Positions 1-64,000 of a DNA stretch of 64,000 nt are shown here, piece by piece. Positions within the stretch are counted from its first letter, which is position 1. Each line of letters opens with the position of its first letter. The stretch is from Diaphorobacter aerolatus (GTDB lineage: Bacteria > Pseudomonadota > Gammaproteobacteria > Burkholderiales > Burkholderiaceae_C), in the NCBI RefSeq assembly GCF_014489535.1, contig NZ_CP060783.1, positions 2,232,001 through 2,296,000 on the forward strand, given 5' to 3'. The position numbers were made by a program, and so were the translations under genes. The notes under the pieces were generated by a model. That model did not search any database and had not been told where the DNA came from. It saw nothing but the letters and a program-made list of their open reading frames with translations.

Positions 1-159
1 GTGCTTGAGAAGGCCGAGCAGACGTTGATCGTCCTTTGCACGAAGACTCATTGGCTCCACCTTCCAGGCGTAGTAGCCGCTGGGGTGTACGGCCATGGCC
101 TTGCACAGTCGGCGAATGCTGTACTCGCCTTCATGGCGCTTGATGAATGCGTACTTCAC
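1..159 (-). CDS. IS3-family transposase OrfB, N-terminal part only
   Basis: The minus-strand frame gives a protein starting around VKYAFIKRHEGEYSIRRLCK and continuing through HPSGYYAWK, the standard N-terminal HTH_21-type region of IS3 OrfB. It runs off the window start, so the catalytic DDE residues are not visible. A GTG at 159 overlaps the orfA stop (156-158) by two bases, but in this family OrfB is normally made as an OrfAB fusion by -1 frameshifting upstream. Cut by the window, not demonstrably broken. Confidence 0.75.
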   Translation of the reverse strand, partial: MKYAFIKRHEGEYSIRRLCKAMAVHPSGYYAWKVEPMSLRAKDDQRLLGLLKH

Positions 160-434
160 CCGGACTGCTTGGCAAAGTACGCTGCGGCCTTTTTTAGGAT
201 GTCGCGCTCCTCGGTGACACGTTTGAGCTCGGCCTTCAGTCGTCGCAATTCCTCGGTTTGCGACACCTGTGCCTGCCGATCATGGGCAGGCGTTCGTTGA
301 GCCTTGATCCATTGATAAAGGCTGTGCTGACTCACCCCCAGCCGAGCAGAAACATCGGCCACCTTATGGCCGCGCTCAGTGATCTGCTTGACCGCTTCGG
401 TCTTGAATTCTTGGGGATATCTTTGCTTACTCAT
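156..434 (-). CDS. IS3-family transposase OrfA
   Basis: 92 residues with an N-terminal helix-turn-helix (KQRYPQEFKTEAVKQI... GVSQHSLYQWIK) and a C-terminal leucine-zipper-like helix (ELRRLKAELKRVTEERDILK), the usual OrfA architecture; it binds the element ends and multimerises. The length and the ending AAAYFAK are typical. It overlaps orfB, and the A6G run near codon 80 is a likely frameshift signal. Confidence 0.9.
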   Translation of the reverse strand: MSKQRYPQEFKTEAVKQITERGHKVADVSARLGVSQHSLYQWIKAQRTPAHDRQAQVSQTEELRRLKAELKRVTEERDILKKAAAYFAKQSG

Positions 435-497
435 GGCACCTCCTATTGGGCCTTAGATTTGAGGCTCAGAGGTGTCTAGAAAACCCGGGGCGATTCA

Positions 498-841
498 ATG
501 GTGACCGCCTGATGTTCCGCAGAGCAGTGAGCAACCTGCTGTCCAACGCCTTGCGCCATGCGTCGGATGCAGGCGAAGTCACGATCAGCATCTCAATCAC
601 AGTGCACGCCACCTCCGTATCGGTGGAAAACACGGGCCAGGACATCGACCCAAGAATCCTGCCCCGTCTGTTTGATCGCTTCTACCGTGCCGACCCCTCG
701 CGCGCCCATACGGACACAGACGGTAGCGGCTTGGGGTTGGCAATCACCCGCGCCATTGTGCACGCGCATGGCGGGGGCGTCGAGGCAGCATCTTCTCGTG
801 GACGAACACGTTTCACATTGATGTTCCCCATGGGGACATGA
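498..841 (+). pseudogene. sensor histidine kinase, C-terminal ATPase domain remnant
   Basis: About 114 codons remain of a two-component sensor kinase. They include the N-box ([15 protein letters not shown]), an F-box-like [12 protein letters not shown] and the G-box GSGLGLAITRAIVHAHGG, closely resembling heavy-metal kinases such as CusS, CopS and CzcS. The membrane, HAMP and His-box parts are absent because the IS3 element joins directly at 497/498. No start codon belongs to it, so it should be non-functional. Which metal system it came from cannot be told; a copS origin is possible because a copS is missing at 48 kb, but nothing here proves that. Confidence 0.85.
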
Positions 842-993
842 AACCGTGTCCTTACTTGTCCAATCTTCTCATTTTGCACTATGGGCGACTGCTACCGAAT
901 AGCGAAAAATTGCAGACTGTGGTTGAGTCAACGGGATTTCTCTCCTAACGTAGCCTCGTGTTGACTAAACACACTTCGGGTGAGTAAGTGGGC

Positions 994-1338
994 TTAGCCA
1001 CGGTACATTTCAAGACGGGATTTTCGTTGTTCTGGGCTTTCGTTCAGAAATTCGTCCGTTACTTGCTTGCGCGTCTTGTTCGATGCGTGCGATGTGTCTT
1101 TAACGGGGTAGTTTTGGCTGCGGAACGTTTCCGTACCACCGTTCTTCACGAATTCAACTGCTTCGGCCTGAACTTGTGCGCGCGTCTTGTCGCTCTTGAA
1201 GTGTTCAGGATAGACAACGTATCCCTTCTCCGTATTTGTCGAATGAATGTAGCTGTTTGCGAAAGCGCTGTTCATTGTTGTCAGCGACAGCGCCGCGAAA
1301 GCCATGGACAACAGGATGGAAGTGCGAGTCTTTTGCAT
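994..1338 (-). CDS. DUF4148-type small periplasmic protein
   Basis: 114 residues with a clear Sec signal peptide (MQKTRTSILLSMAFAALSL, cleavage after NSAFA). The mature part contains HFKSDKTRAQVQAEAVEF, the core of DUF4148 proteins, small secreted proteins common in Burkholderiales with no established function. It lies just beyond the 3' end of czcA on the same strand but after that operon's terminator, so it probably has its own promoter. A close paralogue at 10819-13431 on the other side of the czc genes is broken by insertion sequences. The association with metal genes suggests, but does not show, a metal-stress role. Confidence 0.75.
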   Translation of the reverse strand: MQKTRTSILLSMAFAALSLTTMNSAFANSYIHSTNTEKGYVVYPEHFKSDKTRAQVQAEAVEFVKNGGTETFRSQNYPVKDTSHASNKTRKQVTDEFLNESPEQRKSRLEMYRG

Positions 1339-1479
1339 GATTCATGTGCCTTTCAGTTGGTTTGAAATCACCTCGATGCGGTTGCTTTCGAGATGGGTCT
1401 ATTGTTGAAAAGTCACGGTGACGAAAGCCACACAGGAAGATGACATTCATGCAATGCAGTTCGCAATGAGGGCGAGAAG

Positions 1480-1511
1480 AAAAAAGCCATGACTTGTGAG
1501 GTCATGGCTTT
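1480..1511 (-). terminator. rho-independent terminator of the czc operon
   Basis: An 11-bp perfect stem (AAAGCCATGAC / GTCATGGCTTT, arms 1483-1493 and 1501-1511) with a 7-nt loop. Read on the minus strand the distal arm runs into TTTTTTCTTCT. It begins 13 bp after the czcA stop codon, the right place and direction to end the minus-strand czc transcript. Confidence 0.8.
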
Positions 1512-1523
1512 GGGGAGGCATCG

Positions 1524-4500
1524 TCAGGCTACTGATGCTTCATTCGGAAGTTCCTCTTCCGAGGGGTCATTTCGATGGATCAATCGATACAGCAACGGAA
1601 GCACCAGCAGAGTTAGTACGGTAGACGAAAGAATCCCACCGATCACGACGGTGGCCAACGGTCGTTGGACTTCGGCACCGGTTCCAGTGGCGATGGCCAT
1701 TGGCACGAAGCCCAAGGACGCTACCAACGCTGTCATCAACACTGGGCGCAGGCGCGAGAGCGCACCCGTGTGCACGGCATCGGGCACGGCCATTCCCGTT
1801 TCGCGCAATGCTCGAATGGATGAAATCATTACCAGACCATTGAGTACCGCGACGCCCGACAGCGCAATGAATCCAATGGCTGCTGAGATCGATAACGGAA
1901 TGTCTCGCAGCCACAGTGCCAGAATACCGCCGGTGAGGGCGAACGGAATTCCTGTGAACACGATCAGTCCGTCGCGCACATTGCCAAACATTGCGAAGAG
2001 CAACATGAAGACCAACAGCAATGCGACAGGAACCACAATCTGCAATCGTTGTTGTGCTGACTGCATGTTCTCGAAAGTGCCACCCCATCGAGTCCAATAC
2101 CCACTGGGCATTTGAATGGAATCCAGATCACGTTGGGCCTGCTCCACAAACGAGCCAATATCGCGGCCTCGAACGTTGGCGCTGACAACAATTCGCCGCT
2201 TTCCATCTTCTCGGCTTACCTGATTCGGGCCTGGTGATAGCTCGAACGAGGCAACTGAAGAGAGTGGCACAAACCCTTGTCTGCTTCCGCCCTGTTGAGG
2301 CAATCCAATGGGAAGACGCTCAAGTGAAGCAAGGTCATTGCGCACCGCTTCTGGCAGACGCACTTGAATGTCAAAGCGTCGATCTCCTACAAAGACAGTC
2401 CCTGCTTCCTGGCCTCCGATTGCGGTTGCAATAGTCTGCTGCACGTCACCCATGTTGAGACCGTAGCGGGAGGCCTTCTCGCGGTCGACTTGCACGGTAA
2501 GCATGGGCAGACCGGTGGTCTGCTCCACTTTGACCTCTGAAGAGCCAGGAACCTTCTGCAGCATTGTCGCGATGGATTGCGCTGTACGCTCCAGTACCTG
2601 CATGTCGTCACCAAACACCTTCACGGCCACATCGCTGCGGACACCAGAAATCAGTTCATTGAATCGCAACTGAATTGGCTGAGAGAACTCGTAGTTGCTT
2701 CCTGGAATGCTGTCGGCAACCTCTTGTACTGCCGCCAACAAGTCCTCGCGACTGCGACTGGGATCAGGCCACTTTTCGCGTGGCTTGAGCATGATGTAGC
2801 CATCGGAAATGTTTGGAGGCATTGGGTCGGATGCGATTTCCGCTGTACCGGTTCGCGCAAATACTCGCTCGACCTCCGGAAACTTTTCCTTGATGGTGCT
2901 CTCCAGTCGCATCTGCATCTCGAGCGATTGGGTCAGGCTAGTACCGGGAACACGTAGAGCCTGAATCGCGAAGTCGCCTTCATTGAGATTGGGTGCGAAC
3001 TCGCTTCCCATACGAGATGCCAGCAGCAGACTGAGCACCACTGCAATAATTGATGTCGCAATCACAACCACGGGCATACGCATCACGTTCGAGAGCAAAG
3101 GCTCGTAGGCCTTCCGCGCCCACGTCATCAGGCGGTTTTCCTTCTCGGCAACGCGCTTGCCGATGAACAACGCAATAGCTGCAGGAATGAAGGTGATGGA
3201 CAGAATCATCGCACCAGCAAGAGCCAACACGACGGTGAGCGCCATCGGGTGGAACATCTTGCCCTCGACTCCCGTCAGTGCAAAGATGGGCAGATAGACG
3301 ACCATGATGATGAGTTGCCCGAACAGCAATGGCCTGCGCGATTCCTTGGCTGCTGCAAACACCTCATGAAAGCGTTCACTGCGCGTGAGCAAGCGGCCCT
3401 TGAGCTCCTGAGCATGTGCCAGACGACGGACGCAGTTCTCCACAATGACCACCGCACCGTCGATGATGATGCCGAAGTCAAGGGCTCCAAGACTCATGAG
3501 ATTTGCACTGATCTTGTACTGCACCATGCCAGTGAAGGTGAACAGCATCGATAAGGGAATGATGAGTGCGGTGATCAGAGCAGCGCGGATGTTGCCAAGA
3601 AACAAGAATAGAACCACGACAACAAGCGCCGCGCCTTCCACCAGGTTTTTCTTCACAGTCGCAATAGCCTTTTCCACAAGCGTGGTGCGGTCGTAGACCG
3701 TCACGATCTTCACCCCTTCAGGGATGTTCTTGCGGATGGAGTCCATGCGCTCGTCGACCGCTTTGGAAACTTTGCGACTGTTTTCACCAATCAGCATGAA
3801 GACGGTTCCCAGAACCACTTCGCGACCGTTGTCTGTGGCCGCGCCCGTGCGAAGTTCACGTCCCAGCTCCACATTTGCGAGGTCACGAATGCGAACGGGT
3901 TGGCCTTGGGCGGTCCCAACAATCACCTCTTTGAGGTCGTCAATGCCATTCACCTGGCCCGGAGCGCGAATGAGGTATTGCTCGCCTTCGCGTTCAATAT
4001 ATCCAGCACCAACATTGGTGTTGTTGTTCTGCAGCGCAGTAACCAGCTTGTCCATCGAAATGCCGTAGGACGCGAGCTTGTCCAGGCTTGGCGCAATGAG
4101 GTATTCCTTCGAGAAGCCACCAATCGAATTGATTTCTGTGACCCCAGGCACATTGCGCAACTGTGGCTTGATAACCCAATCCTGGATCTCACGCAAATCC
4201 ATCGGCGTGTACGGTGTGCCGTCCTCTTTTTTGGCTCCTTCTTCTGCCTCAACAGTCCAGAGGTAGATTTCACCCAAGCCCGTAGAAATCGGCCCCATGT
4301 TCGGAGAAATTCCCGTGGGCAGCTTCTCCCGCGCTTCCTGAATGCGTTCGTTGACGAGCTGACGGGCAAAGTAAACGTCGGTCCCGTCTTTGAAGATGAC
4401 AGTGACCTGGGACAGACCGTAGCGGGACATAGAGCGGGTCTGCTCCAAATTCGGAAGACCCGCCATTACGGTTTCAATGGGATAGGTGATGCGCTGCTCG

Positions 4501-4682
4501 GTCTCAAGGGGCGAGTAGCCAGGAGCCTGCGTGTTGATTTGCACCTGAACATTGGTGATATCCGGTACGGCATCGATAGAAAGACGCTGATAACTGAACA
4601 CGCCAAGGGCGGCCATGGCAAAAGCTGCCACGAGTACAAGCCAGCGTTGCTCGATGGCAAAGCGGATGATTCGCTCAAACAT
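1524..4682 (-). CDS. czcA: CzcA-type heavy-metal RND efflux pump, inner-membrane subunit
   Basis: 1052 residues, normal for HME-RND pumps. It is the proton-driven inner-membrane engine of a tripartite complex that drives divalent cations across the outer membrane. The TM4 signature DFGIIIDGAVVIVEN matches the DFG-x3-DGA-x3-VEN pattern of the HME1 group (Zn/Co/Cd, CzcA), not the Cu/Ag CusA group. Two RND repeats with large periplasmic loops are visible and no frame break occurs. The start at 4682 lies 12 bp downstream of the czcB stop, so both should be translated from one mRNA, and a terminator follows. Substrate assignment is by motif and neighbours. Confidence 0.95.
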   Translation of the reverse strand: MFERIIRFAIEQRWLVLVAAFAMAALGVFSYQRLSIDAVPDITNVQVQINTQAPGYSPLETEQRITYPIETVMAGLPNLEQTRSMSRYGLSQVTVIFKDGTDVYFARQLVNERIQEAREKLPTGISPNMGPISTGLGEIYLWTVEAEEGAKKEDGTPYTPMDLREIQDWVIKPQLRNVPGVTEINSIGGFSKEYLIAPSLDKLASYGISMDKLVTALQNNNTNVGAGYIEREGEQYLIRAPGQVNGIDDLKEVIVGTAQGQPVRIRDLANVELGRELRTGAATDNGREVVLGTVFMLIGENSRKVSKAVDERMDSIRKNIPEGVKIVTVYDRTTLVEKAIATVKKNLVEGAALVVVVLFLFLGNIRAALITALIIPLSMLFTFTGMVQYKISANLMSLGALDFGIIIDGAVVIVENCVRRLAHAQELKGRLLTRSERFHEVFAAAKESRRPLLFGQLIIMVVYLPIFALTGVEGKMFHPMALTVVLALAGAMILSITFIPAAIALFIGKRVAEKENRLMTWARKAYEPLLSNVMRMPVVVIATSIIAVVLSLLLASRMGSEFAPNLNEGDFAIQALRVPGTSLTQSLEMQMRLESTIKEKFPEVERVFARTGTAEIASDPMPPNISDGYIMLKPREKWPDPSRSREDLLAAVQEVADSIPGSNYEFSQPIQLRFNELISGVRSDVAVKVFGDDMQVLERTAQSIATMLQKVPGSSEVKVEQTTGLPMLTVQVDREKASRYGLNMGDVQQTIATAIGGQEAGTVFVGDRRFDIQVRLPEAVRNDLASLERLPIGLPQQGGSRQGFVPLSSVASFELSPGPNQVSREDGKRRIVVSANVRGRDIGSFVEQAQRDLDSIQMPSGYWTRWGGTFENMQSAQQRLQIVVPVALLLVFMLLFAMFGNVRDGLIVFTGIPFALTGGILALWLRDIPLSISAAIGFIALSGVAVLNGLVMISSIRALRETGMAVPDAVHTGALSRLRPVLMTALVASLGFVPMAIATGTGAEVQRPLATVVIGGILSSTVLTLLVLPLLYRLIHRNDPSEEELPNEASVA

Positions 4683-4694
4683 GTGAACTCCAGA

Positions 4695-6049
4695 TCAGTG
4701 CGCGTGCTCGGCAGATGCCTTGCCTTGCTCGGCCTTCAACATGAAGGAGCCATCTTTGACATAGTCCTGTCCGGGCTTCAGACCAGAAGTGACTTCGGTG
4801 GTTTTACCGTCCGATCGACCCAACTGCACGACTTGAGCCTTGTAACCACCTTCAACCGGAACAAACACTACGCTCTCCTTGCCGTCTGGTCGTTGGATGG
4901 CTTTTGTTTCGACTGCAATAGGTACCTGCGACTCTTCGGCCAATACCTTCACTTCTACGAACAGACCAGGTCTCCACACTCCCTGTGGATTGGCGAGCGC
5001 CACACGAGCGGGAGCTGTCCGTGTCTGCTCACCAATCAGAGTGCCTACATAAGCAATCTTGCCTTCTGCGGACGAGTCAAAGGCTGTGGCACGCACAGTG
5101 ACCGGTGAGCCGATGCGGACGTAAGGCAACTGCGGTGCAGATACATTCATCTCTGCCCAAACTGCACTCAAGTCAGACACCGTGAACGAGGCCGTGCTTT
5201 CAGATACGGATTCGCCTACAGTCAAATGTTTTTCGACAACGATACCTGCCACGGGCGAGCGCAGTTCATATCGACTTGCTCCGCCAGAGCCCGCCCCAAT
5301 GGCCGAGAGCTTCTGAGAAGCGTTGGCTACGGCAATTTCCGCTTCTTGCAACGCTTGACGAGCCTGCAAATAGTCTTGCTCTGCAGAAATTTTCTCTTCC
5401 CAGAGCTGCTTTTCTCGCTGATAAGAATTCTTTGCCAGTGCCAGACGTTTCTGCGCTGTTTGCAATTCACTGCGTTGATCCGAAACGGACGGACTTTGAA
5501 TCACAGCCAAAAGCTGGCCTTTTGCCACTTGCTCGCCCAACCGGGCATGAACCGATGCGACTACACCCGACACACGTGGAACAACGTGGGCCGTACGGTC
5601 TTCGTCAAACCGAATCTCTCCTGGAAGGACCACCTCTCTCCGAACAGACGCGACGCCCGCTTTGGAGAGCGTCACTCCTACCATCTTTGATTGAGCGTCA
5701 CTTAGCTTGATGAGTCCTTCTTCTTCATGCCCTTCCTTGGGCTGTTTCTGCGTGTTGGTCACGGCTTCAGCCTTCTTGCCCTGTTCGTCGTGGTGCTCCT
5801 TGTCGGCATGCCCATCAGATTCCTTATGCGCATCCTTCTTCACACCTTCTTCGTCATGATGTTCTCCATCCTTGTGTGATTGCGCGTCGGCATGGCTTGT
5901 TGCGGTCGGAGTTTGAGCCGAGGTAGAAGTGGTGGCGGAAGGACGAAGAATGAGCGCCCCCCAACCATTCCACAAGCCAAAATCACTGCAACAGCTATCC
6001 AGTGTTTGCGAGCGGAGAGAGATGATTCGAATTGAGTTTTGTCTGACAT
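4695..6049 (-). CDS. czcB: CzcB periplasmic adaptor of the RND efflux pump (one frameshift)
   Basis: Membrane-fusion protein linking CzcA to CzcC. The start at 6049 gives MSDKTQFESSLSARKHWIAV with a membrane anchor. Near residue 30 the frame breaks at a run of six C (5957-5962; seven would restore it), after which the protein continues: a strongly His/Asp/Glu-rich linker (about residues 45-100), then the lipoyl/barrel-sandwich hybrid, alpha-hairpin and beta-barrel regions and a C-terminus ending EHAH. With one base restored the protein is 451 residues, normal for the family. The His-rich segment is a probable metal-binding site. Confidence 0.88.
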
Positions 6050-7389
6050 GTTCAAATTCCATTGGTGGCAGGGTTCGCAAATGAGACCCCAGGAGTCGAT
6101 CGATTTCCGCACGAGCTGTATGCGATGCCATGAGTTGATCAAGTAGCTGGCGTTGGCCTTCAAACAGCGTGCGTTGAGCATCAAGGACATCCAAGAAACT
6201 GAATTTCCCTAGCGAGAAGCCGCGCACGGCAACTTCATAGGCCGATTGAGAAGTGGGAATGACTTGGCTCTTCAGCAGTGAAACCTGTTGGTTGCTGCTG
6301 AGCAATTTTTGACGTGCGGCGAACACTTGTGACTGAATCAGAAGCCTTTGCTCTTGCAGCTTCTGTTCGGCTTGGTCAACCCGCTTTATCGCTTGCAACT
6401 GGTTGCCTGCATTGCGATCGAAAAGTGGTAAGGGGATGCTCACCCCGAAAACGATCTGGTTGCGTCCGACTTCGCTGGCGCGCTTGACCCCCAGGCTCAC
6501 AGTGGGATCCTGTACTCTCTTGGCACGCTCCAATTCCGAAATCGCTCTGCTTTGGTCGACAACGCGTCGGGCCAAAACAATGGATGGCGACTCTTCTATC
6601 GATGTCTCGATTTGGTCGGCTGTGGGAGCTTCCGCCATTGCGGAGAAGTCTCCTACGGCCTCTCCAATCTCTGAAGCGTTGCCTCCCAAAGAGACGCAAG
6701 ATTTTGCTGCGTAACCACAATCGACGACTTCGACTGCTGCAGCTCCAAGTCTGCATTGGCTTGAGCGACTTGAGCGCGACTGGCTTCGAGTGGGGGAACC
6801 TTACCCGCTTGAACACGCTTTTGGGCGGCATCAGTCGCCAGACTAGCCAGTTCATAGGTCTTCAAGGCAAACTGAACTCTCTGCTGGGCAAGCAGAAGTT
6901 CATTGAAGTAGCTCACAAGCTGAAACCTCAACATTGCCTGAGTCTCGAATACAGTGGCGTTGGCAGATGCCTTCTCGCTCTCTGCAATCCGCATTCGCGC
7001 CTCTCGTTTGCCTCCCAATTCGATGAGCTGATTCATTTGCATCGTAGTGGTACGAGAACTGGAGCGCGTATCTTCCTGGCTGAAAGACAGTTCGGGATTT
7101 GGACGAACTTTGCTTTGCAGTATTGCCCCTCAGTTGAAGCAACGCCATATCTGGCTGCCTGCAAACCGGGGTTGGCCGCCAACGCCTTGTCCCACGCCAT
7201 CGACAATGTCGTAGATGCGCTCGATTGCAACGCTGGTGCCTTCTTGGAAACAACGACCTCCGGCGTTGCAATTGCATCGGTTTGCGCGCGAGCGGAAAAT
7301 GAACACGCAAGCAACATTCCAAAGAGTAGGAAATTGGCTTTCCGATACGACGAACGTGCCCCGGTGGGACCACGCGATGGGGTAGGCAT
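6048..7389 (-). CDS. czcC: CzcC outer-membrane channel of the RND efflux pump (two frameshifts)
   Basis: TolC-like outer-membrane factor. The start at 7389 gives a signal peptide (LLFGMLLACSFSARA). The reading frame breaks at 7126-7129 and again at 6685-6687; one extra G on the coding strand at each place joins the three pieces into a continuous OEP protein (TLSMAWDKALAANP, then the coiled-coil region, NLASLWGGN, then a second OEP repeat ending DRLLGSHL). No stop codon separates it from czcB: in the sequence as given its frame reads directly into the shifted czcB frame, so the true C-terminus is uncertain. First gene of czcCBA, divergent from czcR. Confidence 0.85.
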
Positions 7390-7591
7390 GAGTGCTTCTC
7401 CTGATTTCCTGGTTTGGTGCACAACCTCCAGCCCGCTTTTAAAACTGCGAGATGTCCAGACGAAGCAAACAACAACTGCACAGGTAACTGCGCAAGAGGA
7501 GCGCAACCTGCACATGTGTTGACCTTCGCAAGGAATGGCTCAATGTGCGATTGCACAAACTTTAGAAATTGGCAATGAACACAATGCCAAC

Positions 7592-7619
7592 TGGAAGATT
7601 ACAAATTTGTAATCTTCCA
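7592..7619. promoter_or_regulatory. 28-nt perfect palindrome, probable CzcR operator
   Basis: A perfect 28-nt palindrome whose core, ATTACAAATTTGTAAT at 7598-7613, has the ATTACA-N4-TGTAAT form of heavy-metal OmpR-type operators (cop/cus/czc boxes). It lies 31 bp before the czcR start and about 200 bp before the divergent czcC start, so it is best placed to control czcR and could also act on czcCBA. The same core pattern occurs at 49094-49109 in front of copA. Confidence 0.8.
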
Positions 7620-7649
7620 ATTTCATGCAAATCCGAGAAAATGCAATGC

Positions 7650-8339
7650 ATGAGACTGCTGCTAATTGAAGATGAAGCCAAATTAGGCGAGTACCTCCGA
7701 AAAGGACTTGCAGAGGAAGGCTATACCGTCGACGTTGCAACCAATGGCATTGACGGACTGCATTTGGCGATGGAGTTGGAATATGACCTCATCGTGCTTG
7801 ATGGCATGTTGCCTGGAATTGACGGTTTTGCCGTGCTTGCAGCGTTGCGGCAGTCAAAGGTCGTTCCCGTTTTGATGCTCACTGCACGATCAGATGTTGA
7901 AGATCGCGTGCGCGGACTGCAGAGCGGTGCGGATGACTACATGATCAAGCCATTTGCATTCTCTGAACTCGTTGCTCGTATACAAGTGTTGATGCGAAGA
8001 GCGCAGACACATCAGGCATCGCCAGAACCCACGTTGCTCAAAATATCGGACTTGGAGGTCGATCTGGTACGCCGCAAGGCGGTGCGAGGCGGTGTTCGTT
8101 TGGATTTGACGGCCAAGGAGTTCAATCTGTTGGCACTGCTTTTACGTCGGCAAGGTGAGGTGCTATCTCGGACAGAGCTGGCTTCTCAAGTTTGGGACAT
8201 GAACTTCGACAGTGAAACGAATGTGGTTGAAGTGGCTGTAAGACGATTGCGCATGAAAGTGGACCAACCATTTGACTTCCCGCTGATTCACACAGTGCGC
8301 GGAATGGGCTATGTGCTGGAGAGTCGAGCACAACCATGA
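7650..8339 (+). CDS. czcR: heavy-metal response regulator, OmpR family (CzcR-like)
   Basis: About 229 residues: receiver domain starting [16 protein letters not shown] with the phospho-acceptor Asp in [14 protein letters not shown] and the conserved KPFAFSEL, then a winged-helix DNA-binding domain ending [11 protein letters not shown]. In-frame upstream ATGs exist (7569, 7641), but 7650 gives the family N-terminus. It overlaps the following kinase gene by 4 bp (ATGA) and is transcribed away from czcCBA. It presumably binds the palindrome at 7592-7619. CusR or IrlR are alternative names; CzcR fits the neighbours. Confidence 0.9.
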
Positions 8340-9712
8340 GTCTCCCTAAGGACGTTCCGCATCTTGGACGACGGCTCTCCCGTTGGATGGCGTTGCTATC
8401 ACTGCTTGGGTTAGGCGCTGTAGGAACGGTGGTGTATCTTGTTTTTGACACCACGCTCTCGGCCAGACAACGTGAAATGCTGGACCAGAAGCAGCAGGCG
8501 TTGGTTCACGTCCTGGCTGATGACAACGTGGAACACAAAGACAAGTCCTTGGATCACATGTTGACGGACTTTTTGGCAGGGCATTCAGATTACGCCATCA
8601 GAATTGTCGATGCAAGTGGTGCCAATCTGTTTGACAGTCGCATCCCCGGTCTGAGCCGTGAACACACGCTGGAGCGTACTTTCCCCGTGAAAATCGCTTC
8701 GCTCAAATCTGACCATATGCACGACGCAGTAGCAACATTGGTCATGGATCGACGCCCCGATGATGTTTTGCTGAGAGCACTGGGGTGGACGTTGTTTATT
8801 TCAATGATTGCAGGCTCAACGCTTCTGTCATTTTTCGGTGGGCTGCTGGTTCGGGGAAGTTTGCGTCCCATCCAATCATTGGTCACACAAATCAGTGAGC
8901 TGTCGGCCAAAGATTTTGAGCGCCGTCTCGATGGCAGTGGTCTGCCTCAAGAATTACTGCCAATCGTCACGCAATTCAATGCATTGCTCGATCGGCTGGC
9001 AGATGCGTACAGACAGTTGGAATCATTCAACGCAGATGTCGCGCATGAATTGAACACGCCACTTGCAACTTTGATTTCAAGCTCGGAAGTGGTGCTGCGA
9101 AAGCCACGTCCCGTTGAAGAAATGCGCGAGGTGCTGGAGTCCAATCTCGAAGACTTACGTCGCATTGCTGGAATTGTGGGTGACATGCTGTTCCTCTCTC
9201 GCGCCGATAGAGGCGTAGGAGCAAGAGAAACAAAAATGTGTAGCCTCGCTACGGTAGCGAATGAAGTCGTTGAGTTCTATGAGGCAGTTGCTTTGGATGC
9301 TGATTTGACGATTGAAGTTCGTGGAGATGCGCAAGCTCAAATTGATGCGCCATTGATACGTCGGGCCGTGTCAAATCTCCTCAGTAACGCGACTCGTTAT
9401 GCAACAGGCGGCTCTAACGTTGTCATTCAAATTGCCGAGAGTTCTCGAAATGCGCACACCGAAGCGATCCTATCGGTGACGAATGTAGGCGTTGACATCG
9501 AGCAGCATCATTTGCGGCATCTCTTCGACCGGTTTTATCGTGCTGACTCCTCTCGGCACAACGTAGACCGAAATCACGGGCTGGGTTTAGCCATCGTGAA
9601 AGGCATTGCAAAGATGCATGGCGGAACCGTTTTTGCCCAATCTGAGGGCGGAACCACTACATTCGGTTTGATTCTGCCCCAAGTGTCGCCCGATGAACCA
9701 TCGGCCACCTGA
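8336..9712 (+). CDS. czcS: heavy-metal sensor histidine kinase (CzcS/CusS-like)
   Basis: 458 residues: an N-terminal membrane segment, a periplasmic sensor loop of roughly 120 residues, a second membrane segment, HAMP, a His-box ([16 protein letters not shown]), an N-box ([15 protein letters not shown]), [12 protein letters not shown] and a G-box ([17 protein letters not shown]). It forms an ATGA overlap with czcR. It should sense periplasmic divalent metal and phosphorylate CzcR. Unlike the kinase fragment at 498-841, this one is complete. Confidence 0.92.
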
Positions 9713-10040
9713 TCGCACTCATTAGCTCATCGTCGAGCCCTATGATCGTGGACTGATCATGTATTGAGCTGAGCTGCCCCGAGTTTGCCATATCGGAAGT
9801 TTGCCAGCGCGCCATCTGCATCGCAGATGCTCAGATTCGTAGTGAAATTTTTTTCTAGTCAAAGTTCCATTTCAGCCGATGTCCAAAGATGACAAAAATA
9901 TCATTTTTGTGCCGAGATTCTGTCGGGATTGAGTCAATACGATAGGCCCTGGACAGTAACTCGAAAGAGTTGCTGAAGTTCAACCAAACCTACATCCGAC
10001 ACGCCGTGTCGCGCAGGGTACTGAAACTAGGAGCGCGTCG
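9713..10040. other. intergenic region, no gene seen
   Basis: 328 bases between czcS and the zinc-ribbon gene. I see no coding frame with family resemblance, no clear metal-operator dyad and no strong terminator. It should hold the czcS 3' end and the promoter of the next gene; GGAGCG just before 10041 is a possible ribosome site. Confidence 0.5.
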
Positions 10041-10319
10041 ATGAGTTTTTTCAAAAAAATGTTGAGCGGTGGTCATCATGGTGGTCATAACTCTGGCCAT
10101 GGTTCCCATTCATACGGGAACGACTACCGAAACGACGATTCGGTGATGCGTCGCAGCGCTGGCATCTCTTGCAAAAACTGTGGTGCCTCAGTTCAGCAAG
10201 GCGCTCGGTTTTGTCAGCAATGTGGAACTTCAGTGGTCCCGACCGTATGCGCTCAGTGTCAAACACCGTTGCAGCCAGGAGCAAAATTTTGCAACCAATG
10301 TGGCACCGCATCCAAGTAA
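10041..10319 (+). CDS. small His-rich protein with two zinc ribbons
   Basis: 92 residues with no signal peptide or membrane segment. Residues 10-30 are rich in His, Gly and Ser (GGHHGGHNSGHGSHS). Residues 44-63 and 70-88 each hold a CxxC-x11-CxxC zinc-ribbon (CKNCGASVQQGARFCQQCG and CAQCQTPLQPGAKFCNQCG). It is therefore a likely cytoplasmic zinc binder or adaptor. It follows czcRS on the same strand but about 330 bp away, so it probably has its own promoter. A role in zinc buffering is an inference from the His-rich tail and location only. Confidence 0.75.
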   Translation: MSFFKKMLSGGHHGGHNSGHGSHSYGNDYRNDDSVMRRSAGISCKNCGASVQQGARFCQQCGTSVVPTVCAQCQTPLQPGAKFCNQCGTASK

Positions 10320-10411
10320 CCGGCAATGCGTGCATCGACTCCCAGCGAAATGCAATTTCGGGGACGTTGATTCCAAAATTGCTTTGAGAAAGCGATGTCT
10401 CGTGGCACTGT

Positions 10412-10471
10412 GAACATCGGCCACCCCATGGATTCGTTGGAATTTGCGAATCCATGGGGTGGCCGATGTTC
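10412..10471. repeat. long perfect inverted repeat (25-bp stem, 10-nt loop)
   Basis: Arms 10412-10436 and 10447-10471 are perfect reverse complements around the loop TTGGAATTTG. The plus-strand distal arm is followed by GCGTTTTGATC, not a real T-tract, so it is an unusual terminator at best. It lies 93 bp after the zinc-ribbon stop. An RNA of this shape would be a very stable hairpin. Confidence 0.85.
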
Positions 10472-10818
10472 GCGTTTTGATCAATTTTCGCGTTAAAAAG
10501 CTTGATGACCAATGTCTCCATCGCCTGTGTCGAGAGTAATTTCATCTCGCAACAATTGGCAATCGATGATCATTCAATGCATGCTTTCGAGTACCTGGAT
10601 TGCATCGAGGTCCATGTGATGTCGCCCATTCAGACGGTGTCTTGAGGTTGTCCTGGCACCTCTCCAACCATCTATTGAGGTCGAAAAGCGGAGCGGATTT
10701 CATTGCACAAATGTCATCTTCCAGTGTGCGATTTGTTAGGGTGATTTTTTAACAATGGATTCATCTCGAAAGCACCTGCATCGAGCTGATTTAAACCACC
10801 ATTGAAAGGAAACTCACC
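10472..10818. other. intergenic region, no gene seen
   Basis: About 350 AT-rich bases before the split DUF4148 gene. I find no credible coding frame. AAAGGAAACTCACC just before 10819 is a good ribosome site for that gene, so its promoter should be in this stretch. Confidence 0.5.
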
Positions 10819-10970
10819 ATGCGAACAATCCGCACCTCCAAATTCGTCGCTTTGGCACTGGCCGCCACATCCTTCGTCGCCGCAGGTGGCGCTTTGGCCA
10901 ATGGCTACGTGCATCCGGAAAACTCGGAGAAGGGCTACAAAGTAGTGCCGGAACATTTCAAAAGTGATAA
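10819..10970 (+). pseudogene. DUF4148 protein, N-terminal half (split by IS)
   Basis: Signal peptide (LALAATSFVAAGGALA) followed by NGYVHPENSEKGYKVVPEHF and KSDK, closely like the intact paralogue at 994-1338. At 10970 an IS5-family element starts; the frame runs two codons into it and stops. The rest of the gene resumes at 13227. Joining 10819-10970 to 13230-13431 (removing one copy of the TAA duplication) gives 354 nt, an intact 117-residue protein. Confidence 0.9.
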
Positions 10971-11026
10971 GAGCCGCTAACACGACCTGAATTGCAGCTC
11001 GAATCGCCAGTAGAATTCGCGCCTTC

Positions 11027-11834
11027 ATGGCCCGTCGTCCCGTAAGCAAAGAGCTGTGGCAGAAGCTGCAGCCATTGATCCCACCATTCATCCCGTCCAG
11101 CAAGGGAGGTCCTCGCACTCGCGCCGTCAGCGACAAGGCCGCCTTCGAAGGAATCATTTTTGTTCTGAGATCAGGCATCCCTTGGGAGGACCTGCCTCAG
11201 TCTATGGGCTACGGCAGCGGCATGACGTGCTGGAGACGTTTGCGTGAGTGGCAAGCAGCCGGTGTGTGGCAGCAATTGCATCTGGCAATGCTGGAGCATC
11301 TGCGCGAATACGATCAGATCGATTGGGGCCGGGCGAGCATTGATGGCTCATCGGTTCCAAGCCCCCGGGGGGCCGGAAACAGGCCCCAACCCCACAGATA
11401 GAGGCAAACTCGGCTCCAAAAGACATATCGTCGTAGATGCTCGAGGTGTGCCCCTTGTGGTCTTGGTAAGTGGAGCGAATCGGCATGACTCGATGCTCTT
11501 CGAGAAGTGTCTGGATGCACTGCCAGCCGTCAAAGGACTGAGCGGCAGACCGCGTCGGCGACCTGGCAAACTGCATGCAGACAAGGGGTACGACTACCAA
11601 CGATGCAGGGACTATCTGAAGCGGCGGGGCATCACCAGTCGCATTGCGCGAAAAGGCATTGAAAGCAGCAAGCGGCTGGGCAAACACCGCTGGGTCGTGG
11701 AACGCACGCATGGCTGGTTTGCGGGCTTTGGCAAACTGCGAATCCGATTCGAGCGTCAACTGGCCACGCATCAAGCGCTCTTGTCTTTGGCTGCTGCGAT
11801 CATCTGCTCATGGTTTGTGGATTGGTTGTGTTAG
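11027..11834 (+). CDS. IS5-family transposase in two overlapping frames
   Basis: The first frame (11027-11401) carries the N-terminal DUF4096-type domain (PRTRAVSDKAAFEGIIFVLR). The second (to 11834) carries the DDE domain with GKLGSKRHIVVD, LHADKGYDY and WVVERTHGWF. They meet at a C5G6 tract near 11364-11374. Two-frame transposases with frameshifting at this point are known in the IS427 group, but a base-call error cannot be excluded: one base fewer or two more would fuse them. Confidence 0.85.
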
Positions 11835-13220
11835 ATGGTATGGAAGCCTCCCTCCCGAGAGGCTTGTGCTTTGCGCCAATCAGGGCCAGTGTGTGAAGTC
11901 TTACTGCACAGGAGACTGTCATGGACCATACAGTTATTGCGGTTGACACCGCCAAGAAGGTATTCCAGTTGCACTGGGTGGATCACAGCACCGGTAGCAT
12001 CGAACGGCTGCAGCTCAAGCGAACGCGTATGCTCGAGTGGTTTACTCTCCGCGAGCCATCACTCGTAGTGATGGAGGCCTGCGGCGGCGCGCATGAGTGG
12101 GCTCGCGCTCTGGCGCAACTCGGGCACGAAGTGCGTCTGATCTCCCCGCGCAAGGTCCGTCCGTTCGTTCAGCGCAACAAGACCGATGCCGCGGATGCAC
12201 AGGCGATCTGGACGGCGTGCCAGCAACCGGGCATGCGCTTTGTACCAGTGAAGACTCAAGCGCAGCAGGTTGTGTTGTCGCTGCATCGGATTCGGGCGCA
12301 GCTCATGAAGAGCCGAATCATGCAAACCAACGAACTACGAGGCATTCTCTATGAGTTCGGCCTTGTGCTGCCAGAAGGCCATCGCGCGCTGCTCAAAGCA
12401 ATGCCAGATGCGCTTGTTGATGCAGCCCAGCGCCTGCCAGCGATCTTGATGGAGAGTCTGAACGAGCAAATGCGCCGCATTGCCCAACTGAGCCAGGATA
12501 TCGATCAGATCGAACACAGGCTTGCCCAGCAACTGCGTGAGTCCCCGAATTGCCAGAGCGTTGCTCAGATACCCGGCATTGGCCTGCTTACCGCAACCGC
12601 AGTTGTTGCCAGCATGGGTAGTCCAGATGCGTTCAAGGATGCCAGAGAATTCTCTGCGTGGATCGGATTGGTGCCACGCCAAAGCGGCACGGGCGGTCGA
12701 GTTCGGCAAATGGGCATCAGCAAACGTGGGGACGCATATCTGCGAACGCTGCTAATGCATGCGGCAAGATCTGTTGTGCTCAGAAGCCACGAAGCATCCA
12801 CCTGGCCGTGGCTGCAAACGTTGCTCAAGCGTAGGCCCTACAACGTAGTGGTTGCGGCTGTTGCCAACAAGCTGGCCAGGACCATCTGGGCCGTGCTTGC
12901 CAAGGGACAGGCGTGGAACGCGCAAGCTTGGCAGGGCGCGCACTGAAAAGCACGAAGAATTGATTATGAATCTGACGTTTTTGAAGGAGAGCAAGCGACC
13001 CCAAATGTGTGATGGGCCAGACAGGTCGGACCGAGATGAGGACACTCCGATTAGAGCCAAGAGCATCTAGCTCGAGTGTTAGATGGGAGCCTCATCAGCG
13101 AATGCCATCAGGGCCAGCAGGCAACCAGCCTGCACAACAGGCCGGATATAAGACTGCAGCCCTGCCTCCTGATTCTTCACGCACAAAGGTTACTTGTAAT
13201 CCGGGAGGCTTCCATATAAG
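11835..13220 (+). mobile_element. IS110-family, IS1111-group element inserted in the IS5 terminal repeat
   Basis: Sub-terminal inverted repeats GGAAGCCTCCC (11842-11852) and GGGAGGCTTCC (13203-13213) lie 7 bp inside each end, the hallmark of the IS1111 group. The element splits the right terminal repeat of the IS5 element between TGTTAG and CGGCTC. Boundaries are uncertain by about 2 bp because AG occurs at both junctions. It holds one transposase gene; 12947-13200 is non-coding. Confidence 0.88.
11921..12946 (+). CDS. IS110/IS1111-type DEDD transposase
   Basis: 341 residues. The N-terminal DEDD domain starts VIAVDTAKKVFQLHW and contains NKTDAADAQAIW. The C-terminal transposase_20 domain has IPGIGLLTATAVVASMG and the ISKRGDAYLRTLLMHAAR motif. 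Length and both domains are intact, so it looks functional. It is the only gene of the inner element. Confidence 0.95.
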   Translation: MDHTVIAVDTAKKVFQLHWVDHSTGSIERLQLKRTRMLEWFTLREPSLVVMEACGGAHEWARALAQLGHEVRLISPRKVRPFVQRNKTDAADAQAIWTACQQPGMRFVPVKTQAQQVVLSLHRIRAQLMKSRIMQTNELRGILYEFGLVLPEGHRALLKAMPDALVDAAQRLPAILMESLNEQMRRIAQLSQDIDQIEHRLAQQLRESPNCQSVAQIPGIGLLTATAVVASMGSPDAFKDAREFSAWIGLVPRQSGTGGRVRQMGISKRGDAYLRTLLMHAARSVVLRSHEASTWPWLQTLLKRRPYNVVVAAVANKLARTIWAVLAKGQAWNAQAWQGAH

Positions 13221-13226
13221 CGGCTC

Positions 13227-13431
13227 TAAGTCTCGCGCGCAAGTTCAAGCCGAGGCAGCTGATTTTGTGAAGAAGGGTGGAATGGATTCATTCAAGAGCA
13301 ATAACTATTCTCCCGCAGAGTCATCTGGTGCATCGTCGAAAACTCGGGAACAGGTGCAGAACGAGTATCTCAACGAAACACCTGAACAGCGCAAGGACCG
13401 TATGGAGCTGTATCGCGGTCGGATGTTCTGA
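13227..13431 (+). pseudogene. DUF4148 protein, C-terminal half (split by IS)
   Basis: Continuation of the gene begun at 10819: SRAQVQAEAADFVKKGGMD, then ASSKTREQVQNEYLNETPEQ and the end MELYRG, matching the C-terminus of the paralogue at 994-1338 residue for residue in several blocks. It has no start of its own. The TAA at 13227-13229 is the target duplication. Confidence 0.9.
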
Positions 13432-13501
13432 TCACCGTGGTCTCGTGCATTTGCTGAGCAGAGGGAATCTTCTGAAGCATCGGCAAGCGTTTAAACCTCG
13501 T

Positions 13502-13527
13502 GGGAAGCGTCGAGCATGACGCTTCCC
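13502..13527 (+). terminator. hairpin after the DUF4148 gene, possible terminator
   Basis: A 10-bp perfect stem GGGAAGCGTC / GACGCTTCCC with loop GAGCAT, 70 bp after the split gene and just before eptA. There is no T-tract on the plus strand, so intrinsic termination is doubtful. Confidence 0.4.
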
Positions 13528-13567
13528 GTCGACATCGAGCACACGTTGCGTCATCTCAGCCACTTTT

Positions 13568-15247
13568 GTGGTGCTCACTCTGAACTTCATGACCACGAAT
13601 GTTTTGCAAAGTCTGTTTGCGCTCAGTGGCAAGCCAACGGCGCTTCATATCGGAGTTGGAGTTTGGTTGGCAACCGTATGCAATCTGCCATTGTGGATCG
13701 CGCTCGGAAAAATCGTCGATACATCAAGCCTCGGTGGAACTGCATTCATTTTTGCGTTTTGCGTTGCGATTGCCGCAGCCAACACAGCCTTGCTTAGCCT
13801 TTTCGCATTCGGTCCGTGGCGTAGATTGGTGCTCTCTGCGTTCATTGTGATCGCAGCATTGTCAAGCCATTTCATGCTGACGTACGGCGTTGTCATTGAC
13901 ACAGGAATGGCAACCAATACGATCCAAACCGACATCAAAGAAGTTCAAGATCTTCTGAATCTGAGATTGTTCGTTACCGTGCTTTTGTTGGCTGGCCCAC
14001 CGCTGTGGTGGATCTGGCGGACGAAGACCTCGAGCCGAAAATTTGGGCAAGTTCTAGTCTGGCATATCGGAACAGTGATTGGCTCAATGATGCTTGTTGT
14101 ATCGATCACCTTCATGGCATTTCAGCCGTTGGCATCTACCATGCGGGATCACACCAAAATTCGATATCTGATCAATCCGTTTAACTCGTTGTACGCGTTC
14201 GGAAAATCGATAAAGGGTTCGCAGAGTCTCAGCGCTTCAGAGTTGTTACCAGTGGGACAAGACGCTCGAGTATCAGTGGCAGATCAGCGCAATGAAGATC
14301 CTGTATTGTTTCTCATCGTGGGAGAGACGGCGCGAGCAGCGAGCTTTCCAGCCTACGGCTACGAAAGGCCCACAACGCCCCGATTGTCGGGAAGAGATGA
14401 CATCTTCTACGCCGCAAACGCGTGGTCATGCGGAACTAGTACCGCTGAATCGTTGCCATGCATGTTTTCACCTCTAGGCAGAACTGAGTTCTTGTCCAGA
14501 AGTCAGGATACCGAGAACTTGCTTGAGGTTTTGCAGCGTGCAGGCCTTGCCGTGCTTTGGTTGGACAACCAGTCAGGATGCAAAGGTATTTGCAAAAGAG
14601 TCCCAACCGCCGTACCGAGCGCCTCGCCTGAGCATTCCAGTTGTGCTCAATTGGAGACATGCCAAGACACGATCATGCTTTCGGGAATCGCTGAGAGAAT
14701 CAAGTCACTGCCAGCAGAATCGAGGAAGCGTGGAACTGTCGTTGTGCTCCACCAAATGGGTAGTCACGGCCCTGCCTACTACCGGCGGTCAAGTCCCGAG
14801 CGCAAGGTGTTTATGCCTGAATGCACAAGCTCGGCACTTCAATCTTGCAAACAGGGTGAAGTCAAAAATGCATACGACAACAGCATTGTTGAGACTGACT
14901 ATTTTCTCTCGCAATCAATCCAGTGGTTGTCTGACAATTCAGGCTCAAGTGCCACTGCAATGTTGTACGTCTCCGACCACGGAGAATCACTTGGTGAAGG
15001 CAATTTGTACTTGCATGGGTTGCCGTACGCGCTTGCGCCTGATGAGCAAAAGAAAATTCCGTGGATATTCTGGATGTCTGCCCCCATGACTACTCAACTT
15101 GGCATATCGCCAAAGTGCCTCCAAAAGGAAATGAAAGAGAAGAGCATTAGCCATGACAACTACTTTCATACAGTTCTCGGCGTCATGGGTGTTCAGACCA
15201 GCATCTACAACCCAACTTTTGATGTATTGAGTAGTTGTCGACGTTGA
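13568..15247 (+). CDS. eptA: phosphoethanolamine transferase, EptA/MCR family
   Basis: Up to 559 residues (GTG at 13568; ATG at 13589 is equally possible). About five N-terminal membrane helices precede a periplasmic sulfatase-fold domain. Family motifs are visible: VGETARAA with the catalytic Thr, CGTSTAESLPCMFS, HQMGSHGPAYY, YDNSIVETDYFL and VSDHGESLGE with its metal ligands. Paired Cys fit the usual disulfides. Such enzymes transfer phosphoethanolamine from phosphatidylethanolamine to lipid A and can lower polymyxin susceptibility. No regulator is adjacent. Whether it is chromosomal-type EptA or nearer to MCR needs a tree. Confidence 0.9.
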   Translation: MVLTLNFMTTNVLQSLFALSGKPTALHIGVGVWLATVCNLPLWIALGKIVDTSSLGGTAFIFAFCVAIAAANTALLSLFAFGPWRRLVLSAFIVIAALSSHFMLTYGVVIDTGMATNTIQTDIKEVQDLLNLRLFVTVLLLAGPPLWWIWRTKTSSRKFGQVLVWHIGTVIGSMMLVVSITFMAFQPLASTMRDHTKIRYLINPFNSLYAFGKSIKGSQSLSASELLPVGQDARVSVADQRNEDPVLFLIVGETARAASFPAYGYERPTTPRLSGRDDIFYAANAWSCGTSTAESLPCMFSPLGRTEFLSRSQDTENLLEVLQRAGLAVLWLDNQSGCKGICKRVPTAVPSASPEHSSCAQLETCQDTIMLSGIAERIKSLPAESRKRGTVVVLHQMGSHGPAYYRRSSPERKVFMPECTSSALQSCKQGEVKNAYDNSIVETDYFLSQSIQWLSDNSGSSATAMLYVSDHGESLGEGNLYLHGLPYALAPDEQKKIPWIFWMSAPMTTQLGISPKCLQKEMKEKSISHDNYFHTVLGVMGVQTSIYNPTFDVLSSCRR

Positions 15248-15349
15248 GATCAATACGTCATTTCTTGTCCAAATCCAGCCCTTGTTCTCTCGATTTCGAG
15301 AAAGCGATTCAGAGACTCAAGGATCAATCCGACCTATCCAGGTAAAACC

Positions 15350-17820
15350 ATGTCAACAAAAACAAGCCTCGATATCCCTGTTCTCTTGCCGCAAGGTATC
15401 GAAATTCAAGATGTTCTCGTCAAGCGATTGCTTGAGGAATTATCCGGAAAAGAGGGCGTCAATAGTGCTCACGTGAAGCCTGGCGTGGGAGGGCAAGCAC
15501 CTCAGCTGTGCATCCACTTTGACCCTGAGGTTCAAAGTCTTGCACGCATCCGTGAAATTGCTCAAGCCGCTGGTATTTATGTCACTGAAAGGTTTGGACA
15601 TCAGCTATGGCAAACGGACGGCATTAACAATGCTCGCCGGGCGCGAACAGTTGCAGACTCACTGCTCCTGCTCCAGGGCGTGATTGATGCGGACGCAAAC
15701 GTCAATGGATTAGTGCATGTTGACTTTGACCGACAGCTGACGAACGAGTCCACCATCCTCAATGCATTGTCAGGTATGGGCGTCGTTGTGGAGAAGCGCA
15801 ATCAAGCGGACGCTGAACATGGTCAACCGGGGCACAAACATCAGGGCGATGAAAGCGGTGACCATAAGCACGAGCATGGAGGATTTTTCGGGGCCAACAC
15901 CGAGATGATTTTTGCCTTGATCTGCGGCGCGCTTCTGCTGATCGGGGTGATGCTCCCAAAGCTGATGCAAGGTGTTCCTGGTTGGCTCCCACTTGCGTGC
16001 TTTGTATTTGCCTATTTCTTTGGCGGGTTCTACACACTGCGAGAGGCGATCGACAACATCAAGCTCAAGCGCTTCGAAATCGACACCTTGATGCTAGTTG
16101 CCGCTGCAGGAGCAGCTGCACTGGGCTCATGGGCTGAAGGCGCGTTACTGCTGTTCCTCTTCAGCTTGGGACATGCGCTTGAACACTTTGCAATGGGCAG
16201 AGCCAAGCGTGCGATTGAAGCGCTTGCTGAGCTAGCACCCGACAGAGCGACTGTTCGGAGAGACGGAAGCACTTTTGACGTTGCCGTAGAAGACTTACTA
16301 GTCGGTGATGTGGTCATTGTTCGACCCAACGAACGGCTTCCAGCGGACGGGTTCATCGTCAAAGGAAGCTCGGCAATCAATCAAGCGCCCGTCACCGGGG
16401 AAAGTATTCCTGTAGACAAGCGCCCCGTCGAAAACCTCGGGCTTGCCCGATCCAAACCGGACAGCATTGACTCTGCATCCAGAGTCTTTACCGGGACAAT
16501 CAACGGCGCTGGGGGCATCGAAATTGAAGTCACCCGCAAGTCCTCCGATTCGGCACTTGCTCGTGTCGTCAAAATGGTCAGCGAAGCGGAGACACGGAAG
16601 TCCCCAACTCAGCGATTCACGGACAAGTTCGAACGCATTTTTGTTCCTGCGGTTTTGGCCCTTGCCTTTCTGTTGCTCTTTGCGTGGGTAGTAGTGGACG
16701 AGCCATTTCGAGATAGCTTCTATCGCGCCATGGCGGTCCTTGTTGCCGCGAGTCCATGTGCGCTGGCCATCGCCACGCCTAGTGCGGTTCTTTCCGGAAT
16801 TGGACGTGCTGCGCGAGCGGGCGTGCTTATCAAGGGAGGTGCTCCGCTGGAAGAGTTGGGCTCGCTCAACGCCATGGCCTTTGACAAAACAGGCACGCTG
16901 ACTGAAGGTCGACCACGCATCACAGATGTTGTTCCAACCGATGGCACTACGGAGAAAGAGCTACTGACAGCGGCTGTGGCAGTTGAATCGCTCAGCGATC
17001 ATCCACTTGCGTCAGCCATCGCTCGCGACGGATTGGAACGCCTTGGCGGAACTGCCCCGGTTGCCGCAGAAGGGCTGAGCAACCTGATCGGTCGCGGTGT
17101 CACCGCAACGCTGAATGGCGAGACTGTATGGATCGGGAAGGCAGAAATGTTTGGGGTGGACGGTATTCCCGAATTGGGTGCCGAAGTTCGTGAAAGCATT
17201 GCCAAGTTACGCGACGTTGGTCGTACTACGATGGTTGTGCGTAAAGGGGCACGCGACTTGGGAGCCATCGGTTTGTTGGATACCCCTAGAGAAGGGGCAA
17301 AGGAGGCCTTGCAACAACTTCGTGATTTAGGTATCAGCCGGATGATCATGATTTCAGGGATCATGAAAAGGTTGCGAACGCGATCGCACAACAAGTCGGT
17401 ATTGACGAGGCATGGGGCGATCTGATGCCTGAGGACAAGGTTGACGCCATTCAAAAATTGCGTGAAAAGACAAAAGTGGCGATGGTGGGTGATGGCGTCA
17501 ACGATGCGCCCGCGATGGCCAACTCAACAGTTGGTATCGCCATGGGTGCTGCGGGATCTGACGTTGCACTAGAAACCGCAGACGTGGCACTTATGGCCGA
17601 TGATCTGAAGCAACTTCCATTCGCGGTGGGACTCAGTCGTCATACTCGATCAATCATTCGTCAGAACGTTTTCGTGAGTCTTGGCATTGTGGCTGTGCTG
17701 GTTCCAGCCACGATCATGGGCATGAGCATGGGTGCGGCAGTTGCGGTTCATGAAGGTTCGACAATTTTGGTCGTCTTCAACGCGCTCAGACTGTTGGCTT
17801 ATCGTAGTCGCGCCGCATGA
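15350..17820 (+). CDS. czcP: P1B-4-type heavy-metal ATPase, CzcP/CoaT-like (one frameshift)
   Basis: 823 residues when one G is restored at 17357-17359 (ISG then [12 protein letters not shown]). The N-terminal about 170 residues look like two degenerate metal-binding folds without CxxC, followed by a His-rich linker ([20 protein letters not shown]). The membrane metal site is SPC ([11 protein letters not shown], near residue 467) and the last helix carries [19 protein letters not shown] plus HEGST define the P1B-4 group (Co, and Zn/Cd in CzcP). TGES, DKTGT and GDGVNDAP are intact. Export of Zn/Cd/Co from the cytosol would complement CzcCBA. Confidence 0.88.
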
Positions 17821-18226
17821 GTTCGCAGCTTACGTAGGTTCAGCGTGGTTAGGCCGATGACGCTTGAAAACGTTTTCGCGACTATTGTCGAAGCTGAAGC
17901 GCGAATTGGCAGAGCGAACGCAACGAACTCGCGTTGAAAAATAGCGGCCTCGGTGCACGCCTTGTGGTCGCTTGGTAGCAATGGCGGAACCATTCGCGAC
18001 TTTCCAAAAAAGCCTTTGGCCCACATGCACATCGACGACGTCTAGTGGTAGCGGGAACACAAGATTTCTGGAGAGTCGCGCTGAAAATGTTGGAGTTTTT
18101 GATGGCATGATCATTCGTTTCTCGCAATGACTCGGGGTGAAAAAGTCTTCGATTCTTTCTATCGTGCCTGTTTGGCGATGCGACGAAACAAGCGTATTAC
18201 GATGTTGCATGAACCGACATGGATGC
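17821..18226. other. region without a recognisable gene
   Basis: About 400 bases after the P-type ATPase. Open frames here give arginine-rich, unconvincing proteins with no motif I recognise. It may be degenerate sequence between the ATPase and the IS3 element. No strong terminator is seen. Confidence 0.4.
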
Positions 18227-18656
18227 TTACCCATCAACGTGTTCAGTGTTCTCTTGTAGTAAATCTGAAGTCGCCACTTTATTAAACGCTTCATGCACAG
18301 GGGCTGCGATGTGGTCGGCATGTTCCCGGGGCGTTGAGTGAACGCGATGAAATCGTTCGTTCAAATCGTCAAGGACGCCGTAGCGGGGAGATGCTTGCTG
18401 ACTTGTGATCAAGGCTTCGCGCCGCAAGTTCAACCGCCCTCCCTGATCGTTTCACAGCAGCGTGTGCGCGTGTCGTGTAGAGGCCAAACCCGGGCCAAAG
18501 CACCCAGTAGAACAACGTGATCAGTCCGACTCCAATAAGTTTGACGAACCATGATGCTACAGAGGTCACAACGAGCCCGGTCAGCAGCGCCCATTGCCAG
18601 AGCACGATGACGAGTGCTAGGTACGCAAGGACAGGCATCCAGCGACAACGTCGCAC
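18227..18656 (-). CDS. unidentified small membrane protein region (two overlapping frames)
   Basis: The frame from 18656 (GTG) down to 18369 gives about 95 residues with two strong membrane segments (PVLAYLALVIVLWQWALL and VKLIGVGLITLFYWVLWPGF). A second frame, 18433 to 18227, gives a protein-like soluble segment (DDLNERFHRVHSTPREHADH). They may be one gene with a shift, but here one base would have to be removed or two added, unlike the other frameshifts. The IS3 element ends 12 bp upstream of the start, so the N-terminus may be lost. Function unknown. Confidence 0.35.
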
Positions 18657-18707
18657 CTGAACCGTGCCTGAACCGCCCCGGGATTCGTGGAGGCTGTTTG
18701 GTTTAAG

Positions 18708-19939
<1,232 letters not shown>

Positions 19940-20184
19940 AGCTCAATCCTCTCAGAGAAAAGAGCCTCCTCAAAAGCCGGGGCGGTTCAGGTGGTTTCCC
20001 TGCTCATGATTGGTTTGCGTTTCTAAGGTTGCCGGTGATGCGTAACTTGGAGAGGATACGCTGAGCGAGATTTTCAGCCCCAAACCCTCATCAATCCGGT
20101 CACTCGCGAATTCCCATTGTTTGCGACCTGAAGTCGCCTGGATCTCCACCATCGCGTCATTGCTGATCACACAGGAATGGTGCG

Positions 20185-20568
20185 ATGGTCGCTTCAACCC
20201 GGCTGCGCGTCGCGCATCGCGGCGTGCCTCTGCTTCTCGTGACGGTCCTCCTGATGGGCCTGTCGCCGATAGCCCGCGCCGAGAACCCGGCGCAACGGCA
20301 AGAACTTGCCACCGCGCTGCGTCAACTTGATGCGCTGGAGCGCACCGTCGCGTACAGCGCCGCCCATACCCCCGTCGCTCCGGGCGAGCGCTACCACTTC
20401 GACTACCCACGGATTCTGGCCGACCTGGCGCGCATGCGCGCCGGCATCCAAGCCTACCTTACGCCATCGCGCGCCCAGCCGCGCGCCCCCTCCGAACTGG
20501 CAGGTGACTACCGCACCGAGCGGGCCACGCCTGCATCGCAGACACCCGCGCCGGAGGGCCAGCCATGA
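20185..20568 (+). CDS. RAQPRD family ICE protein
   Basis: 127 residues with a signal peptide (LLLVTVLLMGLSPIARA). The motif SRAQPRAPSELAGDYR near residue 93 identifies the RAQPRD family, small secreted proteins of MPF-G conjugation systems with unknown mechanism (the last motif residue is Ala here instead of Asp). The preceding part is helical, rich in Leu and Arg. The stop overlaps the next start by 4 bp. Confidence 0.9.
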   Translation: MVASTRLRVAHRGVPLLLVTVLLMGLSPIARAENPAQRQELATALRQLDALERTVAYSAAHTPVAPGERYHFDYPRILADLARMRAGIQAYLTPSRAQPRAPSELAGDYRTERATPASQTPAPEGQP

Positions 20569-20798
20569 ATGGCGCCCAGCTTTCGGCTTTCCAGGCCAAC
20601 AGCGGCATCGCGCCTGCCGCGATGGCAACCGTGCTGGTCGGCGCCGTCTTCGCCGTGTTGCTGGTGTGGGGCGTGTGGGCTATCCGAACGGCCTACGTAG
20701 GGTGGTCGGAAAGCCGCCTCAACCAACGCCAGTTCCTGGGCGTGTGCATCCGCTTCGTCGCGATGTACGTCGTACTGACTTTCTTCCTCCTCTCCTGA
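20565..20798 (+). CDS. TIGR03758 family ICE membrane protein (DUF3262)
   Basis: 77 residues with two membrane segments (ATVLVGAVFAVLLVWGVWAI and VAMYVVLTFFLL) separated by a short loop, matching the DUF3262 pilin-like proteins of MPF-G elements. ATGA overlap upstream, 11 bp gap downstream. Probably a structural component of the conjugation channel or pilus. Confidence 0.85.
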   Translation: MNGAQLSAFQANSGIAPAAMATVLVGAVFAVLLVWGVWAIRTAYVGWSESRLNQRQFLGVCIRFVAMYVVLTFFLLS

Positions 20799-20809
20799 AA
20801 GGACTGACC

Positions 20810-21166
20810 ATGCAAAGCCGCATCCTCACCTCCCGTCTCGCCCAGCGCGCTGCCGTGGCCCTCGCCGGCGCGCTGCCCGCGCTGTCGTTCGCACATGGAC
20901 TGCCGCAACTGGAGAACCCCACGCGGGGCACCGGCAGCGGCATCATGCAAACCATCCGCAATTACGGCTACGACATCATCATGCTCGTGGCCTTGCTGGT
21001 GGTGGCCTCGATGTTCATTGGCGTGTGCTACCACGCCTACGGAACCTACGCGGAAATCCACACTGGCCGCAAGACCTGGGGCCAGTTCGGACTCACCGTC
21101 GCCATCGGTGCCGTCCTGCTCGTGATCGGCATCTGGCTGCTCACCGAAGCCACCGGCATCCTGTAA
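20810..21166 (+). CDS. TIGR03745 family ICE membrane protein (DUF2976)
   Basis: 118 residues: signal peptide (VALAGALPALSFA), then two membrane helices (IIMLVALLVVASMFIGVCY and LTVAIGAVLLVIGIWLL). The pattern HGLPQLENPTRGTGSGIMQT is characteristic. Start chosen at 20810, preceded by AAAGGACTG. The two-helix secreted form resembles conjugative pilins (VirB2-like), a family-level inference. Confidence 0.87.
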   Translation: MQSRILTSRLAQRAAVALAGALPALSFAHGLPQLENPTRGTGSGIMQTIRNYGYDIIMLVALLVVASMFIGVCYHAYGTYAEIHTGRKTWGQFGLTVAIGAVLLVIGIWLLTEATGIL

Positions 21167-21179
21167 GCGGGTGCAGGCC

Positions 21180-21590
21180 ATGTCCGAGCACCAGCACATC
21201 CGTGCTGACGGAACACTCACGTTCCTTCCGCACCGGCTCAACCGCCACCCGGTGGTCGTGCGCGGCCTCACGGCGGACGAGCTGTGGGTCTGCTGCGGCC
21301 TGTCCGGCGCCGCCGGCCTGCTGATCGGCGCGCCTCTGTCCTGGGTGTTCCGTACGATCGCGCTGGCGCCCACCTTCGTCGTCCTGGGCGTGGCCCTGGG
21401 CGTCTTTGTGGGCGGCGGCATCCTGCGTCGGCTCAAGCGCGGCCGGCCCGATACCTGGCTGTACCGACAGTTGCAGTGGCGCATCGCCACGCGGCATCCG
21501 CTGGTGGCCGGTTGGGTGGGCGGCCATGTACTGATCTCGCGCTCGGGCTTCTGGTCCACCCGCAGATTCCTGCAAAGGAGCGCGCGATGA
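21180..21590 (+). CDS. TIGR03750 family conjugal transfer protein (DUF3487)
   Basis: 136 residues starting MSEHQHIRADGTLTFLPHRL. Two membrane helices (VCCGLSGAAGLLIGAPLSWV and IALAPTFVVLGVALGVFVGG) are followed by a basic tail (RRLKRGRPDTWLYRQLQWR). The layout matches VirB3-like components of MPF-G systems. It overlaps the next gene by 4 bp. Confidence 0.87.
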   Translation: MSEHQHIRADGTLTFLPHRLNRHPVVVRGLTADELWVCCGLSGAAGLLIGAPLSWVFRTIALAPTFVVLGVALGVFVGGGILRRLKRGRPDTWLYRQLQWRIATRHPLVAGWVGGHVLISRSGFWSTRRFLQRSAR

Positions 21591-22279
21591 GTCGTTTCAA
21601 GAACGAGGTCACCCACCTGCAGGCGCACATCAAGACGCTGCGCCTGGGCGTTGGCGCGCTGATCGTCGTCGCACTGGTGATGGGCGGCGGCTGGTGGAGC
21701 GCACCGCGCGACCTGACCATCCATGTGCCGCCAGACCTGCGCTCGGGAAGCACCCGCAAGTGGTGGGAGGTGCCGCCCGAGTCGGTGTATGCCTTCACGT
21801 TCTATGTGTTCCAGCAGCTCAACCGCTGGCCGACCAATGGCGAGGAAGACTACCCGCGCAACCTGCATGCACTGTCTCCGTACCTCACGCCCGCATGCCA
21901 TGCATTCCTGCGCGCCGACTACGACTACCGGCGCAGCACCGGCGAGCTGCGGCAGCGCGTGCGCGGCATCTACGAAATCCCCGGCCGCGGCTACGGCGAA
22001 GACCCCACTGCGCGCGTGCGCGTGGTCTCCGACCGCGACTGGGTGGTGACGCTGGACATCAGCGCCGACGAGTACCACGGCGCTGAACAGGTCAAGCGCG
22101 CCCTGGTCCGCTACCCCATCAAGGTGACGCGGGTAGATATCGATCCAGCGCGCAACCCGTTCGGCCTGGCCCTCGACTGCTACGACGGCACGCCGCAGCG
22201 CATCAGCGCGCCGGAGCCGACGCGCTCGGCGCCCACCCAAGGCGGCCTGGCGCCGCCGCCTCAAGGAGAAACCCCATGA
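21587..22279 (+). CDS. PFL_4703 family ICE protein (DUF2895, VirB8/TraE-like)
   Basis: 230 residues: one N-terminal membrane anchor (LGVGALIVVALVMGGGWW) and a periplasmic domain with KWWEVPPESVYAFTFYVFQQ and WVVTLDISADEYHG, as in TIGR03746/DUF2895 proteins that act as VirB8-type assembly factors. Pro-rich C-terminus. Both ends overlap neighbours by 4 bp, showing tight translational coupling. Confidence 0.87.
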   Translation: MSRFKNEVTHLQAHIKTLRLGVGALIVVALVMGGGWWSAPRDLTIHVPPDLRSGSTRKWWEVPPESVYAFTFYVFQQLNRWPTNGEEDYPRNLHALSPYLTPACHAFLRADYDYRRSTGELRQRVRGIYEIPGRGYGEDPTARVRVVSDRDWVVTLDISADEYHGAEQVKRALVRYPIKVTRVDIDPARNPFGLALDCYDGTPQRISAPEPTRSAPTQGGLAPPPQGETP

Positions 22280-23186
22280 AGTACCCCGTACTTGCCTGGC
22301 TGGGGCTGCTGGCCGTGGCCACGGCCCCATTGCCCAGGCCGTGGAGATCCTGCGCTGGGAACGCATGCCGCTGGCCGTGCCCTTGCGGGTGGGTCAGGAG
22401 CGTATCGTGTTCATCGACAGGAACGTGCGCGTGGGCGTACCGGCGGGTGTTGGCGAGCGGCTGCGCGTGCAAAGCGCAGGCGGTGCGGTGTACCTGCGTG
22501 CGAACGAGCCGATCGAGCCCACGCGGTTGCAACTGCAGGACGCTGACACGGGCGTCTTGATCCTGCTGGACATAGCCGCCGAGCCGGCCAAGGACGGCGA
22601 GCCGGCGCTGGAGCCGGTGCGCATCGTCGAAAGCAGTACCACCCCTGCGCGTTACGGCGACCAGCGGGCCGATGCCGACGAGGCCTCGGCACTCGCCAAG
22701 GGCCAGGCGGCCGCGCGATCAACCCATCGCGAAACGCCAATCCCCGTGGTGCTGACGCGCTTCGCCGCGCAGAACCTGTACGCGCCACTGCGCACCGTCG
22801 AACCGCTGCCAGGCGTCATGCGGGTCAACCTGCGCCGCGACCTGGAAGTCGGCACGCTGCTGTCGACGCTGCCGGTACGCGCCACCGCGCTCGCCTCCTG
22901 GCGCCTGGAAGACCAGTGGGTGACGGCCGTGCGCCTCAGCAATTACGGCGCGGGATGGATCACGCTCGACCCGCGGGTGCTGCAAGGCGACTTTTTGACG
23001 GCAACCTTCCAACATGAGGTGCTCGGCCCGCGCGGCACACCCGAGGACACCACCGCTCTGTACCTGGTGACGCGCGGCCGTGGCCTCGCACCATCGCTGC
23101 TGCCGGCCATTCACCGCTTCGACCCGGCTGCGCACCTGCGGCAACCCGAGGTCAGCGACGACAAGGAGGCCCATCATGCGCAGTAA
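22276..23186 (+). CDS. TIGR03749 family ICE protein (DUF3438, one frameshift)
   Basis: 303 residues once one G is restored near 22332 (TAPL then AQAVEILRWERMPL). Signal peptide at the start, then a soluble periplasmic protein (PLRVGQERIVFIDRNVRVGV; VEPLPGVMRVNLRRDLEVG). DUF3438 proteins take the place of VirB9/TraK-type core-complex subunits. It overlaps both neighbours slightly. Confidence 0.85.
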
Positions 23187-24594
23187 CGGCCTGCTCAAGT
23201 GGCTGATGATCCCGGTGGCCCTCCTGGTGCTGTTCGTCGGCATCCGGCTGTTCTCGGGAAGCGGTACCCCGGCACCGTCCCAAGCCGAAAGCGGTAGCCA
23301 GCTCACGTCCGAGGAGATGAAGGCGCTGGGCATCGAGGGCGATACCCCGCGCGACACGGTGGCGACGCTCGTGGCGCAGGTGAAGCAACTGCGCACCGAG
23401 CTTCAGGCTGCACTCTCTGACAACAAGGCCCAGCGCTCCGAGAACCAGCGCCTGCGCCAGCGCGAGAACTCGATCGACCAGCGCATCAGTTCCGCGCTGG
23501 AGTCCGAACGCTCCGACCTGCGGCGCGACCAGCAACAGGCTACCAGCGAACGCCAGCAGACCGAGGGATTGCTCGCGGACCTCCAACGTCGGCTCGACAG
23601 CATCGGCGGACGCGGCGGCGGCCACGCCGATCTGCCGGTGGCCTGGGACTGCGCGACGGCGATGAGGCCGGGATGGAAGATGGTGTGCGGTGGGTGGAAC
23701 CTCAGGATGCGAAGCAGACCGATGGCCGTAGCAACACGAGCGGCAAGGCCAGCGGCGGCATGAGCTTCCCGACGAGCTTCGGCCCGGCGCAGCGCACGCT
23801 GGAAACCACTGCGGAAACCGTGGCGAATGCGGGCGCCCGCGCCGCCGGGGTCAAAAGTGCCAGGCCCGTCTATACGGTGCCGACGAATTCAACCCTCATG
23901 GGGTCGGTGGCGATGACCGCGCTGATTGGCCGCGTGCCGATCGACGGCACGGTGAACGATCCCTATCCGTTCAAGGTACTCGTCGGCCCCGACAACCTGA
24001 CGGCCAACGGCATCGACATCCCCGACGTCGCGGGTGCCGTGTTCAGCGGCACGGCCTCTGGTGACTGGACGCTCTCGTGCGTGCGTGGTCAGGTGCGCAG
24101 CATCACCTTCGTCTTTCACGACGGGACCATCCGCACGATCCCGAGGACCGCGAAGGCAACCAGCAGAACAACCAGCAGCGCGACGGCCTTGGCTGGATCA
24201 GCGATCCGCATGGCATTCCTTGCGTCAGCGGGGAACGGCGCAGCAACGCCCAGCAGTACCTCGGCTCGCAGGCCCTGATCACCGCGGCGGGCGCGGCGTG
24301 GCCTCGCTCATCGAATCCGACAGCGGCAGGGCCTCCTATGTCGGCGCCGATGGCTCGATTGGCAGCGTCGGCATCAGCGGACAGGAAGCGGTCGGCCGGA
24401 TTCTCGCGGGCGGGGTCCAGGAGATGTCGAGCTGGGTCAACAAGCTGTATGGCCAGGCCTTTGCCGCCGTCTATGTGCAGCCCGGCGCCAAGGTCGCCGT
24501 CCACCTCGAAAAACCCCTTGCCATCGACTTCGACCCCGAAGGCCGCCGCGTCGATCACCGTGCAGGAGAAGCCCATGCGCTCGAACTTGATTAA
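23176..24594 (+). CDS. TIGR03752 family ICE protein (VirB10/TraB-like, three frameshifts)
   Basis: 473 residues after restoring one base at about 23638-23641, 24143 and 24295. N-terminal membrane anchor (WLMIPVALLVLFVGIRLF), a long coiled coil (about 60-140, QVKQLRTELQAALSDNKAQR), then a TrbI/VirB10-like beta domain with PVYTVPTNSTLMGSVAMTAL and a C-terminal VYVQPGAKVAVHLEKPL. It should span the periplasm as the core of the secretion channel. Each shift is loss of one G beside a G run, so the gene is probably intact in the organism. Confidence 0.87.
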
Positions 24595-25027
24595 CTTGGC
24601 CAAGGGCCTCGCACTGGCCGTTGCCGTGGCCGCACTCAGCGCCTGCGCCACCAGCAAGGAGGAACTGCTGACCCACGGCGACCGCACGATGATGGACATC
24701 TGGCAGCAGGAAACCGGCGACGGCTCGGGTGGCGGTGCAGGCCAGGTCGCGCGCCGCCAACTGCTCGATGCACGCCAGAGCCTGCGCCGGCCGTTGACCG
24801 ACGCGGATGTGCTGGCCGCGCCCGCCGAACAGATGCGCTACACGCGCACGGCCCGCAATGAGATCTATCGCCAGTTCCAGCGACTGCCCAATCCTGACCT
24901 TGTGATGTACGTGTACCCACACCTGGCCGGCACGGACCCTGTCCCTGTGCCGGGCTACACGACGGTCTTCCCGCTGTACCAGCGCATCCAGTACGCCATG
25001 CCGGGCGAGCGCGTGGAGGACTACTGA
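24575..25027 (+). CDS. TIGR03751 family conjugal transfer lipoprotein
   Basis: 150 residues with a lipoprotein signal (LALAVAVAALSAC, lipobox LSAC, acylated Cys about residue 24). The mature domain contains LLTHGDRTMMDIWQQETG and YTTVFPLYQRIQYAMPGERV, typical of the family; it is the presumed VirB7-like outer-membrane lipoprotein. It overlaps the preceding gene by 20 bp and the next start by 1 bp. Confidence 0.9.
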   Translation: MRSNLINLAKGLALAVAVAALSACATSKEELLTHGDRTMMDIWQQETGDGSGGGAGQVARRQLLDARQSLRRPLTDADVLAAPAEQMRYTRTARNEIYRQFQRLPNPDLVMYVYPHLAGTDPVPVPGYTTVFPLYQRIQYAMPGERVEDY

Positions 25028-27904
25028 TGCGGTGGAAATTTTCCTGGCCGAAGCTGGCCGTCGCCGCACCGGGCGAATCCGAAGGCAACGACCAGCCGGA
25101 CCACTGGCAGCGCCACGTCGAGACCCTGCGCCAGGCCAGCATCCCCGAACCCGGCGCGGCGGTCCAGGGCCGCAGGCCGGCGACCGTGGCCGACGAACAG
25201 GCGCTGTACGACGTGGCGCCGTCGTTCGTGGAACTGCTGCCCTGGGTGGAGTTCCTGCCCAAGTCGAAGTCCATGCTGCTGGAGGATGGACAGTCCGTGG
25301 CCGCGTTCTTCGAGCTGGTGCCTCTGGGCACCGAAGGTCGGGAACCCGGATGGCTCGCGCATGCCCGTGACGCCTTGGAGAACGCGCTGCAGGACAGCTT
25401 CGATGAGTTGGACGAGAACCCCTGGGTGCTGCAGCTCTACGCCCAGGACGAGCCCAGCTTCGACCAGTACATGCAGACCTTGCGCAACTACGTGCAACCG
25501 CGCGCCCGCGGCACGGATTTCACGGAGTTCTACCTGCGTTTCTTCGGCCACCACCTGCGCGCAGTGGCCAAGCCCGGCGGGCTGTTCGAGGACACGGTGG
25601 TCACGCGACTGCGCTGGCGCGGCCAGACACGGCGAGTTCGGATGGTGGTCTATCGCCGCTCCACCGGGCAAGCCACACGCCGCGGGCAAACGCCCGAGCA
25701 ATTGCTGGGCATCGTCTGCGACCGCCTGTGCGGCGGGCTCGCCAACGCCGGCATCCAGGCCCGGCGCCTGGGTGCGGCAGATGTTCACGACTGGCTCTTG
25801 CGCTGGTTCAACCCCAATCCCGCGCTGCTCGGCCCGGGGGCGAGGACCGGGAGCGCTTCTATGCGCTCGCGCGTTACCCCGAGGAGAGCGAGGACGGCGA
25901 GATCGAACTGGCAAGCGGGCGGGATTTCAGCCAGCGGCTGTTCTTCGGACCGCCGCGCTCCGATGTCGCGCAAGGGACCTGGTATTTCGACGGAATGCCG
26001 CACCGCGTCCTGATCACCGACCGACTGCGCATGCCACCCGGCACCGGGCATCTGACGGGCGAGACCCGCAAGGGCGATGCGATCAACACGCTGTTCGACC
26101 AGATGCCAGAGGACACGTTGATGTGCCTGACGATGGTCGCCACGCCCCAGGACGTCCTCGAATCGGATTTGAACCACCTGGCGAGAAAGGCCGTGGGCGA
26201 AACCCTGGCGTCCGAGCAGACGCTCAAGGACGTGCACGAGGCCCGCTCGCTGATCGGCAGCGCGCACAAGCTCTACCGCGGCACCCTGGCGTTCTACCTG
26301 CGCGGACGCGACGAGGCCGAGCTGGACCGACGCGGCCTGGATCTGGCGAACGTGATGCTCAACGCCGGTTTGCAGCCGGTGCGTGAGGACGACGAAGTGG
26401 CGCCGCTGAACAGCTATCTGCGCTGGCTGCCATGCTGCTACAACCCCAGCCAGGATCGCAAGAAGTGGTACACGCAACTGATGTTCGCGCAGCACGCGGC
26501 GAATCTCTCACCGGTGTGGGGGCGCAGCCAGGGCACCGGGCATCCCGGCGTCACGATGTTCAACCGTGGGGGCGGCCCGATCACCTTCGATCCGCTCAAC
26601 CGGCTGGACCGGCAGATGAACGCCCACCTGTTCCTGTTCGGTCCGACGGGCTCGGGCAAGTCCGCGACGCTCAACAACCTGCTGAACCAGGTCACGGCGG
26701 TCTACCGGCCGCGCCTGTTCATCGTGGAGGCTGGCAACAGCTTCGGGTTGTTCGCCGAATTCGCGCGCAAGCTCGGCCTGACGGTCCACCGCGTCAAGTT
26801 GGCGCCGGGCGTGGGTGTGAGCCTGGCGCCCTTTGCCGACGCGCGCCGGCTCATCGAGACCCCGAGCGCCGTGCAGACGCTCGATGCCGATGCGCTGGAC
26901 GAGGATCAGCCACCGGACGCCACGGCGACCGAGGTGGACGAGCAGCGTGACGTGCTCGGCGAGTTGGAGATCACGGCGCGCCTGATGATCACCGGCGGCG
27001 AGGACAAGGAAGAAGCCCGGATGACGCGGGCGGACCGTTCGCTGATCCGCCAATGCATCCTTGATGCGGCCGAGCGCTGCCACGGCGAGAAGCGCACCGT
27101 GCTCACGCGCGACGTGCGCGACGCGCTGCGCGAACGGGCCAGCGACACCACGCTCCCCGAGATGCGGCGCGTGCGCCTGCTGGAAATGGCGGACGCCATG
27201 GACATGTTCTGCCAGGGCACCGATGGCGAAATGTTCGACCGGGCCGGCACCCCTTGGCCCGAGGCCGACATCACGCTGGTTGATCTCGCGACGTATGCCC
27301 GTGAGGGCTACAACGCACAGCTTTCCATCGCCTACATCAGCCTCATCAGCACGGTCAACAACATCGCCGAGCGCGACCAGTACCTCGGGCGGCCGATCAT
27401 CAACGTCACCGATGAAGGGCACATCATCACGAAGAATCCACTGCTCGCACCCTACGTGGTGAAGATCACGAAGATGTGGCGCAAGCTGGGTGCGTGGTTC
27501 TGGCTCGCGACGCAGAACATCGACGATCTGCCGCGGGCCGCGGAGCCGATGCTCAACATGATCGAGTGGTGGATCTGCCTGTCGATGCCCCGGACGAGGT
27601 GGAGAAGATCGCGCGTTTCCGCGAACTCTCGCCCGCACAGAAAGCGCTGATGCTGTCGGCGCGCAAAGAGGCGGGGAAATTCACCGAGGGTGTGATCCTG
27701 TCCAAGAGCATGGAAGTGCTGTTCCGAGCCGTTCCGCCGAGTCTGTATCTCGCGCTCGCACAAACCGAACCCGAGGAGAAAGCCGAGCGCTACCAGATCA
27801 TGCAGCAGTACGGGATCAGCGAGTTGGAGGCCGCCTTCAAAGTGGCCGAGAAGATCGACCAGGCGCGCGGCATCGAGTCGCCGGCTCTGAACTTGCCACA
27901 GTGA
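25027..27904 (+). CDS. conjugative transfer ATPase, TIGR03744 (VirB4/TraC-like, two frameshifts)
   Basis: 959 residues after restoring one base in the G5 run at 25836-25840 and one in the C4 run at 27588-27591. Walker A is FLFGPTGSGKSATLNN (near residue 538); a Walker-B-like segment is INVTDEGHIITKNP. The N-terminal VirB4 domain begins MRWKFSWPKLAVAA. It supplies energy for pilus assembly and transfer at the inner membrane. The longest gene of the module and the best marker for classification. Confidence 0.92.
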
Positions 27905-27919
27905 TCACAGGAGAGTGCC

Positions 27920-28705
27920 ATGGCTCCAAAACGTCCCTCCATTCCAATCCAGGTGCAAGCTTTCCGCCGTCGCCCGCGCCGGTGGCCTCGCTGGCACTGG
28001 GCCGTGGCTGCTGGGCTGGTCGGGGTGCCGTTGATCTGGTTCATGTTCAGGTCGCCAGGCGAGCCTGCGCCGCAACCGGCCGCCCCGGTCAGCGCCGCGA
28101 GTATCGAGCAGTTGACCGGGCCTCTTTGGCGCTTAGGCAGTCCCGAGGCGCGTTTCAGCATCATCTTCTATGCCGATCTGGAGTGCCCGTACTGCAAGAG
28201 CTACTCACCGCAGCTGCGGCAGTGGATCGATACACACCAGGACGTGAGCCTGCAGTGGCATCACCTGCCGCTGTCCATCCACGAGCCCGCCGCAAGCCAG
28301 GAGGCACGCCTGGTCGAATGCGCCGGCCAGGCGGGAGGACACGAGGCGTTCTGGGCGGCGGTCCAATGGGTCTATGCCCACACGCGCAGCGACGGCCAGG
28401 GCGTGCCGAACCTGGAGGCATTTCCCGGCATGTCCAAGGCTCTGAAGACGTGCATGAGCGGCGAAGAGTCCGCGCGCATCGTGCAGGCACAGGCTGGCGA
28501 AGCCACCGCGTCGGGCATCACGGCGACGCCTTCGCTGCGGCTGGTCGACCGCACGAGCGGCAGGAGCCTCGTGCTGCCTGGCCCAGTGCCCGGCGATTCA
28601 CTGCTGTCGGCGATCGACATGCTCGCCACCAATGACCCGGCCGAAGCCAAGGCCACGGTCTCCCCTGACACGCCCGCCAGCGCAGAGGACGACACGCCGC
28701 GATAG
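27920..28705 (+). CDS. DsbA-family thiol:disulfide protein of the ICE
   Basis: 261 residues: an N-terminal membrane anchor (HWAVAAGLVGVPLIWFMF) and a periplasmic thioredoxin fold with the active site CPYC (ADLECPYCKSYSPQLR, near residue 92) and a cis-Pro segment (GITATPSLRL). Anchored DsbA-like proteins at this position of MPF-G modules probably oxidise or isomerise Cys-rich transfer proteins such as TIGR03755/56, which both contain many Cys. It starts 15 bp after the ATPase gene. Confidence 0.9.
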   Translation: MAPKRPSIPIQVQAFRRRPRRWPRWHWAVAAGLVGVPLIWFMFRSPGEPAPQPAAPVSAASIEQLTGPLWRLGSPEARFSIIFYADLECPYCKSYSPQLRQWIDTHQDVSLQWHHLPLSIHEPAASQEARLVECAGQAGGHEAFWAAVQWVYAHTRSDGQGVPNLEAFPGMSKALKTCMSGEESARIVQAQAGEATASGITATPSLRLVDRTSGRSLVLPGPVPGDSLLSAIDMLATNDPAEAKATVSPDTPASAEDDTPR

Positions 28706-28765
28706 CCAACCTGTCGAAAGTCTATCCAGGATGGTTACCTGCGGCAGGTGCAGCGTCGGCGATGT

Positions 28766-29247
28766 TCACTCTGCAATCTGCCTGCGGGCTTCGCGCACGC
28801 CCATCTGAAGCACTTCGCGCACGCGCACGAGTTGCGCCTCGCGGGGCGTGACCTGGCCGGTTTCCCATTTGTAGACGCTCAGTGGCGACACACCGAGCAG
28901 CCGGGCCATCTCTTTCTGGGTCATGTGAAACGCCTGCCGCTTGGCGACCAGCGCCTCATGGCTGAAGACGAATGCGCGGCCTCTTCGTTTGGCAGGCGCC
29001 TGCGCCCCGTAGACGAATCCGCGGACGGCTCCCGGGGCTGCTGGCGCTCAGCCGTTGCCAGGGCTTTTTCCAATGCCTTGGCCAGGCTGCGCACCTGCCC
29101 TGCCAGATCTTTGACGTCGCGCTTGAGTGTCGCGATCTCTGAGCGCTGGCTCGTTGCCGTCTTGCGCAGGGAGGCCATCTCCTCCTTGTTCTCTTTGCGT
29201 GCAATGCGCGCAACTTCCGACCGGAACGATTCAGAAAACGCAGTCAT
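28766..29247 (-). CDS. Xre-type helix-turn-helix protein with coiled-coil N-terminus (one frameshift)
   Basis: 160 residues when one base is restored in the C4 run at 29005-29008. N-terminal helical domain (FRSEVARIARKENKEEMASL, then a coiled coil of about 50 residues), basic linker (AKRRGRAFVFSHEAL), and a C-terminal HTH (HMTQKEMARLLGVSPLSVYK, then WETGQVTPREAQL). Opposite in direction to the transfer genes on both sides. It is probably a DNA-binding regulator carried by the ICE; its target is unknown. Confidence 0.82.
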
Positions 29248-29349
29248 GGTTTATGGCCCGTCGCTGTTGGACTTGTTGTGGATCACTCAGAAAATCCAAC
29301 GCCGCCGAGCCTTGCGAACGACGGCGCCTTCCCGGAAAGGCGAGCCGGC

Positions 29350-29661
29350 TTACTTGCCGGCCTTCTCGGCCTTGCGCTTGGCGGCCTTGGGATCGACCAC
29401 GGCTTTGAACTTGGCGCCCGCAACGAACTTCGGCACGGTCGCGGCCGGGATCTTCAGGGCTGCGCCGGTGGCGGGGTTCTTGCCCATGCGCGCGGCACGC
29501 TTGGCCGCCTTGAAGGTGCCGAAGCCCACGAGTTGAACGGCATCGCCTTTCTTCACGGCCGTCTGGACGGTGTCGATCAAGGTGTCGAGGACGGCGTTGG
29601 CGGCAGCTTTGGACAGGTCGTTCTTGGCAGCGAGGATTTCAACGAGTTGGGTGCGATTCAT
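29350..29661 (-). CDS. HU-family DNA-binding protein
   Basis: 103 residues starting MNRTQLVEILAAKNDLSKAA (ATG at 29661 preferred over longer frames). The HU beta-arm region GFGTFKAAKRAARMGKNPAT and a C-terminal Lys/Ala-rich tail (PKAAKRKAEKAGK) as in beta-proteobacterial HU variants. Located with the HTH gene as a minus-strand insertion between the VirB4/DsbA and TIGR03757 blocks. It would bend or compact DNA, possibly for ICE regulation or transfer. Confidence 0.93.
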   Translation of the reverse strand: MNRTQLVEILAAKNDLSKAAANAVLDTLIDTVQTAVKKGDAVQLVGFGTFKAAKRAARMGKNPATGAALKIPAATVPKFVAGAKFKAVVDPKAAKRKAEKAGK

Positions 29662-29867
29662 AGGGACGGGTATGGGTGAAGGTTGCGATCCATGGTTTAT
29701 AGCCGATACCCAGTTGGGTCGATCCAAACCAACTTACATCAGATTCCTGGCGACGAGCCATCGCGTCACCAGGAAATAGGGGCGCGCCACGCTGCGCATT
29801 GTTCGTGGCCTGCGACGGCGCTTTGGTTTGGACTATCGGGGTCCTCCCTCTTCTTTGGCGCCACCTC

Positions 29868-30305
29868 ATGTTCCATCCCACGCCCTCCCATCCACGCTTG
29901 TGCCGGTTTGCATGGGCTCTCATGGCAGTCCTCGTGTGCTCGGGTACTTCCTCGGCCCAAGAAGTCTGGGTCATCACCGAGTCCGGACAACCGCTGCACG
30001 GCGCGCACTCTCCCACGCGCGTGATCGAACTGGATGCTGCGCAACGCATCGAGGCGGAACTCACAACAGGCTTGCCCAGCGATCCACGGCAGGCCGAACC
30101 GATCGTGCGGCGACGCCTCAAGGAAGGCGGGCCGGCATTGCAACACCGCATGCAGACCGCCTACCAAGGCATCACCGATGCCTGGAGCTTGGGCATCACA
30201 ACGCTTCCGGCGGTCGTGGTGGACCAACGCTACGTGGTCTATGGCGAGGCCAACCTGGACCAGGCGCTGGCTCGCATCGCCCGATATCGCAAGGAGCGGC
30301 CGTGA
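29868..30305 (+). CDS. TIGR03757 family ICE protein (DUF1525)
   Basis: 145 residues from ATG 29868. Signal peptide (FAWALMAVLVCSGTSSA), then a thioredoxin-like-length domain with EVWVITESGQPLHGAH and GITTLPAVVVDQRYVVYGE, diagnostic for DUF1525. The ITTLPAVV segment resembles a cis-Pro loop, but no CxxC is present. It overlaps the next gene by 4 bp (GTGA). Confidence 0.87.
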   Translation: MFHPTPSHPRLCRFAWALMAVLVCSGTSSAQEVWVITESGQPLHGAHSPTRVIELDAAQRIEAELTTGLPSDPRQAEPIVRRRLKEGGPALQHRMQTAYQGITDAWSLGITTLPAVVVDQRYVVYGEANLDQALARIARYRKERP

Positions 30306-31251
30306 TCCCCCGCCCATTCGACCTGCTGCGCCGCCTGCGCGTCGCCGTGGCCTCGCTGCTGCTGGTCAGCGCCACCGGCAGCCACGCCTTGAACACGGCC
30401 ACCATCGTCTCATCGGTCCTGTCGCCGGACTGCCTGGAATACCGCGTGGTGGGGATCTGCTACTGGCTCTACTGCACCTGGACCGGCTGCACGGTGCGCA
30501 CGTCCGTCAAGGTGCGCCACTACGTGCCCGATGCGGTCGTCTCCAGCTACAGCAACACCGGCGAGAACCCTGGGTCGAAGTCCGCGCCATGAGCGCGCCC
30601 AACCCCTCGGCCCAGGCCGGCGGCGACGGCACCACCAACGAAGATCACGAGAACAACCTCGCGAAATTTAAGAACGCTGACGTCATCGGCCATCCCGGCG
30701 TCGAGGTGTTCAACCAGTTCGCCTCGTCCTCGGGCTACTTCTGCCAGGGCGCCGGGACGGCGTTCATGCCATATCTGCTCAGTACCTTGGACACCTTGGC
30801 CTGGCGCTACAACGTGCCCGAGATGGCCTATCCGGAAGCGCTGATCCCGGGCATGCGCGAGGTCGGCGCGCGCTCGACGATGAACCTCTGGGGCAATGTC
30901 TATCCGCGCGGCGGCTTCCTGCACCAGACCGACGACCACAAGGCCGGCGCCGTGGTGGCCCAGCGGGCCGGCGATGTCGTCACGCGCCGCGGGCAGTTGC
31001 ACGTCTATCAGCCGCTGCTGGCCAATGCACGCGATGGCTACTGGCCTGCCGGCGCACTGGTCGAGGGCGATGCCTCGACCGGCAAATGGCAGGAACTCGC
31101 GCCCGTCCTGTCCTCGTCCTGCACGGTTTTCCCGCACAGCGGTTTCCTAACGCAAGCCCAGCAAAGCGATTACGCCTGGGCGCTGTGGCGGCCCTATGCC
31201 TGCTGCGAACGCCGTGGACAGGTGTTCCTTGGCAGCGTCGATTTCAATTGA
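30302..31251 (+). CDS. TIGR03756 family ICE protein (TraU-like, one frameshift)
   Basis: 316 residues when one C is restored at 30568-30570 (NTGENP then WVEVRAMS). GTG start at 30302 overlaps the preceding stop. Signal peptide, then Cys-rich CLEYRVVGICYWLYCTWTGC and a TraU-like domain with YFCQGAGTAF, MNLWGNVYPRGGF and CCERRGQVFLGSVDF. TraU-type proteins act in mating-pair formation in the periplasm and need disulfides, which fits the upstream DsbA gene. Confidence 0.87.
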
Positions 31252-31255
31252 GGGT

Positions 31256-32656
31256 ATGGCGATGAAGCGTCCTGAACTGACGAACCTCTCCACCAAGGCG
31301 TACCGCCTGCTGCGGCCGACAGTACTCGTCGGCGCGCTCGTCCTGGGCTGCGGCCTGGCGTGGGCACAGACGGGATTCCAGACCAGCGGCCCCGTGATCG
31401 GCGATGAAGTCATGTACTCGATCGGCGGCGGCAGTGCGGTGTCCATGGGCCGCGCGGCCGGCATGCGTTCGATTGGGGTCGGCGTGGGTTGGAACAGCAA
31501 CCTGATCTGCGGCGATATGAGCATCACAACGACGCTCAAGAACCAGCTCAACGGCATCACGAATGGCTTTCAGCAGATCATGAGCAACGTGATCCAGAGC
31601 GCCACCAGCGCGGTGGCGTCTCTGCCGGCCCTCATCATTCAGCGCGCAGATCCCGGCCTCTACAACCTGCTCACCAATGGCGTGCTGCAGGCGCGCCTGG
31701 ACTTCGACCGCTCGAAGCTGACGTGCCGCGCCATGGCCGAGAAGATGGCCGACACGGCGGGAGGCCAGCTCGGATGGAGCCAGCTTGCCGAGGGCATGGC
31801 GCTGCGCCAGGCGGTGTCGAGCACGGATGCCGTTTCGGCGATCGAGCAAGCGGAGACCAACCGCGGCAACGACGGTGTGCCCTGGGTGGGCGGCAGCAAC
31901 GCCGGTGGTAGGGGCCAGTCGGCTATCAAGGTGGTCGGTGACGTCACTCGGGCGGGCTACAACTTGGTCAACGGCCGCGGCGTGACCGACACGTCGTCCA
32001 TCGCCCAGGCCAGTTGCGCGAGCCTGTCCTGCCAGACCTGGACGTCGCCACAGCAGGCGGTCGCATGGGCCACGCGGGTACTGGGGGAGAAGGAGCAACG
32101 CACGTGCGATTCCTGCACCAAGACCGAGACGGTGCCCGGCGTCGGGCTGACACCGCTGATCCAGGAGGAGTACGAGACCAAGCTGGAAGCCCTGCAAGAG
32201 CTGATTTCCGGGACGCGCCACACGACGTTCGAGAACCTGCGCGGGGCTGGCAGCACGTCGCTTCCCATCACGCGGGGCGTGATCGAAGCCTTGCGCGACG
32301 AGCCTGACCAGGACCTGCTGGCGCGGCGCCTCGCGTCCGAGGTGGCGCTTTCGTCGGTGCTGGAAAAAGCCCTGCTGCTCCAGCGGACCCTGCTGACGGG
32401 CAAGAAGGAGCCCAACGTGGCGGCCAACCAGTTGGCGGTCGATGCCGTGAACCACGAGAGCGACACGCTCGACCGCGAGATCCGCAACCTGAAGACGGAA
32501 TTGGAGCTGCGCCGCGAGCTGACGAACAACTCGCCGATGGCGATCATCCAGCGCCACGGCACGCGTGCAGCTGGCTCGCGCGGCATCTACGAGGGCGATC
32601 CGGTGCCCGATCGCCTCGATCGATTGCAGAAGGGCAACCCGGGAGGCCGGCCATGA
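31256..32656 (+). CDS. TIGR03755 family ICE protein
   Basis: 466 residues from ATG 31256 (MAMKRPELTN). Signal peptide ending LAWAQ. The mature protein has GDEVMYSIGGGSAVSMGRAA, Cys-containing segments (SCASLSCQTW, CDSCTKTE) and a helical C-terminus with NHESDTLDREIRNLKTELEL. It matches the TIGR03755 secreted proteins (TraH/TraW-like role suggested by position). No frame break. Confidence 0.88.
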   Translation: MAMKRPELTNLSTKAYRLLRPTVLVGALVLGCGLAWAQTGFQTSGPVIGDEVMYSIGGGSAVSMGRAAGMRSIGVGVGWNSNLICGDMSITTTLKNQLNGITNGFQQIMSNVIQSATSAVASLPALIIQRADPGLYNLLTNGVLQARLDFDRSKLTCRAMAEKMADTAGGQLGWSQLAEGMALRQAVSSTDAVSAIEQAETNRGNDGVPWVGGSNAGGRGQSAIKVVGDVTRAGYNLVNGRGVTDTSSIAQASCASLSCQTWTSPQQAVAWATRVLGEKEQRTCDSCTKTETVPGVGLTPLIQEEYETKLEALQELISGTRHTTFENLRGAGSTSLPITRGVIEALRDEPDQDLLARRLASEVALSSVLEKALLLQRTLLTGKKEPNVAANQLAVDAVNHESDTLDREIRNLKTELELRRELTNNSPMAIIQRHGTRAAGSRGIYEGDPVPDRLDRLQKGNPGGRP

Positions 32657-33015
32657 ACGCGGCCTGGCTGCGGCCTCGCTGGCTGTTCAGCCGGCGCGTG
32701 GCAAAGGCGCTGCTGTGGACGGTGCTGATCGTCGCCTCTGCCGTGGCGGCCAACATCGCCGGCATCTACTTGGTCGGCGGTGTCGCCGGCTGGGAGCGGT
32801 GGCTCGCGGCCGCCGCGGGCTACTTCCTGGTGTGGCGGCTTGGCCTGTATGGGGCGACGGCCTACGGTTGGGTCTGGATGCGCCGCCGACTGTTGGCGCG
32901 CGAGGACCAAAACGGGGCAGATAGGCAGGCGCGGCGCCGCCTGGTGCGCAGTGAGATCGCGGGCGTTGTCGCTCTCGTGGCGCTGGAAGCCAGCCTTTTG
33001 ATTCAAGCCGGTTGA
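32653..33015 (+). CDS. small ICE membrane protein
   Basis: 120 residues with about three hydrophobic helices (ALLWTVLIVASAVAANIAGI, ERWLAAAAGYFLVWRLGLY, GVVALVALEASLLIQ) and a basic loop (RQARRRLVRSE). It overlaps the TIGR03755 stop by 4 bp and precedes traG by 15 bp, a conserved position in these elements. I do not recognise a named family. Confidence 0.75.
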   Translation: MNAAWLRPRWLFSRRVAKALLWTVLIVASAVAANIAGIYLVGGVAGWERWLAAAAGYFLVWRLGLYGATAYGWVWMRRRLLAREDQNGADRQARRRLVRSEIAGVVALVALEASLLIQAG

Positions 33016-33030
33016 GGGGAGGTTCGGGCC

Positions 33031-34551
33031 ATGACGCTTTTCACGACCGACTACCTGGAGTACTACCTGACGCTGGTGTCCTGGATCGTCCACAACGGGA
33101 TCTGGGCGGTTCTGGTGGCCAGCGGCGTGTTCGCCCTCCCCTTCGTGGCCATCATCATCCAGGAGTGGCTGAAGGCCCGCGCCGAAGGGGCCGACGAAGG
33201 CAACAAGGGCGTGCTCTCGGCCGCGCGCATCGAGAACCGGGTGTTCGTCGCCATCGTGGTCGTGATGTTCGCCGGCATCCCGTTCATCGACGTGGATCTC
33301 AACACCATCCAGTACGACAACTCGCGCTCGGCCCAGTGCCAGGTCAGCGTGCCGCAGCCCACCGATACCGGCTGGTCGCAGTCCTTTAGCACCATAAACA
33401 ACCAGAGTGCCAAGGTGCCGGTCTGGTGGGCCTTCATGCACACGCTCTCGCGTGCCGTCACGGGCGCTTCCGTAGCGGCGATCCCCTGCGGCACCGATCT
33501 GCGGCAGATGCGCATGGAGATCGACGCCACGCGCATCGACGATCCGGTCCTGGCCCAGGCGGTGGCGGACTTCACACACAACTGCTACGGACCGGCCCGC
33601 GCCAAGCTGTTCATGCAGCGCCCCGACCTCGATGAAGCCCAGATGCACGATGTCACCTGGATTGGCTCACGCTTTTTCATAGACACGGCCGGCTACTACG
33701 ACAGCTATCGCTCCAGCACCCCGCGCGACGACTGGCCCTACGACAGCGACCGCGACGCCGGACTGGCGCAGGTGTCCAGCGGCGGCGGCTATCCGACCTG
33801 CCGGCAATGGTGGGCCGATGGCGGCAGCGGCCTGCGGACGCGGCTGCTGGGCCAGGTGGACCCGAACCTGCTCACGCGACTGGCCGGCTGGGCTGGGTTC
33901 CTGAGCCGCGCCGAGGTGGACGATTCGGTGATCCGCACGATTGCGTCGCCGCGGCAGCAGAAGCTCAACAGGGGTTCCGTCTATACCGACTACGGCGGCC
34001 AGATCGACAAGACCTTGCCGAACATCATCACACGCGCAGCGGGCGACGTCGGCATGACGATGGGTGCGACGGGGGTTTTTCCGGCGATGGATGTGGTGCG
34101 CCAGGCCCTGCCCATGGTGCTCGCGTTACTCAAGATGGCCTTGGTGATCTGCATCCCGTTGGTGCTGCTCATTGGGACCTACGACCTGAAGACGGTTGTG
34201 ACCGTGAGCGTCGTGCAATTCGCTTTGTTCTTCGTGGACTTCTGGTTCCAGTTGGCCCGCTGGATCGACAGTACGATCCTTGATGCGCTCTACGGATGGG
34301 GCTGGGGCTGGAACCGGCCGCACAGCAATTTCGATCCGGTGATGGGGCTGAACAATGCCTTCGGCGATATGCTGCTGAACTTCGTCATGGCGACGATGTT
34401 CCTGGTCCTTCCCGGATTCTGGCTGGCGAGCCTCGCCTGGGTTGGGATTCGAGCTGGACATGCCATCCAAGGACTTTCAGATGGCAGCAAGAGCGCCGGC
34501 CAAGCGGGTGGCAAGGGTGCTGGGGCGCTCACCGGGGGCAAGCTGAAATAG
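33031..34551 (+). CDS. traG: TraG N-terminal-domain conjugal transfer protein
   Basis: 506 residues, no frame break. N-terminal membrane segments (VHNGIWAVLVASGVFALPFV; IENRVFVAIVVVMFAGIPF), a large periplasmic loop with Cys pairs (CQVSVPQ, CGTDLRQ, CYGPARAK), then C-terminal membrane helices (VLALLKMALVICIPLVLLIG; NFVMATMFLVLPGFWLASLA) and a Gly/Ala tail. This is the F-type TraG mating-stabilisation fold. Last gene of the plus-strand transfer operon, convergent with DUF3742. Confidence 0.9.
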   Translation: MTLFTTDYLEYYLTLVSWIVHNGIWAVLVASGVFALPFVAIIIQEWLKARAEGADEGNKGVLSAARIENRVFVAIVVVMFAGIPFIDVDLNTIQYDNSRSAQCQVSVPQPTDTGWSQSFSTINNQSAKVPVWWAFMHTLSRAVTGASVAAIPCGTDLRQMRMEIDATRIDDPVLAQAVADFTHNCYGPARAKLFMQRPDLDEAQMHDVTWIGSRFFIDTAGYYDSYRSSTPRDDWPYDSDRDAGLAQVSSGGGYPTCRQWWADGGSGLRTRLLGQVDPNLLTRLAGWAGFLSRAEVDDSVIRTIASPRQQKLNRGSVYTDYGGQIDKTLPNIITRAAGDVGMTMGATGVFPAMDVVRQALPMVLALLKMALVICIPLVLLIGTYDLKTVVTVSVVQFALFFVDFWFQLARWIDSTILDALYGWGWGWNRPHSNFDPVMGLNNAFGDMLLNFVMATMFLVLPGFWLASLAWVGIRAGHAIQGLSDGSKSAGQAGGKGAGALTGGKLK

Positions 34552-34562
34552 CGTGGACACGG

Positions 34563-34937
34563 TCAATCGTCTGTGTACAACTCGTGCGAAATGTCGTTGT
34601 ACAGATTGGGATCGTAGCCCGGCGTTTTCCGCAGTTCGGTGAGGTCAGTGAAAGGCCACTCTTCTTCATCAGAGGGAGTGGTAGCAGCAGCCCATCCCGC
34701 CATTGCCAAGCCCAGCAACACGACCGCGAACCAGAACGCCACATAGAACAGCAATCCCAGTACAGCCAGCTTGACCACCCACAGCAGCGCGGCGGCGCCA
34801 GCCACCGGCATCCCCTTGGATGCCAGCCAGCTCGACACCCGCCGCTCACCACGCGCATAGGCGCGCCATCCACGGCCAAAGCTGCGGCCGAGGCGTTCTG
34901 CGGTACTGATGCGGGTAGTCGTGTTCATGGTCGTCAC
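34563..34937 (-). CDS. DUF3742 family ICE protein
   Basis: 124 residues; one or two central hydrophobic helices (AAALLWVVKLAVLGLLFYVA, AFWFAVVLLGLAMAGWAA), preceded by RLGRSFGRGWRAYARGERRV and followed by an acidic tail (DEEEWPFTDLTELRKTPGY). DUF3742 proteins sit between traG and traI in related elements. Function unknown. Convergent with traG (12-bp gap). Confidence 0.85.
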   Translation of the reverse strand: MTTMNTTTRISTAERLGRSFGRGWRAYARGERRVSSWLASKGMPVAGAAALLWVVKLAVLGLLFYVAFWFAVVLLGLAMAGWAAATTPSDEEEWPFTDLTELRKTPGYDPNLYNDISHELYTDD

Positions 34938-34955
34938 CTGCTACATGTGAGATCG

Positions 34956-35414
34956 CTACTCCAGTTTGCTCCAATCCTGCTTGCTTGCCAGTACCAATGC
35001 GTCCCAGTCGTCTGGCGGGTTTCCGCGCCCGAGCATCTTCTCGAACACTGCATACGGGTCTGACTTGCTACCCGATGACCGCAGCGTCTGCTCGTCGTTG
35101 ACCCAGGCGTACACGATGACCTTCGCCTTCGAGTCGTACCGGAAAAACAGCCGGTACCGTCTTCCGAGCTTGGCCCGCCGCCAGTGGCGATAAGCCGGCC
35201 CCATGGTATTGCCCTGGCGGTATTCGTCGCGCGCCGGATCGCCCGGCACCACGTCTTGCATCAACTGGACCAAGGCCCGGAAGAACTTAACGTTGGCGTT
35301 GGATCCGAAGCCCTCCGGGTCGTTCTCTTGCGCACGCAGCACGGCCGCGCGCAGTTTCATCAACTGCTCGATCAGGTTGTCGTGGAACAGCAGCGTCCAG
35401 CCATGCTGTTGCAT
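34956..35414 (-). CDS. yhaV: type II toxin, YhaV family
   Basis: 152 residues of the YhaV endoribonuclease family (RelE-like fold): HGWTLLFHDNLIEQLMKLR, GNTMGPAYRHWRRAKLGRRY, RLFFRYDSKAKVIVYAWVND. It is encoded directly after its antitoxin with one-base overlap of stop and start, so the two are co-translated. In this setting it probably stabilises the ICE by post-segregational killing, an inference from other ICE-borne toxin-antitoxin pairs. Confidence 0.93.
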   Translation of the reverse strand: MQQHGWTLLFHDNLIEQLMKLRAAVLRAQENDPEGFGSNANVKFFRALVQLMQDVVPGDPARDEYRQGNTMGPAYRHWRRAKLGRRYRLFFRYDSKAKVIVYAWVNDEQTLRSSGSKSDPYAVFEKMLGRGNPPDDWDALVLASKQDWSKLE

Positions 35415-35731
35415 CAGATTTCCACGTCCTCATCGAAATCGTCACCCAGGTTCACCTTGTGGCCCGCATGCTCCAGCATCGTACGAGCCAGATCCTCCGG
35501 CAGACCGCGAATGTTCCGGCCAGCCTCCATATCGCGCGCCAGCAGGGTCAGGAACGCGGCAATGGCGGGGTCTTCATGCTCGGCATCAGCACGGGTCACG
35601 ACCACTTCGCCGTCACGCAGGTTGAACGCGACTTTGCCGCCGGTATCCACCCCCAGCGCCTGCCGGATGGACTTGGGCAACGTGATCTGGCCTTTGGAGG
35701 TCAGCGTGGCAATTTCATGAATGGCAGGCAT
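35414..35731 (-). CDS. prlF: type II antitoxin, PrlF (AbrB-fold)
   Basis: 105 residues: SpoVT/AbrB swapped-hairpin DNA-binding domain at the N-terminus (IATLTSKGQITLPKSIRQAL), acidic C-terminus (GDDFDEDVEI) for binding YhaV. It precedes the toxin, as in PrlF-YhaV modules, and should repress their common promoter through the dyad at 35758-35783. Confidence 0.92.
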   Translation of the reverse strand: MPAIHEIATLTSKGQITLPKSIRQALGVDTGGKVAFNLRDGEVVVTRADAEHEDPAIAAFLTLLARDMEAGRNIRGLPEDLARTMLEHAGHKVNLGDDFDEDVEI

Positions 35732-35757
35732 GGCGGTTCTCCTGATCGCAATGCCCG

Positions 35758-35783
35758 CATGGTAAGGAAAATTCCTTACCATG
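35758..35783. promoter_or_regulatory. prlF: inverted repeat upstream of prlF-yhaV, probable PrlF operator
   Basis: Perfect 12-bp arms, CATGGTAAGGAA (35758-35769) and TTCCTTACCATG (35772-35783), separated by AA, 26 bp upstream of the antitoxin start. AbrB-type antitoxins bind such dyads for autoregulation. Confidence 0.75.
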
Positions 35784-36045
35784 TCAATATAGGGCCTCAT
35801 GGCGTCCTTCCGAATCCAACAAGCAATCCATCGTAGGACGGTAACAGCGAGCCTTCCCACACCAATCCGGCCCCGCCACACCCGCATTGGCAGTGGACGA
35901 TCAATGCCCCATCGCCCTATACCCAAAGGCCGAAGGCTGCTAAAGGCCAAAGGGCCGAAAGGGGAAGGGAATGGGGTGCAAGGGGAAAGGCTCTACCCAA
36001 AAAGGCTAAAAGGCCACCCGGTCGGCCCATCACCAGGACATCCGC
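35784..36045. other. non-coding region with a purine-rich AAAGGC repeat cluster before traI
   Basis: No convincing gene. Between 35925 and 36015 the motif AAAGGC(C) or close variants recur about six times (35925, 35942, 35950, 35985, 36001, 36010), embedded in a G/A-rich strand. This lies just upstream of the MobH relaxase gene, a location where an origin of transfer or a regulatory element could be expected; no nic site can be identified by eye. Confidence 0.45.
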
Positions 36046-37929
36046 ATGCTCTCCCTGTTCCAGCGAAAACGGCCTGTGATCTTGGCCACTGCGGTGCCTA
36101 CACCCGCCGCCGATCTCCCCAAAGGGCTACTGCGGCCCGAGTCGGCCGCATCGCTGCTCACGACGTCGCGCAGGCGGAAACTTCTGGAGCACATCTGGCA
36201 GCGCACGTCGCTATCGCGCAAGCAGTTCGCCACCCTCTATCGCGCGCCACTGGAGCGCTATGCCGAGCTGGTTCAACAGTTCCCTGCCTCCGAAAGCCAC
36301 CACCACGCCTACGCCGGCGGCATGCTCGACCACGGCCTGGAAATCGTCGCCTACAGCTTGAAACTGCGGCAGTCCCATCTGCTGCCGATTGGCGCCAGTC
36401 CCGAAGACCAGGCGGCGCAGTCTGAAGCCTGGACTGCCGCGGTCGCCTATGCCGCGCTGCTGCACGACATCGGCAAGATCGCCGTCGATCTGCACGTCGA
36501 ACTGGCCGACGGCTCGCTGTGGCACCCCTGGCACGGCCCGCTGCACCAGCCATACCGCTTCCGCTACCGCGACGATCGGGAATATCGGCTTCACAGCGCC
36601 GCGACCGGTTTGCTCTACCGCCAACTCCTCGACCGTGATGCCCTGGACTGGCTCAGTGGCTATCCCGACCTGTGGGGACCGCTGCTCTACGTCCTGGCCG
36701 GCCAGTACGAGCACGCCGGCGTGCTGGGCGAACTTGTCGTGCAGGCCGACCGGGCTTCGGTGGCCCAGGAACTGGGCGGCGATCCGGCCCGCGCCATGGC
36801 TGCGCCCAAGCACGCGCTGCAGCGCAAGCTGCTCGACGGGTTGCGCTACCTGCTCAAGGAACAGTTGAAACTGAACCAGCCGGAAGCCTCCGATGGCTGG
36901 CTCACCGAGGATGGTTTGTGGCTGGTGAGCAAGACGGTCTCGGACAAACTGCGCGCGCATCTCCTGTCTCAGGGCATCGACGGCATTCCAGCGAACAACA
37001 CCGCGGTGTTCAACGTCCTGCAGGATCACGGCATGTTGCAGCCGACGTCCGACGGCAAGGCGGTCTGGCGCGCGACCGTGACCAGCACGACTGGCTGGTC
37101 CCACTCGTTCACCTTGTTGCGTCTAACGCCCACGCTGATCTGGGAGCCGCGTGAGCGGCCGGCACCGTTCCCCGGCACGGTGGCGATCGACGTGGCGCCC
37201 ACGGACAAAGAGGCTGACGTGTTCACCACCATTTCGACGGCCGGCCCGCTGGCCGCCCCGGAAGGCCAAGAAGATCCACCAGGGGAAGGAGGTCGTTCAT
37301 CTTCAGCTCCTTCGTCCAAGTTCCAAACCTTGCCGGACGTGATGGAAGACATGCTTTCGATGGTGGGTATCGGCGACTTACCCGCGATCGGGCAGGACGC
37401 GGCAGTGCTCTCAGAGCAGGTGCCTGCCGCACGTCCCGAAATACCAACCTTGCCCGCGTCACTGCCGTCGTCGCCTGCGCCAGCGCCCTCGATAGCGCAT
37501 CCATCCGGGGAGCACTTCATGGCGTGGCTGAAACAGGGCATCTTGTCCCGCCGACTCATCATCAACGACGCAAAAGCGCTCGTGCATACGGTGAGCGGCA
37601 CGACCTACCTGGTCAGTCCCGGGGTCTTCCAGCGCTATGCGCAAGAGCACCCGCAAGTCGGCGCGCAGGCTAAGCAGGAGAGCCAGCAAGACTGGCAGTG
37701 GATACAAAAGCGCTTCGAGAGGCTGCAACTGCATCGCAAGCAGCCGAACGGCCTGAATATCTGGACCTGTAAAGTCACCGGGCCTAGAAAGTCCCGTCAC
37801 CTGCACGGATACCTTTTGGAAGATTCAAGCCTGCTTTTCTTAGAAACGCCGCCGAATAATCCCTACTTATCCCTGTTGTGTGAGACCACAGGAAGCGGAC
37901 TTCATGAAAGCAATGAGGGTCAACATTGA
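36046..37929 (+). CDS. traI: MobH-family relaxase (TraI_2)
   Basis: 627 residues, no frame break. The N-terminal TraI_2 domain contains the HD-hydrolase-like metal site (ESHHHAYAGGMLDHGLEIVA; AALLHDIGKIAVDLHVEL near residue 138), which defines MobH relaxases. The C-terminal domain (from about 480: EHFMAWLKQGILSRRLIIND, ALVHTVSGTTYLVSPGVFQ) is the TraI_2_C/DUF1528 type. The middle is a Pro/Ser-rich linker. It should nick the element at oriT to start transfer. A relic zone follows instead of the usual ICE genes. Confidence 0.93.
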   Translation: MLSLFQRKRPVILATAVPTPAADLPKGLLRPESAASLLTTSRRRKLLEHIWQRTSLSRKQFATLYRAPLERYAELVQQFPASESHHHAYAGGMLDHGLEIVAYSLKLRQSHLLPIGASPEDQAAQSEAWTAAVAYAALLHDIGKIAVDLHVELADGSLWHPWHGPLHQPYRFRYRDDREYRLHSAATGLLYRQLLDRDALDWLSGYPDLWGPLLYVLAGQYEHAGVLGELVVQADRASVAQELGGDPARAMAAPKHALQRKLLDGLRYLLKEQLKLNQPEASDGWLTEDGLWLVSKTVSDKLRAHLLSQGIDGIPANNTAVFNVLQDHGMLQPTSDGKAVWRATVTSTTGWSHSFTLLRLTPTLIWEPRERPAPFPGTVAIDVAPTDKEADVFTTISTAGPLAAPEGQEDPPGEGGRSSSAPSSKFQTLPDVMEDMLSMVGIGDLPAIGQDAAVLSEQVPAARPEIPTLPASLPSSPAPAPSIAHPSGEHFMAWLKQGILSRRLIINDAKALVHTVSGTTYLVSPGVFQRYAQEHPQVGAQAKQESQQDWQWIQKRFERLQLHRKQPNGLNIWTCKVTGPRKSRHLHGYLLEDSSLLFLETPPNNPYLSLLCETTGSGLHESNEGQH

Positions 37930-37953
37930 AGTCCCCTCAAATACCTGAGCCAC

Positions 37954-38093
37954 TCAGAAGTAGAGATTGGGGAACAGTTTGACACGGTACTCGACCGGTG
38001 GGATTCGGCCGAGGGCTTCATGGGGTCGATGGTGGTTGTATCGCTGTAGCCAGTCGGCCGTCATGTCACGCACCTCCTGCAGTGAATCGAAGA
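37954..38093 (-). pseudogene. IS3-family OrfB, C-terminal fragment
   Basis: About 45 codons matching the end of an IS3 OrfB (VRDMTADWLQRYNHHRPHEA, then LGRIPPVEYR). The catalytic part is missing: at about 38093 the sequence changes abruptly to a MerR-like fragment in the same frame, creating an artificial chimeric reading frame up to 38250. Confidence 0.85.
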
Positions 38094-38370
38094 CGTAGCG
38101 GCGAAAGCTGTCAGCGCCCTTCGAAATCGGCAGGAGCGGACAGTCCTTAATGTAGCGGATACTCACCCTCCTCTTATGGAGACCAACTGCTGGCTCCGAC
38201 GTTGGCTCAGCAAGCGATCCCATCGAAAGGTCACCAGCGGCATTCTCCAAATCAGTCTTTCTGGCTCCTGAGTTATGTGTCGATCACACCCGATACGCGC
38301 CTCATATTCCTTGACTTGTATCCGACTATGGAGTTTTCATAGGAATTTGTCCGCTTACGGCGACATCCCG
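38094..38370. repeat. collapsed relic of the merR/copL-like locus (diverged copy of 55.6-56.4 kb)
   Basis: On the minus strand 38094-38165 encodes a MerR-like piece (SIRYIKDCPLLPISKGADSF), resembling residues in merR at 55319-55786. On the plus strand 38175-38260 closely matches 56225-56308 (GGCTCCGACGTTGGCTC shared), and 38270-38370 matches 56350-56450, ending in GAGTTTTCATAGG and CGGCGACATC. Everything between those parts in the full locus is absent. So this is a deleted, mutated copy of the copper-region segment, flanked by an IS3 fragment. Confidence 0.8.
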
Positions 38371-39420
38371 TTTTCCTTGGTGCATGGTGGCCGAAAGCAA
38401 GCAGATCGCGCCAAGGGATATTGCAACGTCAGCCAAATTGAAAGCGGGCCAATGCGCTCCGTGCCAATGGAAATCGAGGAAATCGACTACAGCCCCTCGC
38501 AACAGGCGGTCAACTGCGTTACCCAGCGCGCCACCTAAGATCAGGCTATAACCCACGCCTTCCCATTTAGATACTCCTTGACGCAATAGGCGGATCAGCC
38601 AGATTGAGACTCCCAGCGCAAGCGCGGCAAAACCGAAACGCGCCCAGCTACCAGCACCAGCCAGCAGGCTGAATGCGGCGCCGTTGTTCTTCAAGTGGAC
38701 GAGATTGAAGAAAGGGGTTACAGCGACTTGATCGCCATAGCCGAAAAAAAGCGAGACGGCGGCCTTTGCGACCTGATCGCCAAATAGCACTGCGGCAGCC
38801 AAGCCGTACCAGATTCCGATTGCCCGCAGCCTCGTCAGCCTCCAGGCACTCGCCAGCATCGTCAACAGCGAACCAGCAAGCGCAAGGCTGCCGGAGGCGA
38901 TGCCCCAGCCGGCCAGCACGTCGGCGGGAAAGTGCATGCCCGCAGCAATGCGCGACCAGCCGACCAGAACGACATAAGCAACTAACGCCAATCGGTGGCG
39001 TACACCTGTCAGCGGCCACAACGCCCCGGCAACAAGTGCGGCGTAAGTGGAATGACCGCTCGGCAGGCTATAGTGCTCCTCCACTGTGCCAAGCACGTGA
39101 TTCAAATGGCCAAATACCGCTGCCGGTCGCGGAAAATCGAGCCAAAATTTCAAGATGGAGGCTATTGCAATCGCGATGCCGAAGCCGATCACGAATTGAA
39201 GAAGCTGCCGCCGAATTGCCAAGGCGTGATCGGCTGCTGCCGTTGATCTTGACCATGCCCACAGTCCGAGCATCACTAGGGGCGCAGTCCAGTAGTTGCC
39301 CAGGACGTTGCTGAAGATCCAGGCCAGCGGTATCAAAATCGGCGGCGTGGCCTCGTTGACGAACTGAAACAGGGCGCCATTCAATCCGCCCCAATCGTAG
39401 AGAACGGCCTCCCAACTCAT
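38326..39420 (-). CDS. pbrB: PAP2 phosphatase-signal peptidase II fusion (PbrBC-like)
   Basis: 364 residues from ATG 39420. The N-terminal half is a membrane PAP2 phosphatase (KFWLDFPRP, PSGHSTYAALVAG, SRIAAGMHFPADVLAG). The C-terminal half is LspA (FFNLVHLKNNGAAFSLL, GGALGNAVDRLLRGAVVDFL, FNLADVAISLG). This fusion is known from pbr lead-resistance operons, where phosphate released from undecaprenyl pyrophosphate is thought to precipitate exported Pb. Its start overlaps the ATPase stop by 2 bp (ATGA). The last residues are encoded inside the relic repeat, so the original C-terminus may differ. Confidence 0.9.
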   Translation of the reverse strand: MSWEAVLYDWGGLNGALFQFVNEATPPILIPLAWIFSNVLGNYWTAPLVMLGLWAWSRSTAAADHALAIRRQLLQFVIGFGIAIAIASILKFWLDFPRPAAVFGHLNHVLGTVEEHYSLPSGHSTYAALVAGALWPLTGVRHRLALVAYVVLVGWSRIAAGMHFPADVLAGWGIASGSLALAGSLLTMLASAWRLTRLRAIGIWYGLAAAVLFGDQVAKAAVSLFFGYGDQVAVTPFFNLVHLKNNGAAFSLLAGAGSWARFGFAALALGVSIWLIRLLRQGVSKWEGVGYSLILGGALGNAVDRLLRGAVVDFLDFHWHGAHWPAFNLADVAISLGAICLLSATMHQGKRDVAVSGQIPMKTP

Positions 39421-41816
39421 CGGCGCAACAGCCTCAACCCGTTGCCGACCACCAGCAGACTGGCCCCCATGTCGGCAAACACCGCCATCCACATCGTGGC
39501 TTGCCCGGTGAAAGTCAGGATCAGGAACACCGCCTTGATCCCCAGCGCGAGGGCGATGTTCTGCTTCAAGATGCTGGCTGTTGCACGGGACAGCCGCACA
39601 AACGTTGGCAGCTTGCGTAGGTCGTCATCCATCAGCGCAACGTCGGCGGTTTCGATGGCGGTATCGGTTCCCGCCGCCCCCATTGCAAAGCCGATGTCCG
39701 CACGCGCGAGCGCCGGCGCATCGTTGATGCCGTCACCCACCATGCCGGTTTTCCCGTCTGCCGACAGTTGCTCCACCTCGCGCAGCTTGTCTTCGGGCAG
39801 CAGGTTGCCCCGGCTGCGGTCAATGCCGACCTGGCTGGCGATGGCGGTGGCGGTGTGCGGGTTATCACCGGTCAGCATGATGGCTTTGATCCCCAGGCTG
39901 TGCAGTTCGGCAATGGCTTGGCGGCTGCTGTCCTTCACGGTGTCAGCCACTGCGAACAGAGCCCGCACCCCATCCTGACCGATTAGCGCCACCACGGTCT
40001 TGCCTTCGGCTTCAAGCGCGGACACCCGCAATTCCAGCGCAGGCGAACACATGTCCAGTTCCTCGACCAGGCGGTGGTTGCCTAGGTGATAGATCTGCCC
40101 GTCGATGCGGCCACGAACCCCGCGCCCAGGCAGCGCCGCGAAATCGGCTACATCGCGCGGCGTCAATCCATCGTTGACTGCGGCACGTGCCACCGCTAGG
40201 GACACCGGGTGATCTGAACGGGCGGCGAGGCTGGCGGCCAGCAATCTGGACGCATCAGGATCAGCGTTGCTCCATGCCGCGAAATCAGTCTGCGCTGGCT
40301 TGCCGTGCGTGATGGTGCCAGTTTTGTCCAAGGCCAGCCATTTGAGCTTGTGTCCCTCTTCCAGATAGACACCACCCTTGATCAGGATGCCGCGCCGTGC
40401 GGCAGCGGCCAGACCGCTGACAATGCTCACCGGCGTGGAGATCACCAAAGCACACGGACAGGCGATGACCAGCAGAACCAGCGCCTTGTAGATCCAGTCC
40501 AGCCACGGCCCGCCGAACACCAGCGGAGGCACAAGCGCTACGGCGAGGGCCACCGCAAATACGATAGGCGTGTACAGCCGCGCAAACTGATCGACGAAGC
40601 GTTGCGTCGGTGCGCGGCTTCCCTGAGCCGCTTCAACGGCGTGGATGATGCGAGCCAATGTCGATGCGCTGGCTGCGGCGGTGACGCGGAATTCGAACGA
40701 ACCCTCCCCATTGATCGTGCCTGCGAACACGGAATCGCCTTCAGCCTTGTCAACCGGAAGGCTCTCTCCAGTGATCGGTGCCTGATTGACGGTGGAGCGG
40801 CCCTCAACGACCAGGCCATCGAGGGCAATGCGCTCACCAGGTTTAACGCGCACACGGCTGCCCACGGGTACAGCCTTGGCGTCCACCGCAGCCCAACCGC
40901 CGTCCGCTTGTTGAACCAATGCTGTATCCGGCGCGAGATCCATCAAACCACGGATGGCGTTGCGAGCCCGATCCAGGGACTTGGCCTCGATCACTTCGGC
41001 CAGTGCAAACAGCACCATCACCATGGCCGCCTCAGGCCAATGGCCTATGAGCATAGCGCCGGTGACCGCAATGGACATCAACGCATTCATGTTCAGGTTG
41101 CGGTTCCTGAGCGCAATCCAGCCCTTCTTATACGTAGTGAGGCCGCCAGTGAGGATGGCCACCAAGGCCAGCGCGACCACAGCCCAGTGGTTGCCGCCGT
41201 TGAGCCAGTACACGACCTCGGCCAGCGTTGCGGCTACGCCTGACACCACAAGCGGCCACCAGTTTGTGCGCGCAGGCGCTTGTGCCTCGGCCGCCGAAGG
41301 GGCTGAGGCCGTGCGTATCTCGGCATCGAAGCCGAGTGATTTCAGGGCCGCAAGCACATGGGGGAGTGCGTCGGGTGTGTGCCCGACTTGCAGGCTTCGC
41401 TGGACGAGGTTGAACTCAAGATTCGCAACGCCTGGCACGCCGGCGAGCTTGCCGCGAATCAATGCCTCCTCGGTGGGGCAGTCCATTTGCTGGATGGACA
41501 ACACGGTACTTTGCTGCGCTGCCTTCTCGTCCATCCGAACCGCTCGCATGCCGATGGCCGATAGCGCCTCTTCGATGGGGCGGAGCGAGGCGGGCTGATA
41601 GCTAATGCCCAGCGTTCTCTGCACCAGATTGAATTCGAGGCCGCCCACGCCCGGCACTTTCCCGAGCTTGTCGCGAATCAGCGCTTCCTCGGTCGGGCAA
41701 TCCATGTTCTCGATGCGGTAGCGCACCTGTCGCAACGCTGCATCGACCGTGTTCGGTTTCGGGCTGGGCATCGCAACGGCAGAGCAGCCACATCCCTTGG
41801 AACCACATTCACTCAT
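39417..41816 (-). CDS. pbrA: Pb/Cd/Zn-exporting P1B-2 ATPase (PbrA/CadA)
   Basis: 799 residues from ATG 41816 (MSECGSKGCGCSAVAM, a Cys-rich start). Two HMA domains each with MDCPTEEALIR in place of the copper-type CxxC, then the membrane metal site CPCALV, TGES, DKTGT, HP and [10 protein letters not shown]. The CPC plus D/E-containing HMA motif fits P1B-2 pumps for Zn, Cd and Pb. Unlike several neighbours it has no frameshift. Divergent from the MerR-type regulator across a 19-bp-spaced promoter, and followed by the PAP2-LspA gene, as in pbr clusters. Confidence 0.93.
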   Translation of the reverse strand: MSECGSKGCGCSAVAMPSPKPNTVDAALRQVRYRIENMDCPTEEALIRDKLGKVPGVGGLEFNLVQRTLGISYQPASLRPIEEALSAIGMRAVRMDEKAAQQSTVLSIQQMDCPTEEALIRGKLAGVPGVANLEFNLVQRSLQVGHTPDALPHVLAALKSLGFDAEIRTASAPSAAEAQAPARTNWWPLVVSGVAATLAEVVYWLNGGNHWAVVALALVAILTGGLTTYKKGWIALRNRNLNMNALMSIAVTGAMLIGHWPEAAMVMVLFALAEVIEAKSLDRARNAIRGLMDLAPDTALVQQADGGWAAVDAKAVPVGSRVRVKPGERIALDGLVVEGRSTVNQAPITGESLPVDKAEGDSVFAGTINGEGSFEFRVTAAASASTLARIIHAVEAAQGSRAPTQRFVDQFARLYTPIVFAVALAVALVPPLVFGGPWLDWIYKALVLLVIACPCALVISTPVSIVSGLAAAARRGILIKGGVYLEEGHKLKWLALDKTGTITHGKPAQTDFAAWSNADPDASRLLAASLAARSDHPVSLAVARAAVNDGLTPRDVADFAALPGRGVRGRIDGQIYHLGNHRLVEELDMCSPALELRVSALEAEGKTVVALIGQDGVRALFAVADTVKDSSRQAIAELHSLGIKAIMLTGDNPHTATAIASQVGIDRSRGNLLPEDKLREVEQLSADGKTGMVGDGINDAPALARADIGFAMGAAGTDTAIETADVALMDDDLRKLPTFVRLSRATASILKQNIALALGIKAVFLILTFTGQATMWMAVFADMGASLLVVGNGLRLLRR

Positions 41817-41849
41817 GGCAACTCCTCTTGTGTAAATCTGAGGTTGATG

Positions 41850-41880
41850 ATTTAACACTCTATAGTTACTATAGAGTCAA
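41850..41880 (-). promoter_or_regulatory. pbrA: MerR-type pbrA promoter and PbrR operator
   Basis: Read on the minus strand: -35 TTGACT (41880-41875), 19-bp spacer, -10 TTAAAT (41855-41850). The spacer carries a 9+3+9 dyad (ACTCTATAG-TTA-CTATAGAGT, 41857-41877). A 19-bp spacer over a dyad is the classic MerR-family activatable promoter; it faces pbrA and lies 26 bp before the regulator start on the other side. Confidence 0.9.
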
Positions 41881-41902
41881 GTCATTTATCCCAATCCGCA
41901 CC

Positions 41903-42337
41903 ATGAACCTCCAGATCGGAGAACTTGCCAAGCGCGCTGCCTGTCCGGTGGTGACGATCCGCTACTACGAGCGAGAGGGGCTGCTGCCGCAGGCTCGCCG
42001 CAGCCAGGGGAACTTCCGCTTGTACGGAGAGGCGCATGTGGAACGCTTGCAGTTCATACTTCGCTGCCGCTCGCTCGACATGCCATTGAGCGACGTGCGG
42101 ACTTTGTTGAGCTACCGGGACCGACCTGCGCAGGATTGCGGTGAGGTCAACCTGCTTCTGGATGAGCGCATCCGGGAGGTGAAATCACGGATCGATGCGC
42201 TGCGCGAACTGGAACACCAGTTGGCCGACTTGCGCGATGCGTGCTCCGGCGCCAGACCTGTCGAAGCGTGCGGAATTCTGCAAGGACTATCGGGATGCGC
42301 GTGTGATGCGCGGGGAGCCATCGCTCCCGTCGAGTGA
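41903..42337 (+). CDS. pbrR: MerR-family Pb/Cd-responsive regulator (PbrR/CadR)
   Basis: 144 residues from ATG 41903 (MNLQIGELAKRAACPVVTIR). MerR winged helix, then a dimerisation helix (Cys in RPAQDCGEVNLLLD, the Cys79 equivalent) and a C-terminal Cys-rich metal site (CSGARPVEACGILQGLSGC plus a further Cys). That Cys pattern is that of PbrR/CadR. Divergent from pbrA; it should twist the 19-bp-spaced promoter when Pb or Cd is bound. The open frame extends upstream, but 41903 gives the family N-terminus. Confidence 0.92.
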   Translation: MNLQIGELAKRAACPVVTIRYYEREGLLPQARRSQGNFRLYGEAHVERLQFILRCRSLDMPLSDVRTLLSYRDRPAQDCGEVNLLLDERIREVKSRIDALRELEHQLADLRDACSGARPVEACGILQGLSGCACDARGAIAPVE

Positions 42338-42469
42338 CAAATGGGTGGGCTGATCAAGCCATGACAGACCCCCTCCAGCCCCTGATGCTCTTCCGGTTGT
42401 GGTGCCGCGCATAGATAATGAATTATAATCATTCGCATTTATAAGCGAATTCTCCGCCGGTAAGGCCCC

Positions 42470-44403
42470 ATGCAAGCCCTGCGCATACTCTTAGCCGTTC
42501 TGTTCTCTTGGCTCGTGGCCGTCTCCGGCGCGCATGCTGATCCCTTGGCTACGCAAGACAAGGCCAAGCAAACCTGGCAATTGCTGGACTACCTTGCGGT
42601 CGATTACGGCGGCGCTGTGCGGGATGGCAAGGTTCAAAGTGCCAGCGAATATGAAGAAATGAAGGAGTTTGCTGCGACGGCAGTGCAGCAACTTGCTGCA
42701 CTGCCGAGCACGCCGGCACTCCCTGAACTGAAACGCCAAGCCACGGCACTTAGCGAACTCATCGCAGCCAAGGCCGACGCGAAGGCCGTGGCCGACAGTG
42801 CCCATTCACTGGCGGCGGCGCTGGTCAAGGCGTACCCGTTCCCGCTTTCGCCCTCCACGCCGCCGGATCTCGCGCGCGCCAAGGTGCTTTTTGAAGCCAA
42901 CTGCGCGGCATGCCACGGGGCGACTGGCCGGGGCGATGGCCCGCTCGGCGCAAAGCTGACCCCACCGCCGATCGCATTCACCGATCGCGACCGGGCACGC
43001 TCGCGCAGCGTGCTCGCGCTCTATCAGGTCATCTCTCAAGGCGTTGCTGGCACGTCGATGCCCAGTTTCGCCACGCTCTCCGACGAAGATCGGTGGGCGT
43101 TGGCATTTTTCGCCGGAACGCTGTCGCACGACGACGCCATGCGCGCGCGCGGTGAACAATCCTGGGGCCGAGATGCCACCGCCAAAGCCGTCTTTCCCGA
43201 CTTGGCGGCCGCTGCCACATTGACCGAGGCCGCCTTGTCCGAACGGATGCCGCCAGACACGGCACGCGATCTGACCGCCTACGTCCGCAGCCATCCAGAA
43301 GTGACCATCACCGCCAACGGCACGGGCGGGGTGGGCTTGGCCCGCGCACGGCTTCAGGAGAGCCTTGCCGCAGCGCGCGCAGGCGACCAGGCCAACGCGA
43401 CGCGCTTGGCTTTGTCCGCCTATCTGGATGGCTTTGAGCCACTGGAGCCGGCATTGCGCGCACGCAACCAGGCGCTGCTCACCGAAGTGGAAAATTCCAT
43501 GCTGGCCTACCGCGGCGCACTTGCCAGCGGCAAGCTGGAGCAAGCGGACGCTACAGCGCAGAAGCTGGACTACCTTTTTGCCCAAGTCGATACCGAATTG
43601 GGGCGAATAAAGCCGAGCCGCTGACCACCTTCATTGCCTCGATCACCATCTTGCTGCGCGAAGGCGTGGAAGCGCTGTTGATCGTCGTCGGCATGCTCGC
43701 TTTCCTGAAGAAGGCCGAACGGCGCGATGTTCTGGCCTACGTCCACGGCGGTTGGATCGTGGCGCTCGCCTGCGGCGGCTTGACTTGGGCCGTGGCAACC
43801 TACTTCGTTAGCATCAGCGGTGCCAGCCGGGAGGTGACCGAAGGGGTGTCGTCGCTCTTTGCGGCCATTGTTCTGTTGAGTGTCGGCCTCTGGATGCACC
43901 AGAAGAGCACCGCCGGCAAATGGCAGGCATATCTGAAGGAAAAACTCTCCGCAGCCATGACGCGCCGCTCGGCATGGGCATTATTCGCGCTGTCGTTCAT
44001 CGCCGTCTACCGCGAGGTTTTCGAGACGGTGCTCTTCTACTCGGCCTTGGCCGGTGACGGCAACAACGGTGCATTGCTCGGTGGACTGCTGAGCGGGATG
44101 GCCGCCCTCGCCATCCTCGCATGGCTCATGCTGCGCACCAGCGCCCGCATGCCGATTGGCAAGTTCTTCAGCCTCAGCTCGATTCTGGTGGCTGTCCTCG
44201 CTGTAGTGCTTGCGGGCAAGGGAGTTGCGGGTCTTCAAGAAGCCGGTTGGCTGAGCGCCAGCCCGATCCATTGGCCACGCATCGAAGTGCTTGGGATTTA
44301 TCCGTCGGCAGAGACCACCTTAGCGCAAGCCGTGATCCTCATCATTGCATTGGTCGGTTTTGCGCTGAATGCCCAGACTGCTCGCCGGTCGCAGGCGGCG
44401 TGA
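42470..44403 (+). CDS. pbrT: PbrT-type cytochrome c-FTR1 permease fusion (one frameshift)
   Basis: 644 residues when one G is restored at 43600-43603. Signal peptide (LLAVLFSWLVAVSGAHA), a helical domain, a cytochrome c domain with heme motif CAACHG (near residue 145), a linker, then an FTR1-type permease with the two REGxE/RExxE motifs (LLREGVEALLIV; VYREVFETVLFY) and about seven helices. In pbr operons this protein is described as a Pb(II) uptake system; FTR1 relatives import iron. The heme domain may couple redox to transport. A near-palindrome, AATGAATTATAATCATT, lies at 42417-42433 upstream. Confidence 0.87.
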
Positions 44404-44502
44404 TGTTCGGTGCTCCTGAATCGTTGGGCTCGAAACCATCGCACTGATTACCCCAAGGATGCTCTCCGCGTTGACGTCCACTTCCCATGATGCAATTCCG
44501 TC

Positions 44503-44520
44503 GCGTGCCAGCTGGCACGC
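44503..44520. other. 18-nt perfect palindrome in the pbrT-IS gap
   Basis: GCGTGCCAGCTGGCACGC at 44503-44520 is perfectly self-complementary. It lies 100 bp after pbrT in about 160 bases with no gene. It could be a terminator stem (no T-tract) or a protein-binding site; nothing decides. Confidence 0.45.
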
Positions 44521-44698
44521 CAAACAGCGTGACCCATTACCTAGTCCGCCCTGAACAATTCCGTTTTCAGGCAGCCGCAGTTGTTGGCATGCGAAGTTGG
44601 CGGGCAAGGGCGTCCAGGCGATGTTTGCTGTCCGTGGTCACCACGAACTTCCGTAAGCGTCGCCTCAACACCCTCTTGACGAGGATGACAGCGGATAG

Positions 44699-45220
44699 TC
44701 AAACGTCCAGGACGTGGCGCAGCAGGGCGAAGCCGACGCGCCAATGGGAGCCATCGCCGGGGTCGATGGTGGCGGTGCGGCTGTTGATGCGCACGATGAT
44801 GCCCACCACGGTCTGCAGGTACTTGTCCTCAAAGGCCACCTTTTCGCCACAGCGGAAGTCGTTGCGTGTCGGTCGCGTTGGGGCGGGCGGCTCTGGCTCC
44901 ACCGCTTGAGGAGGTGCCGCAGGATCGGGCGGAGGCGGTTCGATTGCGGCGTAGGGCAGCTTCCACTCCTTGCGCTCTCGCAAGTCCTGCAAGGTGACCT
45001 GGGCCTCGCGCATGGCCACGACCTTGCCTTCACGCAGGCTGCCATCGCGCCAGTCCACAAAGCGCACCGTCTGGCCCAGGTGCATGTCCTTGCGCACGGC
45101 AATGATGCGCCGCGGATCGGCCAGCAGCCGCTCGATCAGCGTGCTCAGCTGGAACAGCTCCAGGCTGCTGGCGCTCTGCAGGGCGTCCAGCACCCGAGGG
45201 TCGATGCCGGGTGCACTCAT
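44699..45220 (-). CDS. IS66-associated accessory protein
   Basis: 173 residues, no signal or membrane segment. Helical N-terminus ([20 protein letters not shown]), then two small beta-rich modules ([40 protein letters not shown]) joined by a Pro-rich linker. It is the last gene of the element, overlapping tnpC by 4 bp. Passenger genes at this position exist in some IS66 elements; function unknown. Confidence 0.75.
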
Positions 45221-46788
45221 GCTGCCCGGCGCTGCTGTGTTGGGCTGACCCCTGTGTGCATCAGGTTCCAGGGCAACAGCTCATCGATGCGGTTGATGGG
45301 GTGCTGGGCAATGCGGCCGAGCACCTCACGCAGGTAGGCCTCGGGGTCCAGCCCATTGAGCTTGGCGGTCTGCACCAGGCTGTAGATTGCGGCCGCGCGC
45401 TCGCCGCCCGCGTCCGAGCCCATGAACAGGTAGTTGCCCCGCCCCAAGGCCACCCCACGCAGCGCCCGCTCGGCGGCGTTGTTGTCCATCTCGATACGGC
45501 CGTCATCGCAATAGCGCGTCAGGGCCTGCCAGCGCGCAAGGCTGTAGCCGATGGCCTGTGCCAATTCCGATTTGGCCGACACCCGCCCCAGCAGTTGGCT
45601 CAGCCAGGCGTGCATCTCCTGCAGCAGCGGGCCAGCCCGCGCCTGGCGTTGGGCCTGCCGAACATCGGGAGCTTGTCCCCGAATGTCGCGTTCGATCGCA
45701 TACAGCTCGGCGATGCGTCCGAGCGCCTGTGCGGCGATGGAAGTCTCGTCTTTGCCGCTGCTGAGGTACAGATCCCACCAAGGTCGGCGCGCGTGCGCCC
45801 AGCAAGCGGCCTCGGTGATCTGGCCTGATCCGTAGAGCTTGCCCCAGCCGCCATAGGCGTCTGCCTGCAGGATGCCCCGGTATTGCCGCAGGTGCCGCTG
45901 TGGGTGTTCACCCTTGCGGTCCGGCGTGTACTGGTACCAGGCTGCAGGAGGCTCGCTGGAGCCGATCGGGCGGTCGTCTCTGACGTACACCCACAAGCGT
46001 CCGGTCTTGGTCTTGCCCCGCCCGGGCTGCAGCACCGGGACGGGGGTGTCGTCGGCGTGGATCTTGGCCGCCGCCAAGGTGTAGCGCCCCAGCGCCGCCA
46101 CCAGCGGGTCCAGCAACTGATCGGCCTGATCGACCCAGCCGGCCAGCGTGGAGCGGTCCAGCTCAACGCCGCTGCGGGCGTAGATGCCGCTTTGGCGGTA
46201 CAAGGGCAAGTGGTCGCAATACTTGGAGACCAGCACATGGGCCAGCAGGCCGGCGCCGGCCACACCACGCGCAATCGGGCGGCCCGGTGCGCTGGCCTGG
46301 AAGATCGTCTGGCAGCCCACGCAAACCAGCTTGGGCCGCACATGCCGGATCACCTTGAAGTGCGCCGGCACGTACTCCAGCTGCTCGGAGACGTCTTGCC
46401 CGATCTTGCGCAACCGGGCACCGCAGGCCGTGCAGCCGCAGGGTTGGCCCGTACCGTCGTGATGGCTGTTGCTGAGCTGGGGCAGGTGTTCCTGGACGTC
46501 GCGCGGCAGATGCGCCGGCAGACGGCGGTCGATCTGCGCGTCATTGGCGGGGGCCGGCACCGGGACACCCTTGGCACGCATGCTCAATGCGGCTTGGTCG
46601 CCATCGATCAAAGGTATCTGTGCCGCCCACTGTTCACTGGAGGTGCCGAATTCGGAACGAACCCGGCGCAGCAGTTGCAACTTGAGCTTGTCGACCATCA
46701 GCTTGAGCAGTGCCACCTCGCTATCGCGCGCCTTGATGAGGCGCAGCAATTCTTCGTAGCTCGCAGGTGATGGGGTGGGCGTCGACAC
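45217..46788 (-). CDS. tnpC: IS66 transposase TnpC
   Basis: 523 residues. N-terminal coiled coil and Leu-zipper region, zinc-finger-like [14 protein letters not shown] and CVGCQTIF, then the DDE domain ([50 protein letters not shown]). Intact, full length for IS66. Confidence 0.95.
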
Positions 46789-46848
46789 GGCCTGGAGTGT
46801 GCCTCACCCCCAGTCCGGCTCCATCGGGAATGACCCGCAACGCCAGCT

Positions 46849-47196
46849 CTACGCGGCCAGCTCCGGCCGATGCGTGCGCGCTGGCATGCGCCAATCGATG
46901 CCTTCGAGCAGCATCGACAACTGTGCCGGTGTCAGCGATACGCCACCGCCCGAGGCTTGGGGCCAGACGAAGCGCCCGCGTTCGAGTCGCTTGCTGAGCA
47001 ACAGCAGGCCCTGGCCATCGAACCACAGCACCTTGAGGATGTCGCCGCGCCGGCCGCGGAAGACGAAGACGTGGCCACTGAACGGGTTCTCGCTCAGCGC
47101 GGTCTGCACCATCGCGGCCAGACCATCGAAGCCCTTGCGCATGTCGGTGTGTCCGGCCACGATCCACACCCTCGTGTTCGCTGGCAGGCCGATCAT
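46849..47196 (-). CDS. tnpB: IS66 protein TnpB
   Basis: 115 residues from ATG 47196 (MIGLPANTRVWIVAGHTDMR). Contains KGFDGLAAMVQ, VFVFRGRRGDILKVLWFDGQ and GLLLLSKRLERGRF, the full IS66 Orf2 signature. It overlaps tnpA by 4 bp. Required with TnpA and TnpC for transposition. Confidence 0.95.
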   Translation of the reverse strand: MIGLPANTRVWIVAGHTDMRKGFDGLAAMVQTALSENPFSGHVFVFRGRRGDILKVLWFDGQGLLLLSKRLERGRFVWPQASGGGVSLTPAQLSMLLEGIDWRMPARTHRPELAA

Positions 47197-47588
47197 GCGC
47201 GCAGCGCGGCCAGCACCGTCGTCAGTTGCGCGGCATCGACCTGACCACTCAGGCGGATGACGGCGCCACACAGTTCGATCTCCACCGTCCCCGTGGACGG
47301 TTGGGCAAGGGTGGTCGCCACCACATCGGCACAGGGCTGCTGTGCGAGCACAGTCACGGGTAACAGCGTCGGGGTGCCCGATTGCCAATGACCCAGCTTC
47401 ATCCAGTGACGCAGCAGATTGGCATTGACGCCGTTGCGCAGCGCCAGACCCGCGACCGATGCGCCCGGTCTGCTGGCCTGTTCGACCAGCCAAGCCTTGA
47501 AGGTTGAGAAATAGATGTGCTTGCCGTTGCGAAGGGTGCGCTCAACCTTCGGGCCGCTCCACTCAGGGGTATGTCCACTGTCTTGCAT
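47193..47588 (-). CDS. tnpA: IS66 protein TnpA
   Basis: 131 residues: N-terminal helix-turn-helix (FKAWLVEQASRPGASVAGLA, NGVNANLLRHW) and a C-terminal segment with VEIELCGAVIRLSGQVD, usual for IS66 Orf1. Starts 61 bp from the element end. Confidence 0.9.
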   Translation of the reverse strand: MQDSGHTPEWSGPKVERTLRNGKHIYFSTFKAWLVEQASRPGASVAGLALRNGVNANLLRHWMKLGHWQSGTPTLLPVTVLAQQPCADVVATTLAQPSTGTVEIELCGAVIRLSGQVDAAQLTTVLAALRA

Positions 47589-47649
47589 ATGGACGCATGC
47601 TGACCTGCTCCCCTCGGCCCGGCAACAAGGGCCTTGAGGCCACGCTTAC

Positions 47650-47940
47650 GAACTTCCTGCGCCCCTTGGCCCGGATACCGTGGCGCTGCATCAACTGCCG
47701 AACCCGCTCCTTGCCCACCCGATGGCCTCGCGACAGCAGTTCCTTGCGCATGCGCGGCCAGCCGTATTCGCCACGCAACTGCGCGTGGATGGCCCGGATG
47801 TGCGCCAGCACTGCCTCATCGCCAAGACTGCGCCTGGGGCCTTGTCCAGGCCCGCGCCCAGATGCTTGCCAGCTGAAGTACCCGCTGGGGCTGACCTCCA
47901 GAACCTCGCACATCAGCGTGATCGGCCAACGTCTCTTCAT
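47650..47940 (-). pseudogene. IS3-family OrfB, N-terminal part (split by IS66)
   Basis: Starts with KRRWPITLMCEVLEVSPSGY and continues through GEYGWPRMRKELLSRGHRVG and RQLMQRHGIRAKGRRKF, at which point the IS66 element begins. The frame resumes at 44652 (VVTTDSKHRLDALARQL) and stops at 44567. The catalytic domain is absent. Confidence 0.9.
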
Positions 47941-48281
47941 CGACCTGATCCAGGCGTACCTTGCAACACGTCCTGTGCAAAGTACGCCGCGGCTTTTTTT
48001 GCGATGTCGCGCTCCATCTTTACCCGTGCCAGTTCCGCTCGCAGCCGAGCGATCTCCCCCTGCTCGGGGGTCACCATCGCCACGGGTTTACCTTCTGCGG
48101 ACATCCCCAACTGGCCTTTGGCATCGGCCCTGACCCAGTTCGTCAGACTGGCCTTGGGCATCCTCAGCGTCTTGGCCACCACCGACGCTGCCCGTCCACC
48201 CTTCACCTGCCTGACGGCCTCCTGCTTGAACTCCAGGGTGTACTTCCCTCTGCTTTTCACTTCATTCATCTCATGCTCCAT
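47937..48281 (-). CDS. IS3-family transposase OrfA
   Basis: 114 residues: HTH (KYTLEFKQEAVRQVKGGRAA, LRMPKASLTNWV) and C-terminal helix (EIARLRAELARVKMERDIAK). Typical OrfA ending AAAYFAQ. It is intact, but its partner orfB is broken, so the element should be unable to move by itself. Confidence 0.92.
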   Translation of the reverse strand: MEHEMNEVKSRGKYTLEFKQEAVRQVKGGRAASVVAKTLRMPKASLTNWVRADAKGQLGMSAEGKPVAMVTPEQGEIARLRAELARVKMERDIAKKAAAYFAQDVLQGTPGSGR

Positions 48282-48329
48282 ACCGGCATTCTCCGGGTTG
48301 AGCTATGAACTCCGAAATTCGGGGCAACC

Positions 48330-48989
48330 TCAGTATCCCATTCCACGCACGGTGTGAATGAGCTTCGGATTGAACGCATCGTCTATCTTCGCGCGGAGAC
48401 GGCGGATGGCTACATCGATGACGTTGCTATCGCTGTCGAAATTCATGTCCCATACCTGCGACGCGATCAGAGAACGTGGAAGGACCTCCCCCTGGCGACG
48501 GGCCAGGAGCTCAAGCAACGCGAACTCCTTGCTGGTGAGATTGATGCGTTGGCCAGCGCGCGTTGCGCGCCGGCGCGCCAAGTCCAGCACCAAATCGGCA
48601 ACCTGGATGCGATCAGGCTGGCTCGGAGCGCTTCCGCGTCGCAGCAGCGTCCGCACCCGCGCCAGCAACTCAGAGAACGCGAATGGCTTGACGAGGTAGT
48701 CGTCCGCTCCCAGTTCCAATCCCTTGACACGGTCGTCTACACCGCCACGCGCCGTCAGAAAGAGCACAGGGACCTGTTTACCGGCATCTCGAAGGGCACG
48801 CACGATGCGCCAGCCATCGACATCCGGCAGCATGACATCCAAGACCACCAGATCGTATGTCTCGCCCATGGCCAGGTGGTGTCCGTCCAATCCGTTGCGC
48901 GCCAGATCCACGACGAATCCCGCCTCCATGAGACCTTGGCGGACGTAATCCGCCGTCTTGTTCTCGTCTTCAACGACCAGCAGTTTCAT
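48330..48989 (-). pseudogene. copR: copper response regulator CopR, 3' end truncated by IS3
   Basis: From ATG 48989 ([20 protein letters not shown]) an OmpR-type regulator: phospho-Asp in [22 protein letters not shown], and a winged helix ending [10 protein letters not shown]. The stop codon TGA (48332-48330) is the first three bases of the IS3 end, so only the last few family residues (VLE...) are lost. The DNA-binding domain is essentially whole and may still work. The sensor kinase gene expected right after it is missing. Divergent from copA with a cop-box between. Confidence 0.88.
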
Positions 48990-49093
48990 CGCATGTCCCA
49001 TGAAATCGCTACGGCGCGGAAAAATAGCCGCTCACGATGTACGCATTCATCCACTTTCAATCAGCAATTTACTGGTTGCCAGCTTCCACGAAC

Positions 49094-49109
49094 ATTACAT
49101 GAATGTAAT
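49094..49109. promoter_or_regulatory. copA: cop box (CopR operator)
   Basis: ATTACATGAATGTAAT: 7-bp perfect arms with a GA centre, between the divergent copR (start 48989) and copA (start 49233). It has the same ATTACA-N4-TGTAAT form as the palindrome before czcR. Confidence 0.88.
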
Positions 49110-49232
49110 TCAGGGGTCATTCGATGGAAAGCGCCCAACCCATAGCATGACCTGCATTGCGTCGAACTGTGCCGCTCAGGATGGGGTGGCGTTTAGAACG
49201 ACTTCCGAGTCATCTATGGAGGATTTCAGGCC

Positions 49233-51187
49233 ATGCCGCCTCGTTCACCCTTTTTTATCGTGCCCACACAGGGCCTTTCTCGTCGGCGTTTCGTCCAAGG
49301 GTTAGCCGCCGGCGGCGTTCTCGCTGGGCTGTCCACGCCGGCGTTCAAGGCATTTGCCCAGCAAGGCTCCGCGACGCGCGGTGCCGCCCCTGTGCTGAAG
49401 GGCACCGAGTTCGACTTGGTGATCGCCGAATCGCCCGTGAACTTCACGGGCAAGCCAGGCGTGGCTACGACCATCAACGGCTCGCTGCCGGCACCGACAT
49501 TGCGTTGGCGCGAGGGTGACACCGTCACAATCCGTGTAACCAACAAGCTGCGTGAAGCCACATCCATTCACTGGCACGGGATCATCCTGCCGTATCAGAT
49601 GGATGGCGTGCCGGGCATCAGCTTCAATGGCATCGCTCCCGGCGAGACCTTCACGTACCGCTTCAAGGTTCAGCAGAGCGGCTCCTACTGGTACCACTCG
49701 CACTCCGGCTTCCAGGAACTCACGGGCATGTACGGGGCGATCATCATCGACCCCGCTGGCGCCGAGACCATCCACGCCGACCGTGACCACGTGCTGCTGT
49801 TCTCGGATTGGACCGACGAAGACCCGATGCGGGTGTTCACCAAGCTCAAGTCCCAAAGCGACTATTACAACTACAACCAACCTACCGTCTTCGACTTCTT
49901 CCGGGACGCCTCGCGCGAAGGCACGGCCGCTGCGATCGACAAGCGCAAGATGTGGAACGAGATGCGGATGAATCCGACGGATCTCGCAGATCTGTCTGCC
50001 GCCACGCTGACCTATCTGGCCAACGGCGTCACCCCCGCCGGCAATTGGACGGCGCTGTTCCGACCGGGTGAGCGCGTGCGGCTGCGCATGGTCAACGGTG
50101 CGGGCAACACCTTCTACGACGTACGCATTCCAGGACTGAAACTCACGGTGGTGCACGTCGATGGTGTTGACGTGGAGCCGGTGACCGTCGATGAGTTCCG
50201 ATTCGGTCCTGGCGAAACCGTCGACGTGATCGTCCAGCCACGGGATGACGCTTACACGATCTTCGCCCAGGCGATGGACCGGACAGGCTACGCGCGTGCC
50301 ACGCTGGCCGTGCGTGAAGGTCTTCAAGCTCCCGTGCCTGCCCTCGATCCGGTCGAATGGCTGACCATGAACGACATGATGGGCGGCATGATGGGGGCAT
50401 GGACCATGGCGGGTCCGGCCAGGCCATGGAGATGACCGGGATGACCGGGATGACGGGCATGACGGGCATGACGGGCATGACGGGCATGACGGGCATGACG
50501 GGCATGACGGGCATGACTGGGATGACCGGGATGGGCTCGGGTTCGATGTCCGGGATGGATCATGGGGCGATGGCAGGCATGAATCACGGCGCCATGAACC
50601 ACGGTGGCATGGCGATGGATCACAGCCAACACGCCGCGGCGGCGGGGGGACTGGCCGTGCCCAGCACTACTGCTCGCCACGCTCGCACCGAGTATGGTGC
50701 CAGCACGGACATGCGCGTTGACATGGCGCGCACCAACCTCGATGATCCCGGCATCGGACTGCGCAACAACGGTCGGCGCGTGTTGACCCTCGCGGATCTG
50801 CATACCCCGTCGGGGCCGCTGGACAAGAGAGGCCCCGGCCGGGAGGTCGAACTGCACCTCACGGGCAACATGGAACGCTACGCATGGTCCCTGGACGGGC
50901 TGGAGTTCGGAAAGTCCACGCCGGTGCACTTCAAACACGGCGAGCGGCTGCGGGTCATTCTGCACAACGACACCATGATGACCCATCCCATGCACCTGCA
51001 CGGCATGTGGAGCGAGCTGGAAAGCCCCGACGGTCGCTTCCTTGCGCGCCGCCACACCCTGCCGGTGCAGCCGGCACAACGCATCAGCTTCCTGGTGACA
51101 GCCGACGCGCTCGGCCGCTGGGCGTGGCACTGCCACCTGATGTTCCACATGGATGCCGGCATGTTCCGCGAAGTCGTGGTGTCTTGA
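49233..51187 (+). CDS. copA: CopA multicopper oxidase, copper resistance (one frameshift)
   Basis: 651 residues when one G is restored at 50393-50397. Twin-arginine signal peptide (LSRRRFVQGLAAGGVLAGL). Three cupredoxin domains with copper ligands IHWHG, YWYHSHSG, HPMHLHG and HCHLMFHMDAGMF. Between domains 2 and 3 lies a Met/His-rich part with an unusual run of eleven Met-Thr-Gly units (about residues 400-433) followed by MDHGAM- and MNHGAM-type repeats, which should bind Cu(I). It oxidises Cu(I) in the periplasm. First gene of copAB, under the cop box. Confidence 0.93.
50432..50530 (+). repeat. copA: eleven tandem 9-bp repeats in copA
   Basis: Eleven consecutive 9-mers encode MTG. The first two are ATGACCGGG, the next seven are identical ATGACGGGC, and the last two are ATGACTGGG and ATGACCGGG. 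The identical block (50450-50512) should be prone to gain or loss of units by slippage without changing frame. Confidence 0.95.
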
Positions 51188-51212
51188 ACCCAGCGCACAA
51201 GGAAGACCAAGA

Positions 51213-52191
51213 ATGTCCAAAGCACTCCCCACTCGCGCACTGGCCACGACGCTTCTGGCCCTGGTAAGCGTCGCCGCCCAGGCACAAGCACAGAACGACC
51301 ATGCAGCGCACGGCCAGGCCGACGCTCAAACGGCCGCGCCATCCACTCAGACCGTGGCTCCTGCCGCCGACCCGCACGCGGGTCACGCGACGTCGGCGAG
51401 CGGCTCGACCGCGGCCCCGGCCATGGATCACGGCAACATGCAGATGCAGGGCGGGTCGGCGCCTCCTGACGCCCGCGATCCGCATGGCTACTCCAATGGC
51501 CTGACATTGGGATCGGGCGACTACGCCGTACCCGGTGTGCCGCGGCTGATGCTGGCCGACGAACACAGGTTCTTTTCGTTGCGCGGCGAAACTCTGGAAC
51601 GCCGCTTCACGCGCAAAGGAGACGACTCCACGGCCTACGACCTCCAGGCGTGGTATGGGACGACCTACAACAAGGCCGTCGTGAAGGCCGAAGGCGATAT
51701 CGCCAAAGGAAAGCTCGAAGAATCGCGTACCGAGCTTCTCTGGGGCACGCCGTCGCACCGTACTGGGACACCCAGCTCGGCGTTCGGGTGGATAACGGGG
51801 AAGGCCCGAGCCGTCAATGGTTGGCTTTCGGCATCCAGGGCCTCGCCCCTACTGGTTCGAGCTGGAGGCGACGGGCTACGTGGGAAGTGGTGGACGTACG
51901 GCGCTGCGTGTCGAAGGCAGCTACGAGCTGCTGCTGACCCAGCGACTGATTCTGGAGCCTCGCGCCGAGTTGCAGTTTTATGGCAAGGACGACCCTGAAC
52001 GCGGTATCGGCAAGGGCCTGGCCGAAGCGTCTGCTGGCTTGCGCCTGCGCTATGAATTCAGTCGCCAGTTCGCCCCCTATATCGGCGTGGAACGGGCGGG
52101 CAGCTTCGGACGCACCGCGGACTATGTGCGTGCCGAAGGCGGCCGTGCGCAGCAGACGCGCTGGGTGGCTGGCGTGCGATTCTGGTTCTAG
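51213..52191 (+). CDS. copB: CopB outer-membrane copper resistance protein (two frameshifts)
   Basis: 326 residues after restoring one G at 51742-51745 and one C at 51846-51849. Signal peptide (TTLLALVSVAAQAQA), a His/Met-rich region with DHAAHG, DPHAGHATS and MDHGNMQMQGG, then an outer-membrane beta-barrel of the CopB family (SNGLTLGSGDYAVPG; PYWDTQLGVRVDNGEGPSRQ; ending VAGVRFWF). It partners CopA. 25 bp after copA. Confidence 0.9.
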
Positions 52192-52203
52192 AACCTAGCG
52201 GGT

Positions 52204-52437
52204 TTGAGGCGGGTCAGTTTTGCGTGGAAATTAACAATCGAGGAGATGTCGCCCACCGAGCTGACGCTGGCGCACGAGGCCGTGCCGGCCCTCCAATGGC
52301 CGGCCATGACCATGGGCTTCAAGCTGAGCAGCCCGCAGCTCGCCGCGGGTCTTTCGGTTCGGCAGCAGGTGCGATTCACCTTCTCCCAGCAAGGTGAGGA
52401 CTACGTGATCACCGCCATCGAAAAGGTGCAGCCATGA
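52204..52437 (+). pseudogene. CusF-like copper-binding domain, probable CusB C-terminus remnant
   Basis: About 70 codons of a CusF-type domain (ELTLAHEAVPALQWPAMTMG, then FKLSSPQLAAGLSVRQQVRF) including the W/M copper site. CusF domains occur fused at the C-terminus of many CusB adaptors, and the following ATGATCGCC (52434) overlapping its stop is how cusA usually begins. There is no signal peptide, and the 5' part is replaced by the copB end. I read it as what is left of cusBA after deletion and IS66 insertion; a stand-alone truncated cusF is the alternative. Confidence 0.7.
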
Positions 52438-52677
52438 TCGCCAACGCTCACAAGAAGCTGGAGGCTTGGCAGCACGCGCACCCGGATCAACGACTGCAGG
52501 GCAAGGAGCGATGGGACGTGATCACACAGGCCGCGGAGGAAGTCGGCCGTGCCACCTGTGCCGACGCTGTCGCCACGCTGCATCGCCGTGGAGATCCGCC
52601 GTGGCAGCACCACGGTGCAGGCCGAGCTACCGCTGGACGCGCGCAGCGCCGCCTGGCTGCGCGAGGTTCTGGGTTGA
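52434..52677 (+). pseudogene. tnpA: IS66 TnpA, internally deleted
   Basis: The first frame ([20 protein letters not shown], then [15 protein letters not shown]) breaks off near 52570. A different frame resumes with [20 protein letters not shown] and stops at 52677, the normal end of an IS66 TnpA. The missing middle includes most of the HTH region. Whether the first three codons belong to the IS or to a former cusA start is unclear. Confidence 0.6.
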
Positions 52678-53006
52678 TCCGCGTCGACGCCGTCTGGCTG
52701 GCCGTGCAACCGCTGGACATGCGCCTGGGCACCGAAGCCGCACTGGCCCGCGTGGTCGGCATCTTCGGTGCCGCACACCCGCACCATGCCTACCTGTTCA
52801 CCAACCGGCGCGCCAACCGCCTGAAGTGCTTGGTGCACGACGGCATCGGCGTGTGGCTTGCGGCCAGGCGACTCAACGCCAGCAAGTTCGTGTGGCCGCT
52901 GGACGGCGCCAGCACGCAAAACCTGACGCGCGTGCAACTTGACGCGCTCGTGCTGGGCCTGCCGTGGCAGCACCTGGGCGAGGCCGGCATCATCCGCACG
53001 ATCTGA
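52674..53006 (+). CDS. tnpB: IS66 protein TnpB
   Basis: 110 residues, TTG start at 52674 overlapping the tnpA stop. Contains [40 protein letters not shown] and [18 protein letters not shown], a diverged IS66 Orf2. Length normal. Confidence 0.88.
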
Positions 53007-53081
53007 AGCACGCTGCACGGCTCGGACAATTGCCGGATATGCCGATGCGCTGAGGTCGTCGACGTGGCACGATGCCCGTCC

Positions 53082-54638
53082 ATGATCAGCGCAGAGCAAC
53101 TGGACGCCTTGGATCCGCAGACGCGGCAGGCCGTGCAGTCGCTGCTCGCCCAGGTGCAGCAGCGTGACCAGGAGATCGCCTTCAAGCAAGCGATCATCGA
53201 CAAGCTCACGCACGAGATGGCGATCCTCAAGCGCATGAAGTTCGCCGCCACCAGCGAGCGCTTCGCCAGCACCCTCTCGCCCGAGCAGCGCAGCCTGCTG
53301 GAGGAGACGCTGGACACCGACATCCATGAGCTCGACGCCGAGCTGCAGCGCCATCGCAAGAAGGCCGACAACAAGGACGAGGACGAGAAGAAGGCGCCCA
53401 AGCGCACCCAGTTACCCGCCGACCTGCCGCGCCGCGACGTGCCCCATGAGCCGACCGATACGAGCTGCGGCTGCGGCCAGGACATGCAACGCATCGGGGA
53501 GGACGTGGCCGAAAAGCTCGACTACCAGCCCGGCGTGTTCACGGTCGAACGCCACGTGCGCGGCAAGTGGGTTTGCAAGTGCTGCGAGCGCATCGTGCAG
53601 GCACCGGTGCCGGCACACGTGATCGACAAGGGCATCCCGACGACCGGCCTGCTGGCCCATGTGCTGGTGGCCAAGTTCATGGATCACTTGCCCCTGTACC
53701 GGCAGGAGGCCGTGTTCGCGCGGGCCGGCCACGTGATCGCCCGCTCGACGCTGGCCGAGTGGGTGGGTGCCTGTGGCGCGCAGCTGCAGCCCCTGGTGCA
53801 GGCTCTGGCCGACGAACTGCGGCGCCACCTGGTGCTGCACGCCGACGAGACGCCGGTGGCCATGCTCAAGCCGGGCAACGGCAAGACCCACAAAGCCTAC
53901 ATCTGGTCGTACTGCACACCGAGCACCAATCCCGTCAAGGCGGTGGTGTTCGAGTTCAGCGAGACCCGCAGCGGTGAGAACGTGCGCGACTTCCTGCGGC
54001 TGGACACGCCCTGCGCATGGCGGGGCACGCTGGTGACTGACGGCTTCAGTGGCTACTCGGCCTGTGTCGACAAAGTCGTGACCTCGGCCCAATGCATGGC
54101 TCACAGCCGACGCAAGTTCCACGAACTGTGGGCCAACCATGGCAGCAAGGTCGGCGAGCAGGCGCTGCGCTTCTACCAGGCCCTGTTCCGCATCGAGCGC
54201 CAGGCCGAACAGCTCGCCAGTGAGGAGCGACAGCGGCTCCGGCAGCGCAAGTCACACCGGGTGCTCGCCGTGTTCCACCGATGGCTGCTCGCAAAGCGGC
54301 AGCCGGTGCCGCCCGGCTCCGCGACCATCAAGGCGATCGACTACAGCCTGAAACGCTGGAAGGAGCTCACGCACTTCGTCAGCGACGGCGACGTGCCGAT
54401 CTCGAACAACTGGGTCGAGAACCAGATCCGCCCAATTGCCGTTGGAAGATCGAATTGGTTGTTCGCCGGCAGCCTGCGGGCAGGCAAACGGGCCGCGGCC
54501 ATCATGAGCCTGCTGCACTCGGCCCGCATCAACGGGCACGACCCCTACGCCTACTTCAAGGACGTGCTGGATCGCCTGCCGACGCACCCGGCCAGCCGGA
54601 TCGACGAGCTGCTGCCGCATCGCTGGTCACCGAGCTGA
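53082..54638 (+). CDS. tnpC: IS66 transposase TnpC
   Basis: 518 residues from ATG 53082 (MISAEQLDALDPQTRQAVQS). Zinc-finger-like Cys motifs (CGCGQDMQRIGED; CKCCERIV), the DDE domain (LHADETPVAMLKPGNGKTHK; LVTDGFSGYSACVDK; DVPISNNWVENQIRPIAVGR). Intact and full length. Confidence 0.95.
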   Translation: MISAEQLDALDPQTRQAVQSLLAQVQQRDQEIAFKQAIIDKLTHEMAILKRMKFAATSERFASTLSPEQRSLLEETLDTDIHELDAELQRHRKKADNKDEDEKKAPKRTQLPADLPRRDVPHEPTDTSCGCGQDMQRIGEDVAEKLDYQPGVFTVERHVRGKWVCKCCERIVQAPVPAHVIDKGIPTTGLLAHVLVAKFMDHLPLYRQEAVFARAGHVIARSTLAEWVGACGAQLQPLVQALADELRRHLVLHADETPVAMLKPGNGKTHKAYIWSYCTPSTNPVKAVVFEFSETRSGENVRDFLRLDTPCAWRGTLVTDGFSGYSACVDKVVTSAQCMAHSRRKFHELWANHGSKVGEQALRFYQALFRIERQAEQLASEERQRLRQRKSHRVLAVFHRWLLAKRQPVPPGSATIKAIDYSLKRWKELTHFVSDGDVPISNNWVENQIRPIAVGRSNWLFAGSLRAGKRAAAIMSLLHSARINGHDPYAYFKDVLDRLPTHPASRIDELLPHRWSPS

Positions 54639-54661
54639 AGCCTCTTCGCCGTTGGACGCCA

Positions 54662-55229
54662 ATTCCCATCCCCGGTGTCAGGGGCTGGGAATCTACACCG
54701 TGCCCCGGCCTACAACCGTCAAGATGTGTTCGGCGGACGCATACTCTACGGCGGCGTGCGTGCGCGCTTCACCGGCCTCGAAGCCAACGGCAATCTGCGT
54801 CTACAAGGGCCGGACGGGTTATCGCGGACTTCCGACGGCTCGACGCTGGATCTGGCATGGCGGACTGACGTTGTACGGGCCACAAACCTAGATACCGGCG
54901 AGCCGCTACCACGCATCGCTCCGCTGCGCATTGGCGCGACCCTGGTCTACGGTAACGGGCCGTGGAACGCGCGGCTTGGCTTCGACTACAACGCAGCGCA
55001 ACGCCGAGTGCCGGCCAACACGCGCGAGACCGAGGCCTACACGCTGTGGAACGCCGCGATCACCTACGGCATGAAGGCACAGCGGGCGCGGCTGACCTGG
55101 TACGCGCGCATAGACAACTTGACCAACAAGCTCGCCTACAGCCCTACCTCGATCCTGACCACGACGGTGTATCCGAACGCACCGCTGCCGGGACGCACGC
55201 TCAGGATCGGCGTAAGGGCGACCTTCTGA
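54662..55229 (+). pseudogene. TonB-dependent outer-membrane receptor, C-terminal remnant
   Basis: About 189 codons of the last beta-strands of a TonB-dependent receptor: DVFGGRILYGGVRARFTGLE, ARLGFDYNAAQRRVPANTRE, WYARIDNLTNKLAYSPTS and the C-terminal PGRTLRIGVRATF ending in Phe. The plug and most of the barrel are missing, lost at the IS66 junction. Copper-linked receptors (OprC-type) are plausible from the neighbours but not proven. Confidence 0.85.
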
Positions 55230-55318
55230 TCCGGTTGTAGTGGAGCCCTCCGATCTATGCCGGGCTCCCAAACGAGAACCCTGGTCTGCTCCTTACTCTG
55301 CAATCCAAATACCATCAG

Positions 55319-55786
55319 CTATCGCAAACGACTGGTTGGCGGCGATTGAACCGGAGGCGGGCCAACAAGTGCGGCGATGATGGGGCAAGGGGACGCTTGC
55401 CCCATCTCCTCGCACTGCAAGAGCATGTCCCGTAGAGCACCTTGCATGCGTTCGAGATCGCCGAGCTTCTCATCGATCTGGTCAAGGCGCCGCCGTGTCA
55501 CCGTCTGAATGGCTCGGCGATTCCGCCCATCCTCCAGGTCCAAGAGCGATTTCACCTCGTCCAGCGAGAACCCAAGGCTTTGCGCGCGCTTGATGAAACC
55601 TATCCGCTGGATCATCGAAGCGGGGTAGCGCCGGAAGCTGCCGGCGGCCTTCGGGATCGGCAACAGGCCGCGTCCCTGGTAGTAGCGGATTGTCTCCACG
55701 CCGACACCAGCGACCTTCGCCAGCCTGCCGACAGTCATCCAATCACCCGGACCTTCTTTCATTGAGGGATCCACTGTCTTATTCAT
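55319..55786 (-). CDS. MerR-family regulator of the copper/PPK2 cluster
   Basis: About 155 residues; starts possible at 55786, 55762 or 55738. MerR winged helix (MTVGRLAKVAGVGVETIRYY, GRGLLPIPKAAGSFRRYP), dimerisation helix, and C-terminal LLQCEEMGQASPCPIIAAL with two Cys nine residues apart, as in MerR Cys117/126. The Cys82 equivalent is absent (LEDGRNRRAIQ), so it is not a normal Hg(II) sensor. Divergent from the 55907-64000 gene run; a small dyad ACGCAGCACTGCGT lies at 55802-55815. Confidence 0.85.
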   Translation of the reverse strand: MNKTVDPSMKEGPGDWMTVGRLAKVAGVGVETIRYYQGRGLLPIPKAAGSFRRYPASMIQRIGFIKRAQSLGFSLDEVKSLLDLEDGRNRRAIQTVTRRRLDQIDEKLGDLERMQGALRDMLLQCEEMGQASPCPIIAALVGPPPVQSPPTSRLR

Positions 55787-55906
55787 GACCGACAAAGAAT
55801 AACGCAGCACTGCGTAGTTGACCCCTGCCTCCATTTGATCCAAATCAATTTCCCGCAGCTCAGTTGGGAATAGGATCACAGGTGTCAATGGGTCAATAGG
55901 CCGCAC

Positions 55907-56341
55907 ATGCGCACACTTCTCAACCACCGCAGGATTCGCGCCATCGCGTGGATGGTGCTCGGGGTATGGCTGTTTGCGCTCGGGGCCGGGGTGGCCAATG
56001 CCTGCCTTCTGGAGTCTCCGCAGCAACATCGGCATGCTGTCGGATATGAGCATGTTCCATCGTCCGGGCATGGAAATCATGAAGGCCTCCATGGTGAGCA
56101 CGAAGAAGGTTCGCACGACCCGTCGAAGGCCCCGTGCCTGAAGCTCTGCGGCGACGTCAACCAGTCCGCCATTCAGAAAGCACCAACCTTCGCGTTCGAC
56201 CTCGTCGGTTTGGCGCCTCCCGCCTATGGAGACCAGCTGCTGGCTCCGACGTTGGCTCTGCGAGCCATCCCATCGAGGGGTCACCAGCGACCACCTCCCA
56301 AGCGGCCGTCGTGGCTGCTGTTCGAGCGTCTCGCGCTGTAG
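55907..56341 (+). CDS. secreted His-rich protein, CopL-like
   Basis: 144 residues. Signal peptide or anchor (IAWMVLGVWLFALGAGVANA) then Cys, His clusters (HRHAVGYEHVPSSGHGNHEG, LHGEHEEGSH) and CLKLCGDVNQSA. The pattern resembles CopL-type or similar metal-responsive proteins next to merR/cop genes in beta- and gamma-proteobacteria, but the family name is a guess. Its 3' end and the following intergenic sequence have a diverged copy at 38175-38370. Confidence 0.65.
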   Translation: MRTLLNHRRIRAIAWMVLGVWLFALGAGVANACLLESPQQHRHAVGYEHVPSSGHGNHEGLHGEHEEGSHDPSKAPCLKLCGDVNQSAIQKAPTFAFDLVGLAPPAYGDQLLAPTLALRAIPSRGHQRPPPKRPSWLLFERLAL

Positions 56342-56495
56342 CGCCTCCTTTGAGTTGCCGTGTCGGTCACACCCGGCGCACAACTCATAAGCCTTGACTC
56401 TGTACCCGACTACGGAGTTTTCATAGGGCTTTGTCCGCTTGCGGCGACATCGGTTTCGCCCCAATGGCAGGCACCCGCGGCTAAAGGAGAGAGAA

Positions 56496-56897
56496 ATGAA
56501 ATTCACGCATTCGATCGCGGCCATCGTTGGCGCCGCACTGGTCACCTTGTCTGCGTTCGCGCAGGACAACCATCAGGCCCATCACCCCGCAGGTGCGAGT
56601 CCGACCGCGGCCGAGACGCCAAGGGCGCCGACCACCGAGGGCATGGATGCGCAACTGAAGTCGATGCAGGCCATGCACGAACGGATGGTGGCTGCGAAGA
56701 CGCCTGCGCAGCGCAAGGCGCTCATGGCCGAACACATGCAGGCCATGCGGGCTGGCATGGCGATGATGGGCGCAATGAAGGATGGAGCCGAGTCGGCGCC
56801 GACAGCTGAGCGGCAGCAAATGCTCGAAATGCGCATGGACATGTGCCAATCCATGATGCAGATGATGATGGACCGGATGCCTGAGCCGGCGAAGTGA
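56496..56897 (+). CDS. periplasmic Met/His-rich protein
   Basis: 133 residues with signal peptide (IAAIVGAALVTLSAFA). The mature part is helical and very Met-rich (MQAMHERMVAAK, MRAGMAMMGAMK, MCQSMMQMMMDRM), with DNHQAHHPAG at the N-terminus. Such Met clusters bind Cu(I)/Ag(I). AAAGGAGAGAGAA supplies a strong ribosome site. A copper-scavenging role is inferred from composition and context. Confidence 0.75.
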   Translation: MKFTHSIAAIVGAALVTLSAFAQDNHQAHHPAGASPTAAETPRAPTTEGMDAQLKSMQAMHERMVAAKTPAQRKALMAEHMQAMRAGMAMMGAMKDGAESAPTAERQQMLEMRMDMCQSMMQMMMDRMPEPAK

Positions 56898-56908
56898 GGA
56901 GGACGACC

Positions 56909-57148
56909 ATGACAACTTCTCACCGCACCAGTCCGAGGTTTTCGCGCTCGCGATGGTTCCTGGGCTTTCTGATCTTCCTGGCCGTGAGCCTCTACATGCT
57001 GCTGACGGAACACCGCGGGCACTACCTGGCCGCGCTGCCACTGGTCCTCCTGGCGACTTGCGTCATCGCTCATGTGCTGATGCATCGCCATGCCGTACCA
57101 GGCGACGGTAGCAAGGCGAATCCACCGTACCCGGGAGAGCGCAAATGA
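56909..57148 (+). CDS. DUF2933 membrane protein
   Basis: 79 residues from ATG 56909. Two hydrophobic helices (WFLGFLIFLAVSLYMLLTEH; YLAALPLVLLATCVIAHVLM) joined by HRGHYLAA, ending in HMH-like (LMHRHAV). This is the DUF2933 pattern, small proteins found in copper or metal clusters with unknown function. Ends overlapping the next start by 4 bp. Confidence 0.82.
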   Translation: MTTSHRTSPRFSRSRWFLGFLIFLAVSLYMLLTEHRGHYLAALPLVLLATCVIAHVLMHRHAVPGDGSKANPPYPGERK

Positions 57149-57794
57149 ACCACGATGCGCCCGCTTATGGGCTTTGGCTGCTCGTCCTCGTGAACTCGGC
57201 GGTCTTCATCATGTTCGCCTTCAGCTTCTTCAAACCGCAGACCTCGCGCGACTGGAGAACCTTCGGGACATTCGCAGCGTTCATTGTTGCCTTGTTCGTC
57301 GAGATGTACGGCTTTCCGCTGACGCTGTACGTGCTGTCCGGCTGGCTTCAGACCAAGTATCCCAGTCTGGACTTGCTGTCGCACAACAGCGGCCATCTCT
57401 GGTCGACCCTGCTGGGCGAGAGCGGCGACCCTCACTTCAGCCCGCTTCATATCGCAAGCTACATCTTCATCGGGGCGGCTTCTGGCTTCTGTCGAGCGCC
57501 TGGACGGTGCTCTACCACGCGCAACGGCACGCCCAACTTGCCGTGAGCGGCCCATACGCCAGGATTCGGCACCCGCAGTATGTGGCCTTCGTGGCGATCC
57601 TTTTCGGCTTTCTGCTGCAGTGGCCGACGCTGTTGACGCTGCTGATGTTCCCCTTCCTCGTCGTGATGTATTCGAGGCTGGCTGTCAACGAGGAGAAGGA
57701 CATGCGCAAGCAGTTCGGCGCCGAGTTCGACGCCTATGCCGCGCGCACGCCGCGCTTCCTTCCCTCCCTCTCGGACACGCGCCAGCGAGGCTGA
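57145..57794 (+). CDS. isoprenylcysteine carboxyl methyltransferase-like membrane protein (one frameshift)
   Basis: 216 residues when one G is restored at 57472-57475 (YIFIGGGFWLLSSAW). About five membrane helices. The C-terminal PEMT/ICMT region has YARIRHPQYVAFVAILFGFL and NEEKDMRKQFGAEFDAYAAR, the SAM-binding signature of this family. Bacterial members near copper genes have no proven substrate. Translationally coupled to DUF2933. Confidence 0.85.
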
Positions 57795-57795
57795 C

Positions 57796-57954
57796 ATGAA
57801 GAAGACCCGCTGGCGTCAGCGCATCAATCGACCGTACCTGGCTGCAGCCTACGGACAAGGCGATGGCTGCGGCTCCCGCTCGGATGCGGACATGAGCGCC
57901 GCGCCCCGCCGGGCGTCGACACACGCAATGCTGATCGCCTGCGACCAGACCTAA
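57796..57954 (+). CDS. possible small protein upstream of ppk2
   Basis: 52-codon frame (MKKTRWRQRINRPYLAAAYG...) starting 1 bp after the preceding stop and ending 10 bp before ppk2. No motif, no hydrophobic segment. It may be translated by coupling or be chance. Confidence 0.3.
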   Translation: MKKTRWRQRINRPYLAAAYGQGDGCGSRSDADMSAAPRRASTHAMLIACDQT

Positions 57955-57964
57955 CGGAGAACCC

Positions 57965-58828
57965 ATGGCAAAGAACAAGAAGGGCGCCAAAGGCGCCAAG
58001 CACAAGGCCGATGTGGACGGCACCGGCACTGCCCACGGCTCAGCGCGCGACGAGACAGCGACACGCTCGATCGGCCGCGAGGACTACGAAGCACAGTTGC
58101 ACATGCTGCAGATCGAACTGGTGAAACTGCAGCGGCATTTCATCAAATGCAACGACCGTATCCTGATCCTCTTGGAGGGAAGGGACGGCGCAGGCAAGGA
58201 CGGCAGCATCAAGCGGTTGGTCGAACACCTGAGTCCTCGGGAAACACGGGTCGTCGCGCTAGGAAAGCCCTCCGACCGGGATCGCACGGGCTGGTACTTC
58301 CAGCGCTACGTCCCGCACCTGCCGGTTGGCGAAGAGCTCGTGGTGTTCAACCGCAGTTGGTACAACCGTGCGGGCGTGGAACCGGTGATGGGCTTCTGTA
58401 CCGCCGAGGAGCACGAGGAATTCATGAACTCAGTGCCCAAGTTCGAGGAGATGCTGGTCAACTCCGGCATCAAGCTGCTGAAGTACTACCTCGACATCGG
58501 CAAGAAGGAGCAGAGCCGCCGGCTCGGGGAACGCCGCCGTGATCCCCTCAAACAGTGGAAGTCGAGCCCGGTGGATGCCGTCGCGCTGAAGCACTGGGAC
58601 GGCTATACACGGGCGCGCGACGAGATGTTCATGCGCACCCATACGGCCGCAGCGCCCTGGTCTGTCGTGCACGGCGACAACAAACGGTTGGCGAGGCTCA
58701 ACCTGATCAGAGACATCCTCTCCCGGCTGCACTACGCCGGCAAGAAGCACAAGGTCATCGCTCCCGACCGGGAGATCGTCTTCGAGTTCTCGCAGGACTG
58801 CCTGGACTCGGGCCGACTCGCTCGTTGA
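57965..58828 (+). CDS. ppk2: polyphosphate kinase 2 (PPK2)
   Basis: 287 residues. Lys/Ala-rich N-terminus ([13 protein letters not shown]), Walker [16 protein letters not shown] (about residues 70-84), lid region, Walker [21 protein letters not shown], and [21 protein letters not shown] single-domain PPK2, which phosphorylates nucleotides from polyphosphate (or the reverse). Polyphosphate binds metals, so its place in a copper run makes functional sense, but this is inference. Starts ten bases after the small frame, preceded by CGGAGAACCC. Confidence 0.95.
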
Positions 58829-58860
58829 GACCACGTACACAGCGAACAGGAAGAACATCC

Positions 58861-61323
58861 ATGAAGTCGATCAACGTTGAAGTCGGAGGGCTCGTATCGA
58901 GCCTGAGCGCGGAGGGAGTACGCCGCAAGCTGCTGCAGCTTCCCGGCGTCCATCATGCAGATGTCAACTATGTTGCGGGAAGCGCAACGGTCCATCTCGA
59001 TGAGGGACAACTCAGTGTCGAGGATCTGCGCCAGCGCATCGCCGAATGCGGCTATCACTGCCGTGGCGAGCAGACGCCCAAGCACGTGTGCGCGCCCGCC
59101 GCTGGCGTCTCTGCCGACCCCAGCCATGCGGTGCACGGCCATCACGGCGCACCCGCACGTCAGGCGCAAGAGATGGGGCATGAGGGGCACCACGCGCATG
59201 CCCCCGCCACGGCCGCACGCGCGAAGGCTGCGGCCACGACGCCCGCCGCCCATGCTGCGCACCAGGCCCACGCAGGCGACCCTGCGATGGCCGACATGAT
59301 GCACGACATGGGCCACGGGTCGGGCTCGATGCAGGACATGGCCCGGGACATGCGCAATCGCTTCTTCGTGGCCCTGGTCTTCGCCATTCCCGTGTTCTTC
59401 TATTCCCCGATGGGGAAGATGTTCGGCGACTTCCAGACGCCGTTCGGGCTGGACGACAAGCTCTTTCTTTTCTTCCTCGCAAGTGCCGCGATCATCTATC
59501 CAGGTTGGCCTTTCTACGTGGCGGCGTGGCGCGCGCTGCGCAACGGCGTCGCCAACATGGCCACGTTGGTCGTGCTGTCGGTGGGCACCGGCTACCTGTT
59601 CAGCATCGGCGCGACCTTCTTCTACGAGGGTGAGGTGTTCTATGAAGCGGCATCGGTGCTGCTGGTCTTCATCCTGCTGGGGCACTGGCTGGAGATGCGC
59701 GCCCGCGCGGGCGCATCCGACGCGATTCGCGCGTTGATGGATCTCGCCCCACCCATGGCCACGGTCGTGCGCAACGGGGTGGAGACCAAGGTACCGACCG
59801 CCGAGGTTGCAGCCGGGGAACTGGTCGTGATCAAGCCCGGCGACAAGATCCCGGTGGATGGCGAGATCGTCGAGGGCGCGTCGCAAGTGGACGAGTCGAT
59901 GCTGACGGGCGAGTCCATGCCGGTCAAGAAGGGCGTGGGCAGCACCGTCGTAGGCGCCAGCATCAACAAGAGCGGGAGCTTTCGCTACAAGGCCACGAAG
60001 GTCGGCGCGGACACGGCCTTGGCGCAGATCGTCAAGCTGGTCCAGGAGGCCCAGAACTCGAAGGCCCCCGGCCAGCTGCTGGCCGACCAGGCATCCCAGT
60101 GGCTGGTGCTGGCGGCGATCGTGATTGGCCTGCTGACCTTCAGCGTCTGGTACTGGGTGATGGGACAGACATTGCTGTTCGCACTCACCTTGACCATCAC
60201 CGTGTTCGTGATCGCCTGCCCTGACGCGCTGGGGCTGGCCACCCCGATGGCCATAATGGTCGGGACCGGGCTGGGCGCAATGAACGGCATTCTCTTCAAG
60301 AATGCGGCCGCATTGGAGAACGCCACCAAGTTGACGGTCGTGGTGTTCGACAAGACCGGCACCTTGACACTGGGGCAGCCCGATGTCGTCGAGATGGTGG
60401 CCGCGCCCGGTGTCGAGGAGACGCGGCTTCTGGCGACGGCCGCCGCGGTGGAGAAGTTCTCCGAGCACCCCTCGCGCTCGCAGTGCTCAAGCGTGCAGGA
60501 GACATGCCGACGGAGGTCACCGAGAACTTCACCAACATCGATGGGCAAGGCGCACGGGCCACTATCGGGGGCGAGACGGTGCTCCTGGGCAACCGGCTGC
60601 TGATGCAGTCGGAACAGGTGGATCTGGCCCCCTTGCCAGCGAGGCGGCGCGGCTGCAAGGCGGGGGGCGCACTGTGGTCCACGTCGCGCGCGGTGGCCGG
60701 CTGATCGGCCTCATCGCGATCGCCGATGCCGTGCGGCCGACCTCGCGCGAGACGATCGCCAAGCTGCAGGCACGCGGCGTGAAGGTCGCGATGCTGACCG
60801 GGGACAACCAGGCGACCGCCGAGCGCATCGGCAAGGAACTGGGTATCGACATCGTGCTTGCGGATGTGTTGCCCGGGCAGAAGGCTTCCAAGATCAAGGA
60901 ACTGCAGCAGCAGGGTCACAAGGTCGGCATGGTCGGCGACGGCATCAACGACGCTCCGGCGCTGACGCAGGCCGACGTGGGCTTTGCGATTGGCGCGGGA
61001 CGGACGTTGCGATGGAAAGCGCCCAGGTGGTGTTGATGAAGAGTGACCCCTACGACGTGGTCGGGGCCATCGAACTGTCCCGGGCGACGCTGCGCAAGAT
61101 GCACCAGAACCTCTGGTGGGCCGTGGCCTACAACGTGATCGCCTTCCCGCTGGCGGCCGGGGTGCTGTATCCGTTCACCTTGTCGCCCGAGGTCGCCGCA
61201 TTGTCCATGTCGGGCAGTTCCGCGATCGTCGCGATCAATGCGCTGATGCTCAAGCGCACGCGCCTGCCGGGGATCAAGCGCGTGACGTCGCGTGCCAGTG
61301 TCCCAGCGGCCGCGTCAGCCTGA
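58861..61323 (+). CDS. copper-type P1B ATPase with CPD motif (three frameshifts)
   Basis: 821 residues after restoring one base at 60468-60471, 60634-60637 and 60996-60998. The N-terminus folds like an HMA domain, but the metal loop is GGLVSSLS with no CxxC. Next comes a His/Met-rich stretch ([32 protein letters not shown]). Membrane site is CPD ([13 protein letters not shown], Cys near residue 453), not CPC or CPH. TGES, DKTGT, HP and GDGINDAP are intact. Copper/silver export is likely from the His/Met-rich region and neighbours; the CPD subgroup is poorly defined. Confidence 0.87.
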
Positions 61324-61336
61324 GCGGCGGGCCACC

Positions 61337-62662
61337 ATGGTAGAGAGCCGCGCCATGCGATCACCGCGCGAATCCGGGCCCACCCGCCAGCAAGACCTCG
61401 GCGTCGCGCAGCTGGGTTGGCTCGCTGCGGCCGTATTCGTCGTCTCGGCCGGATATGGAGCACTGATGCCCTTGATCCCCGACTGGCTGCGGCCCTTGAT
61501 GGGCGACGCGGATCCTGCGGCGCTTGCGCGCCATGTCGGCTACCTCAGCGGCATCTACACGGCGGGCATCCTGCTGGGTGCGCCCCTGTGGGGCATGCTG
61601 GCGGACAGGCTGGGGCGTGCCCGCGTGTTGCTGGTGGGCCTGATCGGCTACGTGGCCAGCCTGCTCCCGCTGCTGCGCCCCGAGTCCCTGGGCGTGGTCG
61701 GCATCTATGCGCTGCGCGGCGCGACGGGCTTTTTTGTGGCCGCGGTCGTGCCGGTGGTGCCGGCGCTCGTCGCGCAGTACACCCCAGAATCGATTCGCGC
61801 CAGGCGCTTTGCATGGCTGGGTGCGATGTCGCTGCTCGGGTTCCTGTTCGGCCCCGGCCTGAACGCCGCTGCAGAACGGCTTGTCGGCCTGGGCTTCTTG
61901 AACGTGCTGGTACAGGGCTCATCGACCACGCTCGTGATCGCACTCTCGGCCGCGCTCGGCGCGCTGATGATGCTGGGCCTGGCCGCAACGCTTCCCGCAC
62001 CTTCCTCCCTTGGAGAGGCGGACGCAGCCGATCACGACGGAGCACCCCGGAGCCGCTCCCTGGCGCTCTGGATTCTCAACGGTGTGGTCATGTTCGTGCT
62101 TGCCGGCTTTGAACTCGGCATCGTGCTGCAGGGCCAGCGCCACCCCGATCTCTCCTCCCGAGAGGTGTCGTTGATGTTCGCCGAGTGCAGTCTGGTGATG
62201 CTGGGCGTCAACGCGGTGCTGTTCTTCACCGGCCTGCTGGAGCGCGCCGACCCACGCCGCGTACTGGCCTGCGGCATGGTCCTGGGCATCGCCGGGCTCC
62301 TGATGCTGGCCCGGCATGGCAGCGAGATGTGGCTGTACGTCGGCGTGAGTTTCACGGCTGCGGGCACGGGTCTCGTGCTCCCCACCCTGGCCTACCTCGC
62401 TGCCGGCACCTCGGCGCGGCGGCTCGGTATCGCGATGGGAGGGCTCGCCGCGGCAGCCGGCCTCGGACAAACACTGGGATCGGCCGCCACCGGATGGCTA
62501 TTCGGCGCTGTGATGCAGAGCACCTTTGCGTGGCTGTCGATTCCACTGGCCGCCACCCTCGCGCTGCTGCTCATTCCGCGGCATTGGTGGCCAGCCAACC
62601 CCGTCCTGGTGAGCGCTTCACCGTCCCGCACTTTTCTCACTTCCACGGAAACCGAACCATGA
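61337..62662 (+). CDS. MFS transporter
   Basis: 441 residues from ATG 61337. Twelve hydrophobic helices in two six-helix halves; the loop 2-3 motif is GMLADRLGRARVL, typical of MFS drug/metabolite exporters. Central loop with PRSRSLALWILNGVVMF. Starts 13 bp after the ATPase stop and overlaps lemA by 4 bp, so it is co-transcribed. Substrate unknown. Confidence 0.9.
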   Translation: MVESRAMRSPRESGPTRQQDLGVAQLGWLAAAVFVVSAGYGALMPLIPDWLRPLMGDADPAALARHVGYLSGIYTAGILLGAPLWGMLADRLGRARVLLVGLIGYVASLLPLLRPESLGVVGIYALRGATGFFVAAVVPVVPALVAQYTPESIRARRFAWLGAMSLLGFLFGPGLNAAAERLVGLGFLNVLVQGSSTTLVIALSAALGALMMLGLAATLPAPSSLGEADAADHDGAPRSRSLALWILNGVVMFVLAGFELGIVLQGQRHPDLSSREVSLMFAECSLVMLGVNAVLFFTGLLERADPRRVLACGMVLGIAGLLMLARHGSEMWLYVGVSFTAAGTGLVLPTLAYLAAGTSARRLGIAMGGLAAAAGLGQTLGSAATGWLFGAVMQSTFAWLSIPLAATLALLLIPRHWWPANPVLVSASPSRTFLTSTETEP

Positions 62663-63270
62663 GACTGATCCTGATGTCCCTGCTCGCAGCGCTTGCCCTG
62701 TCGCTGAGCGGATGCGGCTACAACGACTTCCAGCGGCTGGACGAGCAGACCAAGTCCGCCTGGTCCGAGGTGCTGAACCAGTACCAGCGGCGCGCCGACC
62801 TGATCCCCAACATCGTCGCGACCGTCAAGGGCGAGACCAACTTCGAGCAGGAGACGCTGACCCGGGTGGTCGAGGCCCGCGCGAAGGCGACCTCGATCCA
62901 GGCCACGCCGGAACTCGTCAACAACCCCGAGGCGTTCCAGAAGTTCCAGGCGGCACAGGGCGAACTGTCCGGCGCGCTGAGCCGGCTGCTGGTGGTGAGC
63001 GAGAACTACCCGCAACTCAAGGCGAACCAGGCTTTTCAAGACCTGCGTGCCCAACTTGAGGGCACGGAGAACCGCATCACCGTGGCGCGTGGGCGCTACG
63101 TGAAGGCGGTGCAGGATTACAACGTGCTCACGCGCAGCTTCCCGACCAACATCACGGCCAAGCTGTTCAGCTACGACGTCAAGCCCAATTTCTCGGTCGC
63201 CGACGAGAAGGCCATGGCGGCGCCGCCACAGGTCGATTTCGGCGCCTCGGCGCCGGCGGCGCGCCCCTGA
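62659..63270 (+). CDS. lemA: LemA family lipoprotein
   Basis: 203 residues with lipobox (LALSLSGCGYN), then the LemA helical bundle: AWSEVLNQYQRRADLIPNIV, LLVVSENYPQLKANQAFQDL, TENRITVARGRYVKAVQDYN and NVLTRSFPTN. Overlaps the MFS gene by 4 bp and precedes the TPM gene by 1 bp. LemA and TPM proteins are often neighbours and act at the membrane; exact role not established. Confidence 0.93.
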   Translation: MRLILMSLLAALALSLSGCGYNDFQRLDEQTKSAWSEVLNQYQRRADLIPNIVATVKGETNFEQETLTRVVEARAKATSIQATPELVNNPEAFQKFQAAQGELSGALSRLLVVSENYPQLKANQAFQDLRAQLEGTENRITVARGRYVKAVQDYNVLTRSFPTNITAKLFSYDVKPNFSVADEKAMAAPPQVDFGASAPAARP

Positions 63271-63271
63271 C

Positions 63272-64000
63272 ATGAGAACGCCCAGAACAGCGGTGCTCTC
63301 TCCGGCGGCCCCTCTTCGGCTGGCCCCCGCTCTGGCCTGGCTGCTGCTGAGCCTGTTCCTTTCGGTCGCGTCCGCGCAGGAGTTGGTCGCCGTTCCCCCG
63401 CTGCAGGCGCGCGTCACCGATCTCACGGGAACGCTCGCCGCCGATCGTGTCGCCGCGCTGGATGCGCAGCTTCGGGCCTTCGAGCAACGCAAGGGCGTGC
63501 AGATCGCCGTGCTGATGGTCCGCTCGACGCGGCCCGAACCCGTCGAGCAGTACGCCCTGCGGGTGGTAGAGCAATGGAAGCTCGGCCGTCGCAAGGTGGA
63601 CGACGGCGCGTTGCTCCTGGTGGCCAAGGACGACCGCACCGTGCGCATCGAAGTCGGATACGGCATCGAGGGTGCGCTGAGCGACGTGGTATCGCGGCGA
63701 ATCATCGACGAGGTGATCACGCCGCGCCTGCGCCAGGGCGATTTCGACGGCGGCATCGCCGCAGGCGCCGAACAGATCATGCGGGTGATCGATGGCGAGG
63801 CCCTGCCTGCGGCGGACCCACGGCGGCAGGGGCAGACCAACGACATCGGGCAGGCTTGGCCCTTCCTGTTCGTCGCGGCCCTGATGCTGGGCGGAGTGCT
63901 ACGCAACGCCCTCGGCCGCCTTCCAGGCTCCCTGGTCACGGCTGGCGTGCTGGGTGCCGCTGCGTGGCTGTTGGTGGGCACCTTCGCGGTGGCCGCGGTG
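63272..64000 (+). CDS. TPM-domain protein (YgcG-like), cut by window end
   Basis: At least 243 residues from ATG 63272. Signal peptide (ALAWLLLSLFLSVASA) then the TPM domain (VTDLTGTLAADRVAALDAQL; GVQIAVLMVRST; DDGALLLVAKDDRTVRIEVG; YGIEGALSDVVSRRII), followed by hydrophobic helices (WPFLFVAALMLGGVL, AAAWLLVGTFAVAAV). The frame is open to the last base. Partner of LemA by position. Confidence 0.92.
   Translation, partial: MRTPRTAVLSPAAPLRLAPALAWLLLSLFLSVASAQELVAVPPLQARVTDLTGTLAADRVAALDAQLRAFEQRKGVQIAVLMVRSTRPEPVEQYALRVVEQWKLGRRKVDDGALLLVAKDDRTVRIEVGYGIEGALSDVVSRRIIDEVITPRLRQGDFDGGIAAGAEQIMRVIDGEALPAADPRRQGQTNDIGQAWPFLFVAALMLGGVLRNALGRLPGSLVTAGVLGAAAWLLVGTFAVAAV

Follow-up and report, generated by a model that had tools for sequence, protein, structure and literature searches.

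The stretch of DNA analysed here (64,000 nucleotides of the Diaphorobacter aerolatus contig NZ_CP060783.1; "the window") carries a pbr lead-resistance cluster next to genes of a conjugative backbone. Between the two lie pieces of sequence related to an intact merR/copL-like metal cassette found further along in the window. The order is IS3-family end, merR piece, copL-like 3′ piece, leader and pbrBC, with identical joins in two other genomes. The features are:

36046-37929, plus strand: traI relaxase gene of the conjugative backbone (Pfam TraI_2, 1-324/324; TraI_2_C, 2-125/126)
37927-38099, minus strand: terminal 173 bp of an IS3-family element, comprising the transposase C-terminus (Pfam rve_3/rve_2) and the outer end TGAAGTCCCC
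38095-38168, minus strand: remnant merR fragment (53/74 columns identical to 55625-55697)
38169-38262, plus strand: remnant copL-like 3′ part (69/82 identical to 56220-56301; tblastn 66% identity)
38263-38368, plus strand: remnant leader and MerR-type promoter, from the lost downstream operon (83/101 columns identical to 56351-56451; motif scan)
38326-39492, minus strand: pbrBC, PAP2 phosphatase fused to signal peptidase II (Pfam PAP2, Peptidase_A8)
39332-39356: switch from the remnant-bearing pbr type (L008) to another pbr type (L010) (diagnostic-site map)
55319-56451: whole intact counterpart (merR, copL-like gene and MerR-type promoter)
55319-55786, minus strand: intact merR (the start codon is our choice)
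55907-56341, plus strand: intact copL-like gene, without Pfam family
56394: TTGACT of the intact MerR-type promoter, with a 19-bp spacer counted by hand

Both TraI domains are essentially complete in the Pfam comparison, and the TGA stop codon of traI is formed by the first three bases of the IS outer end. The IS sequence is 87% identical to an element of Hydrogenophaga BPS33 annotated as IS3 family, which has identical terminal sequence at its two ends. In the window the element is incomplete, with one end only and without a full transposase. Its match stops at 38099 while the merR match starts at 38095, the sequence GTAGC being common to both. A YhaV/PrlF toxin-antitoxin pair is found at 34956-35950, between the TraG_N and TraI genes. 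No tRNA gene was identified in the window.

The initial annotation described the merR, copL-like 3′ end and intergenic pieces as ordered and oriented like those of the intact locus, a description borne out by pairwise alignment and shuffling. Alignment gave three significant blocks within the 274 bases of 38095-38368, collinear with the cassette at 55.3-56.5 kb: 38095-38167 with 55625-55697, 38170-38251 with 56220-56301, and 38269-38367 with 56351-56451 (83 identical columns, 16 mismatches and 2 gap columns in this leader block). Compared with 55300-56550, segments 38094-38165, 38165-38250 and 38262-38370 score 27, 55 and 61. The best scores of dinucleotide shuffles were 16, 20 and 16 for the merR, copL-like and leader pieces, respectively, so that the collinear homology of each piece is beyond chance (0 of 500 shuffles per piece reached its score). 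The best non-self BLAST match of each piece within the window is the intact copy (E 2e-5, 1e-21 and 1e-22), the next-best ones having E values of 0.13, 0.18 and 0.21. Scores far above those of the shuffles, together with next-best window matches at E of at least 0.13, confirm that the remnant is real. The merR piece gives the weakest of the three matches. It scores 28 against the window merR, 8 on the opposite strand, and 20 against merR of Acidovorax T1. Four other MerR genes or regions give 12, 10, 8 and 8, in no case above their shuffle maxima. A chance similarity of short MerR motifs is ruled out by the shuffles and, for merR, also by the strand and by the comparison with other MerR genes.

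No cassette gene survives in the remnant. Of merR, ~74 bp are left, joined to the IS end, and only the 3′ part of the copL-like gene is matched. The view that everything between the pieces was deleted holds for ~520 bp between merR and copL and for ~30 bp between copL and the promoter block, as deduced from the aligned coordinates. The copL-like piece retains the parental frame (28 codons compared), and a longer protein match at 38121-38270 is 52% identical with one TAA inside, located by sequence in the merR part. The intact cassette, present in the window and in plasmid p1-T1 of Acidovorax sp. T1 (L076), shares the three collinear pieces and the promoter with the remnant. In p1-T1 it is followed by ppk2 and a P-type ATPase gene; besides the merR-copL stretch, the remnant lacks the entire downstream operon, and its promoter has a spacer of 18 instead of 19 bp. 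The intact copL-like protein (55907-56338) matched no Pfam family; the name copL stems from the initial annotation.

Other traces of rearrangement are found near the intact cassette. A copA-type multicopper oxidase gene at 49233-50435 is truncated (profile positions 4-377 of 593). The first 42 residues of ORF 52434-53006 match a CusA/CzcA pump (E 1e-6) and the remainder IS66 TnpB; an IS66 element has probably disrupted an RND pump gene here. The C-terminal fragment of a TonB-dependent receptor is encoded at 54675-55229, between an IS66 transposase gene and merR.

On the opposite side of the remnant, pbrBC codes for one protein with both PAP2 and signal peptidase II domains (signal peptidase match 2-139 of 142). 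The remnant and the join supply the codons for its last 14 residues. Homology to the pbrBC of three related islands (L009-L011) covers residues 1-374, and at the DNA level it extends down to 38372, beyond which those relatives have other sequence. PbrBC has 383 amino acids in L009, which retains its own pbrBC end, and 388 amino acids in the window, L007 and L008. The 14-residue tail is a lasting effect of the remnant and may influence PbrBC function. In L010 and L011, whose contigs match the window at 98% identity over 38372-44499, the pbrBC frame stops after 158 residues, by a real frameshift or an assembly error. The cluster shares with pbr of Cupriavidus metallidurans CH34 pMOL30 the order lspA-type gene, P-type ATPase, Cd/Pb regulator and FTR1-family gene. 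It differs by its separate cytochrome c and FTR1 frames, where the CH34 annotation has one long FTR1-family gene, and by a pbrBC that terminates in the copper remnant.

The region 37900-38420, with IS end, remnant and pbrBC end, is 99.8% identical (521 aligned bases) in islands of Hydrogenophaga intermedia S1 (L007, a 4.5-kb contig) and of an Aquabacterium metagenome-assembled genome (MAG; L008). These two were the only matches to the remnant among 64 pbrBC loci, of which 59 extend 600 bp or more downstream and 53 extend 3 kb or more, measured from where the protein match stops (some matches are partial). A 98-bp match to merR only was found in L044. An intact merR-copL beside pbrBC, which the initial annotation proposed to look for in other genomes, was not detected in any of the 64 loci at the sensitivity used. 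H. intermedia S1 carries both the remnant and, on another contig, the intact cassette, whereas no intact cassette was detected in the Aquabacterium MAG, which may be incomplete. The presence of the same remnant in two other genomes, of which one has no detected intact cassette, supports the proposal that it is an independent copy and does not derive from the intact copy of the window. The H. intermedia contig departs from the window inside traI at 37783 (L007:4412-4486), which is either another junction or a contig-end artefact.

The pbr cluster of the window is a recombinant. In 200-bp bins, identity to L008 is 97.5-100% over ~36.35-39.35 kb and ~85-95% thereafter, while identity to L010 is 88-93% up to ~39.35 kb and then 98-100% to ~44.17 kb. 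A map of 577 diagnostic sites, with gap columns skipped, has an A-B-A pattern: the L008 state is found at 95/96 sites in 38385-39331, the L010 state at 399/403 sites in 39357-44190, and the L008 state again at 78/78 sites in 44202-44636. Four of the five exceptions form one short return at 39438-39501. From ~39.35 kb through the ATPase gene, L007 and L008 are thus of another type, mostly 85-95% identical to the window in these bins. Islands L009-L011, of the Tn4371-like kind, have pbr beside a trb-type transfer region and are devoid of the remnant. A LysR gene, a coupling protein gene and T4SS ATPase genes come after pbr in L010, with similar reading frames in L009 (and in L011 as far as its contig extends), whereas the window has TraI_2, TraG_N and TraC_F_IV genes. 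Which lineage was donor and which was recipient is a direction that we infer. The sites beside the remnant have the L008 state, so the remnant belongs to the L008-type part. It lies on an L008-type tract of ~3 kb joined to another pbr type, and therefore most likely arrived already collapsed; this speaks against the initial suggestion that the cassette decayed in place beside the present pbr cluster. An IS66-family element at 44653-47649, absent from the L008 contig, is flanked by the 8-bp direct repeat GAACTTCC, as after a recent insertion. An 8-bp target duplication is the rule for IS66 elements.

We conclude with good confidence that the segment is what remains of a second merR/copL-like metal cassette, located where the conjugative backbone meets the pbr lead cluster. 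It is an older, independent copy that most likely collapsed before reaching the present genome. The ancestral island would have had an IS3-family element on the merR side of this cassette and pbr on the opposite side. One deletion could have joined the IS interior to merR over GTAGC, another merR to the copL-like 3′ end, and a third the operon leader to the pbrBC end. The intermediate, an intact merR-copL beside pbr, was seen in none of the genomes (64 loci), so we infer these deletions and their order. The collapsed island would then have spread among Burkholderiales, and the cluster of the window would have arisen by recombination with a different pbr type inside the pbrBC/pbrA region. The lasting effects would be the PbrBC tail and perhaps antisense transcription.

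The divergence of the pieces bears on whether they all come from one cassette. With T1 as outgroup, remnant-only and intact-only changes stand at 18:1 in merR (p=0.0001), 9:4 in copL (p=0.27) and 9:5 in the leader (p=0.42), the latter two ratios not being significant. The excess in merR is expected once a formerly constrained gene has lost its function. Remnant-side changes affect 22/73 columns in merR and 20/181 in copL plus leader (p=0.0006), an excess beyond that predicted for a single cassette decaying neutrally and evenly; the merR piece may therefore stem from a different merR. The copL end and promoter would then come from one cassette and the merR piece from a more distant merR that a rearrangement on the IS side introduced. 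In line with such a composite, identity to the intact copy is 72% for the merR piece versus 82-84% for copL and leader, although a comparison of the intact copy with T1 shows merR to be the most conserved of the three (63/72 aligned bases), with T1-only changes at 5/73 positions in merR versus 42/181 in copL plus leader (p=0.002). By alignment score, the intact copy is matched better by the remnant than by T1 in copL and leader, but not in merR. Loss of constraint explains the direction of the merR excess, and so part of it, while its size leaves room for another origin. The order, orientation and strand of the pieces nevertheless agree with the cassette, whose own merR is the best match among the six MerR genes or regions compared, and we regard a composite origin as unlikely.

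The remnant promoter has TTGACT at 38311, an 18-bp spacer and an altered left half (spacer count and −10 assigned by hand). The intact promoters of the window, L092, L093 and L094 have TTGACT, a 19-bp spacer and TTTCAT; that of T1 is alike but with TCTCAT. The remnant promoter (window, L083 and L084) is one base shorter than the intact copies and departs from the MerR-type layout of a 19-20 bp spacer with a dyad between −35 and −10. In a study of mer, derivatives with 17-18 bp spacers are generally strong constitutive promoters (PMC11049809), and in one of pbrA a spacer of 18 bp gave higher activity whether or not lead was present (PMC3431237). The remnant promoter is directed into pbrBC, where it may drive constitutive antisense transcription. 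A consensus scan of 37900-38500 yielded neither a promoter-like (sigma-70) nor a terminator-like site, so promoter activity can only be called possible; RNA around the join shows no unusual structure (z −0.22). That the collapse made a constitutive antisense promoter out of a metal-regulated one, and that this and the new PbrBC tail together alter the regulation of lead resistance, seems to us quite improbable; if true, the fossil would alter this regulation in the islands carrying it. It is more doubtful still that the remnant was retained because antisense RNA from the shortened promoter tunes lead resistance: the precedents of mer and pbrA and the missing base would favour it, but the hand-assigned −10 (TTTCAT) is weak, the scan is empty, and recent transfer accounts for the near identity of the three copies. 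A partial duplication of the 55-kb cassette that decayed in place, suggested by the shared orientation and the ~18 kb between the copies in one island, is rejected as highly implausible: the intact copies of G105, G1004 and G1007 are each ~95% identical to that of the window, while the remnant is only 70-89% identical, piece by piece, to any of these four and not clearly nearer to one of them (top value 62/70 bases, in a shorter alignment of copL with L093); moreover, the remnant recurs almost unchanged in two other genomes, in one of which no intact copy was detected, and sits on the L008-type tract of the mosaic.

No intact relative closer to the remnant turned up in database searches, although a divergent cassette could escape the methods used. 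Among plasmids, 38100-38371 had zero matches at E up to 1, and 37900-38500 matched 10 records only in the IS end or the pbrBC end. The intact-locus DNA matched seven plasmid records, T1 over 99% of the query and six over 6-15% in the merR part, and the copL-like protein two, Acidovorax T1 and a distant Polaromonas gene. Matches were found in 2/250 genomes of the family (the genome itself and G105, an intact copy), 1/399 of the order (itself) and 3/6 of the genus (itself, with G147 and G1002 at the IS end only). The copL-like protein matched 3/369 genomes of the class, those other than its own (G114 and G577) being distant. None of 13 candidate stretches in viral contigs was confirmed. Among the titles and abstract openings listed, none deals with the remnant, but an account of it may still be published.

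The remnant is an ordinary fossil of mobile-DNA shuffling and not a new system. Its scar, small and well defined, illustrates how metal-resistance islands get patched together. Shared by three genomes, it marks one lineage of pbr clusters, and it reveals that pbr clusters lying beside two different conjugative backbones have recombined in the pbrBC/pbrA region.
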